Of a stretch of DNA of 64,000 nucleotides, positions 1 through 64,000 are shown piece by piece. A program made the translations under genes and the position numbers. Each line of letters starts with the position of its first letter. The first letter of the stretch is position 1. Below the pieces are notes generated by a model. It did no database searches, was not told the DNA's origin, and saw only the letters and a list, made by a program, of their open reading frames with translations. The DNA comes from Rothia santali. GTDB lineage: Bacteria > Actinomycetota > Actinomycetes > Actinomycetales > Micrococcaceae. The stretch lies in the NCBI RefSeq assembly GCF_024199905.1, contig NZ_JANAFB010000017.1:1-64000 (forward strand), read 5' to 3'.

Positions 1-49
1 CATCGGCGGCGGCATGGGCGCCGCGATGCTCCTGGAGCGCGCGGCATGA
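1..49 (+). CDS. 3' end of a thiolase (acetyl-CoA acetyltransferase) gene, cut by window edge
   Basis: Only the last 15 codons are in the window. They read the glycine-rich thiolase C-terminal motif GGGMG followed by AAMLLERAA and a TGA that overlaps the next ATG (ATGA). The same bases recur at 465-513, so this is one copy of a duplicated segment. The enzyme family condenses or cleaves acyl-CoA; nothing more can be said from this fragment. Confidence 0.6.
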   Translation, partial: IGGGMGAAMLLERAA

Positions 50-513
50 GCGTCGTCCTCGACGCCGTGACCGTGGAGGCCGACGGCCCCTCCGGCCCCG
101 CGGTCCTGCTGGACGCCGTCAGCTGCGTCCTGGACCGCGCCGGGCTGCGGATGGAGGACCTCGCCGCCGTGGAGATCGTGGAGGCCTTCGCCGCGCAGGC
201 CCTCGCCGCGCTGGACGAGCTGGGGCTCGCGGCCCCCGGGCGCGGTCTCGGCGCTCCCGGCACCGGCACCGGCGCCCCAGGGCTTGGACCCGGACCCCAC
301 GTCCCCGGCCCCGAGGCTGACGGCGTCGACGCGCGCGTCAACGCCCGCGGCGGCGCGCTCGCGCTCGGCCACCCGTGGGGCGCCTCGGGGGCCGTGGCCC
401 TGGTGCGCCTGTGGCACCGGCTGCTCGAGACCCCGGTCGGCTCGGTCGGGGTCGCGACCTGCGCCATCGGCGGCGGCATGGGCGCCGCGATGCTCCTGGA
501 GCGCGCGGCATGA
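46..513 (+). pseudogene. Chimeric ORF: BioM-like N-terminus fused in frame to thiolase C-terminus
   Basis: The first 27 codons (46-126) are identical to the start of the ABC ATPase gene at 510. At base 127 the reading passes in frame into the C-terminal part of a thiolase: the GHPWGASG histidine motif and the CAIGGGMG cysteine motif are both present, with a Pro/Gly-rich insertion before them. The thiolase part ends at 513 and overlaps the ATPase ATG by four bases. A tandem duplication of about 464 bp explains the structure. The real thiolase should lie intact upstream of the window. The chimera has neither a complete ATPase nor a complete thiolase and is probably not functional. An assembly error is the alternative. 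Confidence 0.6.
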
Positions 514-1202
514 GCGTCGTCCTCGACGCCGTGACCGTGGAGGCCGACGGCCCCTCCGGCCCCGCGGTCCTGCTGGACGCCGTCAGCTGCGAGCTCGCGG
601 CCCCCACCACGGCGGTCATCGGCGAGAACGGCTCCGGCAAGTCCACCCTGACCAAGGCCGTCGCGGGGCTGGTGCGCCCCGCCTCCGGGACCATCACCGT
701 GGACGGCGTCCCCACCGTGGGGCACGCCAAGCGCCTGCGCCGCAGCGTCGGCTTCGTGTTCTCCAACCCGGGCGCGCAGGCCATCATGCCCACGGTGCGG
801 GAGGACGTCGCCCTGTCCCTGCGCGGGCTCGGCCTGGGCCGGGCCGAGGCGGCGGCGCGGGTCGATGCGGCCCTGGCCGAGCACGGCCTGACCGAGCTCG
901 CCGAGCGGGCCTGCCAGACCCTCTCGAGCGGTCAGATGCAGCGGCTCGCCCTGTGCTCGGTGCTGGTGCGCCGGCCGCGCCTGGTGATCGCCGACGAGCC
1001 GACCAGCCTCCTGGACGCCCGCCACCGCCGGATCATCGCGGACCGGCTGCTGGCCCCCGCCGCCCCGCAGGTCCTGCTGGTCACCCACGACATGGACCTG
1101 GCCGCCCGCTGCGAGGAGGCGATCCTCGTCAAGGACGGGCGGCTCCACGCCCGCGGCCGCCCGGAGTGCGTGATCGCCGCCTACGAGGAGACCCTCGCGT
1201 GA
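510..1202 (+). CDS. bioM: Energy-coupling-factor transporter ATP-binding protein (BioM/EcfA type)
   Basis: A 230-residue ABC ATPase that would power vitamin uptake at the membrane with the T-component encoded next. Walker A is at residues 38-45 (GENGSGKS), the Q-loop glutamine near 90, the signature LSSGQ near 138-142, Walker B (RLVIADEP) at 157-164 and the H-loop VTHD near 191-194. The ATG at 510 overlaps the thiolase TGA. The stop overlaps the next start as GTGA, so the two genes are translationally coupled. The compact sizes of both genes fit the BioM/BioN subfamily (biotin). The substrate protein, BioY if this is right, is not in view, so the biotin assignment is inference. Confidence 0.85.
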   Translation: MSVVLDAVTVEADGPSGPAVLLDAVSCELAAPTTAVIGENGSGKSTLTKAVAGLVRPASGTITVDGVPTVGHAKRLRRSVGFVFSNPGAQAIMPTVREDVALSLRGLGLGRAEAAARVDAALAEHGLTELAERACQTLSSGQMQRLALCSVLVRRPRLVIADEPTSLLDARHRRIIADRLLAPAAPQVLLVTHDMDLAARCEEAILVKDGRLHARGRPECVIAAYEETLA

Positions 1203-1798
1203 TCTCCCTCTACGTCCCCGGCGCCAGCCCGGTCCACCGCGCGCCCACCGGGGTCAAGCTGCTCGCGCTCGCCGTCGTCGCATTGGGGCTCTCCCTCGCG
1301 CCGGCCTCGTGGTGGACCTGCCTCGCGTGCGCCGCGCTGCCCGTGGCCGCCTTCGCGCTCGCCGGGCTGGGCCCGCGGCTGCTGCTGCGCGAGCTGCGGC
1401 GGATCTGGCTGCTCCTGCTGTTCCTCGCCGCGACCCAGCTGATCTTCCTCGCCCCGGTCGTGGCGGCGACCAACACGCTGCGGGTCGTCGCGGTGGTCCT
1501 GCTCGCCCAGTGCGTCACGCGCACGACGCCGGTCGAGGGGATCGTGGAGACCGCCGAGCGGCTGCTGCGCCCCTTCCGCCGGTTCGGCGCCCGGCCCGAG
1601 CGCGTAGGGCTGGCGATGGCCCTGACGCTCAGCGCGGTGGGCCAGCTGGGGGAGATCGTGCGCCAGGTCCGCGACGCCCAGCGCAGCCGCGGGGTCCGGC
1701 TCGTCCCGTGGGCCTGGGTCATGCCCGTGCTGGTGCTCTCGCTGCGCCACGCCGACGACGTCGGGGACGCCCTGGAGGCGCGCGGGCTCGGCGACTGA
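1199..1798 (+). CDS. bioN: Energy-coupling-factor transporter transmembrane protein (BioN/EcfT type)
   Basis: A 199-residue membrane T-component that links the ATPase to a substrate-binding S-protein. Several hydrophobic segments fill residues about 18-115. The second half holds a coupling-helix-like stretch (QLGEIVRQVRDAQRSRG) and an A-R-G motif near the end (ALEARGLG), both typical of EcfT. The GTG start at 1199 overlaps the stop of the ATPase gene by four bases. Size and pairing favour BioN over the larger EcfT of general vitamin systems. Confidence 0.8.
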   Translation: MISLYVPGASPVHRAPTGVKLLALAVVALGLSLAPASWWTCLACAALPVAAFALAGLGPRLLLRELRRIWLLLLFLAATQLIFLAPVVAATNTLRVVAVVLLAQCVTRTTPVEGIVETAERLLRPFRRFGARPERVGLAMALTLSAVGQLGEIVRQVRDAQRSRGVRLVPWAWVMPVLVLSLRHADDVGDALEARGLGD

Positions 1799-2014
1799 GC
1801 GGCGTCGGGATGGCGTGGGTGCGACCGCCGGAACGGCGGGGACGGTGCGGGCCCGGCCGCGTGGACGGCGCCCACTCGGCGGTGCGGACGCCGGGAACCG
1901 TGCGGGCCCGGCCGCCGGGACACGGTCCGTGGCGGCCGGGGGCGCTGGGCCGCCGCCGGATCGGCCCGCTGTACGCTGGATCACACCATGCACCGGCCCC
2001 GGAAGGATCGCTCC

Positions 2015-3231
2015 ATGACCGTCTCCCACCTGCCCGAGCTCTCCGCCCACGAGACCGAGTCCCTGCACGACCTCTACCGGCACCTGCACCGCAACCCCGA
2101 GCTGAGCATGCAGGAGCACGCGACCCAGGAGCGGATCGAGGCCGAGCTGGACGCGCTGGGCATCGAGCACTTCCGCTGCGGCGGCACCGGCGTCGTCGGG
2201 ATCCTGGAGAACGGGGAGGGGCCGGTCGTGGCCTTCCGCGCGGACACGGACGGGCTGCCCATCGAGGAGCGGTCCGGGCGGGAGTACGCCTCGGAGGCCC
2301 GCGGGACCCTGCCCGACGGCCGGGAGGTCCCGGTCATGCACGGGTGCGGGCACGACACCCACGTCGTCGCGCTGCTCGGGGCGCTGCGGGCCCTGGTCTA
2401 CGACACCGAGCGCTGGGGCGGGACGCTCGTGGCGATCTTCCAGCCGGGGGAGGAGACCGCCGCCGGCGCGCGCGCCATGGTCGAGGACGGCCTCTGGGAC
2501 CGGGCGCCGCGGCCGGAGGTGGTCCTCGGCCAGCACGTCTCGCCGGCCCGGGCGGGCACCGTGGCGCTCGCGGCGGGCGTCGCGACCGCGATCGCGGACT
2601 CGCTGCGCGTCACCGTCAGGGGCCGCCAGACCCACGGCTCGCAGCCGCAGGACGGCAAGGACCCCATCGTCGCCGCGGCCTCGATGGTCACCAGCCTCCA
2701 GACGATCGTGTCCCGGGAGCTGGCCCCGCAGGAGGCCGCCGTCGTCACGGTCGGCACCTTCCACGCCGGGATCAAGGAGAACATCATCCCCGAGGAGGCG
2801 GAGTTCACCGTCAACACCCGGGCGCTGTCCCAGGAGACGCGGGACCGGCTGATCGGGTCGATCCACCGGATCTTGCGCGGAGAGGCGATGGTGGCGGGCA
2901 TCGAGGAGCCGGTCATCGAGAAGATCTACGACTTCCCCCTCAACGTCAACGACGAGCGCGCCGGCGAGCGGGTCTTGGCAGGCCTGCGCTCGGCGCTCGG
3001 GGAGGAGGAGGTCTCGGTCGGCCCGCCCATGATGGGCTCGGAGGACTTCGGGTGGCTCGGCGCCTCGATCGAGGTCCCGTCCGTCTTCTGGTGGTTCGGC
3101 GGCTTCGATTCCCCGGAGCCCGGTGGCCCGGTGAACCACTCGCCGCGCTTCGCCCCGGACCCGGAGACCACCCTGCGCGCGGGGACCACGGCGGCGCTGG
3201 CCAGCCTGTGGCAGTGGATCGGCCACGAGGG

Positions 3232-3235
<4 letters not shown>
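2015..3235 (+). CDS. M20 family amidohydrolase / metallopeptidase
   Basis: A 406-residue cytosolic zinc-dependent amidohydrolase of the M20D type, the family that deacylates N-acyl amino acids or related amides. The metal-binding motif MHGCGHDTH is at residues 108-116, the catalytic Glu pair GEE at 145-147, and a dimerisation insert follows (GRQTHGSQPQDGKDP onward). A late conserved MGSEDF motif supplies another metal ligand. An ATG at 1988 is possible, but the ATG at 2015 has a GGAAGGA ribosome site 7 bases upstream and is preferred. The substrate cannot be deduced. Confidence 0.9.
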
Positions 3236-3865
<630 letters not shown>

Positions 3866-3872
<7 letters not shown>

Positions 3873-3934
3873 CGGCACTGCCCCGGATAGCTGACGGTAC
3901 TGCCCCGGACGGCTGACGGCTCGGCCCCGGCCGG
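3866..3934 (+). repeat. Short tandem repeat, about 22 bp, three imperfect copies
   Basis: Three copies of a unit close to GCTGACGGTACTGCCCCGGA follow the acetyltransferase stop, the last one more diverged. They lie between converging genes. No stem is obvious and no function is proposed. Confidence 0.6.
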
Positions 3935-3960
3935 AACCGCCGGGAGCCGGGCCCGCGGCC

Positions 3961-4881
3961 TCAGCGGTACCCGTCGGTGTCCGCCGGCCTCCCCGCCTCC
4001 TGCACCTCCACGAGGTAGCGGAACGCGTCCGGCCGGGAGCCGTCCAGGTCGGTGAAGCCGTACTCGCGCGCGAGCTGCCCGCTCGAGAGCGACTCCCCGT
4101 TCCACCGGCCCCGCTCCGGGTCGGCGGCGAGCGCGGCCACCGCGCGGCCCACGAAGCGGGGCGTCTCCGAGATCGCGAAGTGCGGCTCGCCCGCGACGGC
4201 GTCGCGCCAGTTCTCCTCCCGCACCCCGAAGACCTCGAGCATGATCTCCGAGCGCATCCAGCCCGGCGTCAGCGAGACCGCGGTCGCCCCGTGCGCCTCG
4301 AGGTCCCGGGAGTGGGCCCAGGCCATCCGGTTCACGGAGACCTTGGCGAGATCGTAGAACGGGGAGAGGCGGTAGTGCGCGGCGTTGTACTCGCTCGTGC
4401 CGTCGGTGACCTCCACGAGCAGGCCGCCTGGCTCGCGGATCAGCAGCGGCAGCGCGTAGTGGGCGGTGACCAGGTGCGTCTCGACCCCCAGGCGCAGCAG
4501 CCGCAGCCCGGCGTCGAGGTCGTGCTCCCAGACGGGCTGATTCCAGCCGGTCAGCTTCTCCCCGCCCCAGATGTCGTTGACCAGCACGTCCAGCCGGCCC
4601 TGCTCCCGGTCGACGCGCTCCACCAGCTCGCGCACCTGCTCGTGGACCAGGTGGTCGGTGGGCACCGCGATCCCGACGCCGCCCGCCCGCTCCACGAGCT
4701 CGGCGGTCTCCTCGATGGTCTCGGGCCGGTCGTACTCGGAGCGGCGCTCGCGGGTGGTGCGACCCGTGACGTAGACGGTGGCGCCCGCGGCGCCCAGCTC
4801 GACCGCGATGCCGCGCCCCGCCCCGCGCGTGGCCCCGGCGACCAGCGCCACCCTGCCCGTCAGATGTCCGTCCGTCGCCAT
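3961..4881 (-). CDS. SDR family oxidoreductase
   Basis: A 306-residue short-chain dehydrogenase/reductase with a Rossmann fold. The cofactor-binding glycine motif GATRGAGRG is at residues 16-24, the conserved Asn motif (VNDIWGG) near 101-107, and the catalytic Tyr/Lys pair as YDLAK at 176-180. The sequence TGRTT after the second strand suggests NADP use. A long insertion around residues 105-135 and the C-terminal tail match the 'SDR family oxidoreductase' group of actinobacteria whose substrate is unknown. The start has a plausible GGGGAGC ribosome site upstream on the minus strand. Confidence 0.88.
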   Translation of the reverse strand: MATDGHLTGRVALVAGATRGAGRGIAVELGAAGATVYVTGRTTRERRSEYDRPETIEETAELVERAGGVGIAVPTDHLVHEQVRELVERVDREQGRLDVLVNDIWGGEKLTGWNQPVWEHDLDAGLRLLRLGVETHLVTAHYALPLLIREPGGLLVEVTDGTSEYNAAHYRLSPFYDLAKVSVNRMAWAHSRDLEAHGATAVSLTPGWMRSEIMLEVFGVREENWRDAVAGEPHFAISETPRFVGRAVAALAADPERGRWNGESLSSGQLAREYGFTDLDGSRPDAFRYLVEVQEAGRPADTDGYR

Positions 4882-5062
4882 GGTGCTCCCCTTCGCCGCC
4901 GTCGCCTGGTGCGGACGACTCTACCGGGCGGGCGGCACGAGCCGGGCGCTCGCACCCGCCGGACGCCGCGGGCCGGCCGAGCATGCGCTCGGCCGGCCCC
5001 GCGGTGGAGGACTCACGCGGCGCGGGCCGCCTCGTCAGGACGTCCGCGTCGGGCGAGGCGGA

Positions 5063-6079
5063 TCAGCGACGCCGATCCGGGCCGTTCTCCTCGTCGTCGA
5101 CCTCGATCTCCTCGCGGCGCACGTCGCCGGAGACCGTCTCGGTGTCCTGCACGGTGCGCTTGCCGACGTTGACCCGCTCGGTCGCCACGGTCTCCTTGTC
5201 GACCACGGGACGCTCCTCGCGCAGCGTCACGACCTCCTCGGTCTCCTGCGCGTCGATCCCGCCGGCGTTGCGCGCCTCGGCCGAGTTCGGGTCGATCTCC
5301 TCGCGCTCGACGACGAGCTCCTCCCGCTGCACCGGAACCTCCACGTTCTGGTGCTCGGTGCGGACGCGCTTGCGCAGGCGGGCGCGGCCCGCCTCGTGCT
5401 GCTCGGTGCCCACGTGGAGGCGCTCCTCGTGCGCGACGAGCGAGCCCTCGTCGTCGAGGCCCGCCTCGCGGCCGCGCCCGTCCGCGGCGGCACGGTCCGC
5501 GTCGTCGCGGCCCAGGCCGGCACCGCGGTCGCCGTCGCGCAGCGCCGCGTCGTCGTCCCGGCCCAGGCCGGCTCCGCGGTCGCGCAGGGCCGCGTCGTCG
5601 CGACCCAGGCCCGCGCCGCGGTCGTCGTCGCGACCCAGACCGCCGCCGACGCCGCCCGCGGCGAGGTCGCCGTCGCGCTCGCCGCGGCGACCGGCGTCGT
5701 CGCGGTCATCGCGGCGACCGGCGTCGTCGCGCACGCCGCCTGCGGAGCGGCCGGAGCGGTCGTCGTAGTTCAGGCTGTAGTAGTCGAACAGCTGGCGCTC
5801 CTCATCAGGGGTGAGGTGCCCGTCGACGTCGACGTTCGGCGCATCCTTGATGAAGTCCTTCGAGAACGGAACCGTGATGCCGTCCTCGGTGCGGTTGGCC
5901 GACTCGACGGGGATGAAGGTCTCCCGCGCTCCGAACAGGCCCACGTTGACGGTCACGAACTTGGGCTGCTGCGTGTCGTCGTCGAGGTAGACCTGGCCGA
6001 TCGAGCCGATCTTCTTGTGCTCATCGTCGTAGACGTTGGCGTTGTCGAGTGCGTCGAAGTCAAGGTTATTGTTGACCAT
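5063..6079 (-). CDS. PRC-barrel and DUF2382 domain protein
   Basis: A 338-residue soluble protein with three parts. Residues 1-75 form a PRC-barrel domain (starts VNNNLDFDALDNANVYD). Residues about 105-205 are a highly charged low-complexity linker built on GRDD and GAGLGRDD units. Residues about 210-325 form a DUF2382 (YsnF/AvaK-type) domain with the usual repeated 'V...RE.L.V..E.' pattern. The family is linked to general stress responses in actinobacteria; molecular function is not established. The ATG at 6079 is chosen because the PRC domain begins there and GGAGAG precedes it; longer readings add unrelated sequence. Confidence 0.88.
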   Translation of the reverse strand: MVNNNLDFDALDNANVYDDEHKKIGSIGQVYLDDDTQQPKFVTVNVGLFGARETFIPVESANRTEDGITVPFSKDFIKDAPNVDVDGHLTPDEERQLFDYYSLNYDDRSGRSAGGVRDDAGRRDDRDDAGRRGERDGDLAAGGVGGGLGRDDDRGAGLGRDDAALRDRGAGLGRDDDAALRDGDRGAGLGRDDADRAAADGRGREAGLDDEGSLVAHEERLHVGTEQHEAGRARLRKRVRTEHQNVEVPVQREELVVEREEIDPNSAEARNAGGIDAQETEEVVTLREERPVVDKETVATERVNVGKRTVQDTETVSGDVRREEIEVDDEENGPDRRR

Positions 6080-6410
6080 GGTGCAGTCACTCTCCAGAGT
6101 TTGATCCGCCTGAAGGTCAGGCGGCGTTGTCTTGGAATGCTTCCAAGATGTTTCGAGCCTAATTCGGGCGGTGCGGGTGCAACACCGGGTTGGGGGGAAA
6201 AGTTCGCGGCGGCCTTCCCAGAGTGGGCGGCAGCCTCCGCGCGGCCCGGAACGGCGGGGATCCGGGCGGGGAACTGCTCCACCCGTCCGCTCTCGGCGCA
6301 CAAGCGTGACGCACCGCGTAGGGTGGGGTTATGCAGTGTAATCCACGTCATAGTTGGGGATATTCCCGGGCGGCGCCGGCCGCCCGCCGCCATCGTCGAG
6401 CGGCGATTCG
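6080..6410. other. Intergenic region between divergent genes, no gene seen
   Basis: About 330 bases separate the minus-strand PRC/DUF2382 gene from the plus-strand MmcQ/YjbR gene. The region should hold both promoters. TTATGC around 6330 is a weak -10 candidate for the plus-strand gene. No conserved ORF or RNA gene is recognisable. Confidence 0.4.
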
Positions 6411-6746
6411 ATGACCACCGAGGAGGACGTGCGGCGCATCGCGACGACGCTGCCCGAGGTCGAGGAGAGGCCCAGCTACGGGACCCCCGCCTTCTACGTC
6501 GCCGGCAGGATCTTCCTCCGGCTGCACGAGCAGCCGGGAGTCCTGGTTTGCTGGCGCCGCGACCTGGGGGAGCGCCAGGTGCTGCTCGACGCCGCGCCGG
6601 ACCGGTTCTTCACCACGGACCACTACCGCGAGCACGCGAGCGTTCTGGTCCGACTCGAACGCGTCGACCGGTCGGAGCTGAGCGAGCTGATCGCCGAGGC
6701 TTGGGAGGCGCGCGCTCCGAGGCGTCTGCTTCCGGACGCCCCCTGA
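6411..6746 (+). CDS. MmcQ/YjbR family DNA-binding protein
   Basis: A 111-residue protein of the MmcQ/YjbR family, a small alpha/beta fold with proposed DNA binding. Typical features are the start (TEEDVRRIATTLPEVEE), the YGTPAFYV segment, and a late RFFTTDHYREHASVLVRL stretch. The ATG at 6411 matches the usual family start. It stands alone between divergent and codirectional enzymes; its cellular role is unknown. Confidence 0.82.
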   Translation: MTTEEDVRRIATTLPEVEERPSYGTPAFYVAGRIFLRLHEQPGVLVCWRRDLGERQVLLDAAPDRFFTTDHYREHASVLVRLERVDRSELSELIAEAWEARAPRRLLPDAP

Positions 6747-6845
6747 TTCGACCCCACCGGCGCGGCCTCACCGGGGCCTACGGCCAGGGGCCCGCCCCGG
6801 ACCGAGGCTGCCGCCCCGACCGCCCCCCCCGACCCGAGGAGCACC

Positions 6846-7418
6846 ATGCGAGAACTCGTCTACTACATCGCCACCAGCCTGGACGGCTACATCGCGAGTC
6901 CCGACGGCGCCTTCGACGCCTTCCTCATGGAAGGCGACCACATGGAGGAGCTGATCCGGCGCTACAGCGACACCATCCCCACCCACGTCGCCGAGCGCTT
7001 CGGCATCGAGCCGGCCGGCGACGTGTTCAGCACGGTGGTGATGGGCTGGAACACCTACGCCGTCGGTTTGGAGGAGGGCGTCACGAGCCCGTACCGCCAC
7101 CTCGAGCAGGTCGTGTTCTCCCGCGGGCACGAGGGGGAGGGGGAAAGGCTCACGGTCACAGACGAGCCGCCCGTCGACGTCGTGCGCCGCCTCAAGCGGG
7201 AGGAGGGCGCCGGCATCTGGCTGTGCGGGGGCGGCAACCTCGCGACCCAGCTGATCGACGAGATCGACCGGCTCGTCCTCAAGTGCAACCCGGTGCTGTT
7301 CGGTGCCGGGATCCCGCTGTTCGACCGGGGCAGGTACGCCCCCGGCCTGTTCGACCTCGTGCGCTCGACGGCGTTCGAGTCGGGCGTGGTGGTGTCCGAG
7401 TACGCGCGGCGGGCCTGA
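6846..7418 (+). CDS. Dihydrofolate reductase family protein (RibD C-terminal type)
   Basis: A 190-residue protein with the dihydrofolate-reductase-like fold seen in the C-terminal domain of RibD. The start (RELVYYIATSLDGYIASPDG) is the family signature. The MGWNTY motif near residue 60 and the nucleotide-binding WLCGGGNLATQL motif near 120 are present. Stand-alone actinobacterial members are annotated as oxidoreductases of unknown substrate. GAGGAGCACC precedes the ATG as ribosome site. Confidence 0.88.
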   Translation: MRELVYYIATSLDGYIASPDGAFDAFLMEGDHMEELIRRYSDTIPTHVAERFGIEPAGDVFSTVVMGWNTYAVGLEEGVTSPYRHLEQVVFSRGHEGEGERLTVTDEPPVDVVRRLKREEGAGIWLCGGGNLATQLIDEIDRLVLKCNPVLFGAGIPLFDRGRYAPGLFDLVRSTAFESGVVVSEYARRA

Positions 7419-7510
7419 GGGCGTGGGCGGGTGCCGAGCTTGCGGGCGTGGGCAAGTGCCGCGCCCGAGGGCGGGCGCCGGGAACGGCGGGGACGGATAG
7501 GATCGGGCGG

Positions 7511-8272
7511 ATGAGGACGTTCGAGGAGCTGATCGAGGAGGCCGAGGCCGCCGACGTCGCCGGGTGGGGCTTCGACTGGCTCGACGGGCGGGCGACCGAG
7601 GAGCGGCCGCCGTGGGGATACTCCGGGCTGCTCGCGGAGCGGATGGCGCACGCCGGCTCGGCCCTCGACCTGGACACCGGGGGAGGGGAGGTCCTCGACC
7701 TGGCTCCCGTGCTGCCGCCGCGCACCGCGGCCACGGAGGCGTGGCCGCCCAACGTGGAGCGCGCCCGCGAGCGGCTCGGGCCCCGGGGCGTCCGCGTCGT
7801 CGAGACCGGCGAGGGGCCGCTGCCGTTCCCGGGCGGGAGCTACGAGCTGGTGACCTCGCGGCACCCCGTCCGGCCCGACTGGCCGGAGATCCACCGCGTG
7901 CTCGCACCCGGCGGAAGCTACCTCGCGCAGCACGTGGGCCCGGCGTCGGCCTTCGAGCTCATCGAGCACTTCCTGGGGCCGCTGCCGCGGGAGCGGCGGG
8001 CCCGTGACCCCGAGGACGAGGCGGCCGCCGCGCGGCGAGCGGGCCTGCGGGTCGAGGAGCTGAGGACGGCCCGGTGCCGCATGGAGTTCTTCGACGTCGG
8101 GGCGGTGGTGTGGATCCTGCGCAAGTGCGTCTGGTGGGTGCCCGGCTTCAGCGCGGCGCGCTACGCCGGCCGGCTGCGCGAGCTGGATCGGCAGATGCGC
8201 GCCGGGCGGCCCTTCGTGGCCCACTCGACCCGGCACCTCGTGCTGGCCCGGAAGCCGGCCTCGGCGGACTGA
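7511..8272 (+). CDS. Class I SAM-dependent methyltransferase domain protein
   Basis: A 253-residue protein resembling actinobacterial methyltransferase-type-11 proteins. The SAM motif I region reads ALDLDTGGGEVL near residue 52. An acidic end of strand 2 follows (TEAWPPN), then a post-motif stretch PFPGGSYELVTSRHPV and HRVLAPGGSYLAQHVG. The C-terminal part with several Trp and Arg residues is common to this subgroup. The target of methylation is unknown. A short GC-rich repeat (GGGCGTGGGC units, 7420-7470) precedes it. Confidence 0.82.
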   Translation: MRTFEELIEEAEAADVAGWGFDWLDGRATEERPPWGYSGLLAERMAHAGSALDLDTGGGEVLDLAPVLPPRTAATEAWPPNVERARERLGPRGVRVVETGEGPLPFPGGSYELVTSRHPVRPDWPEIHRVLAPGGSYLAQHVGPASAFELIEHFLGPLPRERRARDPEDEAAAARRAGLRVEELRTARCRMEFFDVGAVVWILRKCVWWVPGFSAARYAGRLRELDRQMRAGRPFVAHSTRHLVLARKPASAD

Positions 8273-8422
8273 GCGGTCGTCTCCGCGCCGGGGTGCGCCA
8301 TTCCGGGCGCCGATCGTCGCGTCCGGTGGCGAGGCGTGCGGACTAGGGGCGTCGTCGGCCGACACCGGGGCGCATCGCGGGGGCCGGCCGGTGCCCGGGG
8401 CATCGCGATCCGCGGACGGCGC

Positions 8423-8725
8423 CTAGCCGGTCCCGCGCATCCGGTCCATCTCCCGGCGGATGCGGTCCTCGCTGAAGTGCTGGCCCCGGTAGACCGTCCA
8501 CCCGTGCGAGAACACGCCGATGCCCCAGCCCAGGATGGGGAAGATCGGCCAGAAGAACCCGGGGTCCTCGCTCGAGGCCCACAGGACCACGAGCAGCACG
8601 TTCACGGCGAGGTAGATGACGAGGTGCAGGAGGAACTCGCGCTTCTCGCGCAGGCGCTTCATCGCGCGCTCGCGCAGCTGCGACTCCGCGTCGGCCCGCG
8701 GGAGGCCGTTCGGATCCGACGTCAT
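8423..8725 (-). CDS. 2TM domain-containing membrane protein
   Basis: A 100-residue protein with a charged N-terminal helix (residues 10-30, RERAMKRLREKREF) and two hydrophobic segments (LLHLVIYLAVNVLLVVLW and FFWPIFPILGWGIGVFSHG). This is the '2TM' family, found fused to kinases or alone, of unknown function. A strong GAGGAGG six bases before the ATG at 8725 fixes the start; a longer reading from 8785 is not supported. Confidence 0.82.
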   Translation of the reverse strand: MTSDPNGLPRADAESQLRERAMKRLREKREFLLHLVIYLAVNVLLVVLWASSEDPGFFWPIFPILGWGIGVFSHGWTVYRGQHFSEDRIRREMDRMRGTG

Positions 8726-8946
8726 GGGTTCCTCCTCGGTGCGGCGGACCCCGGCATCCGGCCGCCGCGGGGTGCGGCGACTCATCGTGCGCGCGGGTTC
8801 CGGCGTGGTGCGGTGATGCTCCCAGGATACGACCGGGCCACGACTCCGGCCAGGCCGTGACGCCTCGAGGCGACGAAGGGCCGCGCTGCCGGTCCGATGG
8901 GCGTCCCGCCGTCACCGGTCCCGGCGGGCGAGCAGCCCGCACCGTC

Positions 8947-9513
8947 TCACTCGATCCCGAGCAGCTTCCCGTTCTTCGACAGCTCCGGGTCGGTGCACGA
9001 GGCCAGGTTGAAGCAGCAGGGGCGCCGCTTGCCGGAGCGGAGCTTCGAGATCGAGACCTCGACGCGGCGCTGCCGGGTCTGCGGGTTCTTCGTGGCCCCG
9101 ACCCAGCGGACCCATTCCCAGCGCGCCATGGGCGTGATGTCCTCCCAGGTCCCGGCGAGGTCGGCGGCGTCGTCGAGCGCCTCGCGCAGGTCCGCCGGCA
9201 CCTGGGGCTCGGGCCAGGCCCCGGCGGGCCGGAACTCGAAGCCGGCGGTGGTGCCCTCCTCGACGCCGGCCTCGCGGCGCAGCTCCTCGCCGAGGGGCAG
9301 CCAGTGGCCCTGGGCACCGTCCGGTTCCAGGACGGCGTCGAACGCGTGACCGTTCACGAGGGCCTGCACGGCGACCTGCCCGCGCGAGGGCAGCTGCCGG
9401 CTCGCCTGCTCGGGCAGCCGGAGGATGAGGCGGTCGCCGATCCGGACGACCCGGCCCTCGCCGACGACGGTGGGCTTCGCGGCCGCCTTCCGCGCCGCTG
9501 CGGACTCGGTCAT
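8947..9513 (-). CDS. YdeI/OmpD-associated family protein with DUF1905 domain
   Basis: A 188-residue cytosolic protein. The first half is a DUF1905 beta-barrel-like domain (RIGDRLILRLPEQASRQLPS then VLEPDGAQGHWLPL). The second half is the YdeI-type helical segment (ADLREALDDAADLAGTWEDI, and RWEWVRWVGATKNPQTRQRR). These pairs are common in actinobacteria and lack an assigned reaction. The ATG at 9513 has AGGAG upstream, whereas an extension to 9594 would not. Confidence 0.82.
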   Translation of the reverse strand: MTESAAARKAAAKPTVVGEGRVVRIGDRLILRLPEQASRQLPSRGQVAVQALVNGHAFDAVLEPDGAQGHWLPLGEELRREAGVEEGTTAGFEFRPAGAWPEPQVPADLREALDDAADLAGTWEDITPMARWEWVRWVGATKNPQTRQRRVEVSISKLRSGKRRPCCFNLASCTDPELSKNGKLLGIE

Positions 9514-9671
9514 GGTGCGCTCCTGGGGGACGTGCGGACATGGTGACGTGCTGCACACCAGCATAGACCCGCGGCGGAAGCGCGGCGCTGGCATCCCTGC
9601 AGCGCGCCCCGCCCCGCCGCCTCACCGAAGTGCGCCACGCCCCGCATCGCTGCAGTGTGCCGCGCCCCGCC

Positions 9672-11438
9672 TCACTGCAGCGAGGAGGTCAGGCGCATGA
9701 CCGACTCCGTGTACCGCCGCACGACGCCGCGGCGCTCCCACGCGGCCGTGTCCAGCCGGGTGCTGCACCGGGCGTACTCGTCGACGACGCCGCGCACCTG
9801 CTCGACGATGTCGCCGCCGTAGGCCAGCAGGCTGATCTCGTAGTTGAGCCCGAACGAGCGCATGTCCATGTTGGAGGAGCCCATGACGGCGCAGGTGTCG
9901 TCCACGAGGAAACACTTGGTGTGCAGCACCTGCGGGGCGGGGTAGCGCATGATGACGACGCCGGCGTCGAGCAGGGCCTGGTAGTAGGAGGACTGCGCCC
10001 GGTCCACCATGAACTGGTCGGCAACCTCGCTGACGTACAGCTCGACCCGCACGCCCCGGTGCGCGGCGGTGACCACGGCGGCCAGCAGCGACTCGTCGGG
10101 GACGAAGTAGGGGCTCACGATCGCCAGCCGCTCCCGCGCCATGTACATCAGCGAGGTGAAGGCCCGCAGGTTGGGGTCCGTGCGGAAGCCCGGCCCGGAG
10201 GGGATCAGCTGCACGGCGTTGACGGGCCCGCCCACCGCCGGCGTCGGCCCGTGCCGCCCGGGCAGCAGGCCGACGGCGGCGGTCTGCGCCGCCCGGGCCC
10301 GTGCGGTCTCGGGCTCGGAGCCGCTCCTCCTCGCCGCCCCGGGGCCGTCGCTGAGACGCCGCTCCGCCGCCCCGGGCCCGGTGCCGAGGCGCTCCGCCGT
10401 CCCTAGGTCGTCGCCGAGTCGCGCCGCCGCCCCGGGCCCAGCACCGATGCGCTGGCCGGCAGCGGCCCCGGCGGCGTCGCCCGCCGCGACCCCGGGTGCG
10501 GCGACCGGCGCGGCCGCGTCCCCTGCCTCCACCGCGTCGTCGCCCGCCTCGCGGTAGGCGTGGATGGTCAGCACCTCGCCGCACTCGCTGTACCAGTCCA
10601 CGATGAACACGGCCTCGAGGGAGCTGACGATCTCGCCCGTGAGCTCGATCGAGATGTCGTTCCAGCGCCGGCCGATCCGCTCGTTCCTCGCGCTGCCGTA
10701 CGCGGGGTCGATGAGGTTCTGGGACCCCATGACCGCCACCCGCCCGTCCACGATCAGCAGCTTCCGGTGGTTGCGCAGGTCGATCCGCCGCGCCTTGCCG
10801 CGCAGCGGCTGGAACGGGAGCATGAGGTGCCAGTCGATCCCCGCCGCCGTCATGCCCCGCAGGAAGTCCCGGAAGCCGGGGTACTTGCGCGAGCCCATGT
10901 GGTCCAGCAGGACCCTGACCTTGACCCCGCGCCGCACCGCGTCCTCCAGGGCGCGGAAGAAGCCCTCGGTGGTCCGGTCCCGCGCCATGATGTAGATCTC
11001 CACGCAGACCGACTCCCGCGCCTCCTCGACCAGGGCCGTCATCCGGTCGATGCCCGCCCGGTAGTCGGAGACGACCCCGTGGTTCGTCCCGGTCACCATC
11101 GGCAGGGCCGTGAGGCACCGGGAGAGCTCGACGACGCCGGCCAGCTCCGGCGGGACGTCGACGGAGTCGGGGACGTCCGGCACCGCCTCGGTGCCCTGGG
11201 CGAGCAGCTCGTCGGCCTCGGCCTGGATGCGGGCGCGCCGGCGGTTGATGTACGGGCTGCCCAGCAGGAGGAACAGGGGCACCCCCACCACCGGGAGGAA
11301 CAGGATCAGGAGCAGCCACGCCGTGGAGGAGGAGGGGCGCCGGTTCTCGGGGATGACGCCGACCGCCACGATCTTCACCAGGTACTCGAGGACCACGAAG
11401 GCGGTGGAGGCGAACGCGGTGAATCCGACGAGCGTCAT
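9672..11438 (-). CDS. Cardiolipin synthase (phospholipase D superfamily)
   Basis: A 588-residue membrane enzyme expected to join two phosphatidylglycerol molecules into cardiolipin. Two N-terminal hydrophobic segments (about 5-28 and 38-60) precede two phospholipase D catalytic motifs, HRKLLIVDG and HTKCFLVDD. Between the two catalytic halves, residues about 300-395 form an Ala/Gly-rich low-complexity insert absent from ordinary cardiolipin synthases. It is encoded by repetitive GC-rich DNA and probably forms a flexible linker. A second, shorter phospholipase D family gene lies at 56,974. Confidence 0.9.
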   Translation of the reverse strand: MTLVGFTAFASTAFVVLEYLVKIVAVGVIPENRRPSSSTAWLLLILFLPVVGVPLFLLLGSPYINRRRARIQAEADELLAQGTEAVPDVPDSVDVPPELAGVVELSRCLTALPMVTGTNHGVVSDYRAGIDRMTALVEEARESVCVEIYIMARDRTTEGFFRALEDAVRRGVKVRVLLDHMGSRKYPGFRDFLRGMTAAGIDWHLMLPFQPLRGKARRIDLRNHRKLLIVDGRVAVMGSQNLIDPAYGSARNERIGRRWNDISIELTGEIVSSLEAVFIVDWYSECGEVLTIHAYREAGDDAVEAGDAAAPVAAPGVAAGDAAGAAAGQRIGAGPGAAARLGDDLGTAERLGTGPGAAERRLSDGPGAARRSGSEPETARARAAQTAAVGLLPGRHGPTPAVGGPVNAVQLIPSGPGFRTDPNLRAFTSLMYMARERLAIVSPYFVPDESLLAAVVTAAHRGVRVELYVSEVADQFMVDRAQSSYYQALLDAGVVIMRYPAPQVLHTKCFLVDDTCAVMGSSNMDMRSFGLNYEISLLAYGGDIVEQVRGVVDEYARCSTRLDTAAWERRGVVRRYTESVMRLTSSLQ

Positions 11439-11507
11439 GGGGGCTCCCTTCGCCCGGGTCGTGGGGCCGGCCCCGCGGCGGGGCCGCCCGTCTGATTCGT
11501 ATATACC

Positions 11508-12218
11508 CTAGGCGACCGGGCGGTCCAAGCACGTGACGGGCCGAGCCCTAGGCCTCCTCCCGGCGCCGCACGACCTCGGCGATCCACGCGGGGGCGTAGG
11601 GAGAGGTGCAGTTGGGGGAGTGGGGTAGTCGCGGAGGACCCCGAGCCGCTCGCCGATCCCGACGGCGCGCGCTCGCTGGGACGGGTGCTCGATGCCGATC
11701 TGCGCGAGGCACTCGTTCATGGCCCACTGCAGGCGCTCGGGGGCACCGGCCATCCGCGCCTCGATCTCGTCGAGCAGCGCGGCCAGGTCGAGCCCCTCGG
11801 GACTCTTCACGACGCGATCGGCCGTCAGGGCCCACCCGGCGCCGGCGACGGCGTCGTCCGGGTCGCCCAGCCAGGCCACGCGCAGCTCCTCGGCGTGCCG
11901 GCTCTTCTTCACCACGTAGCTCACCAGCCAGTCCTGAACCTTGGGGGAGCGGGCCCCGCGCAGCATGGCGTCCAGCTCGTCCCTCTCGAGCGCTCGGGGC
12001 CGGGTGACGAGGATCGAGAGCAGGCGGGCCGCGGTGTCCCCGGTCCGCCAGAGCTCGCGGGCCAGGTCCGGCTGGGCCTTGAGGCGCTTGGCCACGGCGC
12101 GCAGCCGGGTCAGGTTCACCCCGTGGTCGTCGCCGCGGCGCTCGTTGGCCTCGCGCAGGGCCGGATCCTCCAGCGCGGCCAGCTCGGCCATGACCTCGGA
12201 GACGGTGGTCTCGCTCAT
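11508..12218 (-). CDS. AlkD-like HEAT-repeat DNA alkylation repair protein, C-terminus frameshifted
   Basis: The protein begins MSETTVSEVMAELAALEDP and has the repeat helices of the DNA alkylation repair family (for example DLARELWRTGDTAARLLSIL), a cytosolic glycosylase fold that excises alkylated bases. After VLRDYPTP the frame runs into a Pro/Arg-rich tail that stops at 11508. In the adjacent minus-strand frame the same place continues as NCTSPYAPAWIAEVV and stops at 11548, which is the usual family ending. A one-base indel near 11,610-11,630, in G-rich runs, is therefore likely. The ATG at 12218 has GAGGAGG upstream. Activity may be lost or the shift may be a sequence error. Confidence 0.7.
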   Translation of the reverse strand: MSETTVSEVMAELAALEDPALREANERRGDDHGVNLTRLRAVAKRLKAQPDLARELWRTGDTAARLLSILVTRPRALERDELDAMLRGARSPKVQDWLVSYVVKKSRHAEELRVAWLGDPDDAVAGAGWALTADRVVKSPEGLDLAALLDEIEARMAGAPERLQWAMNECLAQIGIEHPSQRARAVGIGERLGVLRDYPTPPTAPLPTPPRGSPRSCGAGRRPRARPVTCLDRPVA

Positions 12219-12335
12219 GGGCGTCCTCCTCGGGGCGTCTTGGTCCCAGGATACGACGAGGTGCTGCCGCCGACGCTGGTCGCGGACGGCGCGGGGCGCG
12301 GCCCCTGCACCGGCGAGAGCCCGAACCGACCCATG

Positions 12336-12371
12336 AAAAAAGCACCCCGAACCGTAAGGTTCGGGGTGCTT
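12336..12371 (-). terminator. Rho-independent terminator of tRNA-His
   Basis: A perfect 14-bp stem (AAGCACCCCGAACC with its complement) and a four-base loop, followed on the minus strand by a run of T. It lies directly downstream of the minus-strand tRNA-His gene. Confidence 0.92.
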
Positions 12372-12398
12372 CTCCGTCTCTCGGGGAGAGACATGCGG

Positions 12399-12471
12399 GG
12401 TGAACGACGGGGGTTGAACCCGCGACCTCCTGGACCACAACCAGGCGCTCTGCCGACTGAGCTACGCCCAC
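12399..12471 (-). tRNA. tRNA-His (GTG anticodon)
   Basis: Read on the minus strand, the 73 bases fold as a cloverleaf: acceptor GTGGGCG with CGTTCAC, D-arm GCTCAGTCGGCAGAGC, anticodon loop TTGTGGT with anticodon GTG, T-arm with GGTTCAA, and discriminator C. The extra G before position 1, characteristic of tRNA-His, is present. It lies downstream of orn on the same strand. CCA is not encoded. Confidence 0.95.
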
Positions 12472-12802
12472 CATGTCAGCTCCGGGGATCGACCACGAGG
12501 GGCCGTCCGTTCCGGGCAACAGATAAGAGAATACACGAGGCGACCAGCGCCGGCCAATCCGGCCCACCGCGCCGTCTGGTGATTAGCGCCACAGGCCCGA
12601 CGACGCCGTCCTCGCGCCCCGAGCCCCGCCCTCCGACGCGCTGGGAAGCGGACGGCCGAGCCCGGCGACGCCGAGTCTCACCTGGTCAGGGGGCCACGGC
12701 CGGATGAACCGGGGGCACGAGAGACCGCACCCAGACGAGCCGAGGGCGCCGCCGGGCTCCGCCGCGTCGACCCGGGGTCGCCGGGCCGAAGCCGACGCCG
12801 CG
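12472..12802. other. Spacer between orn and tRNA-His, no gene seen
   Basis: About 330 bases, GC-rich with short G and C runs. A promoter for tRNA-His is expected near its left end. No coding or RNA feature is recognisable. Confidence 0.4.
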
Positions 12803-13564
12803 TCAGTCGCCCGCGAACTCCTCGGTGGTCGCGCCGGTCGAGCCGTCTCGCACCGGTGCGCCCTCGGGTCCGGCCGCTCGGGATGCCTGCCCCGTCCCGG
12901 CGGCGTCGGGCGCGGCTGCCCCGGTCCCGGCCGTTTCGGTCTCGCCCGCGTCCCGGCGAGCCGCCTCGCCCGCCCGCTGCGCGGCCTTCTGCGCCGTCTC
13001 GGAGTCGGGACCCGGCTGGGGCACGAACACCGCCTCGCGGTAGTAGCGCAGCTCCGTGATGGAGTCGCGGATGTCGCCCAGGGCGCGGTGGTTCCCGGTC
13101 TTCGCGGGGGACTGGTAGTAGGCGCGGGGGTACCAGCGGCGCGCGAGCTCCTTGATGGTGGACACGTCCACGATCCGGTAGTGCAGGTGCTCGACGACCT
13201 CGGGCATGTCCCGCACCAGGAAGGTCTTGTCGGTGCCCACCGAGTTGCCGCCCAGCTGCGCCTTGCGGGGCTCGGGGACGTAGCGCTTGATGTGCTCCAG
13301 CACCCGCGCGGTGGCCTCCTCCATGGTGACGCCCTGGTCGAGCTCGTCCAGGAGGCCGGAGGTGGTGTGCATCGAGCGCACGAAGTCGTTCATCTGCTCC
13401 AGGGACTCCGACGACGGCTTGATCAGCACGTCCAGCCCCTCGTCGAGGATGTTCAACTCGGCGTCGGTGATCAGGACGGCGACCTCGATGAGGGCGTCGC
13501 GCTCCAGATCCAGGCCGGTCATCTCGCAGTCGATCCACACGATTTTTTCACTAGCTTTAGACAC
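12803..13564 (-). CDS. orn: Oligoribonuclease (3'-5' exoribonuclease, DEDDh family)
   Basis: A 253-residue enzyme that degrades di- and short oligoribonucleotides at the end of mRNA decay. The exonuclease I motif WIDCEMTGLD supplies the Asp/Glu pair near residues 12-14, motif II lies around NDFVRSMHTTSGL, and the DEDDh ending is HRALGDIRDS. The catalytic core ends near residue 195; about 55 extra Ala/Gly/Thr-rich residues follow and look disordered. The GTG at 13564 places SKASEKIVWID at the usual family start; GGGAGG lies very close to it. The neighbouring gene to the left is tRNA-His, an arrangement common in Micrococcaceae. Confidence 0.93.
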   Translation of the reverse strand: MSKASEKIVWIDCEMTGLDLERDALIEVAVLITDAELNILDEGLDVLIKPSSESLEQMNDFVRSMHTTSGLLDELDQGVTMEEATARVLEHIKRYVPEPRKAQLGGNSVGTDKTFLVRDMPEVVEHLHYRIVDVSTIKELARRWYPRAYYQSPAKTGNHRALGDIRDSITELRYYREAVFVPQPGPDSETAQKAAQRAGEAARRDAGETETAGTGAAAPDAAGTGQASRAAGPEGAPVRDGSTGATTEEFAGD

Positions 13565-13736
13565 CCTCCCAATGTATCGCCCCGGGGAGCCGGGGTGGGG
13601 AGCGGGCGACCGGGAAGGCCCGGAAACTGTAAAGTTGCCTCTGAACGTCCGGCGGACGGGGAGGCTCGAGCGCGTCCCGAGCCGCGACGTCGTCCGGTCG
13701 TCACCGAGTCGGACCAGCACGGAAGCAGGGGGATCC

Positions 13737-15266
13737 TTGAGCCAGAGCGCCGTAGTCGACGCGCGGGGCAGACCCGAACCGAGGTTCGTGCAGGGCAGCC
13801 CCCTGCGCACGATCGTCATCGGAACCATCGGGTCCCTCCTCATGACCCTGGGGTCCTTCGGCATCGGCTGGCTCGCCCCCATCTCCGGGTTCCGGCAGGA
13901 CCCCTTCATCATCCTGCTGCGCTATAACGACCTCGCCGTCGTTGCCTGCATCGTCGCGACCGCGGTGGGCGCCATGGCCCTGACGCGCGAGTGGCTGCGG
14001 CTGAGCCAGAAGATCTCAGCGTGGGACCGGCGGGCGCGGCGGTGGGTGACCGCCGCCGTCGTCGCCTGGGGCATCCCCATGCTGTTCTCGTTCCCGCTGT
14101 TCAGCCGGGACGTCTACTCGTACTACGCGCAGGGGCGGCTGTACGACTCGGGGCTGAACCCCTACGAGTCGGGGGTCTCCTCGGTCAACAACTTCCTCCA
14201 GTACGGGGCGGACCAGCTGTGGAGCGAGTCCCCGCCGCCGTACGGTCCGGTGTTCCTGTGGATCGAGGGGATCGTGGCGCGCGCGGCGGGCACCTCGCCC
14301 GACGTCGCGTTCTACCTCTTCCGCCTGGTGGCCCTGGTCGGCGTCGTGCTGATCGCGATCTACGTGCCGAAGCTCGCGGCCATGCACGGGGTCAACCCGG
14401 TCAGGGCCTCGTGGCTGTGCCTGGCCAACCCGATGTTCCTGGTGCACTTCGTCATCTCGGCGCACAACGACGCGCTGATGATCGGCCTGATGGTCATGGC
14501 GGTCTACATCGCGGCGCGGTGGCGCAACTCGGCGGGCGGCATCTCCGCGATCACGATCACGACGCTGGCGGTGGCCATCAAGCCGATCGCGCTGCTGATC
14601 CTGCCGTTCATCGGCCTGCTGTGGGCGGGGAAGGGCGCCTCCTGGCCGCGCAAGTTCCTGTTCTGGGCGCTGACGCTGGGGATCTGCCTCGTCGAGCTGT
14701 GGCTCATGGGGCTCGCGAACGGATTCGGCTTCGACTGGGTCGGGGCGCTGACCACCACCGGCGGCGTCTGGATCTGGTACGCGCCGATCGGGGCCCTCGG
14801 ATTCCTGTTGAAGATCTGGGCGGACTCGCTGGGGCTGCCCGGCGGGGACATCCAGTCGGCGATCTACAAGGCGGCGCAGATGGTGGGCGTGATCGGCCTG
14901 GCCGTCCTCGCCTTCGTCGGGCGCGACGAGAAGATCATCCGGCGGCTGACCATCGGCCTGACGCTGATCGTGGTGTTCAACCCCATGATCCAGGCCTGGT
15001 ACGTCGTGTGGCTGATCCCGTTCTTCGCCGTGACGGGCGTGCGGACCGACTGGCACGTCGACTTCTTCTTCCTCACGACCGTGTTCTTCATGATGTGGGC
15101 GGTCTCCGACCAGCTGGACGTGTTCCCCTACCTCGACCTCGACCTCAACATGGGGCGCCTGGTGGCCGCGGTGGTCGCGCTGGTCTACGGGGTGTACCTG
15201 ATGTTCGTCGACCCCTCGACGCGCAGGGTGTTCCGGCGGGGGCACGTCTCGGGCTCGATCATCTGA
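13737..15266 (+). CDS. Polyprenol phosphomannose-dependent alpha-1,6-mannosyltransferase (MptA/MptB family)
   Basis: A 509-residue integral membrane glycosyltransferase of the GT-C type, with about a dozen hydrophobic segments. Family members extend the alpha-1,6-mannan backbone of lipomannan or lipoglycans on the outer face of the actinobacterial membrane, using polyprenyl-phosphate-mannose. The loop after the second segment carries the motif FSRDVYSYYAQG with the expected catalytic Asp, and WSESPPPYGP follows. A TTG at 13737 with GCAGGGGGA just upstream is the best start: upstream reading is not conserved-looking and overlaps the orn promoter. MptA and MptB cannot be told apart here. Confidence 0.88.
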   Translation: MSQSAVVDARGRPEPRFVQGSPLRTIVIGTIGSLLMTLGSFGIGWLAPISGFRQDPFIILLRYNDLAVVACIVATAVGAMALTREWLRLSQKISAWDRRARRWVTAAVVAWGIPMLFSFPLFSRDVYSYYAQGRLYDSGLNPYESGVSSVNNFLQYGADQLWSESPPPYGPVFLWIEGIVARAAGTSPDVAFYLFRLVALVGVVLIAIYVPKLAAMHGVNPVRASWLCLANPMFLVHFVISAHNDALMIGLMVMAVYIAARWRNSAGGISAITITTLAVAIKPIALLILPFIGLLWAGKGASWPRKFLFWALTLGICLVELWLMGLANGFGFDWVGALTTTGGVWIWYAPIGALGFLLKIWADSLGLPGGDIQSAIYKAAQMVGVIGLAVLAFVGRDEKIIRRLTIGLTLIVVFNPMIQAWYVVWLIPFFAVTGVRTDWHVDFFFLTTVFFMMWAVSDQLDVFPYLDLDLNMGRLVAAVVALVYGVYLMFVDPSTRRVFRRGHVSGSII

Positions 15267-15472
15267 GGCCTGCGCCGCCCCTTCGAGTCCGTCGCGGGCC
15301 GTGCTCCGCGGGCGCGCGACGCCGTACCGGTCCGGCGCTCTTCCGGTGCCGGGTCGCCGAGGGCGGCGTCCCGTGCCGAAGGCGGTTACCGTTCGGTACA
15401 CCGACGGCGGGTCCGGGTGGAGACCGCGTCGCGCGAGGGGTAGGCTGGATAGGTCGATACGACGGACGACGC

Positions 15473-15545
15473 GCCTCAGTAGCTCAGTGGATAGAGCAGG
15501 AGCCTTCTAATCTCTTGGTCGGGGGTTCGACTCCCTCCTGGGGCA
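15473..15545 (+). tRNA. tRNA-Arg (TCT anticodon), prophage integration site
   Basis: A 73-base cloverleaf: acceptor GCCTCAG with CTGGGGC, D-arm GCTCAGTGGATAGAGC, anticodon loop CTTCTAA with anticodon TCT, T-arm GGGGGTTCGACTCCCTC. The base pair next to the anticodon loop (C31-T39) is a mismatch. From base 15504 (the anticodon loop) to the 3' end the gene is repeated at 56,508. The complete gene is therefore at the left prophage end, its 3' half being supplied by the phage. Confidence 0.93.
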
Positions 15546-15617
15546 CCGACCTCAACCCCGTTCCGATCAGGCCAGATGGCCGGTTGGGGCGGGGTTTTCT
15601 GTGTCCGTGGGTGGTGG
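15504..15617 (+). repeat. attL core repeat (114 bp)
   Basis: Begins in the tRNA-Arg anticodon loop, includes the tRNA 3' half and its terminator, and ends at GTGGGTGGTGG. It is identical by eye to 56508-56621. The first differing base is 15618 (G) against 56622 (T). Confidence 0.95.
15554..15599 (+). terminator. Terminator of tRNA-Arg, inside the att repeat
   Basis: A GC-rich hairpin region (outer ACCCCG with CGGGGT, inner GGCC-AGAT-GGCC) ends in TTTT. It lies 9 bases after the tRNA and is duplicated in attR at 56,558-56,603. Confidence 0.7.
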
Positions 15618-15620
15618 GGT

Positions 15621-15642
15621 GACCGCCATTCTGACCGCCATT
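15621..15642 (+). promoter_or_regulatory. Candidate integrase arm-type sites beside attL
   Basis: Two direct copies of GACCGCCATT start at 15621 and 15633, a 12-base step. The same pair with the same step lies inside the right end at 56383 and 56395. Paired decamers flanking a core are typical of tyrosine integrase arm sites. The second copy touches the integrase stop codon. Confidence 0.6.
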
Positions 15643-17239
15643 ATCCCCGCTTCCGTCGGCGAAAGGCGGTCATGTCGACGACGGTGGGGCTGGGCACAGC
15701 AGCGGGGGAGCGCTGCGTGGAAGCCTGTTCCTGCACCGCAGGGAGGTCACCCCGGCCCCGTCGGGTCTCCGACGCCGCGGGGATCGCCGGGCTCTCAGCC
15801 GGCCCGGCGTAGAGCGTTCCGGTCGCCGCCTCCGGTGCGCCGAGCGCGGTACTCCCGTCGGCACCTTCCGCAGCACCACTCGCCGGCCCTTCGCCAGGGC
15901 CCTCTGCGGGGCCCCAGAGCGCCCCGGCGACGCGCGTGGCGGCGTCGACCCGCATCTCGTCCAGCACGTGCTGGTAGCGGGTCAGCATGGCCGTCTGGGA
16001 CCAGCCCATCATGCCCATGACCACCCGCGGCGCGACGCCCAGGGAGAGTAGGACGGTGGCCGCGGTGTGGCGGGCGTCGTGGACGCGCATGCCCTCGATG
16101 CCGTGCTCGGCCGTGAACGCGTGCCAAGCCTTGCGGTCCTGGTGGTGGCCGATGGGCCGGCCGTTGCGCTGGCTGAAGACCAGATCCCAGGCGGCCCCGG
16201 CGGAGTCGGTGAATCCCACCCACGCCTCTCCCTCCTGCTCCCGCCACAGCCGCTGGTTGCGCTGTTGCCGCTGCAGCGCGCGCAGGATCGGGGCGGGGAG
16301 GGCCAGGCTGCGATTGCCGGCGTCGGACTTCGTGGGGAACAGGTGGGGGCCTCCGCCGTGCCGGGCGGGGCAGAGGTTCCCGCGGGGTCTGCCGCAGGCC
16401 GGCCGCGCCGGGGTGCCGCCGCAGCCGTGCTGCCAGGGGAGCGGGCCGAGCTCGCGGCGGATCCGCAGCGTGCCGGCGGCGAGGTCGACGTCGTCCCAGC
16501 ACAGGCCGAGCCGCTCGCCTTGGCGCAGGCCCAGTGCCAGGGCGACGATCCAGGAGGGGCCCCAGACGTCGTCGTGCTCGGCGGCGCCGACGAGCTCTCG
16601 CGCCTGGGCGGGGGTGAGGACGACGGGCTCGAAGGTCGCCGGGCGCGGCACGGAGGCCTTCTTGGCGGGGTTGGCGCCGATCATGCCGCGCTTCTCGGCG
16701 TCGGAGAGCGCCTTGGATAGGATGCGGTGGACCAGGTTGACGGTGGTCTCGGAGCAGCCGGGCCGGCCATCGCGGGGCGCGCGCATGGCGGTGTGGATGC
16801 GGTCGATGTCGGTGGGGGCGAGCTTCTCCAGGGGGACGGTGCCGGCCGGCTGGGTAATGACCCACTTGCGGAGGTAGCCCCGGTAGGAGAGCCAGGTCCG
16901 TTCGCGGAGGCGGGGCTTGGCGATGTCGGCGAGCCAGTGCTCGAGCCAGGCGGTGAGGGTGGTCTTGGCGGGGTCGGCGAGGACGCCGCGGTCGAGCTGG
17001 TTGCGGTAGGTCTGGGCCTTGGCGACGACGTCGGCGCGGGTGCGGGCGATGAAGGACTTGCGGATCGACTGGCCGGTGGTGGTCTGGGAGATGCGGAGGT
17101 CGATCTGCCAGCGGCCGTCCTTCCGCTGGCGGGGTTTGGTGCCTTCGCCGTTGGAGCGGCGGGTGCGGGCGGGTGGTCGGGGCACGGGCGTCACATCCTG
17201 GGGTGTGGCGCGGGCGCGCGGCCGAGTGCCGGGCCCCAT
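15641..17239 (-). CDS. int: Tyrosine-type site-specific integrase
   Basis: A tyrosine recombinase of about 530 residues that would insert and excise the prophage at tRNA-Arg. An N-terminal AP2-like arm-binding region (DGRWQIDLRISQ) is followed by a core-binding SAM-like domain (TLTAWLEHWLADI) and the catalytic domain. The catalytic residues are visible as GLRQGERLGL (Arg), HDARHTAAT (His-x-x-Arg) and TRYQHV (Tyr). A C-terminal Ala/Gly/Pro-rich tail of about 90 residues is unusual. The start is uncertain: ATG 17239 is used here, GTG 17194 is possible, and the frame stays open to a GTG at 17308. Confidence 0.92.
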   Translation of the reverse strand: MGPGTRPRARATPQDVTPVPRPPARTRRSNGEGTKPRQRKDGRWQIDLRISQTTTGQSIRKSFIARTRADVVAKAQTYRNQLDRGVLADPAKTTLTAWLEHWLADIAKPRLRERTWLSYRGYLRKWVITQPAGTVPLEKLAPTDIDRIHTAMRAPRDGRPGCSETTVNLVHRILSKALSDAEKRGMIGANPAKKASVPRPATFEPVVLTPAQARELVGAAEHDDVWGPSWIVALALGLRQGERLGLCWDDVDLAAGTLRIRRELGPLPWQHGCGGTPARPACGRPRGNLCPARHGGGPHLFPTKSDAGNRSLALPAPILRALQRQQRNQRLWREQEGEAWVGFTDSAGAAWDLVFSQRNGRPIGHHQDRKAWHAFTAEHGIEGMRVHDARHTAATVLLSLGVAPRVVMGMMGWSQTAMLTRYQHVLDEMRVDAATRVAGALWGPAEGPGEGPASGAAEGADGSTALGAPEAATGTLYAGPAESPAIPAASETRRGRGDLPAVQEQASTQRSPAAVPSPTVVDMTAFRRRKRG

Positions 17240-17282
17240 GGCCGTGTGCGTTCCCCCGGGGTTCGCGCGCACCCGCGGGGTG

Positions 17283-17540
17283 GGCGTGAACGCGGCCCCT
17301 GGGTGCACCGGGGGGACACCGATGGGGACCCACCCGGGAGGGAAGGGGACGGAAGAGGACCCCTTCGTCCATTCGCTGGCCGAACGGTCATCCCGCGGGC
17401 CGGTGCGGATGCCCCCGGGTGCGCGGTGTTGGGGAACGGCGCGTCCAGGGGCCGCTTGGCTTCAGTGTAGGAAATGAGGGGGGTGGGTGAGGAAGGCCCG
17501 GGGGTGCGCGGTACGGATGCCGGATGTTGGAGGGAGCGGT
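17283..17540. repeat. Non-coding segment upstream of int, repeated outside the prophage
   Basis: About 255 bases upstream of the integrase resemble 58461-58716, with scattered substitutions and small indels. Shared blocks include GACACCGATGGGG, GGACCCCTTCGTCCAT and CCAGGGGCCGCTTGGCTTCA. No ORF is conserved between the copies, so it is probably regulatory or a phage non-coding region. The stretch between the integrase and the lipoprotein gene (about 17.24-17.63 kb) holds no gene. Confidence 0.75.
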
Positions 17541-17628
17541 ATGGGACGAAACGATGGGTGGCACCCGCCGGTTGCCTCGTCCCGAGTCCGGGGTGGTGGC
17601 CTTGGGCGGCCAGCTAGTTTCCGGGGGC

Positions 17629-18018
17629 TTACCTCGTCAGTTTCGTCGCGCAGAGCGCCGACCAGTAAACGAACGTGTCCTGCGGTGTGCTTCTAGCCTG
17701 TGCGTGCAGTTTCTGCCCAGGAATGCATCTCAGCAGTTCCATCTCATCGACGCCGTATTCCTTGCGCAGTTTCACCGCGGCACTGCCCATGCGCGAGTAG
17801 CTGTCATTGGTGAGCGGCAGGCCGGTCGCCGTGGCTGCTCCATCCATGGCGCGGTGAATCTCTGCTTTTCGAGGGTTGCTCATGAAGGCGATTTCAGCCT
17901 GGGCGATGGGATCTTCGGGTAGCTCCTGCTTCTGTGACGTCTCTGAGCAGCCCATCAAGAGGAGGGCCACTAGTGGAGCGAGCCGTACGAGTGTTGCGGG
18001 TCTAGACATGGGTGGCAT
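17629..18018 (-). CDS. Putative prophage lipoprotein
   Basis: About 129 residues. A short basic N-terminus, a hydrophobic stretch (LVRLAPLVALLLMGC) and a Cys at its end make a lipobox-like signal, so the mature protein should be a membrane-anchored lipoprotein. The rest contains CIPGQ and a second Cys near the end (ALCATK) and matches no family I recognise. It lies between integrase and repressor, a position used in other temperate phages for lysogenic-conversion genes, including superinfection-exclusion lipoproteins. That role is only inference. ATG 18018 or 18009 could be the start. Confidence 0.6.
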   Translation of the reverse strand: MPPMSRPATLVRLAPLVALLLMGCSETSQKQELPEDPIAQAEIAFMSNPRKAEIHRAMDGAATATGLPLTNDSYSRMGSAAVKLRKEYGVDEMELLRCIPGQKLHAQARSTPQDTFVYWSALCATKLTR

Positions 18019-18142
18019 GGCTTTCGTCTCGTGTGCCTCGTGGTTGAGAGGCGTCCTGTTGCCATTGTGCCCATCGGTGGGGAGAGGGTGAGGCAACCCG
18101 CAGCGAGCTTCCCGACGCTGCCGGCCTCAACGGTTCTGGACC

Positions 18143-18478
18143 TCAGCCCTTCTTCTTGGCCGCCATGACGTCGATCAGATGCAGGATGGCCTGGCGCTCG
18201 GAGTCGTCCAGCAGATCGGCCTTGGCGGGGAGCTCGAAGCGGGAGCCGACGGCGGGCAGCTTCGCGTCTTCGAGGATGTGGCTGGTGTCCGTGCCGAAGA
18301 CCGCGGCGAAGGCTCGGATGACGTCGAGGTTGGGTTGTGACGGGTGCTGCCCGCGCATGTACCGGGAGATCGTCGAGATGGTCAGAGGCTTCCCCAGCTT
18401 CTCGGCTCGACGTTCGATCTCGCGGAGAGGCATGTCCTCCCGGTTGGCTCGACCGAGTGCCTCCGACAGTTGGCTCAT
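18143..18478 (-). CDS. XRE-family HTH repressor (probable immunity repressor)
   Basis: About 111 residues. The N-terminal half is a helix-turn-helix domain (REIERRAEKLGKPLTIST, then ISRYMRGQHPSQPNLDVI). The C-terminal half (LPAKADLLDDSERQAILHLI) looks like a short dimerisation helix pair; no protease domain is present. A start at ATG 18478 has GGAGAA seven bases upstream. The frame is open further to 18604, so a longer form is possible. It is divergent from the Cro-like gene at 18662, the standard layout of a lysogeny switch. Confidence 0.8.
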   Translation of the reverse strand: MSQLSEALGRANREDMPLREIERRAEKLGKPLTISTISRYMRGQHPSQPNLDVIRAFAAVFGTDTSHILEDAKLPAVGSRFELPAKADLLDDSERQAILHLIDVMAAKKKG

Positions 18479-18522
18479 GTACAGATTCTCCCGCTGATTG
18501 ATGGCTGCGCCCAGTGCCCCCA

Positions 18523-18535
18523 GGACTAACTGTCC
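18523..18535. promoter_or_regulatory. Candidate operator 1 in the lysogeny switch
   Basis: Palindrome GGAC-TAACT-GTCC between the divergent repressor and Cro-like genes. It shares half-sites with the second palindrome at 18599. Confidence 0.5.
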
Positions 18536-18598
18536 AAGTATTGCATCGCTCCTATCCCTAGTGGGACCTGATCCGGGGGTTTGGGCATAACGAGATGT

Positions 18599-18612
18599 GG
18601 ACATTGGTGTCC
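18599..18612. promoter_or_regulatory. Candidate operator 2 in the lysogeny switch
   Basis: Perfect palindrome GGACA-TTGG-TGTCC, 76 bases from the first GGAC/GTCC element. Confidence 0.5.
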
Positions 18613-18632
18613 GGTCTGGGTATTGTGATCTG

Positions 18633-18645
18633 TGTTCCAAGAACA
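18633..18645. promoter_or_regulatory. Candidate operator next to the Cro-like gene
   Basis: Perfect palindrome TGTTC-CAA-GAACA, ending 16 bases before the ATG at 18662 and just ahead of its ribosome site. It differs in half-site sequence from the two GGAC/GTCC palindromes and may bind the other regulator. Confidence 0.45.
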
Positions 18646-18661
18646 ACGAACAGGAGGAACG

Positions 18662-18928
18662 ATGGAGGTTCGATCGAGATCATTCATCGCGCAGCCCGCA
18701 CCACAGGCGCTGACGGTGGCGCTCAGGTTCAAGGGGATGAGCTACCGTCAGCTCGCCTCCGCGACCGGGGTGTCGAAGACGACTATCGGGAACCTGGCCA
18801 ACGGCCGGGCTTCCACATGCAGCCCCGAGACTGCCGCATGCATCGCGAGGGGGTTGGGGATGGCGCCAGGCGACCTCTTCGTGCTCAAGGCGATCCGCGC
18901 TCCCGAGACAGAGAGCGAGGCCGCGTGA
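18662..18928 (+). CDS. Cro-like HTH transcriptional regulator
   Basis: An 88-residue helix-turn-helix protein. The recognition region reads YRQLASATGVSKTTIGNLAN, followed by a segment CSPETAACIARGLGMAPGDLF typical of XRE-type regulators. It is the first gene of the rightward early operon, has a strong AGGAGG five bases before the ATG, and its stop overlaps the next start (TGATG). A Cro or early-activator role is inferred from position. Confidence 0.8.
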   Translation: MEVRSRSFIAQPAPQALTVALRFKGMSYRQLASATGVSKTTIGNLANGRASTCSPETAACIARGLGMAPGDLFVLKAIRAPETESEAA

Positions 18929-19170
18929 TGGCACCCCGCCCCCAGAAACCCGACCCGGCCGACCTCCCCGCCGACGGGATGCGCCTCTTCACCGTCGCCG
19001 AAGTCTCCCGGAGGCTCGGCGTCTCCGTGCACTACGTCTACGACCGGATTCGCGGGGGAGACCTGCCCTACGTGGACCTCGGCATGGGACGCGCGAAGAC
19101 GCGGGTGCGCGCAGACCACCTCCAGCAGCTGATCGACTCCCTGACCCACCACACCCGCGACGCCGCCTGA
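18928..19170 (+). CDS. Excisionase-like HTH protein (MerR/HTH_17 type)
   Basis: An 80-residue winged-helix DNA-binding protein. LFTVAEVSRRLGVSVHYVYD followed by IRGGDLPYVDLG and a basic stretch is the usual excisionase/HTH_17 signature. It overlaps the Cro-like gene by TGATG. Position after the switch fits an Xis that bends DNA for the integrase; it could also be only a regulator. Confidence 0.78.
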   Translation: MAPRPQKPDPADLPADGMRLFTVAEVSRRLGVSVHYVYDRIRGGDLPYVDLGMGRAKTRVRADHLQQLIDSLTHHTRDAA

Positions 19171-19208
19171 CGCGCCGCGCGGACCGACCGCCACGAGAGA
19201 GGAAAACC

Positions 19209-19430
19209 ATGAGACAGCCCAGAATCCCCACCTACCGCGATTCCGGCATCAGTACCGGAGTCACCAGCGCCAGCCGCCCGCGCCCCACCGAGGAGAGCCA
19301 GGCCGCCCGCTCCCAGAGCCGCCCAGACGCGAAGGCGCCGTCCACCGAACACCGGGAGCGCAGCGCCGACGTCGTCCGCCTGCACCACGCCCAGACCCCT
19401 CACCGCGGACCGGAAGCGGTGGCCGCATGA
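19209..19430 (+). CDS. Hypothetical early protein (73 aa)
   Basis: Basic, Ser/Arg/Ala-rich and probably disordered. No family recognised. GAGAGAGG lies before the ATG, and the stop overlaps the next gene's start as ATGA, which supports it being translated in the early operon. Confidence 0.6.
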   Translation: MRQPRIPTYRDSGISTGVTSASRPRPTEESQAARSQSRPDAKAPSTEHRERSADVVRLHHAQTPHRGPEAVAA

Positions 19431-19561
19431 ACCCGTTCAGCCAGGTCGACGACTCCTGCATCGACTGCGGATTGGTGCCCTGCATCTGCGGCCAGCCGCC
19501 GCAGCTGGACCTATTCAGCTCCGCGGACCGCCGCTGGGCCGAGCGCGACGCCTGGGAGTGA
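19427..19561 (+). CDS. Small cysteine-rich protein (44 aa)
   Basis: Too short for ordinary gene finding. It contains CIDCGLVPCICG, four cysteines that could hold one zinc ion, and ends in a Trp/Asp/Glu-rich tail (RRWAERDAWE). The ATGA overlap with the preceding gene supports it. Such mini zinc-binding proteins are common in actinophage early operons; function is unknown. Confidence 0.6.
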   Translation: MNPFSQVDDSCIDCGLVPCICGQPPQLDLFSSADRRWAERDAWE

Positions 19562-19609
19562 GAACGCCCGCCCGCCCCCACGCGGAGCACACGGGAGAGA
19601 GGAACGACG

Positions 19610-19780
19610 ATGAACCCCACCGGCCCCGGCCTGGAAATCATCCCCCTGCTGGCGATCCTCGCCGCGACGATCCCGGTGCTGGTCCACGACCTGACGGGGG
19701 AGTCCTCCCCCTTCGAGGAGGACCCGCTCGCCGTCTACGCCCGCTGGTGGCGCCGGCTCACCCGCGGAAGGAGACCATGA
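19610..19780 (+). CDS. Small single-pass membrane protein (56 aa)
   Basis: One hydrophobic helix (EIIPLLAILAATIPVLVHDL) with a short N-terminus and a basic Trp-rich tail (YARWWRRLTRGRR). GAGAGAGGAACGACG gives a ribosome site, and the stop overlaps the next ATG. Unknown function. Confidence 0.6.
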   Translation: MNPTGPGLEIIPLLAILAATIPVLVHDLTGESSPFEEDPLAVYARWWRRLTRGRRP

Positions 19781-20040
19781 CCCCGACCCTGCCCGCCCTG
19801 CTCGAGGAGCTGCGCGCCTCGCACACGATCCGCGCCCGCCAGGACCTCCTCGAGCAGAAGACCCACGACGTCGACCGCGCGAAGGACCGCCTCGCCGAGG
19901 CCCAGGACGCCGTCCGCCGGGCCCTCGCCGAGCGCAAGACCGCCCGCGCCGACCTCGAGGCCGCCTGCGCCACCCACCCCGGCGCGCGCCCCTGGCACGA
20001 CATAGAAACCGAGATCCTGAGAGGACACGCAGACCCATGA
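19777..20040 (+). CDS. Hypothetical coiled-coil protein (87 aa)
   Basis: Residues 10-62 are charged and alpha-helical with heptad-like spacing (EQKTHDVDRAKDRLAEAQDA). The tail carries ACATHPGARPWHDIE. The start overlaps the preceding stop (ATGA) with GGAAGGAGA upstream, and its own stop overlaps the exonuclease start. Position before YqaJ/RecT suggests a recombination or DNA-metabolism accessory, but this is only inference. Confidence 0.65.
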   Translation: MTPTLPALLEELRASHTIRARQDLLEQKTHDVDRAKDRLAEAQDAVRRALAERKTARADLEAACATHPGARPWHDIETEILRGHADP

Positions 20041-20981
20041 CCAGATACCGCTCCCTGCTCTACCGGGCCGCCAAGGCCCCCGCCCCCGGCACCCCGGAAT
20101 GGCGGGCCAAGCTCACGGCGTCGAAGATCGCCGCCACCGCCGTCCCCTCGCGCTCGCCGCACGCCTCGTACTTCTCCCTGTGGCACACCATGGCCGGCAC
20201 CATCCCCAGCGCACCGGACGACGAGGTCCTGCAGCGCGGACGCATCCTCGAACCGGCCATCGCCGCCTGGTTCCAGGAGGAGCACCCCGGGTGGAACATC
20301 CGCCCCGTGCGCGGCCGCTGGTGGATCCACCCGGACGACTCCCGCATGGCCGCCACCCCCGACTACATCGCCGAGCAGGGCGGGGAGGTCCTCGGCCTGG
20401 TCGAGTGCAAGTCCGCCGCCGACACCACCGACTGGGGCAAGCCCGGCACCGACGAGATCCCGCCGGCCTACTACGACCAGTGCCAGTGGCAGATGTACTG
20501 CACCGGGGAGCGCACCGTCTACGTCCCGGTCATCACCGCCCTGCGCTTCGCCGAGTACGTCGTGCACCACGACCCCGGGCACGTCGAGCGGTTAGTTGAG
20601 CAGGCGCGGGTCTTCATGGACAGCCTGGAGCTCGGCATCGCCCCCTCGGTGGAGGCCGATGCCGGGCACCTGGCCACCTACGAGGCCGTCCGCGACCTGC
20701 ATCCCGAGATCGACGGCACCGCCGTGCAGATCCCCACCGGCCTCGCCCTGGACTACCTGGCCGCCCGCGCGTCGTCGAAGTCGGCCGAGGCCTTCGAGCT
20801 GGAGACCAAGACCCTGCTCGCCGAGGCCATGGGGCATGCGCGGACGGCCGTGTGCAACGGGTACACCGTGGCCGAGCGCCGCGCCCGCGGAGCCGGCCGG
20901 CCCTACATCCAGGCGATGCGGAACCCGCCCACCGTCCACCAGCTCGCCCCCGAGACCTTCGACTTCCAGGAAGCAGCGTGA
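20037..20981 (+). CDS. YqaJ/lambda-exonuclease-like viral recombinase
   Basis: A 314-residue 5'-3' double-strand DNA exonuclease of the PD-(D/E)XK fold, the partner of RecT in phage recombination. Motifs: GRILEPAIAAWF with the early Glu, MAATPDYI with the catalytic Asp, LVECKSA with the E-x-K pair, and YYDQCQWQMYCTG with the conserved Gln. The C-terminal 90 residues are helical and unassigned. The gene overlaps its neighbours on both sides. Confidence 0.9.
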   Translation: MTRYRSLLYRAAKAPAPGTPEWRAKLTASKIAATAVPSRSPHASYFSLWHTMAGTIPSAPDDEVLQRGRILEPAIAAWFQEEHPGWNIRPVRGRWWIHPDDSRMAATPDYIAEQGGEVLGLVECKSAADTTDWGKPGTDEIPPAYYDQCQWQMYCTGERTVYVPVITALRFAEYVVHHDPGHVERLVEQARVFMDSLELGIAPSVEADAGHLATYEAVRDLHPEIDGTAVQIPTGLALDYLAARASSKSAEAFELETKTLLAEAMGHARTAVCNGYTVAERRARGAGRPYIQAMRNPPTVHQLAPETFDFQEAA

Positions 20982-22036
20982 ACACCATGACCAGCAACCA
21001 GCTCGCCGAGCAGGCCAAGAGCCTCGTCTTCGCCAACGCCGGGCAGCACAAGACCATGCTGCCCGCCGACCAGCAGGACCAGGTCAACGGGTGGCTCTCG
21101 GCCGCGTACGCCGCGATCATGAAGGACCCCAACCTCGCCAACGCCGCGATGAGCTCGCCCGGCACGCTCATGAACGCCCTGAACGAGGCCGCGCAGCTGG
21201 GCCTGCGGCCCGGCACGAAGGAGTACTACCTCACCCCGCGGAAGAACAAGGGCCGGTGGGAGGTGCTCGGCGTCGTCGGGTACCAGGGGGAGGTGAACCT
21301 GATGTACCGGTCCGGGGCGGTGTCCTCGGTGATCGTGGAGACCGTCCACGCACAGGATGCCTTCGCCTGGGACCCGGGGACCATGGACCGGCCCGAGCAC
21401 GCGCCGAACTGGTTCGGGGAGCGAGGGCCGCTGATCGGGGCGTACGCGTACGCGATCATGCAGGGCGGGGCGGTCTCGAAGGTCGTGGTCACCGACCAGA
21501 CGCGGATCCGGGCGGCGATGGACGCCTCGGCCGGGTCGGACTCGCAGTACTCGCCGTGGAAGAAGCACCCGCGGGCGATGTACCTCAAGACCGCCGCCCA
21601 CGACCTCGCCAAGTGGGTGCCCACCTCCGCGGAGGACAAGCGCGTGGAGGCCATCCGCGCCGGCGTGGGGCAGGAGGCCGCACGCGCGGCCCGGGAGCGC
21701 GCCCTGGAGGCTGCAGGGGGCCGCGCGGTGCTGGAGCCGGTGCCGGTCCCGGAGGAACCCGCGCCGGGCCCGCAGGAGGTCGTGGGGGAGGAGTACGCGG
21801 CCGCGATCGCCGCCGACGACGTCGACCCCGCCACCGGCGAGCTCCACGGGGCGAAGCCGGCGACGAAGGCGCAGCGCAGCGAGATCCGGAAGCGGTTCAA
21901 GGCCCTGCAGGTCGCCTCGAGCGAGGCGGACGCGGACCGGGAGATCCGGGCGTTCCTGAACGACGACGGCCACGGCGGGCTGGGCGCGCTGTCCTTCGAG
22001 GAGGCCGACGCCGTGCTGGCGGAGTTCGCGGCGTAG
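20978..22036 (+). CDS. recT: RecT family single-strand annealing protein
   Basis: About 352 residues. The RecT core is recognisable (MNALNEAAQLGLRPGTKEYY, GVVGYQGEVNLMYRSGAVSS, then SPWKKHPRAMYLKTAAHDLA). The C-terminal 110 residues are Pro/Glu/Ala-rich and acidic. GTG 20978 overlaps the exonuclease stop (GTGA) with AGGAAG upstream; ATG 20987 is the alternative. With the exonuclease it forms a two-gene recombination module used in phage replication and repair. Confidence 0.9.
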   Translation: MNTMTSNQLAEQAKSLVFANAGQHKTMLPADQQDQVNGWLSAAYAAIMKDPNLANAAMSSPGTLMNALNEAAQLGLRPGTKEYYLTPRKNKGRWEVLGVVGYQGEVNLMYRSGAVSSVIVETVHAQDAFAWDPGTMDRPEHAPNWFGERGPLIGAYAYAIMQGGAVSKVVVTDQTRIRAAMDASAGSDSQYSPWKKHPRAMYLKTAAHDLAKWVPTSAEDKRVEAIRAGVGQEAARAARERALEAAGGRAVLEPVPVPEEPAPGPQEVVGEEYAAAIAADDVDPATGELHGAKPATKAQRSEIRKRFKALQVASSEADADREIRAFLNDDGHGGLGALSFEEADAVLAEFAA

Positions 22037-22049
22037 GGGAGCGGTCGCG

Positions 22050-22193
22050 ATGATCAGCGTCGTCTGTATGGCTCTGACCGCCGTGGCGGCCGGGGTGAGC
22101 CTGCTCAGCGCCTACCGGTTGTGGAGGGCTGGGCGGGTGCCTCGGGGCTCAGCGCGGGGTGGAGGGGCCCGGGACGGGGAGGACGTGCCGTGA
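22050..22193 (+). CDS. Small single-pass membrane protein (47 aa)
   Basis: One hydrophobic helix (ISVVCMALTAVAAGVSLLSA) followed by a basic Gly/Arg-rich tail. GGGGAGC lies 7 bases before the ATG. Its last 45 bases overlap the end of the minus-strand gene at 22149. No homologue is recognised. Confidence 0.4.
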   Translation: MISVVCMALTAVAAGVSLLSAYRLWRAGRVPRGSARGGGARDGEDVP

Positions 22194-22589
22194 GCCGTCG
22201 ATGTGGAAGACGAACTCGCTGGGCTCGCCGGAGCCCCATGAGGGGACATAGTGCAGGTTCACAGCACGCTCGAACGTATGAGGCGCAGGGCCCACGTCCA
22301 GGAAGACGCGGACTCCTTGCGGGCCTTCCAGACTCTCGATCGTGGCCGGTTCCGCCGTGTGGTTGCGCAGCTGCAGAGCGTTCTTGTCCTGATAGACCAG
22401 CTCGAAGTCGGGCCTGCGCAGGCTGCGCGCGATGTCCTGGATGCCGTCCGCCTGGGCCCGCGCGCGTTCGGCCGACTCCTCGGCCTCGTCCTTGGCCTTC
22501 TTCGACAGGTGCGCCCGCCACCAGGAGTACCCCGCGCCCACCAGCGAGAGGACGGTCAGTCCGATCTGCACTCCATCAATCACCTGCAT
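22149..22589 (-). CDS. Membrane-anchored hypothetical protein, putative moron
   Basis: About 146 residues on the strand opposite to the early operon. An N-terminal hydrophobic segment (VIDGVQIGLTVLSLVGAGYSWW) is followed by a charged helix (about 30-60) and a beta-rich domain containing LQLRNHTAEPATIESLEG. This layout and the N-...-A-T/V motif resemble two other prophage proteins (24118-24588 and 27045-27653). TAGAGT lies 7 bases before the ATG with no ribosome site, so a leaderless transcript is likely. It is probably expressed in the lysogen; function unknown. Confidence 0.6.
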   Translation of the reverse strand: MQVIDGVQIGLTVLSLVGAGYSWWRAHLSKKAKDEAEESAERARAQADGIQDIARSLRRPDFELVYQDKNALQLRNHTAEPATIESLEGPQGVRVFLDVGPAPHTFERAVNLHYVPSWGSGEPSEFVFHIDGSRHVLPVPGPSTPR

Positions 22590-22596
22590 GCCCACG

Positions 22597-22602
22597 ACTC
22601 TA
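22597..22602 (-). promoter_or_regulatory. Candidate -10 box (TAGAGT) for a leaderless gene
   Basis: TAGAGT on the minus strand, 7 bases before the ATG at 22589; no purine-rich ribosome site intervenes. Confidence 0.4.
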
Positions 22603-22618
22603 TCCACTGGAGGCATCC

Positions 22619-23026
22619 ATGAGAGATGACCGGCCGTTCATCTCGGTGACCGACACCTTCCCCGAGCACCCCAAGACGGTGCAGCTCTCCGACGGTGCTT
22701 TCCGGGCGATCATCACCTACTGGTGCTACTCGCACAAGCTCAGAACCGACGGATTTTTGCCGAAGAACGTCGCGAAGATGCACGCCACACCGACTCGCAT
22801 CCGCGAGCTGGTTTCCGCAGGTTTTCTCACGGAAATCGACGGAGGCTACGACCTGCACGACTACCTCAAGCATCAGTGGTCGGCGAAGGAGATCGAGAGC
22901 ATGTCGCAGAAGAAGAAAACGGCAGGCTCGCAAGGCGGTTCGCTAGGGATGCACAAGCGGTGGCACGTCGCGCGCGACCGCTTCAGCGATGACTGCCAGT
23001 ACTGCCAGGAGGCCCGCACCGCATAA
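22619..23026 (+). CDS. Putative replication initiation / replisome-organiser protein
   Basis: A 135-residue protein starting MRDDRPFISVTDTFPEHPKT. It contains a winged-helix-like region (AFRAIITYWCYSHKLRTDGF, LVSAGFLTEIDGGYDLHDY) of the kind found at the N-terminus of phage replisome organisers, and a tail with CQYCQE and a HxxxD/H cluster. GGAGG lies 5-6 bases before the ATG. An iteron-like array directly follows the gene, which supports an origin-binding role. The usual C-terminal helicase-loader part is absent. Confidence 0.65.
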   Translation: MRDDRPFISVTDTFPEHPKTVQLSDGAFRAIITYWCYSHKLRTDGFLPKNVAKMHATPTRIRELVSAGFLTEIDGGYDLHDYLKHQWSAKEIESMSQKKKTAGSQGGSLGMHKRWHVARDRFSDDCQYCQEARTA

Positions 23027-23035
23027 CCAAAACCG

Positions 23036-23120
23036 TAAGCACCTGCTTATCCAAAAATAAGCAGAAACCTAAGCACAACGTAAGCGAAGTGTAAGCCCCT
23101 AACCCTAACCCTTTAACCCC
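23036..23120 (+). repeat. Iteron-like array and inverted repeat, candidate replication origin
   Basis: TAAGC occurs in direct orientation at 23036, 23058, 23070, 23081 and 23092, and inverted at 23045. The last four are 11-12 bases apart, one helical turn. The inverted copy pairs with that at 23058 in a perfect 8-bp stem (CTGCTTAT with ATAAGCAG, loop CCAAAA). The array is AT-rich against its surroundings and ends in CTAACCCTAACCC. It lies just after the putative replication gene. Confidence 0.5.
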
Positions 23121-23194
23121 TATAGTCCCCTGCCCGCCGTTACGTTCCAGAACGCGCGCAGCACGCAACGACCGGCAGGCCGAAAGGATCCACC

Positions 23195-23554
23195 ATGAAC
23201 CGCCCCCAAGCCGAACACATCGCCCACATCGCCTGCGCCTTCCGCCCCGAATGGCCTCCCGCCGCCGTCGCCACCGAACTCACCCACGCCGTCGGAAACG
23301 ACCTCGACATCATCACCGCCACCTTCCTCACCGCCCGGAACCCGGCCCACCAGACCGCCAAGCGCATCCACACCGTCCTCGAAGAACTCACCGGACCCTT
23401 CGGCACCACCACCGGCCCCACGACCCCACAAGCGACCGTCGACCGCAGGCCCTGCCCCGCCCACAGCTGGGAACGCGCCACCAACTGCGCCGCCTGCCAC
23501 TCCGAGATCAAAGCCGGCCAACGCACACCCGCCGACTACGGCAAAGCACCCTGA
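23195..23554 (+). CDS. Hypothetical phage protein with Cys/His cluster (119 aa)
   Basis: A helical N-terminal half (HIAHIACAFRPEWPPAAVAT) and a C-terminal zinc-binding pattern CPAHSWERATNCAACHSEI. AAAGGA precedes the ATG. The codon third positions are strongly C-biased in this gene and its next plus-strand neighbour. Function unknown; DNA binding is possible. Confidence 0.65.
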   Translation: MNRPQAEHIAHIACAFRPEWPPAAVATELTHAVGNDLDIITATFLTARNPAHQTAKRIHTVLEELTGPFGTTTGPTTPQATVDRRPCPAHSWERATNCAACHSEIKAGQRTPADYGKAP

Positions 23555-23555
23555 C

Positions 23556-23774
23556 CTACGAACCCTCCCGGCCCTCGGCCGGCAACCGGTACTTCCCCTG
23601 ACGCCAAGCCCGCACAAACCTCACGACCACCGAGAACCACATCGCCCCGAAAGCGACCACACCGAACAACCGAACCGCACCCCCGTACTGGACCGCACCC
23701 CACGCCAACCACAGCAACACCCACGTCACCAAGGCCGGAACGCACAGATCGAAAAACCACATCCTCCAATTCAT
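23556..23774 (-). CDS. Small two-pass membrane protein (72 aa)
   Basis: Two hydrophobic segments (LCVPALVTWVLLWLAWGAV and LFGVVAFGAMWFSVVVRFV) with a basic C-terminal tail. It is encoded against the flanking genes and ends 2 bases from the stop of the plus-strand gene. Longer starts to 23831 are open. Real but unassigned is the best reading; antisense noise in C-rich DNA is the alternative. Confidence 0.45.
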   Translation of the reverse strand: MNWRMWFFDLCVPALVTWVLLWLAWGAVQYGGAVRLFGVVAFGAMWFSVVVRFVRAWRQGKYRLPAEGREGS

Positions 23775-23824
23775 CCCACCACCCCACCACACACCCCCGA
23801 CCCACCGCACAGAAAGACCCCACC

Positions 23825-24043
23825 ATGACAACCACCACCACCGAAGCCCACCACCGCGCCACCGCCGAACGACTCCTCACCGAAGCCCACACCAACGCCG
23901 ACGCCGGCTGCTTCCACACAGCACGCACCCAAGCAGCCCTCGCCACCGCACACGCCGTCCTCGCGGCACTACCCGACACCTCGGGGCCGCCGGAGAATTT
24001 CACGCCCGCGGCACGCTCCTCCGAGCACGCTGAGACCCCATAG
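23825..24043 (+). CDS. Hypothetical protein (72 aa)
   Basis: Thr/Ala-rich helical protein (HHRATAERLLTEAHTNADAG, then CFHTARTQAALATAHAVLAA). AGAAAG lies upstream of the ATG. The pattern resembles one short helical-repeat (TPR-like) hairpin. No function is assigned. Confidence 0.5.
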   Translation: MTTTTTEAHHRATAERLLTEAHTNADAGCFHTARTQAALATAHAVLAALPDTSGPPENFTPAARSSEHAETP

Positions 24044-24117
24044 AACCGCCCGACCCCATGGAACCTCAACGGATTGTCGTCATTCGGCATGACGAGCACA
24101 TCGTGAATAGGGATGGC

Positions 24118-24588
24118 CTACCGGCCTACAAGGACCCGTCCAGTTGCCATCTTGAGGAACCGAAAACGAGTGAGTTTGACTTTCCGTATCCGGACTGGCG
24201 GCTCCCTGTAAAAGACGAGGAGGTTCCTGTGATTGAACTCCTGAAACTTCATCTCGACGGCGAAATCAATCCCCTGTCCAGGCTCGAGCCTCGCGACCCT
24301 GGTATGGACCACGTGCCTCAAGTCCATCACTCTCACATCGTGAGCAACACCGTCGCCGCAGTTCTCCAAAGTCCCTTGGACGGCCATCACCCTGTCTTGA
24401 GGGTTCATATCGGGCATGAGCACGGGCGGAAATTTCTGCGAGACGTACTCGCAGTTCAGCATCCAGAGGGCCTTTGGCCTTCGCAGCCAACCTACGAACA
24501 AGGTTGTCAAGAGGGAGAAGAAGGCGCCGACGAGAGCGCCGATCACTGCCGCACTTATGTCGGGACTGAGACGGAACAGCTCAGGCAT
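24118..24588 (-). CDS. Membrane-anchored hypothetical protein, putative moron
   Basis: About 156 residues, opposite in strand to the neighbouring early genes and lower in GC. An N-terminal transmembrane helix (AAVIGALVGAFFSLLTTLFVGW) is followed by a beta-rich domain with the motif LENCGDGVAHDVRV, then a basic tail. The motif matches VQNNGRRAAKRVRF in the 27045 protein. A plus-strand reading across the same bases (24058-24771) is longer but lacks such features. No ribosome site is seen; GATGAT stands 6 bases before the ATG. Confidence 0.55.
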   Translation of the reverse strand: MPELFRLSPDISAAVIGALVGAFFSLLTTLFVGWLRRPKALWMLNCEYVSQKFPPVLMPDMNPQDRVMAVQGTLENCGDGVAHDVRVMDLRHVVHTRVARLEPGQGIDFAVEMKFQEFNHRNLLVFYREPPVRIRKVKLTRFRFLKMATGRVLVGR

Positions 24589-24767
24589 TTACTCATCATC
24601 CAATCGAGACACGGAGGGCGGCTCGTGGCCACAGGGACACGGACCACGGTAGTAGGGATCAGTATTGCCCACGCTGAATTACGACTTCTCCTCCGAGGCG
24701 CGGTGGTAGTCCGCTTCAAGAACGGTTTGACATCGCGGGCGTTCAACAGGCGAGTGAAGGAGCACCG

Positions 24768-25133
24768 ATGACGATTCACGAGCTGCTCATCCCGCAGAAC
24801 GGGATCCCATGGATCAACTCCAACGACCGCGGACACTGGTCCCTGCGCCACGACTACACCCGCCTCTGGCGCGCCCAGGCCCGCACCCGCGCCGCTCGCA
24901 CCGACCTGGTCATCGACCTCAACCGGGTACGGATTGATGCATCGGTGTTCAAGGCCCGCGCCAACCGCTACGACCCCGCGAACCTCTACCCGACGGCCAA
25001 GGCCGTGGTCGACGGTCTCGTCGACTATGGCCTGGTCGTAGACGATGACTGGCGGCACGTCGAGGGGCCCTTCCTGCACCACGGTGGCATCAGTGCCGCG
25101 CCGGGCCTGCTCCTGCGGATCGAGGAGCTCTAG
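24768..25133 (+). CDS. RusA-like Holliday-junction resolvase
   Basis: A 121-residue protein with the RusA pattern: an N-terminal substrate segment (IPWINSNDRGHWSLRHDY), then the catalytic block NRYDPANLYPTAKAVVDGL with its Asp and Lys, and DYGLVVDDD. It would cut branched DNA before packaging. A decayed copy of the same gene lies outside the prophage at 60137. Confidence 0.8.
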   Translation: MTIHELLIPQNGIPWINSNDRGHWSLRHDYTRLWRAQARTRAARTDLVIDLNRVRIDASVFKARANRYDPANLYPTAKAVVDGLVDYGLVVDDDWRHVEGPFLHHGGISAAPGLLLRIEEL

Positions 25134-25769
25134 ATGGCCGGCAACGACGCATGGGTGCCCGGCCCCGACGCCGACGGCCGGCGGCAGCGGCTCAAGTGCG
25201 CGGGCACCAACAAGAAGACCGGCAAGCCCTGCGGGAACTGGGCCCTGCGCGGACAGACGGTCTGCAAATACCACGGTGGCAACGCGAAGCAGAATCGGGC
25301 CGCGGGGGAGCGGCGCTGGCAGGAGCACCGCGTCCGCACTGCTCTCACCAACAGCCGGACCGAGCCCGCAATCACCGCGCAGAGCACGATCGAGGACCCG
25401 CTCACCGAGTTCAAGCGCCTGCTCATAGAGGTCCTGTCCTGGAAGGACGAACTGGCCGCCCACGTCAACGACCTCAAGGGCGAGCTCTCCAGCACCGACT
25501 TCAAGGGCGCCGAACAGGCCCACGCCATCGTCGAGATCTACGAGCGCTCCCTCGACCGTGCCGGGAAGATGCTCGACATGGCCCTCAAGCACAAGCTCTG
25601 GGACCGCCTCGCCGAGATCCAGGAACACGAAGCCGAGATCATGGCCGGCGCCGTCATCCGCGTGTTCCTCGCTCTCGGCCTGACCGGTACCCGCCTCGAC
25701 GAGGCCAAGGCCATCCTGCACACCGAGCTCACCCGCCTGACCATCGACACCCAGGAGATCGCGGCATGA
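25134..25769 (+). CDS. Putative terminase small subunit with zinc-knuckle N-terminus
   Basis: A 211-residue protein. Residues 19-50 hold CAGTNKKTGKPCGNW and VCKYHGGNAK, a Cys/His motif common in actinophage proteins encoded near the terminase. The rest is helical (EFKRLLIEVLSWKDELAAHV). A role as DNA-recognition subunit of the packaging enzyme is inferred from position, since the terL gene and its broken copy lie about 2 kb downstream; direct family evidence is weak. Confidence 0.55.
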   Translation: MAGNDAWVPGPDADGRRQRLKCAGTNKKTGKPCGNWALRGQTVCKYHGGNAKQNRAAGERRWQEHRVRTALTNSRTEPAITAQSTIEDPLTEFKRLLIEVLSWKDELAAHVNDLKGELSSTDFKGAEQAHAIVEIYERSLDRAGKMLDMALKHKLWDRLAEIQEHEAEIMAGAVIRVFLALGLTGTRLDEAKAILHTELTRLTIDTQEIAA

Positions 25770-26509
25770 CCATCACCTGCACCTGCGAAGCCACCATCAC
25801 CAGCCCCGGGCGTTTCCTCTGCGGAGCATGCGAGACGCGGCTGCACGCAGAGCTGGGGCGCGTGCCGGAAATCTTGGAGGAACTTGACGTCGAGGTGACC
25901 CGGCAGGCCGTCAAAGCTGCCTCGCCCGGTGCCGGGGGAGCCGAAGGCGCCGGCTACGACCTCGTGGCCTCGGAGATCCGCCAAGACATCACGCGGATAC
26001 TGACCGGGCTCGAGCGGCTGGTATCCGGTGCCGTAGGACCGTCCGTCGTCGTGCGACGGCGGGTGGCCCGCATTCGACACCACCTCCCCGCCGCGGTGAA
26101 GAACGCATCCATCACCGGGTACGCCTACGACCTGACCGAGCAGCTGCACCGCGCGGTGCAGAAGATCGACCGGCACCCTGAACGCGTCACCTACGGCGCC
26201 TGCCACTGCGGCGGGCCCCTGATCGCACATCGCGGCACCGAGTACGTACCGTGTCGGTACTGCGGGACCGCTTACCGGGCGGAGGCGCTGGAGGAGGTGC
26301 GGAGGGAAGCCGTGCTAGATGAGCTATCCGGGCAGGCGCTGCGCATGCGGGACCTCGCGGCGGCTCTGGAGATGATGGGACACGCCGTGTCGCCGTCGAC
26401 TTTGTACCGGTGGGCCGCCGCGGGAAAGCTTGCTGACCAGGGCGGACGAACCTACCTCGTTGACGACGCTCTGGACCTAGCGGAACAGGTCGAGATGAGA
26501 GCTGCTTAG
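25766..26509 (+). CDS. Zinc-ribbon and HTH domain protein (hypothetical)
   Basis: A 247-residue protein. It starts with a Cys-rich cluster (CTCEATI, CGACETRLH), has a second zinc ribbon (CHCGGPLI, CRYCGTAYRAE), and ends in a MerR-like helix-turn-helix (LAAALEMMGHAVSPSTLYRW). AGGAG precedes the ATG, which overlaps the previous stop (ATGA). It may be a late regulator or a DNA-binding partner of the small terminase; neither is shown. Confidence 0.65.
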   Translation: MTITCTCEATITSPGRFLCGACETRLHAELGRVPEILEELDVEVTRQAVKAASPGAGGAEGAGYDLVASEIRQDITRILTGLERLVSGAVGPSVVVRRRVARIRHHLPAAVKNASITGYAYDLTEQLHRAVQKIDRHPERVTYGACHCGGPLIAHRGTEYVPCRYCGTAYRAEALEEVRREAVLDELSGQALRMRDLAAALEMMGHAVSPSTLYRWAAAGKLADQGGRTYLVDDALDLAEQVEMRAA

Positions 26510-27044
26510 GTACTTGATTCCCTGGGCGGGCGTGATAATTTAAAAAGCGTATCTTAGGCAATTTGCGCCTAGATGGGAACGACAAGTTAGGACTCCCTGG
26601 TCCCAAAGTCGCGTACGATCCTACCGTTCGCTCGGCGCAGTACTTCGATTCTGCATCTGCACTCCCTCCGATATAACCCAACGAGACGAAGCTCAGTACG
26701 GCGTCGCGCCCGTACGCTACCAGAACCGACGCCAGGGGTTCGTCGCAAAAGCCACCCGACCATATTGCGTCCACGGAAGTTCAAAGCTCGTCCTTGGCGC
26801 GAAGTCCGCGCTGCATCGTAGCCCATTCTGAGTCACGTGGACGAGTAACGGACGAAGTGGGGTAGAACTAGAGTTGTCAGTGCCCCCTGCTACGACGAAA
26901 TGCCGGTCCGGATTCCGCCCACTACATGAGACCGCTTGCGCGCGGTGAAGTTGTAGGTGGCGCGCATCCTACGCGTCACCTAGATCAAGCGCCCCACGGA
27001 CGCTGTCGTGCGCTGACAGGCACACAAGGTGAGAGAATGAAAAG
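26510..27044. other. Lower-GC intergenic stretch, no gene supported
   Basis: About 535 bases with lower GC than the flanking genes. It starts with AT-rich DNA (AATTTAAAAAGCG near 26539) and a short hairpin (TAGGC-AATTTGC-GCCTA near 26555). Minus-strand ORFs here are Arg/Ser-rich and lack ribosome sites. A 31-base element at 26995-27025 recurs at 27906-27938. Confidence 0.5.
26995..27025 (+). repeat. Direct repeat element, left copy
   Basis: ACGGACGCTGTCGTGCGCTG and following bases resemble 27906-27938 (GACGGACACTGTTATGCGCT onward). The two copies flank the 27045 gene and the broken terL fragment. They could be recombination remnants or duplicated promoters. Confidence 0.5.
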
Positions 27045-27653
27045 GTGATAGTTCTTCTTTCAGGCCTCCCTCCTCTAGTGACCGACGGAGCAACGGTCGG
27101 CGGGGTGGTGGTCGCCGCCCTCACGCTTGTGGTCACCGCAATTTCAGTTATCTCCGCAAACAGTCCATATATGAGCGCGCATGTCGAACCTGATGATGAG
27201 GCGAAATATGCGTTCCTGATCGTTCAGAACAACGGAAGACGCGCAGCAAAAAGGGTGAGATTCCATTTCTCAGACGCGAAAGCTGGTGAACGGGATGAGA
27301 AAGACGTCTCGCGGCATGTCAGAAAGCAACTTGGTTCTGAAGTTCCAACCTGGCCTCCCGGTCTTGAAGTCAGAAACCTGTACTCAATCAGTCCGCGGCT
27401 TCAAAATGCAACGGGTCCTCAAAGTGATGTCACCCTGACGATCAGCAGAAAGACCTTCCTATGGATGAGGAAGTCAGAGAAGTTTGTTCTCAGCATGGAA
27501 GTAGTCAAGTCACAAGCATCAATCGGCCCGACGCAGAAGACTGTCACTACTCAGCGAATCAAGGGTGACACCTACACGATCCAGGATCCAAGTGACCCCA
27601 AGCAGTTGGCAGATGCATGGGAGTACTTCACCGGCAGTAGACCCGAAGACTAG
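27045..27653 (+). CDS. Membrane-anchored hypothetical protein, putative moron
   Basis: About 202 residues, with lower GC than the head genes. An N-terminal hydrophobic segment (ATVGGVVVAALTLVVTAISV) is followed by a beta-rich domain with FLIVQNNGRRAAKRVRFHF and a long region ending in ADAWEYFTGSRPED. The start is GTG 27045; GAGAG is about 10 bases upstream and GAGAAT 6 bases upstream. It is inserted between the putative small terminase genes and terL, and is followed at once by a broken terL 5' end, so it was probably acquired by recombination. Confidence 0.65.
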   Translation: MIVLLSGLPPLVTDGATVGGVVVAALTLVVTAISVISANSPYMSAHVEPDDEAKYAFLIVQNNGRRAAKRVRFHFSDAKAGERDEKDVSRHVRKQLGSEVPTWPPGLEVRNLYSISPRLQNATGPQSDVTLTISRKTFLWMRKSEKFVLSMEVVKSQASIGPTQKTVTTQRIKGDTYTIQDPSDPKQLADAWEYFTGSRPED

Positions 27654-27668
27654 ATCGGAGGGCGCCCC

Positions 27669-27866
27669 GTGAATGCATCGTTCTGGGGCGCCCTCACCCC
27701 GCACGTCGCGAAGTGGGAGACTCGTAGGACATGGCCCGTGAGCTCGACCCGCGAACTGTGCGGACGCCGGGGATGGACCTGATCGACGAGGCCCTGGTCG
27801 AAGCGTTCAGCAGCGCCGACTTGTGACTCATCATCTCGATGCCGCCCCAGGAGGGTAAATCAGTGT
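27669..27866 (+). pseudogene. Broken duplicate of the terminase large subunit 5' end
   Basis: About 200 bases resemble the first 210 bases of terL at 28190, including the preceding GCCCCGTGAA and the start VNASFWGAL. A frameshift lies near 27722 and an in-frame TGA near 27823, just before the LIISMPPQEGK region. Similarity ends shortly after the nucleotide-binding loop. The copy has diverged, so it probably came from a related phage and not from a recent duplication. Confidence 0.85.
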
Positions 27867-27905
27867 CTGGGCGGTCACCTCTGCCCGTGACCGAGAGCAA
27901 GCACC

Positions 27906-27938
27906 CGACGGACACTGTTATGCGCTGACGGGCGAGCA
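27906..27938 (+). repeat. Direct repeat element, right copy
   Basis: Second copy of the 26995 element, placed after the broken terL fragment and 4 bases from the stop of the DUF2188 gene. The right copy is followed by no plus-strand gene start, as if a gene once there was lost. Confidence 0.5.
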
Positions 27939-27942
27939 CTTA

Positions 27943-28134
27943 TCAGGCGATGACCTCCTCCACCTGACCGTCAGCACTCGTAAGGACCTGAGCGTGGCAG
28001 CCTGTCATATTGACGTTGCGCTTGGCCTCACCGATAGCGTTCTCCTTGGTCCTGTACTCCCGGAAGTTGTCGGTTCCTGGCAGCGTCACGCGCCAGTTGT
28101 CTCCAACTGGGTAGACGTAGATGTTCTCGCTCAT
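27943..28134 (-). CDS. DUF2188 domain protein (63 aa)
   Basis: A small protein with the DUF2188 pattern: YVYPVGDNWRVTLPGTDNF followed by a REYRTKENAIGEAKRNV helix and a short strand. The ATG has AAAGGA five bases upstream on the minus strand. It sits between the broken and the intact terL copies, opposite to late transcription, so it is a moron. The family has no assigned biochemical role. Confidence 0.75.
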   Translation of the reverse strand: MSENIYVYPVGDNWRVTLPGTDNFREYRTKENAIGEAKRNVNMTGCHAQVLTSADGQVEEVIA

Positions 28135-28189
28135 GTCAGTCCTTTCGAATCGTGTCTGACCAGCCTAGCGAGATGGAGGGAGCCGCCCC

Positions 28190-29686
28190 GTGAACGCATC
28201 GTTCTGGGGCGCCCTCGCCGCCCATTTCGCCCCTCACGTCGCTAAGTGGGAGACCCCCGGGGACATGGCCCGGGAGCTGGACTTCCGCACCGTGCAGACC
28301 CCCGCGCTCGATCTGATCGACGCGGCCCTGGTCGAGGCTTTCAACACCCCTGACTCGCGGCTCATCATCTCGATGCCACCGCAGGAGGGGAAGTCCCAGC
28401 GGGCCTCGCGTCGGTTTCCGACGTGGGCGCTGCAGCAGAACCCTGACCTGCGGATCGCGATCGCCTCCTACGAGGCGAACATCGCCCGCCGCTGGGGTCG
28501 CGCCGTCCGCGACGACATCACCCAGCACAGCGACGTCCTGGACCTCGCGGTCCGTGACGACCTGTCCGCTCAGCACGAATGGCAGCTCGTCGGCCGCGAC
28601 GGCGGGATCTTCACCGCCGGCATCGGTGGCGCCATGACCGGCCGCCCCGTAGACCTCCTGCTCATCGACGACCCCGTCAAGGGCCGCGAACAGGCCGACA
28701 GCCCGACCTTCCGTGAGAAGGCCTGGGACTGGTGGACCGACACCGCGCTGACCCGCCTCGCGCCGGGTGCGCCGGTGATCGTGATCCTGACCCGCTGGCA
28801 CGAGGATGACCTCGCCGGTAGGCTCATGAAGTCCGACCCCAACTGGCGGTTCCTGCGCATCCCCGCCGAGGCAGACCATCGCCCCGAGAAGGGCGAGACG
28901 GACCCGCTGGGCCGTGAGCCGGGGCAGTTCATGGTCTCCGCCCGTGGCCGCACCACGCGGCAGTGGCAGGCCCGGAAGCGCCAGTCCGGCCCGAAGACGT
29001 GGGCGTCGCTGTACCAGGGCCGGCCCTCCCCGGACGCCGGGGGCGTGTTCCCCGGCGAGTGGGCCCGCTACTCCACCCCGATGTGGACCGAGCGGCCCGA
29101 CGGGGCGCGGATCGTGCCCGGCGTCGGGCAGCGGGAGGATCACGAGCTGGTCCAGTCCTGGGACCTGGCGTTCAAGGCCACGGACTCCTCCGACTACGTC
29201 GTGGGGCAGGTGTGGCTGCGCGTTGGCACCAGGGCGTATCTGCTGGACATGATCCGGGATCGGCTGAACTTCAACGACACGCTCGCCGCGATCCGGCGGC
29301 TCTCCGCGCGGTGGCCGCAGGCGGTCGCGAAGTACGTCGAGGACAAGGCCAACGGGCCCGCCGTCATGAACGCCCTGGCGGGGCAGCTCAATGGGCTGAT
29401 CCCGGTGGAGCCGGAGGGGTCAAAGGTCGCGCGGGCCAATGCGGTGTCGCCGCTGGTGTTCTCACACGACGTCGTGCTGCCCGACGACGAGCTGCTGCCC
29501 AACGTGGGGGAGCTCGTGGAGGAGGCCAAGCTGTTCCCCGCCTCCTCGCACGACGACTCGGTGGACGCGATGACGCAGGCCGTGAATCAGCTGCTGCTGC
29601 ATCCGTTGCCGGTCGGCGGCGGGACGTGGGACGCGCCGGAGTGGGAGCTGATGGATGCCCGCGGGTGGTCCATCAGCCCGTACTGA
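28190..29686 (+). CDS. terL: Terminase large subunit
   Basis: A 498-residue DNA-packaging motor. The ATPase part has a Walker A-like PPQEGKSQ near residue 64 and a Walker B VDLLLIDDP near 162. The C-terminal nuclease part starts at QSWDLAFKATDSSD with its metal-binding Asp and ends with SSHDDSVDAM. GTG 28190 follows GGAGGGAG and matches the start of the broken copy at 27669. It converts procapsids into filled heads with the portal encoded next. Confidence 0.93.
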   Translation: MNASFWGALAAHFAPHVAKWETPGDMARELDFRTVQTPALDLIDAALVEAFNTPDSRLIISMPPQEGKSQRASRRFPTWALQQNPDLRIAIASYEANIARRWGRAVRDDITQHSDVLDLAVRDDLSAQHEWQLVGRDGGIFTAGIGGAMTGRPVDLLLIDDPVKGREQADSPTFREKAWDWWTDTALTRLAPGAPVIVILTRWHEDDLAGRLMKSDPNWRFLRIPAEADHRPEKGETDPLGREPGQFMVSARGRTTRQWQARKRQSGPKTWASLYQGRPSPDAGGVFPGEWARYSTPMWTERPDGARIVPGVGQREDHELVQSWDLAFKATDSSDYVVGQVWLRVGTRAYLLDMIRDRLNFNDTLAAIRRLSARWPQAVAKYVEDKANGPAVMNALAGQLNGLIPVEPEGSKVARANAVSPLVFSHDVVLPDDELLPNVGELVEEAKLFPASSHDDSVDAMTQAVNQLLLHPLPVGGGTWDAPEWELMDARGWSISPY

Positions 29687-29827
29687 CCGGGGCTGCCGCG
29701 CAGACCTGCCCGCGATGCGGCGTGGCCGGGTCTGATCCGCCCCACAACCTAGACCACCCGTCGGCACAAACCGGGCCGGCCCGGCCGCACAACCGAAGAC
29801 CGAGCGCCGCGACGGAGGTGATGCCCC

Positions 29828-31552
29828 GTGGGGATCCTGCACGCCCTCCGCGAGACCGCCTCCCGCGCCGCCGACGCCGCCCTCGCCCGCCGCCTCGGGT
29901 ACGCGCCCGGTGAGCGGCGGCAGCTGCTGGACCAGCTCGAGCTCGTCCAGGAGTCCGTCGCCGACCTCGAGCTCGCCCGCGAGGACACCGGATGGGCCCA
30001 GCTCACCGGCCCCGGCGCGCGCGAGTTCCCCGCCGCCGTCCGCCGCGCCAACGCCGAGGTCGGCCGCGCCCTGGCCATCGCCAACCCGCTGATCAAGCGC
30101 GGGCTCGCGATCCGCGCCTCCTTCGTCTGGGGGCAGGGCGTGGGCATCACCGCCGAAGCCACAGGGGAGCACGGCGCCCAGGACGTCAACGACGTCGTGC
30201 AGCGCTTCCTCGACGACCCCGGCAACCGCGTCGCCTACACCGGGCACCAGGCCCACCTCGACGCCGAGACCGCCCTCGGCACCGACGGCAACCGGTTCCT
30301 CGCCCACTTCACCGACCCCCGCACCGGCGCCGTGAAGGTCCGGGCCATCCCCTTCGACGAGGTCGAGGAGATCATCGCCAACCCCGAGGACTCCACCGAA
30401 CCCTGGTACTACCTGCGCCGCTGGACCCAGCGCAACGTCACCGCCGGGCAGACCTCCACCACCGAGCACGTCGCCTACTACCCGGCCCTGGGGTACGCGC
30501 CCGTGGTCCGGCACAAGCGCATCGACGGGATCCGCGTGGTCTGGGAGGCGCCGGTCTACCACGTGCGGGACAACGGGCTCGCCGACTGGCAGTGGGGCGT
30601 GGGCGACGTCTACGCCTCGATCCCGTGGGTCCGGGCGTACAAGCGCTACCTGGAGGACTGGGCGAACTACATGTCGGCCCTGGCCCGGATCACCTACCGC
30701 ATCTCCGGCAAGGACCGGCAGGCCACCCAGGCCGCCCGCGGCGCGATCCAGGAGGCGATGCGCGCCGGCGTGGCCGGCGGGGCGATCGCGGCGGCCAACG
30801 CCGACATCGAGGCCATCCCGAAGGCCGGGGCGACCATCGACGCCGAGTCCGGCAAGCCCCTGGCCGTGATGGTCTCCGCCGGGCTCAGCGTCCCCATCAC
30901 CCTGCTGCTGGGGGACCCGGGCGCCACCGGGGCGCGCGCCGTCGCCGAGACCCTGACCCAGCCGATGATCTACGAGTTCCAGTCCCGCCGCGAGCTCTGG
31001 ACCGAGGCACTGCGGGCCTCGCTGAACTACGTCGTCGACATGGCCGTGATCGCCCCGGCCGGGCCGCTGCAGGGGACCGTGGCGCGGGAGGGGGATCGAC
31101 GAGTCGTCACCCTGGCGGGGGACACGCCGCGCACGCTCACGATCGAGTGGCCGCGGCTGGACGAGCTGGGGGAGCGGGAGGCCATCGAGGCGATCATCGC
31201 CGCGGACGCCACCGAGAAGATCCCGCCCGAGGTCACCGCCCGGCTGCTGCTGCGCGCCCTGCGGGTGCGCGACGTCGACGAGATCGTGGAGTCGATGCTC
31301 GACGACGACGGCGTGTTCGTCCCGCCCGGGGCCAGCATCGGGGACGAGCTGCTGAGGCGGTACGAGCAGGGGCGGTTCGGGACGGGCCCGGGCCGGGGCA
31401 GGACGGCCCCGGGTCAGGCCGGGACGGGCCCGGGGCGGTTCGGGACAGGCTCGGAGGGGTCCGGGACGACCCGGGACCGGGTCGGGACGGCCCCGGGCAG
31501 CGCCGAGCACCGCAGGGCCACCGAAGCCGCGAGCGAAGGGAGGACCCCATGA
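29828..31552 (+). CDS. Portal protein
   Basis: A 574-residue portal subunit; twelve copies form the ring through which DNA enters the head. Order in the genome, length, and the segments NPLIKRGLAIRASFVWGQG, FLAHFTDPRTGAVKVRAIPF and VMVSAGLSVPITLLLGDPG fit the family. GTG 29828 has GGAGGTGAT six bases upstream. The last 65 residues are Gly/Thr/Arg/Pro-rich repeats (GRFGTG-type units) and probably disordered. Confidence 0.9.
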   Translation: MGILHALRETASRAADAALARRLGYAPGERRQLLDQLELVQESVADLELAREDTGWAQLTGPGAREFPAAVRRANAEVGRALAIANPLIKRGLAIRASFVWGQGVGITAEATGEHGAQDVNDVVQRFLDDPGNRVAYTGHQAHLDAETALGTDGNRFLAHFTDPRTGAVKVRAIPFDEVEEIIANPEDSTEPWYYLRRWTQRNVTAGQTSTTEHVAYYPALGYAPVVRHKRIDGIRVVWEAPVYHVRDNGLADWQWGVGDVYASIPWVRAYKRYLEDWANYMSALARITYRISGKDRQATQAARGAIQEAMRAGVAGGAIAAANADIEAIPKAGATIDAESGKPLAVMVSAGLSVPITLLLGDPGATGARAVAETLTQPMIYEFQSRRELWTEALRASLNYVVDMAVIAPAGPLQGTVAREGDRRVVTLAGDTPRTLTIEWPRLDELGEREAIEAIIAADATEKIPPEVTARLLLRALRVRDVDEIVESMLDDDGVFVPPGASIGDELLRRYEQGRFGTGPGRGRTAPGQAGTGPGRFGTGSEGSGTTRDRVGTAPGSAEHRRATEAASEGRTP

Positions 31553-32622
31553 CCGCGCCTGTCCACGTCGCCGCCCTCGGCCAGCAGCTCAAGACCGAGC
31601 TCGCCGCCCTCCTGGACCCCTCCGACGCCGCGCTGGTCGCCGCGTGGTGGCACGCCTGGCGGGAGATCGCGCCCGAGCTGACCGACACGCTCGAGGAGCT
31701 CATGGACCGGGCCCGCACCGGCCGGGTCCCGCCCTCCCGGCTCACCCGCTCCCGGCGCCTGGCCGCCGCGCTCGCCCAAGCGCGGGAGCGCCTCGGGGAG
31801 ATCCTCGCCGAGTACGGGGACGACGTCGTGCTCCTGCTGCCCGAGGCGCTCGCCGCCACCCTGCAGGGCACCCGGGCCATGGTCGCGGCCCAGCTGCCCG
31901 GCCCGGACCGCGCCGAGGGCGGCGACGACCCCGGGGCCGGGCTGACGGAGGTCTACGACCAGCTGGACGCGATCGTCACCCGCGCCCGCGAGAACATCAC
32001 CGCCCGGCACCTGGCCCTGCCCGCCGCGGTAGAGCTCGCCATGCGCGCCGAGCTGATCCGCGGCATCGCCGTCGGGGAGAACCCCCGGGCGGTGGCACAG
32101 CGGATCATCCAGCGCACCGGGACCGCGTTCAACGGCGGGCTGCCGCGGGCCAGGACGATCGCGCGCACCGAGATGCTCGACGCCCACCGCGAGGCCCAGC
32201 GGCGGTGGATGCAGGCCAACCGGCACGTCGTCGACGGCTGGGTCTGGGAGGCCTCGCTGGACTCCCTGTGCTGCCGGGCCTGCCTGGCCATGCACGGCAC
32301 CCGCTTCACCGTGGACGACCCGCCGCCGGAGGACCACCACAACGGCCGGTGCATCGCCCTGCCCGTCACCAGGACCTGGGCCGAGCTCGGGCACCCCGGC
32401 GTCCAGGACACGGGCCCGGCGATGCGCACCGGCGAGGAATGGCTCAACGACCAGAACCCGGAGACCCGCCGCCGCATCCTCGGCCCCCGGATCGCCGGCG
32501 CCTACGACGCCGGGCGCATCCGCTGGGCCGACCTCGCCCGCTGGCGGGAGAACCCCGGGTGGCGCCGCTCGATCGAACCGACCCCGCTAAGAGACCTGCT
32601 GACCATGGAGGGAGACCCATGA
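31549..32622 (+). CDS. MuF-type phage head morphogenesis protein
   Basis: A 357-residue minor head protein. The C-terminal half carries the MuF signature: ARTIARTEMLDAHREAQRRW, then CCRACLAMHGTRF and a H-H-N-G-R-C motif (DHHNGRCIALP). The N-terminal half is helical. It overlaps the portal stop (ATGA). MuF proteins sit inside the head near the portal and may be ejected with DNA; no extra toxin domain is present here. Confidence 0.88.
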   Translation: MTAPVHVAALGQQLKTELAALLDPSDAALVAAWWHAWREIAPELTDTLEELMDRARTGRVPPSRLTRSRRLAAALAQARERLGEILAEYGDDVVLLLPEALAATLQGTRAMVAAQLPGPDRAEGGDDPGAGLTEVYDQLDAIVTRARENITARHLALPAAVELAMRAELIRGIAVGENPRAVAQRIIQRTGTAFNGGLPRARTIARTEMLDAHREAQRRWMQANRHVVDGWVWEASLDSLCCRACLAMHGTRFTVDDPPPEDHHNGRCIALPVTRTWAELGHPGVQDTGPAMRTGEEWLNDQNPETRRRILGPRIAGAYDAGRIRWADLARWRENPGWRRSIEPTPLRDLLTMEGDP

Positions 32623-33920
32623 CCGTGCACATCGCCGAGACCGCCGGCAGCACTACCGCCCGCACCGGGGGCCGGCTGCTGGTCAAGATCATCAGCCCCG
32701 GGCAGGGCAGCTCCGGGACGTACCCGCCCGAGACCCTGGCCGCCGCGGCCGAGGCCGGCGTCTTCGCCCGCGGCACCCAGATGTTCGTCAACCACGCCTC
32801 GCCCACCGAGGCCTACGAGCGCCCCGAAGGCGACCTGCGCAACCTCGCCGGCGTCCTGACCGAGGACGCCCGCCTGGACGCCGACGGCGCCCTGGTCGCG
32901 GAGGCGAGGCTCTACGGGCACTGGGCCGTCATCCGGGACATGGCCGAGGACATCGGCGTCTCGATCCGCGGCAACGCCGAGTACCGGGAGGCCGGCGGGC
33001 AGCGGATCATCACCCGGATCGCCGAGTGCACCTCCATCGACTTCGTGACCCGCGCCGGCCGCGGCGGGCGGATCCTGCGGGTCCTGGAGTCGGCCCGCCC
33101 CACCCGGACCCAGGCCGTGGAGGCCCTCACCGGGGACCTGCGGCAGTGGATCGCCGCCGCGCTGATCGAGCGGAACCGGCGGGACGGCACCGAGCGGGAG
33201 CTGGTCGACTTCGACGACGCCGTGTACATCGTCCACGACTGGTCCGCCGGCACCTACCACCGGCAGCCCTACCGGCTCGCCGGGACCGTGGTGACCCCGG
33301 TGGGCGAGCCGGCCGAGGTCCACCGGGAGACCGTGTTCCACGCTGTCGCCGGCCCGCCCGGTTCCGGCTTGGATGCCGGTGGCCAGACGCTACTCGCTAC
33401 CGAGACGACCCCAGCCCTGACGTCGACGCCGACGGCGACTCCGGTTCCGACCCCGACGCCGACGGCGACTCCGGCTCCAACCCTGACCCCGCCCCCGACC
33501 GAGACGACCCCCACCAGAGAAAGCGAGGCCCCCGTGCCCACCATCGAGATCGACGAGGCCGACTACCAGCGCCTCACCACCGCCGAGCAGCGCGCCGCCC
33601 AGCTCGAGACCGAGCTCGCCGAGGCCCGCCGCGCCGAACGCCTCGCCGCCGCCGAGCGGATCCTGGACGAGGCCTTCGACGGCATCGACGCGCCCAGGCA
33701 CCGGGCCCGCCTCGCCGAGGCCGCCGCCGGCGCCGAGGAGTTCGACGCCGAGGCCTTCCGCACCGAGGCCCTCGAGGAGACCGCGCCCTACCGCGCCGCC
33801 GCACCCGCGGCACGGGCCGCCGGGGCCGTCACCGGCCTCGGCGACACCACCGCCACCACCCCCGGGACCGCCGCGCCCACCGCCGGCGACGTCCTGAAGA
33901 TCATGAAGCAGGAGGCCTGA
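32619..33920 (+). CDS. Capsid maturation protease fused to scaffold
   Basis: A 433-residue protein. Residues 1-220 resemble a prohead protease (GRLLVKIISPGQGSSGTYPP, GDLRNLAGVL, SIRGNAEYREAGGQRI). Residues about 255-300 are a Thr/Pro linker. From about 306 a coiled-coil scaffold follows (ADYQRLTTAEQRAAQLETEL) and ends GDVLKIMKQEA. An in-frame GTG at 33534 after AGAGAAAGCGAGG could start a separate scaffold, as in lambda C/Nu3. It would guide capsid assembly and then cleave the shell. Confidence 0.82.
   Translation: MTVHIAETAGSTTARTGGRLLVKIISPGQGSSGTYPPETLAAAAEAGVFARGTQMFVNHASPTEAYERPEGDLRNLAGVLTEDARLDADGALVAEARLYGHWAVIRDMAEDIGVSIRGNAEYREAGGQRIITRIAECTSIDFVTRAGRGGRILRVLESARPTRTQAVEALTGDLRQWIAAALIERNRRDGTERELVDFDDAVYIVHDWSAGTYHRQPYRLAGTVVTPVGEPAEVHRETVFHAVAGPPGSGLDAGGQTLLATETTPALTSTPTATPVPTPTPTATPAPTLTPPPTETTPTRESEAPVPTIEIDEADYQRLTTAEQRAAQLETELAEARRAERLAAAERILDEAFDGIDAPRHRARLAEAAAGAEEFDAEAFRTEALEETAPYRAAAPAARAAGAVTGLGDTTATTPGTAAPTAGDVLKIMKQEA
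33534..33536 (+). promoter_or_regulatory. Possible internal translation start for scaffold
   Basis: GTG in frame with the protease gene, preceded by AGAGAAAGCGAGG. It would yield a product starting VPTIEIDEADYQ, directly at the coiled-coil scaffold. Confidence 0.45.
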
Positions 33921-33925
33921 CCACC

Positions 33926-34258
33926 ATGGCACTGAACCAGCGCTACACCCGCGCCGACCACATCTCCTTCCCCGCCCCGCGGGCCCTGAAGTCCGGGGAT
34001 CCCGTGCGCATCGGCCAGTTCGCCGGCGTCGTCCACACCGACGCCGCCCGCGACGAGATGGTCACCCTCTGGCTCGACGGGTCCTACATCCTCACCGTCA
34101 ACGGCACCGTCACGGTGGGGCAGCAGATCAACCTCACCTCCACCGGGATGCTGAGCAGCACCGTCGGCAACGGCGAACCCTTCGGCGTCGCGCTCACCCC
34201 GGCCGGACCGGGGAACTCGCCGGTCGAGGTCGCCCCCTACGGCAAGGTCCCCCGGTAG
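33926..34258 (+). CDS. Capsid decoration protein (DUF2190-like)
   Basis: A 110-residue beta-rich protein between scaffold and capsid genes. Features such as LKSGDPVRIGQFAGVVHTDA, GTVTVGQQINL and a late PFGVALTPA match the small head proteins that cap or cement capsids. AGGAGG lies upstream of the ATG. Confidence 0.78.
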   Translation: MALNQRYTRADHISFPAPRALKSGDPVRIGQFAGVVHTDAARDEMVTLWLDGSYILTVNGTVTVGQQINLTSTGMLSSTVGNGEPFGVALTPAGPGNSPVEVAPYGKVPR

Positions 34259-34283
34259 CCCCCACCCCTCTAGGAGAACCAGC

Positions 34284-35381
34284 ATGACCACCACCTTCAT
34301 GGACAGCGACTTCCTGCACGCCGACAAGATCGAACAGGCCCGCCCCTCCGACTTCACCGGCGTCCTCGAGGCCGCCAAGACCTTCAAGGCCGGCCTGACC
34401 GGCGGATTCCGCGCCAAGGCCAACCTGCAGGAGGCCTTCACCACCGCCGACTTCCCGAAGCTGCTCGCGCCCGCGCTCGGCATCGAGGCCCTCGACCTCT
34501 TCCGCGCCCACACCCCCGAATGGCAGGGCATCGTCGACACCGCCGGCGTCCCCGACTTCACCGAGAAGCCCTACGTCGGCCTCCACGACCTCGACGAGTT
34601 CGACGACGTCGCCCAGGGCGAGGAGTACAAGGGCGCGCCCCTGACCGAGACCGGATACAAGATCCAGGTCGGCAAGACCGGCCGCGCGATCGGCCTGACC
34701 TGGGAACTGAACCTCTCCCGCAACTGGTCCACCCTCGCCAAGCTGCCTCAGCGGCTGGCCTCCGCGGCGCGCCGGACCGAGGACGCCAAGGTCTTCGGCT
34801 GCCTCATCGACCCCCGCGGCGGGCCGTCCAAGACCCTGTTCACCGGGCCCTCCGCGCCCACCCGACTGCCGCTGACCTACGACAACCTCCTCACCGCGCT
34901 CGGCGCCCTGCGCCTGCGCAAGGGCGAGGACGGGCAGCTCATCGACGTCGACCGGTTCACCCTCGTGGTCCACCCCGCCCTGAAGACCGCCGCCGAGGCG
35001 ATCCTCAACATCACCGAGGTCCAGACCACCCAGGGCGGCACCGCGACCAAGACCGGCAACGGCGTGCGCGCCTCGATCGCCTCGCTCGTCGCGCCCCGGG
35101 CCCTGGCCAAGTACGACACCGCGAACAAGGCCGAGACCACCTGGTACCTGCTGCCCGAGCCCGGCTCCACGACGCCGGCGATCGCGAAGGTCAGCCTCGA
35201 CGGGCACGAGGAGCCGGACCTGCGCGTGAGCAACACCCAGGGCCTGCGCGCCGGCGGGGGCGGCCCGATCGACCCCATGCAGGGCTCCTTCAAGGACGAC
35301 ACCATCTGGTACCGCGGCCGGCACGTCACCGGCGGCGCCGCGCTCATGCCCTACGCGGTCTACGCCTCCCAGGGCTCCTGA
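34284..35381 (+). CDS. Major capsid protein
   Basis: A 365-residue shell protein of the HK97-like type, judged from size, position after scaffold and decoration genes, and sequence features: an N-terminal helical arm, then GIVDTAGVPDFTEKPYVGLH, EEYKGAPLTETGYKIQVGKT and a long P-domain-like helix region (LAKLPQRLASAARRTEDAKV). CTAGGAGAACC precedes the ATG. No covalent cross-link residues can be assigned. Confidence 0.88.
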   Translation: MTTTFMDSDFLHADKIEQARPSDFTGVLEAAKTFKAGLTGGFRAKANLQEAFTTADFPKLLAPALGIEALDLFRAHTPEWQGIVDTAGVPDFTEKPYVGLHDLDEFDDVAQGEEYKGAPLTETGYKIQVGKTGRAIGLTWELNLSRNWSTLAKLPQRLASAARRTEDAKVFGCLIDPRGGPSKTLFTGPSAPTRLPLTYDNLLTALGALRLRKGEDGQLIDVDRFTLVVHPALKTAAEAILNITEVQTTQGGTATKTGNGVRASIASLVAPRALAKYDTANKAETTWYLLPEPGSTTPAIAKVSLDGHEEPDLRVSNTQGLRAGGGGPIDPMQGSFKDDTIWYRGRHVTGGAALMPYAVYASQGS

Positions 35382-35416
35382 CCCGGGCGGGAACCCACCC
35401 AAGCCGAGGAGGCGCG

Positions 35417-35848
35417 ATGGACACCCAGCAGCCGTTCGGCGGCCCGGACCCGGCCCGGGCCGCCGCCGCGGACCACGGGGACACCCCGGACGACGTCGCC
35501 GACGTGCGCCTGCTCATCGGGGAACCGCGCCGGGACCGCTCCGAGCTGTTCGACCCCGAGCAGATCCGCCGGTTCCTGCGCCTGAGCGGCGGCTCCGTCA
35601 AACGGGCCGCCGCCCGGGCGCTGCTGAGCATCGCGGCCTCCGAGGTGCTGCTGTCCAAGAAGATCACCACCCAGGACCTCTCCACCGACGGACCCTCCGT
35701 GGCCGCCGAGCTGCGCGCCCAGGCCCGGGACCTGATCGCCGACGCCGACGCCGACGACGCCCGCACCGGCCCGGACGCCGCCTACGCCGCGTACATCCCC
35801 GCCGGCCCGCCCACCCGGCAGGAGGGGACCGAACGATGGGCGCCCTAG
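35417..35848 (+). CDS. Head-tail connector (adaptor) protein
   Basis: A 143-residue protein between capsid and head-completion genes. DVADVRLLIGEPRRDRSELF, then DPEQIRRFLRLSGGSVKRAA and ARALLSIAASEVLLSKKI form the helical pattern of gp6/gp15-type adaptors that bind the portal. GAGGAGG precedes the ATG; the end overlaps the next gene by 13 bases. Confidence 0.78.
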   Translation: MDTQQPFGGPDPARAAAADHGDTPDDVADVRLLIGEPRRDRSELFDPEQIRRFLRLSGGSVKRAAARALLSIAASEVLLSKKITTQDLSTDGPSVAAELRAQARDLIADADADDARTGPDAAYAAYIPAGPPTRQEGTERWAP

Positions 35849-36297
35849 ACCCCGACCGACCGCTCATCCCACCCGGCTGGCACGAGCACCACCGGCCGGT
35901 CGCCGAGGCCGCCTTCACCGCGAGATGCCGCATCTACCACCGCGTCCTCGACCCACCCGTGGGATTCGAGAGGGAGGACTGGGACCTCGTGGCCGAGGGC
36001 GCGCCCTGCCGCGTCCAGCAACTGAACTCCGGCGCCGCGGACCTCGGCATCGCCGCCGGCCAGATCGTCGGCGCGAAGCTCTACCGCATCTCCCTTCCCC
36101 TCGAGTGGGCCCACGAGATCACCGGCGGCGCCGCGAGCGCGCAGATCGTCATCACCGACACCCCGCGCTACGACCCCCAGCTGACGGGCCGCCGGTTCGA
36201 CGTCGTGCACGTCCTGCAGGGCACCGACCTGTGGCAGCGGGACCTGCTCTGCGTCGACGTCGAGACCCAGAACGGAGCGATGGACTATGGCGACTGA
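35836..36297 (+). CDS. Head-closure (stopper) protein, DUF6093-like
   Basis: A 153-residue protein with beta-rich sequence (CRIYHRVLDPPVGFEREDWD, PCRVQQLNSGAADLGIAAGQ, GRRFDVVHVLQGTDLWQRDL). Size, order and pattern match the stopper proteins of actinophages annotated DUF6093. It overlaps both neighbours. Confidence 0.72.
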   Translation: MGALDPDRPLIPPGWHEHHRPVAEAAFTARCRIYHRVLDPPVGFEREDWDLVAEGAPCRVQQLNSGAADLGIAAGQIVGAKLYRISLPLEWAHEITGGAASAQIVITDTPRYDPQLTGRRFDVVHVLQGTDLWQRDLLCVDVETQNGAMDYGD

Positions 36298-36631
36298 CAG
36301 CACCGAGCTCGCCGAGCTCGCCGGGGACCTGCGCGCCGGCGCCGCCCGGGTGGAGCGGGCCGTCCACGCCGCGACGGTCAAGGCCGGCGCGGACCTGCAG
36401 GCCCAGGCGCAGCGCCGGGCCCCCGTGGACACCGGGTACCTGCGGGCCTCCATCGCCGCGGAGAGCCCCGCCCCGGGCGAGGTCCTCGTCGGGCCCGGCG
36501 CGCATTACGGGATCTACCTGGAGTACGGGACCTCCCGGATGGCCGCCCGGCCGTACATGACGCCGGCGTTCGACGTCGTGGCCCCGGCCTACGAGCGCGC
36601 GATCGCCCAGGCGGGGGAGGCGCTGCTGTGA
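36287..36631 (+). CDS. HK97 gp10-like head-tail completion protein
   Basis: A 114-residue protein. The conserved APVDTGYLRASI motif and the later YGIYLEYGTSRMAARPYM block are characteristic of the HK97 gp10 family. It belongs to the neck assembly. Its start overlaps the stopper gene and its end the next GTG. Confidence 0.9.
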   Translation: MATDSTELAELAGDLRAGAARVERAVHAATVKAGADLQAQAQRRAPVDTGYLRASIAAESPAPGEVLVGPGAHYGIYLEYGTSRMAARPYMTPAFDVVAPAYERAIAQAGEALL

Positions 36632-37056
36632 GCGTCACCGCCGACGAGGCCCGGGAGCGGCTGCACCGGGCGCTGCGGGGCATCGACGGGCGCCTGCCGG
36701 TCTACACCGGCACCGTGGACCGGGCCGTGCCGACCCACCCCTCGGGAAGGATCCGGCCCTACGTGTGCCTGTGGGTCTCCCAGGGTGCCGCGGACCCGGC
36801 CATGGAGGCCCTCGACGCCCTGGCCGCCACCGGGGCGCGGCGGCTGCGGATCCACACGCAGCTGGTCGGCGCGGACGCCGCGAACGTCCACTGGCTGGCC
36901 GACCGGGTGGGCCCCGCGCTGACCAACCTGCGCGTGGGGGACCACGTGGTGAAGCCCGACGCCGAGCAGCACGCCCACGCGTTCATCATCACCGACACCG
37001 GCGTCACCCCGCCCCGGCAGTACCTGCCCCTGCTGTGGACCCTCGACCTTGACTGA
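36628..37056 (+). CDS. Tail terminator protein
   Basis: A 142-residue protein in the canonical terminator slot before the tail tube gene. It starts at GTG 36628, overlapping the previous stop. LPVYTGTVDRAVPTHPSGRI, RPYVCLWVSQ and a late alpha/beta segment fit the family that caps the finished tail tube. Confidence 0.72.
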   Translation: MSVTADEARERLHRALRGIDGRLPVYTGTVDRAVPTHPSGRIRPYVCLWVSQGAADPAMEALDALAATGARRLRIHTQLVGADAANVHWLADRVGPALTNLRVGDHVVKPDAEQHAHAFIITDTGVTPPRQYLPLLWTLDLD

Positions 37057-37097
37057 CCCCCATCCGCCACCCCCCGATCCGACGAAGGAGACCACCC

Positions 37098-37379
37098 ATG
37101 GCCATCGTGCCCATGCGCACCACAGACGGCGAGACCATCTACCGGCCCGAGGAGCACCTCGAGCTGTTCCCGGAGCTCGTGAGCCCGCTGCCGGCGGGAG
37201 GCGACGCGGCGACCACCGTGACGGCCGACGCCGCCGGGGCCGCGGCGAAGGACGCGGTCACCGCCGCGACCGGGCCGGCCGCCCCCGGAACCGACCCGGC
37301 CGCCGGCGCCGGCGAGCCCGGAACCAGCCCGCGCGCCGGCCGCAGACCCGCCAAGACCACCGAGAAGGAGGCACACTGA
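37098..37379 (+). CDS. Hypothetical neck/tail protein (93 aa)
   Basis: A conserved-looking N-terminus (VPMRTTDGETIYRPEEHLEL) is followed by an Ala/Gly/Thr-rich disordered tail. GAAGGAG precedes the ATG, and the stop abuts the tube gene. Similar short genes precede the major tail gene in many actinophages; no role is assigned. Confidence 0.6.
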   Translation: MAIVPMRTTDGETIYRPEEHLELFPELVSPLPAGGDAATTVTADAAGAAAKDAVTAATGPAAPGTDPAAGAGEPGTSPRAGRRPAKTTEKEAH

Positions 37380-37958
37380 ATGACCATCCTGACCGCGGCC
37401 ACCGCCGCCCCGCAGATCCTGCCCCCGAAGACCCTCGCCGACGCCAAGATCCGCCTGACCTACTGCACCTACCTCTCCGACCCCGAGAACCCCACCATCG
37501 CCGAGCTCAACGCCGGCATTGACCTGTCCCAGCGCGTGCTGAAGGCCGACTACCGGCTCTCGGCTACGGCTTCCGAGACCGTGGACGACCAGGCCGCCCT
37601 GAGCGACGAGTCCAACCCCGTGGTGCTGGGCCCCTCCAACTACGAGGGGCTCATCAGCATCTTCCGCTGGTTCGACCCCACCCACCTCGGCCGCCACGAC
37701 ACCCTCGGCGACATCGCCTTCCAGGCCCTGAAGGACAAGGGCACCGGCGGGTACATGGTCGCCCGGGAGACCGGCAAGCGGTTCGACGCCGCCTGGGAGG
37801 CCACCGACGAGGTCGACGTCTACGAGATCCTCACCGACACCCCGCAGAAGCCCACCGACAACGGTGGCTTCATCCGCCGCACCGTGCCGCTGAACCCGCA
37901 GCGGGCCTGGCAGAACCGGGCCGTGCGCCCCGCGGTGACCTCGACCGGCGGGCGGTAG
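37380..37958 (+). CDS. Major tail tube protein
   Basis: A 192-residue protein placed just upstream of the tail chaperone. The sequence is beta-rich with LPPKTLADAKIRLTYCTYLS, RVLKADYRLSATASETVDDQ, then GYMVARETGKRFD and DEVDVYEILTDTP, in keeping with tube proteins of long-tailed actinophages. AAGGAGG precedes the ATG. A strong hairpin follows the gene. Confidence 0.82.
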   Translation: MTILTAATAAPQILPPKTLADAKIRLTYCTYLSDPENPTIAELNAGIDLSQRVLKADYRLSATASETVDDQAALSDESNPVVLGPSNYEGLISIFRWFDPTHLGRHDTLGDIAFQALKDKGTGGYMVARETGKRFDAAWEATDEVDVYEILTDTPQKPTDNGGFIRRTVPLNPQRAWQNRAVRPAVTSTGGR

Positions 37959-37999
37959 CCCCGCCGCGCGGCCGCCCACCGCACGGCCCCCTCACCCGT

Positions 38000-38034
38000 G
38001 CCCGCCGCCCGGCGTCCTCTCCCGGGCGGCGGGC
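38000..38034 (+). terminator. Strong GC hairpin after the tail tube gene
   Basis: A perfect 13-bp stem (GCCCGCCGCCCGG with its complement) and an 8-9 base loop, without a T run. It may attenuate late transcription after the highly expressed tube gene. Confidence 0.6.
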
Positions 38035-38122
38035 CGCCCACCCCGTGACAGAACGAACCGGCGTCGGCGGCGCCGCGAACCGACCCGCCCCGCCCCGCCC
38101 CCAGAACGGAGAACCATCGGCC

Positions 38123-38725
38123 ATGACCGACAGCACCACCCCCGAGACCCTCGCCGCCCGCGCGCTCACCGATCAGGCCCGGCCCGCCGAGCATTCGGCC
38201 CCTGATGCCGAGACCTTCGACCTCGGCGACTGGCTGACCGGCGGCACGGAGCACCGCCTGCGCGAGGTCGTGACCGTCTACCGCGATGCGCACCTGGCCG
38301 CCGACGTCGAACGCATCGAGGCCGCCATGAAGCGCGCCGAGGAGGCGCCGGAGGGCATGGAGTCCATGGGCGACGCCGGCGCCGGCGAGCTCGAACGGGA
38401 GAAGCAGCGGCTGCTCGAGCGGATGGAGGCGGCGAAGGCGGAGGTCGAGCTGTACGCGCTGATCGAGCCCGAGCTGGCCGAGATCCGCGCCGAGCTGGGG
38501 GAGAAGCCGAAGGACTACAACTACCACCAGGACATGGACTACTGGTACCGGATCCTGGCCCGGGCCGCCCGGCTGCAGGGCCGGGCCCTGGAACCGGAGC
38601 AGTGGGCCGCCCTGCACCGGACGATCGGGGCGCAGTTCGCCGCGATCATCCTGCGGTACCAGGCGGCGCAGCAGATCGACGTGACGCCCCGATTTCGCCG
38701 CGGACGCCCTGGCGAGCGGCCGTAA
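38123..38725 (+). CDS. Tail assembly chaperone, short form (gpG-like)
   Basis: A 200-residue acidic helical protein directly before the tape measure module. ATG 38123 is preferred; an upstream extension is low-complexity. Helical segments (LREVVTVYRDAHLAADVERI, then LERMEAAKAEVELYALIEPE) fit chaperones that coat the tape measure during tail assembly. Near its end, ACG-CCC-C offers a slippery site linking to the downstream frame (38691-39071). Confidence 0.78.
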   Translation: MTDSTTPETLAARALTDQARPAEHSAPDAETFDLGDWLTGGTEHRLREVVTVYRDAHLAADVERIEAAMKRAEEAPEGMESMGDAGAGELEREKQRLLERMEAAKAEVELYALIEPELAEIRAELGEKPKDYNYHQDMDYWYRILARAARLQGRALEPEQWAALHRTIGAQFAAIILRYQAAQQIDVTPRFRRGRPGERP

Positions 38726-39071
38726 CCCCGGGGTCCTGCTGGCGCTGAAGACCGGCCGGGCGTGGGGGAAGCCGCCCGGGTTCTTCCTCGGCTCCGGCGA
38801 GGCCTGGAGCGTCCGGGACCGGATCGCGGCGCTCGCCTTCCAGATCGTCGAGCTCGAGCGGTGCCCCGAGTGCGGGAACCCGGTCTCCGTGTGCCGGGAT
38901 CCGGGGATGTCCGGGCGGTTCCGGGTCGAGACGCAGACGTGCTTCGCGAAGGAGGCCGTGGAGTCCGCGCAGCGGGACATCAAGGAGCCGGCGCCGGGTC
39001 AGGTGCTCATCGCGGTGCGGGAGGATCCTGCTGAGCAGACGGGGACGGCGTTTGGGGCTGCTCCGTGGTGA
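38691..39071 (+). CDS. Tail assembly chaperone frameshift extension (gpGT-like)
   Basis: An open frame of 126 codons without its own start. Reading ACG CCC, skipping one C (38690), then GAT TTC joins QQIDVTP to DFAADALASG smoothly; the fused protein would be 315 residues. The extension has a Cys pair (LERCPECGNPVSVC) and ends FGAAPW. A +1 shift at CCC-C explains it best. The last 65 bases overlap the minus-strand gene at 39007. Remnants of this ending recur at 60.45 and 62.58 kb. Confidence 0.72.
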   Translation, partial: DFAADALASGRNPGVLLALKTGRAWGKPPGFFLGSGEAWSVRDRIAALAFQIVELERCPECGNPVSVCRDPGMSGRFRVETQTCFAKEAVESAQRDIKEPAPGQVLIAVREDPAEQTGTAFGAAPW

Positions 39072-39276
39072 CGGGCTGGGCGGGCAGACCGCGTCCTATG
39101 TAGGTTCCCGTGCACACCGCTGTTGTACCGATGATGAAGACAATCAGACTGGTGAAGCCGAAATCGATGTCCCAGGCCCAGCTGGAGAAGTTCATGGCCG
39201 CGCCGATGAAGAAGAGGGCCATGCCCCATCCCTGCAGGTGTTTGCGCCACCTGATACGCCGTGTGACATCGCTCAT
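39007..39276 (-). CDS. Small membrane protein 'a' of the tail-module moron cassette (89 aa)
   Basis: Two hydrophobic segments (GMALFFIGAAMNFSSWAW and LIVFIIGTTAVCTGTYI) separated by the motif WDIDFGF, with a basic N-terminus and a Pro/Gln-rich tail (TTEQPQTPSPSAQQDPPAPR). The tail is coded antisense to the end of the chaperone gene. TATGCT stands exactly 6 bases before the ATG with no ribosome site, so the mRNA is probably leaderless. A same-length relative is at 62586-62855 and a dead copy at 60527-60784. Function unknown. Confidence 0.75.
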   Translation of the reverse strand: MSDVTRRIRWRKHLQGWGMALFFIGAAMNFSSWAWDIDFGFTSLIVFIIGTTAVCTGTYIGRGLPAQPVTTEQPQTPSPSAQQDPPAPR

Positions 39277-39282
39277 AGACTG

Positions 39283-39288
39283 AGCATA
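39283..39288 (-). promoter_or_regulatory. -10 box (TATGCT) of protein 'a'
   Basis: TATGCT, 6 bases before ATG 39276 on the minus strand. The same hexamer and spacing precede the genes starting at 53901 and 62855. Confidence 0.6.
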
Positions 39289-39356
39289 GAGGCGAGGTGC
39301 GCGCTGAACCTAGGGCCCCGGCTTCGCGGGATGGGCCGGGGATCCTCGGCTGGGAA

Positions 39357-39623
39357 TCACCGCTCGATCTGTGGCGCACCTTCGTTCCGGAGGGCAATTC
39401 CGTCGGCGGGCTCCCGGGTGGCCGCGATGCGCTTGAGGTACCCGATGACGATCAGCACGACGCCGAGACCGGCCGGCGGGATCAGCAGCAGCACCAGCCC
39501 CAGCAATGCCAGGCCGTAGAACCAGGCCAAGACCAGCAGGCCGAGGAACGCGAGAGCGGTCAACGCGAGGACCACGATGCCCGCGATGATCAGTCCCCGG
39601 CCGGGCAGCCGTCGTTCAGTCAT
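39357..39623 (-). CDS. Small membrane protein 'b' of the moron cassette (88 aa)
   Basis: Nearly all of residues 10-65 is hydrophobic (for example GLIIAGIVVLALTALAFLGL and LLLIPPAGLGVVLIVIGYL), giving two or three membrane passes, followed by LKRIAATREP. The ending IGYLKRIAATR closely matches IGYLQRIAAAR in protein 'c', so the two are paralogues. The start overlaps the end of 'c'. A decayed copy lies at 61414-61708. Confidence 0.75.
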   Translation of the reverse strand: MTERRLPGRGLIIAGIVVLALTALAFLGLLVLAWFYGLALLGLVLLLIPPAGLGVVLIVIGYLKRIAATREPADGIALRNEGAPQIER

Positions 39624-39840
39624 GGCGCACCCGTTCGGAGTCCCGGGCCGCCGCGATGCGCTGGAGGTAGCCGATGAGCATGAAGATCGGCCCGGCGATG
39701 CACAGCAGGATCACCGGCAGTCCGGGCACGCCCCCGCCGAGGGCTGTCGCCACCCCGAGGATCAGCGCGATCAAGAGGTAGGCGATGCCGAAGCCAAGCA
39801 TGGTGTCCCCGGGGAGTCGCTTCTGCTGTGCGCGTGCCAT
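39616..39840 (-). CDS. Small membrane protein 'c' of the moron cassette (74 aa)
   Basis: Two hydrophobic segments (GFGIAYLLIALILGVATAL and LPVILLCIAGPIFMLIGYL) and the paralogous tail motif LQRIAAARDSE. Its ATG directly follows the stop of 'd' and its stop overlaps the start of 'b', so d-c-b form one operon. Its 3' end sequence is also found beside the dead copy of 'b' near 61.71 kb. Confidence 0.75.
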   Translation of the reverse strand: MARAQQKRLPGDTMLGFGIAYLLIALILGVATALGGGVPGLPVILLCIAGPIFMLIGYLQRIAAARDSERVRHD

Positions 39841-40095
39841 TCAATGCTCCTTCGACGATTCGACACGGGTCGCCTCCGCGCCCATCCACGCCGTGACCAG
39901 CCGGGTGAGCCGGGCGAGGTATCCCAGCCCGGCCAGCAGGATGGCCAAGGTCCCCGCCCCGACCGGCGCGGCGGAGGGCTTCTCGAACGTGAGCGCGGTG
40001 AACAGCGTCAGCACCGCGAAGGCACCGATCAGGGCGCTGGCACAGAAGAGCAGGGTCTCGGACAGGGTGCGGGTGGGCACTGGCGGGTCAGTCAT
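39841..40095 (-). CDS. Small membrane protein 'd' of the moron cassette (84 aa)
   Basis: Two hydrophobic segments (LLFCASALIGAFAVLTLF and GAGTLAILLAGLGYLARL), the second ending in a weak form of the family motif (LGYLARLTR), and a charged tail. It is the first gene of the d-c-b operon. TACTCT stands 6 bases before the ATG without a ribosome site. The ATG is 24 bases from the divergent tape measure start, and the promoter overlaps that gene's ribosome site. Confidence 0.75.
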   Translation of the reverse strand: MTDPPVPTRTLSETLLFCASALIGAFAVLTLFTALTFEKPSAAPVGAGTLAILLAGLGYLARLTRLVTAWMGAEATRVESSKEH

Positions 40096-40101
40096 GGCAA
40101 C

Positions 40102-40107
40102 AGAGTA
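40102..40107 (-). promoter_or_regulatory. -10 box (TACTCT) of the d-c-b operon
   Basis: TACTCT, 6 bases before ATG 40095 on the minus strand. It adjoins the GAGGTGAT ribosome site of the tape measure gene on the other strand. Confidence 0.55.
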
Positions 40108-40119
40108 GAGGTGATTCGG

Positions 40120-43100
40120 GTGGCAGATCGCAGCGTCACGATCCGTTTGAAGGCCGAGATCTCGGCGTTCAAGGCCGCGATGGCCGAGGCGGCGTCGGCG
40201 TCGAAATCCGCGGCTGCGCAGATCGATCAGGCGTTTGCCAAGGTCGGGGCGCAGGGAGCCGAGGGCGCGCAGCGTGCCGGGGACGCCTACCGGCGGGCCG
40301 GAACTGATGCCGCGAGCTCGGCACAGGGGATTGGTGAGGCCTACGGCGCGGCTGGCGTTCGCGCAGGTGAAGCCGCCGAGGGGGTTAAGTCCCCCTGGGC
40401 CGACGCCGGCGATACCGCGGAGAAGTCCGCCGACGGAGTGGGCCAGGCCTACGACGTCGCCGGCGCTGAAGCAAAGGCCGCAGCTGACGGGATCAAGCCC
40501 GGATGGGAGCAGGCCGGTGACGCTGCCGCGCAGTCAGCGGACGGCGTCGGCCAAGCGTACGACGAGGCCGGTGATGCCGCGGCCGCCGCGGCTCAGGACG
40601 TCCGCCCGCCCTGGGAGCAGGCGGGAGATTCTGCCGAGCACTCCGCCGACGGCGTGGGCGAGGCCTACGACCAGGCGGGCGACCAGGCCGCGGCCGCCGC
40701 GCACGACGTCGCCGAGCCCTGGAACCAGGCCGGCACGACCGCCGAGAGCTCCGCCGACGGGGTCGGCCAGGCCTACGCCGAGGCCGGCGCCGACGCCGCG
40801 AACGCCGCCGACGGCGTCGCCACCCCGTGGGAGCAGGCCGGCCAGGCGGGGGAGCAGGCCGGCCACAAGACCGGGCAGTCCTTCGACGAGGCCGGGACCA
40901 AGGCCGAGGGCGCCGGCGAGCGCGCCGGCTCCGTCTGGGCCAGCATGGGGTCCTCGGTGACCGGGTCGATCAACGGCGTGATCGCCAAGCAGCGCGAGCA
41001 CTCCGCCGAGTGGGACACGATCGCCAACCGCTCGGCCATCGCCGGCGGCGCGGTGGTGGGCGCCGTCGGGCTGGTGGTGAAGTCTGCGATGTCTTGGGAG
41101 TCCGCGTGGGCCGGGGTGACCAAGACGGTCGACGGGACGCCGCAGCAGCTCAAGGCCGTGGAGGACGGGCTGCGCGGCATGGCCCGGGAGCTGCCGGCCT
41201 CGCACCAGGATCTGGCCGCGGTGGCCGAGGCGGCCGGGCAGCTCGGGGTGCAGACCCCGCATGTCCTGGCGTTCACCCGGACCATGATCGACATGGGGGA
41301 GTCCACCAACCTCTCCGCCGAGGACGCCGCGACCAGCATCGCGCGGTTCACCAACATCATGGGCACCGTCGGCGAGGTCGGGGAGTCCGCCTACTCCCGG
41401 GTGGGGTCCGCGCTGGTGCGGCTGGGCAACAACTTCGCGACCACGGAGCGGGAGATCGTGGAGATGTCCCTGCGCCTGGCCGGCGCCGGGGCGCAGATGA
41501 ACATGACCGAGGGCGACGTGCTCGGGATCGCCGCGGCCATGTCCTCGGTGGGCATCGAGGCCGAGGCGGGCGGCACCGCCATGTCCATGTCGCTGAAGAA
41601 GATCGACAACGCGGTGCGCACCAGCTCGACCGAGCTGGAGACCTTCGCGCGGATCTCCGGGACGTCGGCGGAGGAGTTCACGAACACGTGGCGGGAGAAC
41701 CCCGCCCAGGCCCTGGACTCCTTCGTGCAGGGGCTCGGACGGGTGAAGGACGAGGGCGGGTCGGTCTCGCAGGTCCTCACCGAGCTGGGGATCCGGGGGA
41801 TCCGCGAGCAGGACGCGTTCCTGCGCCTGGCGGGAGCCTCCGACATCCTCACCAGCTCGCTTCACCAGAGCAACGACGGATTCCGGGAGAACATCGACCG
41901 CGTGGAGGAGGCCGGGAAGCGGTACGAGACCACCGAGTCCCGGGCCCGCATCGCGTGGAACTCGATCCAGGACGCCGCGGTCACCGCCGGCGCGGCGATC
42001 CTGCCCGCGGTGGCCGGCATGGCCGATGCCCTGGCCGGGCTGGCCGGGTGGTTCAGCAGTCTGCCCCAGCCCGTCATGGGGACGGTCGTCGCCATCGCGG
42101 GGCTCGCCGGCGCGGCCGCCCTGGCCGTCGGCGGCGGGATGAAGCTCATCGCGTGGCTGGCCCAGACCAAGGCGGCGCTGGACACCCTCGGGGTCGCCAC
42201 CACCGGGCTCGGCGGGAAGCTGAGCAAGGTCGGCAAGTACGCGGCCGGGGCCGCCGCCGGATTCGCGGTCCTGCAGGGCCTCGGCGCCGTATTCAGCCGC
42301 GACGACGTGCTCTCGGTGGACCAGATGACCAACGCCATGTCCGGGGCGGAGTTCAACGTCAGCCGGCTCGACGACGCGTTCCGCAACGCCGACTTCGTCA
42401 ACGGCCGCGGCCGCTGGTCCCTCGAGGGGACGGTGTCCGGCATCGACGGGATCGGCAGCGCCATCGCCCGCATCAACGACAGCGGCGGCGTCGACCACCT
42501 GACCCGGGTCATGGGCGGGCTGACGGCGTCGACCCCGGCGGTGGGGAAGCTGGCCAAGAGCCTGGGCAACGTCGACGAATCACTCGCCGGGATGTTCCGG
42601 GACGGGAACACCGAACGCGCGGCCCAGGCCTTCCGATCCATCGCGGAGGAGGCCGAGAAGTCCGGGGTGCCGCTCGAGGTCACCGCCAAGCTGTTCCCGC
42701 AGCTGCGCGACGCGGTCATCCAGTACGCCAACAGCCTCAACGTGACCCTCACGCCCCAGGAGCAGCTGCAGGCCATGATGGGCGATCTGCCGCCGAAGCT
42801 GCTGGACGCGGCCGAGTCGGCGCAGGCGGCCGGCGGCGGGCTCGAGGGCGCCGCCGGTGCCATGGGCCTGCTCGGAGGGGAGGCCGCGGACACCCAGAAG
42901 ACCCTGGACGACGTCATGCAGAGCCTGCGCCAGCTCGGGGAGATCAACATGACCGCCGCCGAGGCGACCGGTGCCTATCACGAGTCCCTGCGCGAGCTGC
43001 ACGGCGCCCTGGCGGAGAACGCCTTCGCCTTCGACGAGGCCACCGGCATGCTCGACACCACCACCGAGAGCGGGTACGCCGCGCAGAAGGCGTTCAACGA

Positions 43101-44121
43101 GCTCGGCCGCGCCGGGTGGGACATGGCCGAGGCCATGGCCAAGCAGGGTGCCTCCCAGGCGGAGGTGCAGAACGCGCTGCGCACCACCTACGACGACCTG
43201 GTCGACACCGGCGTCCGGTTCGGGCTGACCAGCGAACAGGCGGATAGCCTCGCGCGGGCTGTGCTCGGCATCGAGCCGGAGGTCTCCATCGACTCGTGGA
43301 TGAGCGACGCGGCCAAGCAGATGGCCGAGGGCACCCAGTCCTCGCTCAGCGACATCGAGCGCCAGATCGCCGTGCGGACCTGGATGGGCGAGGACATCGT
43401 CCTCCAGGCCGTGCGGTCCCGCGCCGCGGTGCTCGACATCCCGGAGAGCGACGCCGTCGACTCCTGGATGAGCTCGGTGGCCGAGAACAAGGCCAACGAC
43501 ACCACCGCCGCCATCCTCCGCATCCCCAAGGACACCCGCATCTCCTCGTGGATGAGCGAGAACGCCCTGAACACCGCCCGGGAGACCGCGCGGGCGATCG
43601 AGCGGATCCCCACGTTCAGGGAGGTCCAGATCAAGGTCATCGAGTCGCACCAGAAGTTCTCGCTCGGCGGCGTGGAGAAGTCGCAGGCGGGGTACTCCGC
43701 CGGCGGATCGGTGATCGAGGGGCTGCGGGGCATGGCCGCGGGCGGGCTCGTGCCGGGCACACCGCCGGCCGACCCCACCGCGGACAACGTCTTCGCGCGC
43801 GTGGCCGACACCGGGGAGCTGATCAAGGTGCGCTCGCAGGAGTTCATCGCCAACGAGCCGGCCGCCCGGAAGAACCGGGCCTGGCTCGAGTGGATGAACG
43901 CCGGCGGGGTGATGCCGGGGTCCCCGCGCGGATTCGCAGCCGGCACCCCGGCCAGCACGACGGCGCCGCGCGGGTTCCCGGCCCGGGCCGGTGGCGCGGA
44001 CGAGATCGCGGCCGCGGTGCACGCGGCGATGCGCTCCTGGCAGCCGGTGGTCAACCTGGGCGGCCGGGAGACCTACGGGTTCATGAAGCAGGTCGAACGG
44101 CGGTACGGGCCGCGCGCGTGA
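40120..44121 (+). CDS. Tape measure protein (TP901 family)
   Basis: About 1,333 residues; sets tail length and is threaded through the tube. GTG 40120 has GAGGTGAT upstream. Residues about 57-236 are five tandem 36-residue repeats (W-x-QAG...SADGVGQAY...AGD). The TP901 core follows (IDMGESTNLSAEDAATSIAR). A hydrophobic stretch (GTVVAIAGLAGAAALAVGGG) lies near residue 655. Near 1060-1170 four 28-residue repeats each carry a Trp-Met pair (SWMS or TWMG). The C-terminal part is Gly-rich. Confidence 0.92.
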   Translation: MADRSVTIRLKAEISAFKAAMAEAASASKSAAAQIDQAFAKVGAQGAEGAQRAGDAYRRAGTDAASSAQGIGEAYGAAGVRAGEAAEGVKSPWADAGDTAEKSADGVGQAYDVAGAEAKAAADGIKPGWEQAGDAAAQSADGVGQAYDEAGDAAAAAAQDVRPPWEQAGDSAEHSADGVGEAYDQAGDQAAAAAHDVAEPWNQAGTTAESSADGVGQAYAEAGADAANAADGVATPWEQAGQAGEQAGHKTGQSFDEAGTKAEGAGERAGSVWASMGSSVTGSINGVIAKQREHSAEWDTIANRSAIAGGAVVGAVGLVVKSAMSWESAWAGVTKTVDGTPQQLKAVEDGLRGMARELPASHQDLAAVAEAAGQLGVQTPHVLAFTRTMIDMGESTNLSAEDAATSIARFTNIMGTVGEVGESAYSRVGSALVRLGNNFATTEREIVEMSLRLAGAGAQMNMTEGDVLGIAAAMSSVGIEAEAGGTAMSMSLKKIDNAVRTSSTELETFARISGTSAEEFTNTWRENPAQALDSFVQGLGRVKDEGGSVSQVLTELGIRGIREQDAFLRLAGASDILTSSLHQSNDGFRENIDRVEEAGKRYETTESRARIAWNSIQDAAVTAGAAILPAVAGMADALAGLAGWFSSLPQPVMGTVVAIAGLAGAAALAVGGGMKLIAWLAQTKAALDTLGVATTGLGGKLSKVGKYAAGAAAGFAVLQGLGAVFSRDDVLSVDQMTNAMSGAEFNVSRLDDAFRNADFVNGRGRWSLEGTVSGIDGIGSAIARINDSGGVDHLTRVMGGLTASTPAVGKLAKSLGNVDESLAGMFRDGNTERAAQAFRSIAEEAEKSGVPLEVTAKLFPQLRDAVIQYANSLNVTLTPQEQLQAMMGDLPPKLLDAAESAQAAGGGLEGAAGAMGLLGGEAADTQKTLDDVMQSLRQLGEINMTAAEATGAYHESLRELHGALAENAFAFDEATGMLDTTTESGYAAQKAFNELGRAGWDMAEAMAKQGASQAEVQNALRTTYDDLVDTGVRFGLTSEQADSLARAVLGIEPEVSIDSWMSDAAKQMAEGTQSSLSDIERQIAVRTWMGEDIVLQAVRSRAAVLDIPESDAVDSWMSSVAENKANDTTAAILRIPKDTRISSWMSENALNTARETARAIERIPTFREVQIKVIESHQKFSLGGVEKSQAGYSAGGSVIEGLRGMAAGGLVPGTPPADPTADNVFARVADTGELIKVRSQEFIANEPAARKNRAWLEWMNAGGVMPGSPRGFAAGTPASTTAPRGFPARAGGADEIAAAVHAAMRSWQPVVNLGGRETYGFMKQVERRYGPRA
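40288..40827 (+). repeat. Five tandem 108-bp repeats in the tape measure gene
   Basis: The Trp or Tyr codons marking each unit are at 40288, 40396, 40504, 40612 and 40720, and the next unit begins at 40828: an exact 108-base step. Confidence 0.9.
43297..43632 (+). repeat. Four tandem 84-bp repeats in the tape measure gene
   Basis: Trp codons at 43297, 43381, 43465 and 43549 mark 28-residue units containing SWMS/TWMG and a following helix. Confidence 0.85.
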
Positions 44122-44226
44122 GGCGGGCGGCCCTGTACCGGACCCCACCGTGCCCAGGCCACCGGCCACGGAATGGACGCCACCGGACCCCGCCGGCCCC
44201 ACCACCCCCCGACGAAGGAGGCCCCC

Positions 44227-45057
44227 ATGCACCTCGGCACCACCCTGGACGGCTTCTTCCCGGTCAAGGCCTCCGTCACCCTGGAGACCTCCCGCGAATC
44301 CCGCGTCCGGTTCCACGAGGCCGCCGACGGCGGGCGCACCGCCACCGTCTTCGGCGGCCTCGCCGCGGCCCGCACCTGGGCCGCCGGCTACGGCGCCGTG
44401 CGCCCCGGCGAGCTCGACCTCCTGGAGTCAATGGCCGCCGACGCCGCCTGGTACCGCCGCGGCACCGGCCTGCAGTTCCTGCCCACCGGCGGCCAGCGGG
44501 TCAACATGCTCTCCCGGGAGGAGTCCTCCCTGGCCTACCTCGAGCACTACATGCCGGCCCCGGTGCGGACCGAGCACGGCGTCGTCCTGGGGTACTCGGC
44601 CGGGCCGCGGCGGGCCGCGGTGGTCGGCGAGGGCATCCCGCTGCCGGTCCCCGCGTCCGGGGCCCCGCGGTGCCGGCTCACCGCCTCGGCCTACGCGCGC
44701 GGCCGCACGACCCTGCTGGTCCGCTACCGGGACGCCGCCCGCGGCGTCGTCGCCGAGCACCGCGCCGTGGCGACCGGCGGCGCCTCGACCTTCGACCGGA
44801 TCGCCCTGCACTGCCCCGAGGCCCCACCCGCCCCGGCCGTCCACGCCGACCTGCTCGTCACCGGCGAGTTCACCCGCCCCGCCGTGACCCTCGGCCCGGA
44901 GCTCTACGCCTGGGGCGAGGGGCAGCGGGTGCCCTCGGTCGTCGTCGAGCAGAACGCCTCCGCGCTGCTGTGGGCCGGCTCCCGGTGCCTCGACGCGGCG
45001 ACCTACGCCCGGCCCGCCTACACCATCACCGAGCTCAGGACGGGGGACCCTGCATGA
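44227..45057 (+). CDS. Distal tail protein
   Basis: A 276-residue protein immediately after the tape measure, the slot of the baseplate-hub Dit protein. It begins MHLGTTLDGFFPVKASVTLE and is beta-rich throughout, with a later galectin/carbohydrate-module-like half (TFDRIALHCPEAPPAPAVHA). AAGGAGG before the ATG fixes the start. The stop overlaps the next gene. Confidence 0.72.
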   Translation: MHLGTTLDGFFPVKASVTLETSRESRVRFHEAADGGRTATVFGGLAAARTWAAGYGAVRPGELDLLESMAADAAWYRRGTGLQFLPTGGQRVNMLSREESSLAYLEHYMPAPVRTEHGVVLGYSAGPRRAAVVGEGIPLPVPASGAPRCRLTASAYARGRTTLLVRYRDAARGVVAEHRAVATGGASTFDRIALHCPEAPPAPAVHADLLVTGEFTRPAVTLGPELYAWGEGQRVPSVVVEQNASALLWAGSRCLDAATYARPAYTITELRTGDPA

Positions 45058-47396
45058 CGCGCACCCTCCGGCAGATCCGCACCCTCGTCACCCTGCGCGG
45101 GCAGGACCGCGGCCTGCACCCGGTCAGCTGGTCCGCGGCCCTGACCAACGACCTGCCCGGCCGCTTCACCAGCTCCGACTCCGTGCCCCAGCGCACCGGC
45201 ACGATCCGCTGGGACCACGACCAGGAGGGGACGATTTCCCGCGACGTCTCGCCCCTGGACCCCGACTACCCCCGCCCCGGCGACCCGGTCGTCTGCACCG
45301 CGCAGATCCGGCAGGGGGAGGAGGTCACCGCGCAGCGGGTGTTCACTGGCGTCGTCGACGAGACCAGCGGCGGCATGGGCGAGCCGCTGGTGTCCACGCT
45401 GATCGACCGCTCGGACGACCTGAACGCCTCCGTCTCCTGGTACCCGCTGATCCACCGCATGCCGCGCCGTCAGCGCACTCAGTGGCGCTCCCCGTACCCC
45501 GGCACCCAGTACGTCTACGTCCTAGCCGAAGCCGCCAAGCAGTGCGGCTTCGGCGCCCGGTACCCCGCCTTCGACGGCGACTGGCTGCTCAACGCGCACC
45601 TGAACGGCTCCGTCTGGACCGACTTCCTGCGCTACGAGGGCGGCCTGGTGGCGGCCGGCGTCACCGAGGACCCCTCCGGGCCACCGGTCTTCGCCGCGCT
45701 GCGCGGGCGCCGCGGCCTGCAGCGGGGCGTAGCAGCCTGGGACAACGACCCGCGCTCGGTCCTGCCGCACGGCCTGTTCATCGACGTCGAGCTCCTCGGC
45801 TGCCAGGCCGGCACCTACCTGTACCTCGGCGTGAGGTTCAACGACTCCACGACGGTGCAGCTCGGCGTCGTCGACGGCGGCCTGCACATCTACACCTCCA
45901 CCGGCCGGCACATCCGCGTGGCCGACCTGGCGCCCGGGGACCACCTGCTGGGCCTGTACTACCCGCCCGGGACGGGGCAGCGGCTCTGGGCGCGGATCGA
46001 CGGGCAGTTCCACGAGACGCCCCTGACCCGGCTCGACGCGGACCGGGAGATCATCGGCACCGGCGCGGACACCTACCAGACGCCCACCACCGCCCCGATC
46101 TTCCTGTACAAGACCGGGCCCGGGATCGCGTGCGAGGCCATGATCGGCCGGCCCGGGCAGGACCAGGCCACCCCGCGCGCGTGGCAGGCGATCTGCCGCT
46201 CGCGGACCGGGCACGCGGTGAACTGGCGACTCGACGCCCAGATCCCCGGCACCGGGTACATCCCCGGCATGGAGACCGAGACCGGCAAGGACGCGATCGC
46301 CACGGTCGCGGGGCCCTACTGCATCTCCTCGTGGGTCGACGGCGCCGGGATCCTGCAGTTCTGGTCCGGGAACCTCCTGCGCGCCCAGGCGCCCGCGCTG
46401 CGGCTGACCGAGTCCGACTACGCGCCGCTGCGCTGGTCCACCGCCTACACGCACGCCGCCGGGCAGGTCACGGGGAAGTTCCGGGACCGGCTGATCAGCA
46501 TGAACGGGTCCGGCAACCCGGTGGTCGAGGTGTGGACCGGGTCCTCCTCGGACACCTTCGACGCCGACCGGCGGCTGACCTACATCGTGCGCATCGGCGA
46601 CAGCGAGGACTTCTTCGAGGTCGACACGAAGCCGGTGAACCTCAACGAGAAGTTCGACGCGATCAAGGACGCGATCGGGGAGCGGCTGCGCCTGGGCCGG
46701 CTCGAGAAGTGGTGGTGGGGCTGGCGCAGCGTCTTCGCCGTCGCGCGCACCGACAAGAACGAGACCGGCAGCCGGCCCTACCCGCTGGACGCGGTGCCGG
46801 GCGGGCTGATCCAGTGCGAGGTCGAGCGGATCTCGATCAAGACGTTCAAGGTCACCGTCGGCTGGGCCGGGACGGGCGGCTGGGCGCGCGACTCGCGGCC
46901 GCAGATGCCTCAGCAGATCAACGAGTCCCTGGGCTTCAACATGAACAACCAAGGCATGCCCGTGCTGCGCGCCGGCGGTGGGGTGGAAGTCTTCGACGCC
47001 ACCTCGCTCGCCTTCCCCACCGGCGGGCCGGCCGGGCCGGAGCTGATCCACGACATGGGCGTGTGGGGCTCCGGCGGAGCCGTGCGGCACGTGTGCCGGG
47101 TGCTGGCCGAGTACTTCGCGACCGAGCACCCCGTCTTCGAGGACGTGACCACCAGCTTCGACCCGCGGATCGACGTCGGCCTGGTCCTCACCCTGGAGGC
47201 CACCAAACGGTGGGGGCACGCGTTCACGGTCCTGGTGACCGGCGTCGAGCACGACCCTGTCGCCGGCACGACGACGTTCACCCCGCGGGTGGTCTCCTTC
47301 CGGCGGACCTCCCGGACCTACGGCGAGGTGGAGCGGGACTTCGCCTCGTACCGGGAGCTGGAGGGGGTCGGGACGTATCGGGCGCTGACGGGATGA
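45054..47396 (+). CDS. Large minor tail / baseplate protein
   Basis: About 780 residues, encoded after the distal tail gene with an ATGA overlap. The N-terminal third resembles tail-hub proteins (GQDRGLHPVSWSAALTNDLP, PGRFTSSDSVPQRTGTIRWD). The middle contains a beta-sandwich-like insertion (HGLFIDVELLGCQAGTYLYL, RLWARIDGQFHETP), which may bind glycans. The C-terminal part returns to hub-like sequence (FEDVTTSFDPRIDVGLVLTL). It probably contacts the host surface or forms the tail tip. Confidence 0.72.
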   Translation: MTRTLRQIRTLVTLRGQDRGLHPVSWSAALTNDLPGRFTSSDSVPQRTGTIRWDHDQEGTISRDVSPLDPDYPRPGDPVVCTAQIRQGEEVTAQRVFTGVVDETSGGMGEPLVSTLIDRSDDLNASVSWYPLIHRMPRRQRTQWRSPYPGTQYVYVLAEAAKQCGFGARYPAFDGDWLLNAHLNGSVWTDFLRYEGGLVAAGVTEDPSGPPVFAALRGRRGLQRGVAAWDNDPRSVLPHGLFIDVELLGCQAGTYLYLGVRFNDSTTVQLGVVDGGLHIYTSTGRHIRVADLAPGDHLLGLYYPPGTGQRLWARIDGQFHETPLTRLDADREIIGTGADTYQTPTTAPIFLYKTGPGIACEAMIGRPGQDQATPRAWQAICRSRTGHAVNWRLDAQIPGTGYIPGMETETGKDAIATVAGPYCISSWVDGAGILQFWSGNLLRAQAPALRLTESDYAPLRWSTAYTHAAGQVTGKFRDRLISMNGSGNPVVEVWTGSSSDTFDADRRLTYIVRIGDSEDFFEVDTKPVNLNEKFDAIKDAIGERLRLGRLEKWWWGWRSVFAVARTDKNETGSRPYPLDAVPGGLIQCEVERISIKTFKVTVGWAGTGGWARDSRPQMPQQINESLGFNMNNQGMPVLRAGGGVEVFDATSLAFPTGGPAGPELIHDMGVWGSGGAVRHVCRVLAEYFATEHPVFEDVTTSFDPRIDVGLVLTLEATKRWGHAFTVLVTGVEHDPVAGTTTFTPRVVSFRRTSRTYGEVERDFASYRELEGVGTYRALTG

Positions 47397-47454
47397 GCGG
47401 CGCCGGGGTGGTTGCGGCCGCGACCGCCGCGGGCTCCCGGGCGGACGATGCCAC

Positions 47455-47540
47455 CCGTGGCCCGCGGGGCGGACGAGCGGCACTTGCGGCCTGTGGGGCG
47501 GACGAGCGGCGCCTGTGGCCCGCGGGACGAGCGGCATCCG
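47455..47540 (+). repeat. Short GC-rich tandem repeat between tail genes
   Basis: Units around GGGGCGGACGAGCGGC occur about three times in the 200-base gap between two tail genes. A plus-strand reading from ATG 47393 crosses it but has no family support. Confidence 0.5.
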
Positions 47541-47597
47541 AGGCGCACCCGGACCGGTGCCGCGACCAGATCAGACGAGCAGCAGAGGAGGGCCCGC

Positions 47598-50087
47598 ATG
47601 CCCATGACCAGCACCCCGCGCGGGTGGCCCGTCCCCGACCGGCAGGAGCGCGCCACCGTGCCCGCCCACCTGCAGGGCCTGGGCAACGCCATCGACAACG
47701 AGTTCACCCAGCACATCGGCCGCCTGGACCACACCCTCACCGAGGAGGCCGCCGCGCGCGCCGCGACCGACGACGCCGAGCGCACCGCCCGGCAGACCGC
47801 GGACGCGGACCTGACCGCCCGCCTCACCGAGGAGCAGACCGCCCGCTCCGAGGGCGACGCCGCGCTCTCCCGGGCGATCAACGGCGCCACCCCGCGGTCC
47901 ACCGGCTGGCGCGAGGTCCCCTTCGGGCAGATGGCGCTGGTCCTGGACCCTGCGGCGTCGAACTCGCTGCAGATCCGGCGCGTGGGCGACGTCGTGCAGG
48001 TGCGCGGGGCCGTGCGGCTGCTGGCCACCGGGCGGGCGTCCGTGGTCGTGCTGCAGCTGCCGGCCGGATTCGGGAACCAGGCGGGGCCGGGGGAGACGCC
48101 GGTCAGCTACCACGGCGTCGTCTCCACCGGTCCCCGGGAGGCCCGGCCCGAACGCGGCCAGGTGTGGCTGAGCACCGAGCCGTCCACGCTGGGCACGCGC
48201 CTGTACGCCGGGGACCTCGCGGCGCCGGCGTGGCGCGCGGGCGTGAGCTTCACGATCGACTTCCCGACCAACGAGCCCTGGCCCGCTGCCTCTCCGGGAG
48301 CGGAGGTCACCCCACCGGCCGACGCCGCCACCGGCGGATCCCCGGTCACCCTCGAGGGGGTCCGCGCGGACCTCGCCGCCGAGCGGCGCGCCCGGGCCGG
48401 GGCGGACACGACCCTGGGCGACCGTGCCACCACGCTGGAGCGCCGCGCGGCCTCCCACGAGGGCGAGCTGGTGCGCGTCGAGGTGCGGAACACCGCGCAG
48501 CGCACGCAGGAGGCGGGGAACCTGGTGCTCAACGGGGACGGGCGCGCCCGCCACGGGTGGGCCGAGTTCGGGCACAATACCGGCGGGCCGGGGGTCAACG
48601 GCGGTTTCCCCGGGTCGTTCTGGCTCCAGGGGCGCAGGACCGCGGCCGGGGAGGCGTTCCCGGTGCCGGGGCCGGGGCTCTACGACGTCGAGCTCTGGGC
48701 GCGCGGCGGGCAGGAGAACTCCCGGTTCGACGTCGACCTGGTGTGCCTCGACGTCGCCGGCGCGGAGCTCACCGGGGGAGTGGCCGAGGTGGTGCGGGCC
48801 GGGGTGGCGCCGGTGTCCTCGTGGCGGCGGTTCAGCCGCCGGGTGCGGCTGCCGGACGGGTGCCGGCAGGTCCGGATCCGGGTGACCGCGCAGTCGGGCG
48901 GGACCGTGGTGGCGGGGAACTACCAGTGGTTCACCGGGTGGGGTGTCCGCGCGGTCGCCTCGGGGTTCGCCCCTGGGGACGGGCCGCTGCCGGGCGCGGT
49001 GCGCGCCGGGCTGGCCCGGTGCCAGTCCCAGCGGGTCAACGTGGTGCTGCTCGGGTCCTCGACGATGCAGGGGTTCTTCTCCTCCACCCCGCGGCACTCC
49101 TTCGCCGGGCACCTGGCCACCGCGCTGTACGCCCACCACCCGATGGCCGACGGCTCCCAGCACTACGAGACCTCCAACCTCGCCCAGGCCCCGGCCGACG
49201 GGCTCACCGCACCGGGGCTCATGGTGGTCAACGGCGCGGCCGGCGGCACCCAGGCCCACGACTACCTGCCCGAGGACAAGGTCCAGGCGATCAGGGCCCT
49301 GGCCCCGCCGGTGGTCTTCCACATGGTCGGCTCCAACGACTACCTGGTCCGCAAGTCCATCACCGCCTACACCCGGGACGTGGAGAAGGCCCTGGACCGC
49401 ATCGACGCCGTGGCCGCGACGCACCACGTGCTGATCCACCAGAACCCGCGCCTGGACGTCCCCGAGCCGGCGACGCCGCCGTGGGAGGCCTACGGGGCCG
49501 CGCTGGGGGCGATCGCGGCCGGGCGGGAGAACGCGAGCTTCGTGGACCTGTCCCGGGCGTTCACCGACTACGGGGTGCGGCCCGGGAACCCGATGGGGCT
49601 CTACGCCGCCGACGACATCCACCTCGTCGACGCCGGGTACCAGCTGCTGGCCACCACGATGATCGGCCTGCTGGGGTGGGAGCCGAAGCACCAGGACACC
49701 GGGTGGATCCCGCTGCCGACCAACCCGGGCAACCGGGACATCGAGTGGAAGGACATCCCCACCGGGCGGCCCAGCGGCTACTTCATGGGCTACCGGGTGG
49801 TGGATGGTACCGCGCACTTCACCGGCGGAATCCGGCGGCGGGACCGCGCGGACTTCGACACCCCGCTGTGGAACTTCGCCCACCTGCCCGAGCACGTGCG
49901 CCCGGCCGGGGACGTGCTGTGCACGGGCTACGGCGGGCACTACTCGACGGTGTTTCTGCGCGTGGTCAGCGACGGGTCGATCTCGGCGCTGCGGGTGCTG
50001 GACCGGGAGCAGAAGCTGGCGTACGTGGACGTCTCGGCGTTGTCGTATCCGGTGGAGCGGATGGGGAGGTTCCATGCTGGCCAATGA
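47598..50087 (+). CDS. SGNH/GDSL-hydrolase tail protein (probable receptor-binding protein)
   Basis: About 829 residues. The N-terminal 110 residues are helical and attach to the tail (HLQGLGNAIDNEFTQHIGRL). Around 320-450 lies a jelly-roll carbohydrate-binding-like domain. Around 475-690 an SGNH hydrolase follows: NVVLLGSSTMQG (nucleophile Ser block), MVGSNDY (Gly/Asn block) and DDIHLVDAGY (Asp-x-x-His). Such domains deacetylate or de-esterify surface glycans. GAGGAGG precedes the ATG. Confidence 0.85.
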   Translation: MPMTSTPRGWPVPDRQERATVPAHLQGLGNAIDNEFTQHIGRLDHTLTEEAAARAATDDAERTARQTADADLTARLTEEQTARSEGDAALSRAINGATPRSTGWREVPFGQMALVLDPAASNSLQIRRVGDVVQVRGAVRLLATGRASVVVLQLPAGFGNQAGPGETPVSYHGVVSTGPREARPERGQVWLSTEPSTLGTRLYAGDLAAPAWRAGVSFTIDFPTNEPWPAASPGAEVTPPADAATGGSPVTLEGVRADLAAERRARAGADTTLGDRATTLERRAASHEGELVRVEVRNTAQRTQEAGNLVLNGDGRARHGWAEFGHNTGGPGVNGGFPGSFWLQGRRTAAGEAFPVPGPGLYDVELWARGGQENSRFDVDLVCLDVAGAELTGGVAEVVRAGVAPVSSWRRFSRRVRLPDGCRQVRIRVTAQSGGTVVAGNYQWFTGWGVRAVASGFAPGDGPLPGAVRAGLARCQSQRVNVVLLGSSTMQGFFSSTPRHSFAGHLATALYAHHPMADGSQHYETSNLAQAPADGLTAPGLMVVNGAAGGTQAHDYLPEDKVQAIRALAPPVVFHMVGSNDYLVRKSITAYTRDVEKALDRIDAVAATHHVLIHQNPRLDVPEPATPPWEAYGAALGAIAAGRENASFVDLSRAFTDYGVRPGNPMGLYAADDIHLVDAGYQLLATTMIGLLGWEPKHQDTGWIPLPTNPGNRDIEWKDIPTGRPSGYFMGYRVVDGTAHFTGGIRRRDRADFDTPLWNFAHLPEHVRPAGDVLCTGYGGHYSTVFLRVVSDGSISALRVLDREQKLAYVDVSALSYPVERMGRFHAGQ

Positions 50088-50568
50088 CACGACGTCGGGC
50101 GCGGAGCTGGTGCCGCCGGCCACCGGGCTGCCCGTCCTGGACGTGCTGCTGACCTCGCTGGTGGCGATCGCGGTGACCGGGGTCGGGCTGCTGGTGCTCT
50201 ACGCGAAGGTCCGCCCGCACCTGGAGTCGCTGCGGCGGGATGCGCGGGCGGCGAGTGAGAACTCGCGGGTGGCCCGGGAGGAGGTGAAGAACACGCATCC
50301 GACGAATCTGCGGGTGGATCTGGATGGGATGCGGGCGCAGATCGACTCCCTGGTGGCCTCCTCGGCCCGGCTGGAGAGCCTGCACGATGAGACCGCGAAG
50401 GATGTGCGGGGGATCCGGGCGGAGATGGGGCAGATGCGCGGGGAGGACCGGGAGCACCGCGAGCGCATCGGTGGGCTGGAGGCGCGGTTGGACCGGCATG
50501 TGAAGGCAGCGCGCGAGTACGGGCCGCGGATCCGGGCGCTGGAGGCCCGGTCGGATGAACGGCAGTAG
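50074..50568 (+). CDS. DUF2746 family membrane-anchored phage protein
   Basis: A 164-residue protein with one N-terminal hydrophobic helix (VLLTSLVAIAVTGVGLLVLYA) and a long coiled coil (about 60-160; NSRVAREEVKNTHPTNLRVD is the family signature). GGGGAGG lies before the ATG. It is a common neighbour of lysis genes in actinophages and could be a spanin-like or holin-accessory factor, but its role is unproven. Confidence 0.82.
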   Translation: MLANDTTSGAELVPPATGLPVLDVLLTSLVAIAVTGVGLLVLYAKVRPHLESLRRDARAASENSRVAREEVKNTHPTNLRVDLDGMRAQIDSLVASSARLESLHDETAKDVRGIRAEMGQMRGEDREHRERIGGLEARLDRHVKAAREYGPRIRALEARSDERQ

Positions 50569-50594
50569 AGGCACCCCGCTGGGGGTGCCTTTTC
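50569..50594 (+). terminator. Rho-independent terminator after the tail operon
   Basis: Stem GGCACCCC with GGGGTGCC and a short loop, followed by TTTT. It closes the structural operon ahead of the lysis genes. Confidence 0.88.
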
Positions 50595-50661
50595 CATACC
50601 TACCCCCGGACCGCGGAGCATCTCTTAGGACCGGTGGGGGAGATCAACGAGGGGAGAGGGA

Positions 50662-51543
50662 ATGTCTGAGGCGACCGAGAGGATGATCGAGTGGTTCGCG
50701 GCCCGGGCCGGGCGGGTGCGGTACTCGATGAGCTACCGGACTGGGCCGGGTGCCTATGACTGCTCGTCGGCGGTCTACTTCGCGATGATCCACGCCGGGC
50801 TGCGGCCGCCGGGGAGCTGGATCGGGAACACCGAGAGCCTGTTCCGGGACCTACCGGCCGCGGGGTGGCACCAGTTGCCGGCGGATCCGGGGGGCGGGTT
50901 TATCGATGCCCTGCGCGGGGACGTGTTCATTTGGGGTCGGCAGGGGGCCTCGAGCGGGGCGGCCGGGCATACCGGGATCTTCGTGGATGCGGAGAACATC
51001 ATCCACTGCAATGCCGGTTACGACGGCATCACCATCAACGATCACGACGCGATGTGGGCGGCGAATCTGCGCCCGCCGGTCGTGGTCTACCGGCACGGTG
51101 CCTCCGTGCCGACGAGTCCGGCCGAGCGGCCGGTGAGTACGAGAGAACCGTTGGAGGAGATCATGAGCTGGTATCGGAACCGGCAGGAGTTCGAGGACCG
51201 GATGTACGAGAAGGCGAAGGACGCGGTGATCAACAACGTCCGGTGGGCGACCTGGCCGGGTTTTAACGGACAACTTCAGAACCTGCAGACCGTCCTGAAC
51301 TGGGGGCTGACCACGATCATGAACCGCGTCGACCCGAAGCGCGAGATCCGGCAGTACGGGATGTGGAAGGGCCAAGACCTCGGTGCGAACAAAACCAACG
51401 TCACCACGCACGATCGCGAAGCGGCCTACCGGGCGTCCGAGGACGACAAGCGCCGGCTGGCAGAGGAGCAAAGTGACCGGCGTCTGAGTGCGCTCGAGAA
51501 CGGGCAGCGGGAGATCCTCGCCCTGCTGAAAGAAGGAAAGTAA
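50662..51543 (+). CDS. Endolysin (NlpC/P60-like peptidoglycan amidohydrolase)
   Basis: A 293-residue lysis enzyme. The N-terminal 150 residues hold the catalytic Cys block (GPGAYDCSSAVYFAMIHAGL) and the His block (SSGAAGHTGIFVDAENIIHC), as in the Amidase_5/CHAP-like group. The C-terminal 125 residues are helical and charged and show no SH3, LysM or other known wall-binding module, so binding may be novel or delegated to partner proteins. The holin gene follows 2 bases after its stop. Confidence 0.88.
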   Translation: MSEATERMIEWFAARAGRVRYSMSYRTGPGAYDCSSAVYFAMIHAGLRPPGSWIGNTESLFRDLPAAGWHQLPADPGGGFIDALRGDVFIWGRQGASSGAAGHTGIFVDAENIIHCNAGYDGITINDHDAMWAANLRPPVVVYRHGASVPTSPAERPVSTREPLEEIMSWYRNRQEFEDRMYEKAKDAVINNVRWATWPGFNGQLQNLQTVLNWGLTTIMNRVDPKREIRQYGMWKGQDLGANKTNVTTHDREAAYRASEDDKRRLAEEQSDRRLSALENGQREILALLKEGK

Positions 51544-51545
51544 CC

Positions 51546-52016
51546 ATGGCAGAACAGCAAAAAAGGCGCACCGTGGGTCCGGTCACCTTGGCCTCGGCCG
51601 GCGGCGGGTCCGTCCTCGGCGTCTCGGTTGCCCAGCTAATCAGTGGGTTGGTTGAGCGCGGCGGCGAACCGCTCTCAGATGGGCTGGTGTACGCGATCAC
51701 GATCCTGGCCACCGCGGCGTTCGGCATCCTCGGTGGATGGCTGATGCCCTCTCAGCGCGAGGCCTTGCACGCGCAGGCTGCGAAGTCCGGAAAGATCTTC
51801 CCGGGGGAGGAGTACCTGGCCCTGATCGATGAAGTTGTGAAGGTCATACGCTCGGCCAGGATCCCCGAAGCGCCGGTCGCTACCGATGCGAAGCATATCG
51901 ACCACCACGGCCAACCCGTCGAGACGGACGTTTCCGGCTCGGACTTCGAGTACGGAACTGCTGCCCATGTCGGCGGTGACACGAGAGGCCTCTCTGATCC
52001 TGGCCCTCGGCCGTAA
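51546..52016 (+). CDS. Putative holin
   Basis: A 156-residue protein with two hydrophobic segments (PVTLASAGGGSVLGVSVAQL and LVYAITILATAAFGILGGWL) and a long acidic soluble tail. It directly follows the endolysin, with GAAAGGAAAG overlapping that gene's end as ribosome site. It would time lysis by opening the membrane. Confidence 0.78.
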   Translation: MAEQQKRRTVGPVTLASAGGGSVLGVSVAQLISGLVERGGEPLSDGLVYAITILATAAFGILGGWLMPSQREALHAQAAKSGKIFPGEEYLALIDEVVKVIRSARIPEAPVATDAKHIDHHGQPVETDVSGSDFEYGTAAHVGGDTRGLSDPGPRP

Positions 52017-52089
52017 GTGCAACTTCCGAGTTCGCATCCAATTCTGAGACGTACATGATGCCCCTCCCGGCACAAGTACTGGTGCGAGG

Positions 52090-53145
52090 GTGCCATCCAC
52101 AGCTAATTTGCCTATTCTCTATCCCGAGCGCGAGTGGCTAAGGCGACGGCCTGATGAAGACCACGAGGCCAGTCAAGGAGCGTCATCGCAGGATCCCTAC
52201 CAAGAGTATGCTAGGTACATGTACGAAGACACTGTCCGATTGTCGCAAGAACACTCCGAAAACTTCGCTTATATCGCCCATGGGGCGAGAGTTACATGGA
52301 AAGCAATGAGTCTTTGCGGCGACCCGGCAGAGCTCTCAAACTTCTCTCAAATTGATTCTATCTATCCGTTTGAAAAAGTGTCATCCAGTGCGAAGCATTA
52401 TATTTCTGCAGCCCTTGAACATCTTTTGATGTGGGCTGATTACGCGGCACCTCAGAAATTTCACCCAGAACAAGAAACGGTGCTCACTTCAAGGCCGGTC
52501 CATGCCTTGGCTAGAGCATCCTTGGAAAGCTCGGCGCAAGCGGTTTGGCTTCTGAACACAGTCGATATTAAAGAATGCCTCAGACGGCACATTAGCCTGT
52601 TTCGTTGGAATCTTGGAGAATACAAAAAGAGCAATAATGACCCGGAGCACAAGAAACGACTCAAGGATTGGGACGCCGCAGTGGTCAAAAGGGTGAGCGC
52701 TTGCTTCGAAGAGCGCGAGATTAGTCCGCCCGGCGGGTACATGAATGTTATTCGATGGGCCTGTGAACCGGAGGATCTCGCCCTTGAGTGGAAAAATGTT
52801 GAACGCATCTGGCGGGCAGCCAGTGGTGCGGCTCACGGCATGCCCTGGACAAATTTCGAACTAATGGACGTAAGCGTAGGTGAGGAATACGAAGAGGGGC
52901 AGTATCGTACAACGTTATATCCGGATCCTGAGCTAATGTTTGAGGTTCTGGAGGCGGGGTACCAGATGACACAGTATGCCGCAATGAAGTACATGTTTAA
53001 TTGCGGTGCTAATATCGAGGAATTGCTTCGACAGGCAACGATGTGGTTGGCAAACCATATAACTTATAAGGAAGGGGCGAATCTTGAGACTATAGAACGA
53101 CTGCGTTCAGGTCGGGTTGGCCAAACATCGAACGGCGAACGTTAA
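52090..53145 (+). CDS. Hypothetical accessory protein, low GC (351 aa)
   Basis: Marked by much lower GC and a different codon use from the late genes, so it was probably acquired separately. It is soluble and helical: SSAKHYISAALEHLLMWADY, RASLESSAQAVWLLN, then RIWRAASGAAHG. The spaced 'R-AS-ES...W', 'R' and 'SGAAHG' residues resemble HEPN-like or DUF5677-type helical proteins, but I cannot assign it. The GTG start at 52090 is uncertain. Lysogenic conversion or defence is a possible role. Confidence 0.65.
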   Translation: MPSTANLPILYPEREWLRRRPDEDHEASQGASSQDPYQEYARYMYEDTVRLSQEHSENFAYIAHGARVTWKAMSLCGDPAELSNFSQIDSIYPFEKVSSSAKHYISAALEHLLMWADYAAPQKFHPEQETVLTSRPVHALARASLESSAQAVWLLNTVDIKECLRRHISLFRWNLGEYKKSNNDPEHKKRLKDWDAAVVKRVSACFEEREISPPGGYMNVIRWACEPEDLALEWKNVERIWRAASGAAHGMPWTNFELMDVSVGEEYEEGQYRTTLYPDPELMFEVLEAGYQMTQYAAMKYMFNCGANIEELLRQATMWLANHITYKEGANLETIERLRSGRVGQTSNGER

Positions 53146-53586
53146 ATATAGGAAAACGGTGCGCTGCCAGCATGTGCGCTATATTCGAGAAGCCGTCATT
53201 CCTCATCGGTGATTCGCGTAAGGGTATCTCTTAGATCAGCGCGGTCTTGTCAGATTCGTTGAAGGCGAGCATGTCTCGAATCTCAATAGTCATTGGGGTT
53301 TCGTGGCCGCAGATGCGGGGCACCGTTCTGTAAGGTAGTGAGGATCCTAATGGTGGGTTTGTATCCGAGATGTGATGGGGCAAGATCTCACTAGTTCGTT
53401 AGGTGGCGCCCAAAATGAAGTGGTGTAGAGACTCGGGACTCATGTCGGCGGAAATCTTGGCGACGGCGCGATGATACCTCTCCGCGGTAAGTCGTTTGGG
53501 CTCGTGTATAGCTCAAGCATGTAATGGGACGGCTAATGCGAAGGCGCCTACGTACGGATGGCGGGAGGCGTCGTTGTGTCGTCTGG
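53146..53586. other. Low-GC intergenic region, no gene seen
   Basis: About 440 bases after the accessory gene, AT-richer than average, without an ORF that has a start and ribosome site. It may contain decayed sequence. Confidence 0.45.
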
Positions 53587-53784
53587 CTACTGTTCAGGGT
53601 GCACCTGCTTGCGGGCACGGTGATCCTCGGCCTGGGCGATGATCGTCTCTTCACGCAACGAGTAGGTTACGCGCCCGCCGATGCCGAACGTGGCGACGCC
53701 CATCCGCGCCCCGATGAGGTGGCTGCCGCAGTGGAGCCCGAGCCTCCATGCCCCATGTTCTACCGCGGTGAACGTCCAAGGCAA
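53587..53784 (-). pseudogene. Possible 5'-truncated small gene
   Basis: A 65-residue minus-strand reading (begins PWTFTAVEHGAWRLGLHCGS, later GARMGVATFGIGGRVTYSLR) with high-GC, protein-like codon use inside a low-GC area. Its only start is a TTG right after a stop, with no ribosome site, so the 5' end may be lost. No family recognised. Confidence 0.35.
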
Positions 53785-53888
53785 CTAGCCTATCCACGTC
53801 CCATAGTGCGGGGACCGTCCGCGCTGTGGGCTGACTCGTAGTGCCCCTAGAGCAGAACGGCGCGGGGTGTCTTTTTTGTATGGGGGAG

Positions 53889-53894
53889 TATGCT
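53889..53894 (+). promoter_or_regulatory. -10 box (TATGCT) of the low-GC pair
   Basis: TATGCT exactly 6 bases before ATG 53901. Identical in sequence and spacing to the boxes at 39283-39288 and 62862-62867. Confidence 0.6.
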
Positions 53895-53900
53895 ATAAGC

Positions 53901-54446
53901 ATGGCATCACACAAACCCTGTCGCTCAGAATCGTGGCGTTCGGACCCGGATCACCCGGATCGGCTCGACTGGTTGCAGCTCGTTGTGGATTCCGGGATTG
54001 CGAGCGTTTCCGCACAGCGCGAGGAGTTATCGAGCATGCGAACGCGAGCAGTTACAATATCCGGTTTGGTTGTAACAGCATCTGCATTCCTGGTCGGCAC
54101 TGGTCTAGCTAATGAAAATGTTAATCGTGGAATATTCTTCTATGTTTTGGGTGCTGCAGGAACTGCAGCATTTATTTTGCTTTTTATTTGCCTTGTTCGA
54201 ATAATATACCCATCTATTGAATTTAAGTTTACCTTAGAGTCAGGTCCCCTGCTTAGTTGGATGGATGGGAAGAACCCGGCACCCTCCAGAAGGGTTGCGC
54301 TTAGGATGTTAGCTGTTCGGGTTCAGAAGATGTTTGACCATAACATTGAGTCTCTGAATATACTACGATCTAGATACCGGATGCTCTTGTGGGTTTCGAT
54401 GATAACCACAGGAATATGGATAACTACAGTCTGGTTCTTCGCATGA
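53901..54446 (+). CDS. Membrane protein of a low-GC two-gene cassette (181 aa)
   Basis: A cytosolic N-terminal helix region (LDWLQLVVDSGIASVSAQRE) is followed by two close transmembrane segments (VTISGLVVTASAFLVGTGLA and FYVLGAAGTAAFILLFICLV), a basic soluble stretch, and a last hydrophobic segment at the C-terminus (LLWVSMITTGIWITTVWFFA). The layout recalls 2TM effector proteins of the SLATT/Pycsar-effector kind, but no signature residue proves it. The stop overlaps the next start (ATGA). Confidence 0.68.
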   Translation: MASHKPCRSESWRSDPDHPDRLDWLQLVVDSGIASVSAQREELSSMRTRAVTISGLVVTASAFLVGTGLANENVNRGIFFYVLGAAGTAAFILLFICLVRIIYPSIEFKFTLESGPLLSWMDGKNPAPSRRVALRMLAVRVQKMFDHNIESLNILRSRYRMLLWVSMITTGIWITTVWFFA

Positions 54447-54973
54447 GCACCAACGGAGACGATGGGCAGCCGGACAAAGCTGATCAAGGCGAAGAAGACT
54501 GGGTTCCGGAAGAAGATCAGGAGCCTGATCGCTCTATAACTTGGTCGAAGGGGTATCCGATAAATCGACTAGCGGCTCTCCTGGCCGGTAGGCGTGGGAT
54601 AAGAGACGTTCGAGCCAAATATCTCGCCGAAAAGATTATTGGTGAATCAGTTCAAGCTTTGCGTTATGGTGACGGAAAATCCGAATCTGTTCGTTTTGTT
54701 ATCAATTATAACGACAAGGTGGGTAACAAGTTCTTCGTGGCCATTCGTTTTGGGAAAATGGGTGAATTAGAAGAGCGGGACAATAGCCGGAGTATTCCGG
54801 ATCTCCTGCCTATTGATTCCTTGGTTTACCTATCACTTCCTGAAGATGCGAAGGGTCGTCCTCGTGGAGCATCCGGCAAAATGGGGATGAGGAAGAAGAG
54901 AGGAATTTCTGGTAGGTATTCTGTCGTTGATCGAAGAAATATGAAAACGCGCGGGAGGAGTAAGCGAAGTTAG
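54443..54973 (+). CDS. Soluble partner protein of the low-GC cassette (176 aa)
   Basis: Translationally coupled to the membrane gene (ATGA). The N-terminal 40 residues are acidic and disordered. The middle holds RAKYLAEKIIGESVQALRYG and SVRFVINYNDKVGNKFFVAI, which look like an alpha/beta domain. The tail is very basic (RKKRGISGRYSVVDRRNMKT), suggesting nucleic-acid binding. Unrecognised family. Membrane plus soluble coupling next to attR fits a conversion or anti-phage module. Confidence 0.65.
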   Translation: MSTNGDDGQPDKADQGEEDWVPEEDQEPDRSITWSKGYPINRLAALLAGRRGIRDVRAKYLAEKIIGESVQALRYGDGKSESVRFVINYNDKVGNKFFVAIRFGKMGELEERDNSRSIPDLLPIDSLVYLSLPEDAKGRPRGASGKMGMRKKRGISGRYSVVDRRNMKTRGRSKRS

Positions 54974-55711
54974 GCATTGTAGCGCCCTGCGAGATGGAGT
55001 CTTTTGGAACATTGATTCTTGACGTTCAATAGCGATATCGTCCCAGTGCGTGGTTGCCCGGGGGAACGTCTCGTTTCATGGATCATGCGGGTGTAGTGAC
55101 GAGACTGCCGAGAACTAAGGTGTGCGCGCCTATGTTGCGGTTGATGGATTCGAGAGTCCGACAAGGCCGTCACCGATGGGCCGGGTGTGAAGACGTTGAA
55201 GGCGGGTTGTTCACCAGCGCGATAGAGGTCGGTGAGGACAAGGACGGCGCGGACAAGGCGGGCGTCGTCGGTAAAGTCGATGCGGCCAAGGAGCCGCATG
55301 GCGGCTCTCATAAGTGCGATGGGATCGGCAGTAGGGCGGGGACCCTACACCTGGTGCGCGAATAGAACCCAGTTTGTCTGCATAGTGTCTGGTGCTGGCG
55401 AAGACAAAAACGATATAGGCGGTCTTGCCGTGGCGGTTGAGCCGGGCAGCGGCGTGCTGGGCGTAGATGCTTAGCGCTTGATGCGGATTCAGGGAGGTCG
55501 CGGCAGGGGGGGGGCAGAAAGATTCGGCGACGTCGACCTGGTTCCTGATCTCCCGCTCCAGTTTGAGCTCGATCGCCCGGATGCACTGCGCATAAGTAAG
55601 AAGTTGAACTGCGACAGAATCCCCTCGAGTACGCGGCCGCAAGGTCCGCAGTAGTTTAACAGCCACTGGGCGATAAGCGGGTGGGCTGTGGAATCCGGTG
55701 ATGACCCACAC
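54970..55711 (-). pseudogene. Degraded unidentified gene
   Basis: Two overlapping minus-strand frames look protein-like in turn. The first (55711 to about 55320) contains VAVQLLTYAQCIRAIELKLE and ARLNRHGKTAYIVFVFASTR. The second (from about 55311) contains AAMRLLGRIDFTDDARLVRA. Joined by one frameshift they could form one protein of about 200 residues. Poly-G near 55505 is a further likely indel site. I do not recognise the family. Confidence 0.35.
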
Positions 55712-55828
55712 CTCGGACGACGGTAATCCGCCTGCCTGGCAGTTCCACGCCGGCGCTGAGACCCGCTCTCACGCCCAGGCGCCGCTCAAACCGTGTGACT
55801 GAGTCCCCTCACCCTGCTGTCGCCACGC

Positions 55829-55837
55829 TGGTATGAT
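55829..55837 (+). promoter_or_regulatory. Extended -10 promoter (TGG-TATGAT)
   Basis: TATGAT with an upstream TGn extension. No start codon follows within a leaderless or ribosome-site distance; a series of hairpins follows. Confidence 0.45.
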
Positions 55838-55841
55838 GGGT

Positions 55842-56005
55842 GTGTTCCCTTCAAGGGCAGGCCCACCGGCTGTAATCCGGTGGACCCGCCGTTACTGAGT
55901 GGAGCTAGCGTCCATCAAGGGCGCGTAGCAGGTCAGCAAGAGCCCAGATCACCGGCGCGATACCTTTCACGATTACGCGCCAGATCTGGGCCTTCTGCTT
56001 TCCAT
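55842..56005 (+). ncRNA. Candidate structured non-coding RNA
   Basis: Downstream of the promoter lie three hairpins. One is CCCTT-C-AAGGG. The second is CCACCGG (55863) with CCGGTGG (55877). The third is long: GCCCAGATC (55942) with GATCTGGGC (55983), enclosing GGCGCG with CGCGCC and flanked by AGCA/TGCT. The last stem is followed by CTTCTGCTTT, a weak terminator. No coding frame is convincing. No known RNA family is recognised. Confidence 0.35.
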
Positions 56006-56010
56006 CATCC

Positions 56011-56382
56011 TCTCCTCGGTGTCGAGGCGCATGACCCATCAGCCTGTCACCTCCCCTCGCTCACTACTCTCCGCGACGCAGGCCAGCTGGTGATTCGGGG
56101 AGTAGTCGCCGCAGAGGTGACACGGGTAGGTTATCGGGCGGATCTGGCCATCTCACCCACCTTGTTCTGGGCATCGGGTAGGCGTAGTACGGGGACCGTT
56201 CTGAGCGATCCTAAAGAGATTCAGCGGCCGGGACGTCCGGTAGTTTGGACTCCACCCAAGCGAACTCCCGGGGGCGCTGAGGGGTCTCCGCGCAGGGACC
56301 GAGTCTCCGACGAGCCCCACGAACCGTGTCCGAAGGGACCCGAGGCGCAGCGAGTCTTCTGTTGCTCTCGGATGACAGAGCC
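56011..56382. other. Right prophage end, no gene seen
   Basis: About 370 bases between the RNA candidate and the arm-type sites. Open frames cross it but lack starts with ribosome sites and conserved-looking sequence. It should contain phage att-flanking DNA. Confidence 0.4.
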
Positions 56383-56404
56383 GACCGCCATTTTGACCGC
56401 CATT
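56383..56404 (+). promoter_or_regulatory. Candidate integrase arm-type sites beside attR
   Basis: Direct copies of GACCGCCATT at 56383 and 56395, the same 12-base step as at 15621/15633, 104 bases before the right core repeat. Confidence 0.6.
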
Positions 56405-56507
56405 GCCCTTCAGAAAGCCTCATCTGGTGCACAGGATCGAAGGTGAAATCCCCGGAATCATGCGGAAGTTCACCACCTCCGATGCCCCAAGATTCACCCT
56501 GTTGGAA

Positions 56508-56621
56508 CTTCTAATCTCTTGGTCGGGGGTTCGACTCCCTCCTGGGGCACCGACCTCAACCCCGTTCCGATCAGGCCAGATGGCCGGTTGGGGCGGGGTT
56601 TTCTGTGTCCGTGGGTGGTGG
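56508..56621 (+). repeat. attR core repeat with 3' half of tRNA-Arg
   Basis: Second copy of the 114-bp core. The first 42 bases are the tRNA 3' half (anticodon loop to discriminator) without the 5' half, so it is not a functional tRNA. The terminator hairpin is included. Confidence 0.95.
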
Positions 56622-56973
56622 TGCAGGCACCCCGGTTCTGCCGGAGCTGCCGCTTCCGATAGATCGATCTCGGGCCCCTCCTGCCCGATCCAGGGGGCAT
56701 CGATCCACGTCGGACCACGTCTCCACCGGCCGAATTCGTCCGCAGCCCCGCCAGCTACATGGCGTTGTGCACGTCGACCATGGTCGTCGCATCGGTGGAA
56801 CGGCCGACCCGGAACTAAATCGTCGTGTCGCCATCTCGTGCAAATACCATGTTCCGCGAGGAGACAGCGCACAGCTCATTCGTTCGGGGGAGGGCCGGGT
56901 GTTCAGCTCGTCCCCCTCCCATCCTCCACCGACGGTCCACGGCCGTGATAGAAGCAGGCCGTAGACTGGCGTG
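56622..56973. other. Chromosomal flank after attR, no gene seen
   Basis: About 350 bases before the phospholipase D gene. It should hold that gene's promoter and was directly downstream of tRNA-Arg before integration. No coding feature is supported. Confidence 0.4.
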
Positions 56974-58236
56974 ATGACGAACCCTCACAGCTCCGCCCTA
57001 ACCCGCGTCGGTCGCCTGGCCGGGAAGACGGCACTGATCGGAGCGGGTGGCCTGGTCGGCGCGCAGCTCACCGTCGTCGGCGCCCTCGCCACGATCGACG
57101 GACTCAAACGACGCGGCCGCAAGAAGCGGGACGCCCAGCGGCCCGGCACCTTCCACTCTGAGGTGGAGGATTCCCAGATCAGCGTCTATACGTCGGGAGA
57201 CACCCTCTACGACGACATGATCGAAGCTATCGACGGCGCCCGGGATGCGATCCAGCTCGAGACCTACATCTGGAAGTGCGACGAGGCGGGCCAGCGATTC
57301 CTCGACGCCCTGAACCGGGCGGCGGAGCGCGGAGTCCGCGTCCACGTCATCTACGACGGGTTCGCCAACCTCGTGGTGAAGCCGTCCTTCTTCCGCCAGT
57401 TCTCCGATCGGATCAACGTCTGGCGCATGCCGGTGGTGCGGCGGGGCTTCTGGAAGGGCGTGATCCGCCATACCGGCCTGGACCACTCCAAGATCCTGGT
57501 CGTGGACGACCACGCCGCATTCGTGGGCGGGTACAACATCGGCTCGATGTACGCCCGTCAGTGGCGGGACACCCACGTGCGGGTGCTCGGGCCCGCCGCG
57601 TGGGGACTGCGCAACTCCATCGCACGGAAGTGGAACACCGCGCATGAGACGAAGGACCAGATCCAGTGGGTTCCCGCCGACGGCTGGAAGCCGGAGGTGC
57701 GGGTGGCCTCCAACATCCCGCTGCAGCTCGTCTACCCCATCCGCGGCGTGTACCTGGTGGCGATCGAGCGCGCCGTCCACCACATCTACGTCAACACGCC
57801 GTACTTCGTGCCCGACCAGCAGATCCTCAACGCGCTGCTCGACGCTGCGCGCCGCGGGGTCGACGTGCGGGTGATCCTGCCCAAGGAGTCCAACCACATC
57901 GTCGCGGACTGGGTGTCGCGAGGCTTCTACAACGAGATGCTCGACGCCGGCGTCACGATCCTGTTGTACCGGCCCTCGATGATCCACGCCAAGACCACCA
58001 CGATCGACGGCCAGTGGTCCACCGTGGGCACGGCGAACATCGATCGGCTCTCCCTCTCGTTCAACTACGAGACCAACGTCGAGATCATCAACTCAGCGTT
58101 CGCGGCGGAGATGGAGAAGGTCTTCGCCGCCGACGCGGAGCACTGCGATGTCCTGACGACGTCGGCCTGGAGCGATCGCCCGCCGATGGCGCGCGTCGCC
58201 GAGGCGATCCTGGCGCCGCTGCGCCCCTTCCTGTGA
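56974..58236 (+). CDS. Phospholipase D family / cardiolipin synthase-like protein
   Basis: A 420-residue enzyme with one N-terminal hydrophobic segment (TALIGAGGLVGAQLTVVGAL) and two phospholipase D motifs, HSKILVVDD near residue 172 and HAKTTTIDG near 336. Flanking segments QLETYIWKCDEAGQRFLDAL and YVNTPYFVPDQQILNALLDA are typical of cardiolipin synthases. It is shorter than the enzyme at 9672-11438 and lacks its insert. ATG 56974 is chosen; GTG 56971 overlaps it. Confidence 0.88.
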   Translation: MTNPHSSALTRVGRLAGKTALIGAGGLVGAQLTVVGALATIDGLKRRGRKKRDAQRPGTFHSEVEDSQISVYTSGDTLYDDMIEAIDGARDAIQLETYIWKCDEAGQRFLDALNRAAERGVRVHVIYDGFANLVVKPSFFRQFSDRINVWRMPVVRRGFWKGVIRHTGLDHSKILVVDDHAAFVGGYNIGSMYARQWRDTHVRVLGPAAWGLRNSIARKWNTAHETKDQIQWVPADGWKPEVRVASNIPLQLVYPIRGVYLVAIERAVHHIYVNTPYFVPDQQILNALLDAARRGVDVRVILPKESNHIVADWVSRGFYNEMLDAGVTILLYRPSMIHAKTTTIDGQWSTVGTANIDRLSLSFNYETNVEIINSAFAAEMEKVFAADAEHCDVLTTSAWSDRPPMARVAEAILAPLRPFL

Positions 58237-58460
58237 TCCGCTGAGTCCGATGCCGGGGACAGTGGCTTTCGGATAGACGCCAGCGCCTGGCTCGGCGACC
58301 CCCTTCTGGACGGCTAGGAAGCCGTCTGGGAGGGGGCGGCCCACGATGGTGCGAACCCGGCAGCAAGTCGAGACCCCGCTCCGAATACTCAGGCCCCACC
58401 CCTAAGCGAAGCTAAACCGAACGAAACCCATCAGGGCCGAACCGTCATCCGCTGGCATTC
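58237..58460. other. Spacer between phospholipase D gene and prophage-like repeat
   Basis: About 220 bases without a recognisable gene. It separates chromosomal sequence from the first decayed prophage-like segment. Confidence 0.4.
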
Positions 58461-58716
58461 GACGTGAGCGCGGCCCCTGGATGCCACGGGGGACACCGAT
58501 GGGGCCCACCCGGGAGGATGGGGGACAGGAGTGGACCCCTTCGTCCATCCGCTGGCCAGGCGGCCGTGCCGCCGGCCGGTGCGGATGCCCCCGGGTGTGC
58601 GGTGTCAGGGTGCCGCTGCGTCCAGGGGCCGCTTGGCTTCAGTCTAAGAACTGAAGGGGGAGGGTGAGGAAGAGCCCGTTGCACACGGTATGGATACCAG
58701 GTGGTCGGAGCAATCG
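58461..58716. repeat. Diverged copy of the region upstream of the prophage integrase
   Basis: Aligns by eye with 17283-17540 over about 255 bases, for example GACACCGATGGGG, GGACCCCTTCGTCCAT, GGTGCGGATGCCCCCGGGTG and CCAGGGGCCGCTTGGCTTCA. No integrase gene adjoins this copy, so it is a relic of a second related element. Confidence 0.8.
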
Positions 58717-58947
58717 GTCTTCCGGGGGAGGGAGGCTGAGACGCTGTGCTGTTCGCGGTGAGGCGCCATCGGTCGCTTCCGGGGATCGTTCAGGAGCCGG
58801 TTTGCATCATGGAGACGTCTAACGAGATCCGCCCCCACGGGTGCGGTAATTTTCTGCTATTGCCGTTGAAAATTTCCGGTCATTCTTTTTGGGACGTACT
58901 TCGAAGTAGTCACGTAGAATCGGCGATCACCGGAGGCACTAGATGAG

Positions 58948-59643
58948 GTGGTGAATTGCGTGGCCGTCCTCTCCTCGCAGTCAAGCAGACCAGTGCGAAT
59001 CTTCTCTGGGTTTTTCGTCCTGGCGATGGGCGTCGTTGCGGTATGCGTCACGTGGCAGCCGTTTGCAGGACTCTCCTCCTCCGGTAAGGCGTGGGGGTGG
59101 ATCTTTCTGGCGCTGGGTGCGATCACGGCACTGCTGGGATGGCGGCTGCTGTGGGGAAGGCGGAGCGGCAAGGAGCTGCTGGTGGTGGGGGAGCCCACTC
59201 GGATCTTTGTTCTGGTGGGCGCCGCCTGCGTGCTGTTCGCTCTGTTCCTGATGTGGATTCTCTTCGCGACCGAGCCCGAGGGAAGCGCCACCTATGTGTT
59301 CCTGCCGGCAAGTTGCGGGCTGGGGTCGGCCTTGTGTGTTCGTGGCCTGTTTTCCTTGACGGCTCCTCCACGTCATCCCGTTCAATGGAGGATCCCCGCT
59401 GCTTATCGACGGCGATCCAGGTGGCTGGTTCCGCTCATGTTCGTGGGTGGGATGATCGCCGTCCTGCTCGGGTTTGCCGGGGAGATCTGGGACACCGATG
59501 AAGGGAAGCCTGGTCTGGTGGGCGCAGGGATCTGGTGGATTGTCGCAGCCGTTGTTTTTGCCCACCTCGCGTGGGGTGGGAACGCCTCGAGGAATAGCGA
59601 GCAGCCATCTGATCCTGAGCCTGCGGGACAGAACGAGGGATGA
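58948..59643 (+). CDS. Multi-pass membrane protein, unknown function (231 aa)
   Basis: Hydrophobic segments near residues 18-36, 48-66, 85-108, 118-135, 160-178 and 190-210 suggest five or six membrane passes. Loops are short and the tail is acidic (SEQPSDPEPAGQNEG). A GTG start at 58948 is 11 bases after GGAGG; the start is uncertain. Base composition is less GC-rich than the chromosome left of the prophage. No family recognised. Confidence 0.65.
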   Translation: MVNCVAVLSSQSSRPVRIFSGFFVLAMGVVAVCVTWQPFAGLSSSGKAWGWIFLALGAITALLGWRLLWGRRSGKELLVVGEPTRIFVLVGAACVLFALFLMWILFATEPEGSATYVFLPASCGLGSALCVRGLFSLTAPPRHPVQWRIPAAYRRRSRWLVPLMFVGGMIAVLLGFAGEIWDTDEGKPGLVGAGIWWIVAAVVFAHLAWGGNASRNSEQPSDPEPAGQNEG

Positions 59644-59690
59644 TGGTCATCTTTATCTTGGCCGCACTAGCCACCCACGGCACGCCTGCG

Positions 59691-59813
59691 CAATGACTGA
59701 GGGCTCATCGAACGAGCATTTGGACGTGTCGGGATCCCAGAGGGGCGCCCCATCCCAAGAGACCTCGTCGGAAGACTTCAACCCGGGGGCATCAATCTGG
59801 GGTGATGACCCAG
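59691..59813 (+). repeat. 120-bp direct repeat, left copy
   Basis: Resembles 61744-61866 with scattered differences. Shared blocks include GGCGCCCCATCCC and GAGACCTCGTCG. Both copies begin ATGACTG and are open for 25-45 codons (GAPSQETSSEDFNPG and GAPSRETSSKDFNPG), perhaps the decayed N-terminus of a gene. Confidence 0.75.
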
Positions 59814-59846
59814 CTCAGAGCGTAGGTGGTGATGCGATCGGTCGAA

Positions 59847-60029
59847 CTACCGCTTCTTGTGGGCGCGGTACATCGCAGCGCTGGCCGTCAACGCAATCAC
59901 TGCCATGAGGAACAAGATCAGGCTGACCACCAGGATGTTCTGCAGCATGTAGATGCCGATTCCGATGATGATCAGGGACCCGATGAAAAGCCCAATGGCG
60001 CCTGGCAGGAGTTGTTCAGGGGAAAACAT
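59847..60029 (-). CDS. Small two-pass membrane protein (60 aa)
   Basis: Two hydrophobic segments (GAIGLFIGSLIIIGIGIYML and ILVVSLILFLMAVIALTASA) with a basic tail (AMYRAHKKR). GAAGGAGC lies upstream of the ATG on the minus strand, so unlike several neighbours it has a ribosome site. It belongs by size and topology with the tiny membrane proteins in and beside the prophage. Confidence 0.65.
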   Translation of the reverse strand: MFSPEQLLPGAIGLFIGSLIIIGIGIYMLQNILVVSLILFLMAVIALTASAAMYRAHKKR

Positions 60030-60136
60030 GGGGGCTCCTTCGCCGGATCCAGGAATCTGGGGTGGATGTCCTCAATGTAGCAAGTCGGATCAACGCGCCC
60101 ATGCTGATCACTGGACGCCACGAATAGGAGAGCAAT

Positions 60137-60385
60137 ATGACGGACTAGCCGCCGGTCCTTGCCCAGAATGGCGTCCCGTGGATCAACTCCATGGATCGTG
60201 GCTACTGGTCCCTGCGCCACGACTGCACCGACTAAGCCACCGGGTTGACCCGGATGCAGATCCGGTGCAGATGCTCCGGATCCCGGGTCAATCGCTACGA
60301 TCCTGCGAATCTACGTTCGACGGCCAACACCGTGGTCGACGGACCTTACCTGCACTACAGTGGCACCACTATCCCCCCGGGTGAT
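60137..60385 (+). pseudogene. Decayed RusA-like resolvase gene
   Basis: Clear similarity to the prophage gene at 24768: AATGGCGTCCCGTGGATCAA, then TGGTCCCTGCGCCACGAC, and later GTCAATCGCTACGATCCTGC and GCCAACACCGTGGTCGACGG. The fourth codon is TAG, a TAA follows the RHDCTD block, and a central part is missing. The catalytic Asp/Lys region survives only in pieces. Confidence 0.85.
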
Positions 60386-60426
60386 GATGTGGATCGATGG
60401 CCTCCCATTTTGTATTGCCGAGCTTG

Positions 60427-60545
60427 AGCACTGCCACGAGAGTTGGGAGCAAGGCGAAGGAAGCCGCGGAGTCCACAGGGCAGGGCCTGAATGATCCAGT
60501 GCTGGGGCGGGTGATCACCGCGATGCGGGAGGATCTTGAGTCGGG
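60427..60545 (+). pseudogene. Remnant of the tail chaperone C-terminus, first copy
   Basis: Reads KAKEAAESTGQGLNDP and VITAMREDLES, against AKEAVESAQRDIKEP and VLIAVREDPAE in the prophage chaperone extension. Only the end of the gene is present. It is followed on the minus strand by a dead copy of protein 'a', the same order as at 39.0 kb. Confidence 0.75.
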
Positions 60546-60784
60546 GACGAGGCGGCACTCGGAGCGACTCAACGGTGCTGGGTTTGGCCGGCACAGTCCG
60601 CGTCCGATATGGGTCCCAGGCAGACTGCCGTCGCACCGATAATGATTAGGATCAGGGTGGTGAAGCCGAAGTCGACGTCCCATGCCCGGTGGAATAGGTT
60701 GAGGACCCCGCCGGTCAGGGTGATGCCCGCACCCCATCCTTAAAGGTGCTTACGTAGCTTCATCCGTCGAGTGGCGTAGTCCAT
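60527..60784 (-). pseudogene. Decayed copy of small membrane protein 'a'
   Basis: Reading from ATG 60784: basic N-terminus ending RKHL, a TAA where the intact gene has Gln, then GWGAGITLTGGVLNLFHRAW, DVDFGFTTLILIIIGATAVC. The WD-x-x-FGF motif is kept. TTTGCT stands 6 bases before the ATG, a damaged form of the intact TATGCT. Confidence 0.85.
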
Positions 60785-60986
60785 AGTGCTAGCAAATGTG
60801 GTCGATCCGACGGCGTTAGATGCCACGATTGTCATTCTAAGACGTTTCAAAGCACCCCGCCTTGGAGCGACTCATCGGATAAATCGAAATCGCGAAGAAT
60901 CGCCTGGTCAGATTGGACCGTAGAGGGCTCAGCGACGGTTGGTGCGTTCAGACCCTCACAACGGCAGCGATGGCGAAGGAGGGATG

Positions 60987-60992
60987 TATTCT
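60987..60992 (+). promoter_or_regulatory. -10 box (TATTCT) for a leaderless gene
   Basis: TATTCT, 6 bases before ATG 60999, the spacing seen for the other leaderless candidates in the window. Confidence 0.5.
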
Positions 60993-60998
60993 ATTCTC

Positions 60999-61337
60999 AT
61001 GGAAGTCCATGAAACCGTGCACTCTGGAGCCAAATGGTCCAGCTATGCTCCTCGGTATCGTGTGAATTTCTGGCAGAGATCAGGTGAGGCGTGGGCCCTG
61101 GAGGCCTACATTCTCACCGAGGCCGGGGACGTTCTTCAGGTTCTTCGGTGGGTCGAGGAGAACCGTCGCGATCGTGTCGTGGAGGTTTTCGTGGAGATCG
61201 AGAACGAGCCAATCGGAGACTTCATGGAAGAGCGTCGAGCATCGTTGGTACGGGTGTACGGCGAGAATCCCAACGGGAGCGTGAGTTCCACCTTTGTCAT
61301 GGCCCGCCGGGACCCTCCTACCCGAGGCATCACGTGA
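60999..61337 (+). CDS. Hypothetical protein (112 aa)
   Basis: A soluble alpha/beta-looking protein (RYRVNFWQRSGEAWALEAYI, then VLQVLRWVEENRRDRVVEVF). ATG 60999 follows a TATTCT box by 6 bases. ATG 60984 has AAGGAGG but with almost no spacing. No family recognised. It lies among prophage fragments and may have been a moron of the older element. Confidence 0.55.
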   Translation: MEVHETVHSGAKWSSYAPRYRVNFWQRSGEAWALEAYILTEAGDVLQVLRWVEENRRDRVVEVFVEIENEPIGDFMEERRASLVRVYGENPNGSVSSTFVMARRDPPTRGIT

Positions 61338-61413
61338 GACAGGCGGTAGACACTTTTCACCGATTCTGCGCATACCCGGGGTGCGAAATCGTGGGTCAAT
61401 CGGCTCCGGTGAT

Positions 61414-61740
61414 TCAGCCGGGATCTATTGTGTGGGTCGACGTGCATCCCACTAGGTCAGGTGTAAGACGTTCCTGCGGGCTAGTCGCCGGCCCGCTGTC
61501 GCATGGGTCGCGCATGACAGCGATGCGCTCAAGATGCCCGATGACGACCAGTGCGACGCCGATGCCGGCCGGCGGCAGCAGAAGCAGGACCAGCGCCAGC
61601 ATCGCCAGGCTGCAGAACCCCGAGACCGACGAACTCCACAGCGGTCAGCGCTCAGACCACGATGCCCGCGATGATCGGCCCCCAGCCGGGTAGTCATCGT
61701 TCAGTCATGGCGCACCTGTTCGGATTCCCGGGCCGCTGCT
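61414..61740 (-). pseudogene. Decayed copy of small membrane protein 'b' with the 3' end of 'c'
   Basis: From ATG 61708 it reads MTER, a stop, then LPGWGPIIAGIVV, another stop and ALTAVEFVGL; a shifted frame continues MLALVLLLLPPAGIGVALVV, IGHLERIA. These match protein 'b' (MTERRLPGRGLIIAGIVV and IGYLKRIA). Bases 61709-61740 match the end of 'c' just upstream of 'b' in the prophage. Beyond 61740 the sequence switches to the 120-bp repeat. Confidence 0.82.
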
Positions 61741-61743
61741 ATG

Positions 61744-61866
61744 CAATGACTGCGGACCCATGGAACGAGTGTCTGAACGTGTCAGGATCCCATAGAGGCG
61801 CCCCATCCCGAGAGACCTCGTCGAAAGACTTCAACCCGGGGCATCAATCTGGGGTGGTAACCCACG
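61744..61866 (+). repeat. 120-bp direct repeat, right copy
   Basis: Second copy of 59691-59813. It joins directly to the fragment of protein 'c', marking an old recombination point. Confidence 0.75.
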
Positions 61867-62005
61867 TCAAGGCGACTGCATCCAGATCACCGCGGGATTC
61901 GCGCTCATCGCCCACATGCAAGCGCAGCCGCCCGAAGAGGACTATCCGCACCCACAAGCCGGGGATACGCTAAGCACACCTACAGCGGAAAGGGGGCGCG
62001 TAGAG

Positions 62006-62230
62006 ATGGGCAAGCGGCAGAAGCTGTCACTGGCCATCGCTGGCTTCTTCCTCCTGGCCCAGTTCATCCTCGAAATCATCAACGAGGTTTTCCTGGATGG
62101 GCAGATGCCGTTCTACACCCTTCCCCTGTTGGTCTTCATCATGTTCATCGCAGCCCTCATCGCCGTCCACTACAAAGCCAAAGGGGCCGTACCAGAATCT
62201 AACGAAACAGCAGATGGACAGGAGACCTGA
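62006..62230 (+). CDS. Small two-pass membrane protein (74 aa)
   Basis: Segments LSLAIAGFFLLAQFILEIIN and YTLPLLVFIMFIAALIAVHY, with a charged tail. AAAGGGGG lies about 9 bases before the ATG. Its stop overlaps the start of the next small membrane gene (TGATG), so the two are coupled. No family recognised. Confidence 0.65.
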   Translation: MGKRQKLSLAIAGFFLLAQFILEIINEVFLDGQMPFYTLPLLVFIMFIAALIAVHYKAKGAVPESNETADGQET

Positions 62231-62445
62231 TGGGCCGGGACAAGAAAACCGACGCCGGTCTCGTCTTCCCCTGGTTCCTCCCGGGGATTATCCTCGGCGT
62301 CATCATCGGAGCGATCATCGCCCCACAAGAACCAGGCTTCCACTTCTGGCCCTACGCCTTCGCTATGGTCCCCATCATTGGACTCAACCGCCTCATCATG
62401 TACGTCTACTACCGCCGCAAGAGAAACCGGGAAGACGCTGGGTAG
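62230..62445 (+). CDS. Small membrane protein (71 aa)
   Basis: Hydrophobic segments FLPGIILGVIIGAIIA and YAFAMVPIIGLNRLIMYVYY, basic tail (YRRKRNREDAG). ACAGGAGACC precedes the ATG. Coupled to the gene at 62006. Unknown function. Confidence 0.65.
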   Translation: MGRDKKTDAGLVFPWFLPGIILGVIIGAIIAPQEPGFHFWPYAFAMVPIIGLNRLIMYVYYRRKRNREDAG

Positions 62446-62580
62446 GTTCCACCGAGCATGTCTTTTTGAGGGTCGTATATTTTCGAAAGCCTCACCGACC
62501 TCGATCTGTCTTCCTCGTGAGCTACGGGGGCACGGCGGAGGCGCCTCGGTGCTCTGAAGCGCTCACCCATCGAAAAGCCA

Positions 62581-62650
62581 GCTGCTCATCGCGATGCGGG
62601 AGGATCCTGACCGGGAGGCGGGGACGGCATTCGAGGCTGCTCTGTGGTGA
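62581..62650 (+). pseudogene. Remnant of the tail chaperone C-terminus, second copy
   Basis: LLIAMREDPDREAGTAFEAA followed by LW and a stop, against VLIAVREDPAEQTGTAFGAA and PW in the prophage. Only about 22 codons remain. As in the prophage, the end overlaps a minus-strand membrane protein gene. Confidence 0.82.
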
Positions 62651-62855
62651 CCGACTCGTCACGGATTTTCAGGTTGAGGACACCCGCGATGCCGTTGGCT
62701 ATCACGCCCGGAAGAAGGACGTACGGGGATAGCCAGCCGAACTCGACGTCCCAGATCAGCCTCATGATCAGAAGGATTGCGGACGCAATGATCAGGACCG
62801 CTCCAACCACATACAGGAGATTGCGAGTTCTGATGCGGCGAGCGACACGGTCCAT
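62586..62855 (-). CDS. Intact relative of small membrane protein 'a' (89 aa)
   Basis: Exactly the same length as 'a' and the same plan: basic N-terminus, two or three hydrophobic segments (LLYVVGAVLIIASAILLIMR and YVLLPGVIANGIAGVLNL), the motif WDVEFGW between them, and a Pro-rich tail (TTEQPRMPSPPPGQDPPASR) almost identical to that of 'a'. TATGCT is 6 bases before the ATG. Unlike its neighbours it is undamaged, which suggests it is maintained. Confidence 0.75.
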   Translation of the reverse strand: MDRVARRIRTRNLLYVVGAVLIIASAILLIMRLIWDVEFGWLSPYVLLPGVIANGIAGVLNLKIRDESVTTEQPRMPSPPPGQDPPASR

Positions 62856-62861
62856 AGGTGA

Positions 62862-62867
62862 AGCATA
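62862..62867 (-). promoter_or_regulatory. -10 box (TATGCT) of the 62586-62855 gene
   Basis: TATGCT 6 bases before ATG 62855 on the minus strand. Confidence 0.6.
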
Positions 62868-62931
62868 TTCGGACCATGCGCCGATCGCACTATCGAATGC
62901 CGTGGCGCGCGGCATCTCGAGAACGCGTCTC

Positions 62932-63147
62932 CTACTGCTCTACGATGCCGTTGCCGGTGGATTTCCGCATCTTCCCGCCGAAATGAATGAGGGGCAGGGC
63001 GATGAAAATGATCCAGGCAAGATAGCCAAGATCCGGCCACCCCGCAACGAACGTCGAGATGGACGCCCCGAGGACGAAGACACAGAGAATGCCGCCGACG
63101 AGAATGAGAACTCCGCCGACCGTGCCACGGGTTGAGGTTTCAGCCAT
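62932..63147 (-). CDS. Small two-pass membrane protein (71 aa)
   Basis: Segments GTVGGVLILVGGILCVFVLG and LGYLAWIIFIALPLIHFGG with a short basic tail (KMRKSTGNGIVEQ). TACGGT stands 6 bases before ATG 63147 without a ribosome site, again the leaderless pattern. A longer reading from 63180 lacks a signal. Unknown function. Confidence 0.65.
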   Translation of the reverse strand: MAETSTRGTVGGVLILVGGILCVFVLGASISTFVAGWPDLGYLAWIIFIALPLIHFGGKMRKSTGNGIVEQ

Positions 63148-63153
63148 CTGGGA

Positions 63154-63159
63154 ACCGTA
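63154..63159 (-). promoter_or_regulatory. -10 box (TACGGT) of the 62932-63147 gene
   Basis: TACGGT 6 bases before the ATG on the minus strand; fits TANNNT. Confidence 0.45.
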
Positions 63160-63326
63160 CTCAGACAGGATCCGCGCCACAAAATGCTACGCCGCGAGGC
63201 CCAGTCTTCCCGGACGGTACCTGAGACGTGGCCGATACGGGTTCTCCTCAGTCGCTGTTCCACCTCACGGTGAAGCCCAGGCAAGACATCCGGCGGCTGC
63301 GAGGAGCGGCAGTGCTTCCGACTTCC

Positions 63327-64000
63327 CTACTGTTTCTCGTGCGCCGCGGTCGTGCGCTTGGACCGCGATCGATGTACTTCTAAGACGACAACGGCGCAAA
63401 GGGCGGCGAACGCCAGAATCGAAGCGCCGACGCCGAATGTACTGGTCATCGCCTGTGTGAAGAAATCATTAACACGCCGAAGGAATTCTGGGACCACTTC
63501 CGATGGTAGGTACTCAGCGCTTGCATGCGCGGCGGCCAAGGTGTCCTTCGTGGGTCCGACGATCTCCTGCGGCAACTGTGCCGCGAGATCGTCATCAATG
63601 CGTGACCGGTAGAAAGACGTACCGAGGCTGCCCAGCACCGCGATGCCCAGTGCCCCGCCCAGCTCATAGGCGGTCTCGCTGATCCCCGCCGCGGCCGCGG
63701 AGCGATCCTTCGGCGCCGCCGCGATGATCATGTCGTTAGTCAAGGTGTCTGCGACCCCGACGCCGGCTCCGATGAGGGCGCCGCCGGAGAAGGCCACGAA
63801 GATGTCCTCCTGCAGACCCAGCTGCGAGAGCACGAAGAAGCCTCCCGCCGCGACCAAGAGTCCACCGCCGATCAGCCACGCTCCCCGTACATGTCGGATG
63901 AGAACCGGCGCAACGATGGCACCGATGACCGCTCCCACTGCGATCGGCACGGCCCACAGGCCGGCCTGTAACGGAGTCTTGCCAAGGGTGAGCTGGATGT
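63327..64000 (-). CDS. MFS transporter, DHA2 drug-efflux type, C-terminal part
   Basis: The frame is open to the window edge, so the start is missing. The visible 224 residues hold LTLGKTPLQAGLWAVPIAVG, typical of the segment 8 region in 14-segment drug/proton antiporters, further helices, and the motif AAAAGISETAYELGGALGIA of DHA2 transporters. A long extracellular loop and a last helix (GASILAFAALCAVVVLEVH) follow. It would export drugs or cations; substrate unknown. Confidence 0.85.
   Translation of the reverse strand, partial: IQLTLGKTPLQAGLWAVPIAVGAVIGAIVAPVLIRHVRGAWLIGGGLLVAAGGFFVLSQLGLQEDIFVAFSGGALIGAGVGVADTLTNDMIIAAAPKDRSAAAAGISETAYELGGALGIAVLGSLGTSFYRSRIDDDLAAQLPQEIVGPTKDTLAAAHASAEYLPSEVVPEFLRRVNDFFTQAMTSTFGVGASILAFAALCAVVVLEVHRSRSKRTTAAHEKQ

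What the first reader, a model, noticed from the sequence alone, without database searches (positions are those of the whole stretch)
39007..40095. Reverse-strand cassette of four tiny membrane proteins inside the tail module
Between the tail chaperone and tape measure genes, normally adjacent, lie four minus-strand genes of 74-89 codons. Proteins b and c share the ending IGYL-x-RIAA-x-R, and d has a weak form of it. Protein a carries a WD-x-x-FGF motif. Their promoters are private, and one overlaps the tape measure ribosome site, so they should be expressed in the lysogen against late transcription. A paralogous set of membrane proteins here is, as far as I know, undescribed and could act in superinfection exclusion or membrane surveillance.
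Basis: partly seen in the sequence, partly recalled or inferred. Interest (0 to 1): 0.8.

Follow-up and report, generated by a model that had tools for sequence, protein, structure and literature searches.

The report
Hidden membrane genes beside tape measure
Inside the tail genes of this prophage sit four tiny backward-facing membrane-protein genes; two of them belong to a previously unnamed family that many related phages carry at exactly the same spot with their own promoter, which makes them good candidates for proteins that stop other phages from injecting DNA.

Summary
Four minus-strand genes (89, 88, 74, 84 aa) lie between the tail chaperone and tape measure (TMP) genes of a 41-kb prophage bounded by 114-bp repeats. 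It is not a one-off insertion of decayed genes. Proteins b and c belong to a small two-helix membrane family. Leave-one-out profiles find it in 14 of 33 related loci, always minus strand in this slot; it is also in five GenBank Arthrobacter phages. A sequence-independent control gives 15 of 33 slots against 2 of 302 other windows. A -10 hexamer stands 6-7 nt before the ATG in 25 of 28 starts, as for leaderless transcripts from private promoters. Proteins a and d are not detectably related to b/c. No Pfam, PHROG or PADLOC family fits consistently. The slot itself is in print: Gordonia cluster DN phages carry reverse genes there, and HK97 keeps its exclusion moron gp15 there. Best explanation: a lysogen-expressed moron cassette blocking DNA entry of superinfecting siphophages (inferred, about 0.5). 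There are no expression or function data, and slot proteins do not track TMP type. Phages of Arthrobacter globiformis with different slot proteins make it testable.

The parts
39007..39276 (-). gene a, 89 aa membrane protein with WDIDFGF; 3' end overlaps the chaperone end tail-to-tail by 65 bp
   Evidence: ORF; convincing relatives a' and a'' only in the same contig
39283..39288 (-). -10 hexamer TATGCT, 6 nt before the ATG of a
   Evidence: sequence
39357..39623 (-). gene b, 88 aa, two-helix membrane protein, slot family
   Evidence: leave-one-out profile E 0.0088 with b and c both left out of training
39616..39840 (-). gene c, 74 aa, two-helix membrane protein, slot family
   Evidence: leave-one-out profile E 2.8e-11; AlphaFold2 single-sequence helical hairpin, mean pLDDT 75.9, pTM 0.50
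39841..40095 (-). gene d, 84 aa, two hydrophobic segments, not detectably in the family
40102..40107 (-). -10 hexamer TACTCT, 6 nt before the ATG of d, abutting the TMP ribosome site
   Evidence: sequence
38123..39071 (+). tail assembly chaperone (first frame 38123-38725, second frame to 39071; by position and frame arrangement)
40120..44121 (+). tape measure protein gene
37380..37958 (+). major tail protein, used to find related loci
   Evidence: Phage_TTP_16 E 2.6e-41
60518..60784 (-). a', decayed relative of a (44% identity, two stops) beside a chaperone 3' fragment (from 60454), outside the prophage
61498..61742 (-). b' with the end of a c copy, decayed (80% DNA identity over 236 bp)
62589..62855 (-). 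a'', open relative of a (38% identity) beside a chaperone 3' end (62579-62651, 84% DNA identity); also TATGCT-N6-ATG
15504..15617 (.). left copy of a perfect 114-bp repeat that begins inside tRNA-Arg (tct, 15473-15547): probable attL
56508..56621 (.). right copy of the 114-bp repeat: probable attR; prophage about 41.1 kb

Best explanation
It is a moron cassette in a conserved insertion slot of siphophages, most of them probably temperate. Shown: a family of about 65-90 aa two-helix membrane proteins sits antisense between chaperone and TMP in many related prophages and phages. The genes carry a -10-like element a fixed 6-7 nt before the ATG, and they differ strongly between otherwise very similar phages. 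Inferred: these promoters fire from the repressed prophage, the transcripts are leaderless, and the hairpins insert in the cytoplasmic membrane with both ends inside. Inferred further: there they interfere with the tape measure protein or the DNA-entry channel of superinfecting siphophages, so that injection fails. On this reading several proteins (here b, c and perhaps a, d) widen the range of phages excluded.
For: Conserved slot: leave-one-out profiles find the family at E<=1e-3 in 14 of 33 related loci plus the window (c), with no hit elsewhere at that threshold. The full profile hits 8 of 19 further loci, namely 5 GenBank phages and 3 prophages; the 3 prophages had been fetched because the profile hit them, so only their position beside a TMP is independent. 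Sequence-independent control: 15 of 33 slots vs 2 of 302 other windows. Own promoter: -10 hexamer at 6-7 nt in 25 of 28 starts, shuffle mean 2.6, 0 of 2000 reach it (pattern chosen after seeing the sequences). Four genes not seen before (L093, L089, EvePickles, Pitbull), and Hum25 with its start moved, fit by eye. Lifestyle: Faja, Hum25 and Kukla, which carry it, have integrases; LuckyBarnes, Montesquieu and Anansi lack it and show no annotated integrase in the parts read. Diversification: Faja, EvePickles and Kukla have major tail proteins 98.8-100% identical but slot proteins 38-47% and the first 500 TMP residues 61-79%. Analogy: HK97 gp15 lies in the same slot, and exclusion by gp15 and Ltp is escaped by changes of tail tube or TMP genes (PMC10883804, passages). 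Duplication: two tandem genes in L072, a four-helix tandem fusion in L063.
Against: No expression, localisation or exclusion data. Slot protein similarity does not follow TMP similarity (Mantel r 0.07, 193 of 1000 permutations reach it, 19 loci with one slot protein each; TMP N- and C-terminal parts likewise, r 0.02 and -0.03), so a strict cognate pair is not seen. 19 of 33 related loci lack a family member at E<=1e-3, and a phage that is probably temperate (D_HF5_3, annotated antirepressor) lacks it. Two loci (L077, L095) have a two-helix minus-strand ORF in the slot that is not a family member (no hit; E 0.03). HK97 gp15 is on the plus strand with one predicted helix (recalled). No -35 element was found by the consensus scan. 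No relatives of a and d were found in the slot of other phages. b passes the profile only weakly on its own (E 0.0088).
Confidence: 0.5

Rival explanations
1. Lysogen-expressed membrane effectors of an abortive or depolarising defence (RexB, Sbash gp31 or Butters gp31 type): the hairpins sense infection at a later step and open or damage the membrane rather than block injection.
For: Sbash gp31 is proposed to act so (PMC6426596, passages), and Butters gp30 and gp31 are components of a prophage-mediated defence (PMC7542560, abstract and section headings only). The family has promoter-like sequences and is diverse.
Against: Those systems have a partner gene; here a single hairpin usually stands alone. 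The position beside the TMP has no special meaning in this reading.
Confidence: 0.15
2. Lysogenic conversion unrelated to phages: the proteins tune the host membrane or a host complex, like other small membrane proteins, and the slot is merely a safe place for morons.
For: Profile members also lie in stretches where no relative of this TMP was detected (15 of 18 fetched, among them L141, L142, L145). Reverse genes in the same slot of Gordonia phage Periwinkle show no hydrophobic segments, so the slot takes other cargo.
Against: Rapid replacement between near-identical phages is more like an arms race than a housekeeping role.
Confidence: 0.2
3. Holin or antiholin-like lysis regulator: two-helix N-in/C-in hairpins are a holin shape.
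For: One of 15 family members has a weak match to an actinobacterial holin model (E 0.0076), and d a weak one to a holin PHROG (E 0.1). An 88 aa two-helix N-in-C-in holin-like protein is described in a mycobacteriophage (PMC13056207, abstract start in the listing).
Against: Hum25 has its own annotated endolysin and holin genes after the tail genes, and the slot gene is antisense to late transcription with promoter-like sequence of its own.
Confidence: 0.07
4. Antisense or promoter function: the minus-strand promoter mainly damps tape measure translation in the lysogen, and the proteins are by-products.
For: The d promoter abuts the TMP ribosome site; in many relatives the slot start lies close to the TMP start.
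Against: Protein sequence is constrained: dN is below dS in all ten pairs tested, most clearly L069/L072b (dN 0.13, dS saturated), least in b/c and a/a''; two glycines are invariant in 15 members.
Confidence: 0.06

Closest known systems
HK97 gp15 (moron, superinfection exclusion; Escherichia phage)
   Same: Small predicted membrane protein in exactly the same slot between chaperone and tape measure gene, labelled moron product (NC_002167 8203-8391); blocks DNA injection, and hybrids with other tail tube and TMP genes escape (PMC10883804, passages); expression from the prophage is recalled
   Different: Plus strand; one predicted helix and an N-terminus like host YebO (recalled); no profile comparison was run between the two families; here minus strand, two helices, -10 set for a leaderless transcript
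Reverse genes of Gordonia cluster DN phages (Periwinkle gp17-gp19)
   Same: Minus-strand genes in the same slot, up to three in a row, in a phage called temperate by its authors (PMC9476921, passages)
   Different: No hydrophobic segments found in gp17-gp19 as annotated and no match to the family profile; gp17 has TACATT 7 nt before its ATG, which does not fit the hexamer pattern used here
Faja gp18, Hum25 gp16, Kukla gp16, EvePickles gp18 (GenBank, 'hypothetical' or 'membrane protein')
   Same: Same family, slot and strand
   Different: Single genes; starts of Hum25, Kukla and EvePickles appear annotated too far downstream
TP-J34 Ltp, Tuc2009 Sie2009, P22 SieA
   Same: Prophage-made membrane or surface proteins that block DNA injection; Ltp exclusion is overcome by TMP changes (PMC10883804 and PMC3952083, passages)
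   Different: ltp lies beside the integrase gene; no homology tested
SNIPE
   Same: Membrane-bound protein that meets the incoming tape measure protein (PMC13190303, passages)
   Different: A nuclease with DUF4041; Pfam showed no such domain in a-d

Membership tests
Slot family described here (two-helix antisense proteins between chaperone and TMP) | profile homology of b and c with their own locus left out | tested here: met
   c E 2.8e-11, b E 0.0088 (weak on its own, but b is a paralogue of c at E 3e-8)
Slot family described here (two-helix antisense proteins between chaperone and TMP) | homology of a and d to the profile | tested here: not met
   a probability 8%, d 1% by profile comparison; a E 0.02, d E 0.83 by hmmsearch
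Slot family described here (two-helix antisense proteins between chaperone and TMP) | -10 hexamer 6-7 nt before the ATG of the first gene of a unit | tested here: met
   a and d; b and c follow d without their own
Superinfection exclusion protein, HK97 gp15 kind | moron between chaperone and TMP genes | tested here: met
Superinfection exclusion protein, HK97 gp15 kind | membrane-spanning segment | tested here: met
   hydrophobicity, hairpin model of c
Superinfection exclusion protein, HK97 gp15 kind | expression from the prophage | not testable with these tools
   only promoter-like sequence
Superinfection exclusion protein, HK97 gp15 kind | blocks DNA entry of superinfecting phage, escape through TMP or tail tube | not testable with these tools
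   bench test proposed
Superinfection exclusion protein, HK97 gp15 kind | sequence similarity to gp15 or YebO | not tested
   no comparison run; no significant Pfam or PHROG model for b or c
Holin | match to a holin family and lysis-module position | tested here: not met
   only weak matches; position is in the tail module
Known defence system in PADLOC-DB | match to any model | tested here: not met
   0 families for a, b, c, d at E<=0.1; other family members were not scanned

The most novel reading that the evidence does not exclude
The gap between chaperone and tape measure genes is a dedicated, exchangeable exclusion locus of temperate actinophages. It is transcribed antisense from leaderless promoters in the lysogen and filled with fast-changing mini hairpins that recognise tape measure proteins, sometimes amplified into arrays (as here) that add specificities, so that phages of one host form exclusion groups readable from this one slot.
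Probability: 0.33. Interest if true: 0.72.

Novelty: new variant of a known kind. Interest (0 to 1): 0.52.

Why it matters
A conserved, unnamed family of small membrane genes with their own promoter-like sequence has been sitting antisense inside the tail operon of published phages, partly with wrong starts. If it is an exclusion locus, one place in the genome predicts which temperate phages of a host shut each other out. Phages isolated on one laboratory host (A. globiformis B-2979) already carry different versions, so the question is directly testable.

Tried and rejected
Single-sequence searches of phage records with one relative, c and a gave nothing; the family is too divergent for that. 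Searches for d and a in 245 genomes each gave, apart from the own genome, 8 and 9 genomes with weak matches (best E 0.002 and 1e-4), mostly inside larger ORFs, not followed up. A profile search of 296 genomes across the phylum found only the own genome at E<=1e-8; this samples few prophages. Many of the 135 of 395 genomes with E<=0.001 are probably chance matches of hydrophobic stretches and are not counted. Single family members hit six different Pfam models (E 3e-4 to 0.008, one member each) and one PHROG (E 0.0036), and the profile a GldL chain in the PDB (E 0.006); I take these as chance matches of membrane helices. Co-variation of slot protein and TMP was tested and not found. Scans of viral contigs with P0007, A2 and P0006 and of genome contigs with P0007 and P0006 gave few loci and no new family member (L186 was not searched, and L185 may not reach the slot). 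An earlier count said 15 of 33 loci for the leave-one-out test; the correct count is 14 of 33 plus the window. The -10 pattern was defined after looking. The 28 starts are 15 slot genes (two of them, L077 and L095, not family members), 8 profile members found later (5 without a TMP), Faja, Kukla, a, a'' and d; start codons were my choice. The three misses are L141, L145 and L063 (scored from a TTG upstream of its ATG). Hum25 (L096) was dropped because its annotated start lies inside the gene; b and c were left out as internal genes; a' and two other window ORFs were printed but not counted. L066 and L067 are identical over the 3.5 kb compared, so 33 loci are 32 distinct.

Full report
Observation. 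They lie between the chaperone (38123-38725, continued in another frame to 39071; named by position) and the tape measure gene (40120-44121). The prophage is bounded by a perfect 114-bp repeat at 15504-15617 and 56508-56621, the left copy beginning in tRNA-Arg(tct), so it is about 41.1 kb. b and c are paralogues (35% over 69 aa, E 3e-8). A single-sequence AlphaFold2 model of c is a helical hairpin, residues 10-35 and 40-73, mean pLDDT 75.9.

Not a one-off. Of 395 genomes of the same family, 30 (the own genome included) had a relative of the major tail protein at E<=1e-10, at 34 places. I fetched the 33 others. Between chaperone and TMP many hold a small minus-strand two-helix ORF. A profile of 15 such proteins, rebuilt for each locus without that locus, was run on all its six-frame ORFs of 35 codons or more. 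It hits 14 of 33 loci and the window at E<=1e-3. Every such hit is on the minus strand in the slot, and no other ORF reaches that threshold. Two of the 14 (L089, with a broken frame, and L093) were never in the training set. Since that set came from the same inspection, I also ran a test without sequence similarity: minus-strand ATG ORFs of 45-100 aa with two hydrophobic segments occur in the slot of 15 of 33 loci and in 2 of 302 other windows (Fisher p 3e-15). The profile further hits 8 of 19 loci searched later: GenBank phages Hum25, Pitbull, Faja, EvePickles and Kukla, and prophages L133, L137, L143. The 11 without a hit are LuckyBarnes, Montesquieu, D_HF5_3, Anansi, Nonagon, Periwinkle, L062 and L182-L185. 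L133, L137 and L143 come from 18 further profile hits that I fetched; these 3 lie just upstream of a TMP relative on the opposite strand, the other 15 had no relative of this TMP in the stretch.

Genes and promoters. dN is below dS in all ten pairs tested, most clearly in L069/L072b (dN 0.13, pS 0.76); for b/c and a/a'' the ratio is nearer one (about 0.75 and 0.88) and says little. Upstream of the starts a hexamer fitting NWNNMT stands 6 or 7 nt before the ATG in 25 of 28 genes (shuffle mean 2.6; 0 of 2000), and the count by position peaks only there; 14 of the 25 have TG in the extended -10 position. The pattern was chosen after seeing these sequences. Four genes not seen before (L093, L089, EvePickles, Pitbull) and Hum25 with a corrected start fit it by eye; as L089 resembles L093 and Pitbull resembles Hum25, these are three independent cases. 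This is the layout of leaderless transcripts, common in actinobacteria (recalled). It explains why the annotated starts of Hum25, Kukla and EvePickles look too short. In the window d (then c and b) and a have such hexamers; the d one abuts the tape measure ribosome site. A sigma-70 consensus scan found nothing.

a, d and the debris. a and d do not belong to the b/c family by profile comparison. a has convincing relatives only in this genome: none in 34 other genomes of the genus, and in 245 genomes of the family nine others with weak matches, the best E 1e-4 inside a longer ORF. The own relatives are a' (two stops) and a'' (open), both beside fragments of a chaperone 3' end at 60.4-62.9 kb, outside the right repeat, with a decayed b'/c' between them. 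I read this as debris of related prophages that carried a similar cassette, so the a-plus-b/c arrangement probably existed in more than one phage.

Exchange. Faja, EvePickles and Kukla share major tail proteins at 98.8-100% but slot proteins at 38-47% and the first 500 TMP residues at 61-79%. Over 19 loci, one slot protein each, slot protein and TMP distances do not correlate (r 0.07). So the slot gene is replaced often, but not in lockstep with the TMP. Two tandem genes in L072 and a tandem fusion in L063, in the window's own genus, show that the cassette here is an extreme of a tendency to duplicate. L077 and L095 have two-helix minus-strand ORFs in the slot that are not family members.

Function. 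Carriers checked have integrases (Faja, Hum25, Kukla); three relatives without annotated integrase in the parts read lack the gene; EvePickles and Pitbull were not checked, and D_HF5_3, probably temperate, lacks it. The nearest working model is HK97 gp15, in the same slot. gp15 and Ltp block DNA injection and are escaped by changes in tail tube or TMP genes (PMC10883804, passages). I therefore commit to superinfection exclusion at DNA entry, at about 0.5, with membrane-depolarising defence, host-directed conversion, holin-like and antisense roles as rivals.

What is new. [quoted passage not shown] PMC9476921, passages), whose proteins as annotated show no hydrophobic segments and do not match the profile (only Periwinkle was examined). 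In eight paper searches, with passages of seven papers and the outline of one, I found no description of this protein family or its promoters. No Pfam, PHROG or PADLOC model fits it consistently. I file it as a new variant of a known kind: a tail-slot moron.

Limits. No transcript, localisation or exclusion data were available.

Noticed in passing
58463-58678 and 17285-17500: 85% direct repeat between the left arm of the prophage and host-side debris, suggesting remnants of a second related prophage beyond a phospholipase D-like gene (56971-58236, named from its sequence by eye).
   Followed up: partly
59690-59812 and 61743-61864: 87% identical direct repeat inside the debris region, next to decayed cassette pieces.
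   Followed up: no
58948-59643 (+): 231 aa ORF with five hydrophobic segments whose C-terminal part resembles protein a (25%, E 0.003 in a search of the window alone).
   Followed up: no
62006-62445 (+) and 62932-63147 (-): Three more small ORFs in the debris that look hydrophobic by eye (only two were scanned properly).
   Followed up: no
L096, L100, L174, L175: GenBank starts of Hum25 gp16, Kukla gp16 and EvePickles gp18 appear annotated downstream of the likely leaderless ATG; Pitbull carries the gene unannotated.
   Followed up: yes
L134, L135: Family members in stretches that look like prophages (a terminase small subunit-like ORF in L135, by eye) with no relative of this TMP nearby: the gene may also travel outside the tail slot.
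   Followed up: partly
40318-40404: ARAGORN calls a tRNA-Ala inside the tape measure gene, most likely a false positive.
   Followed up: no
   Followed up: no
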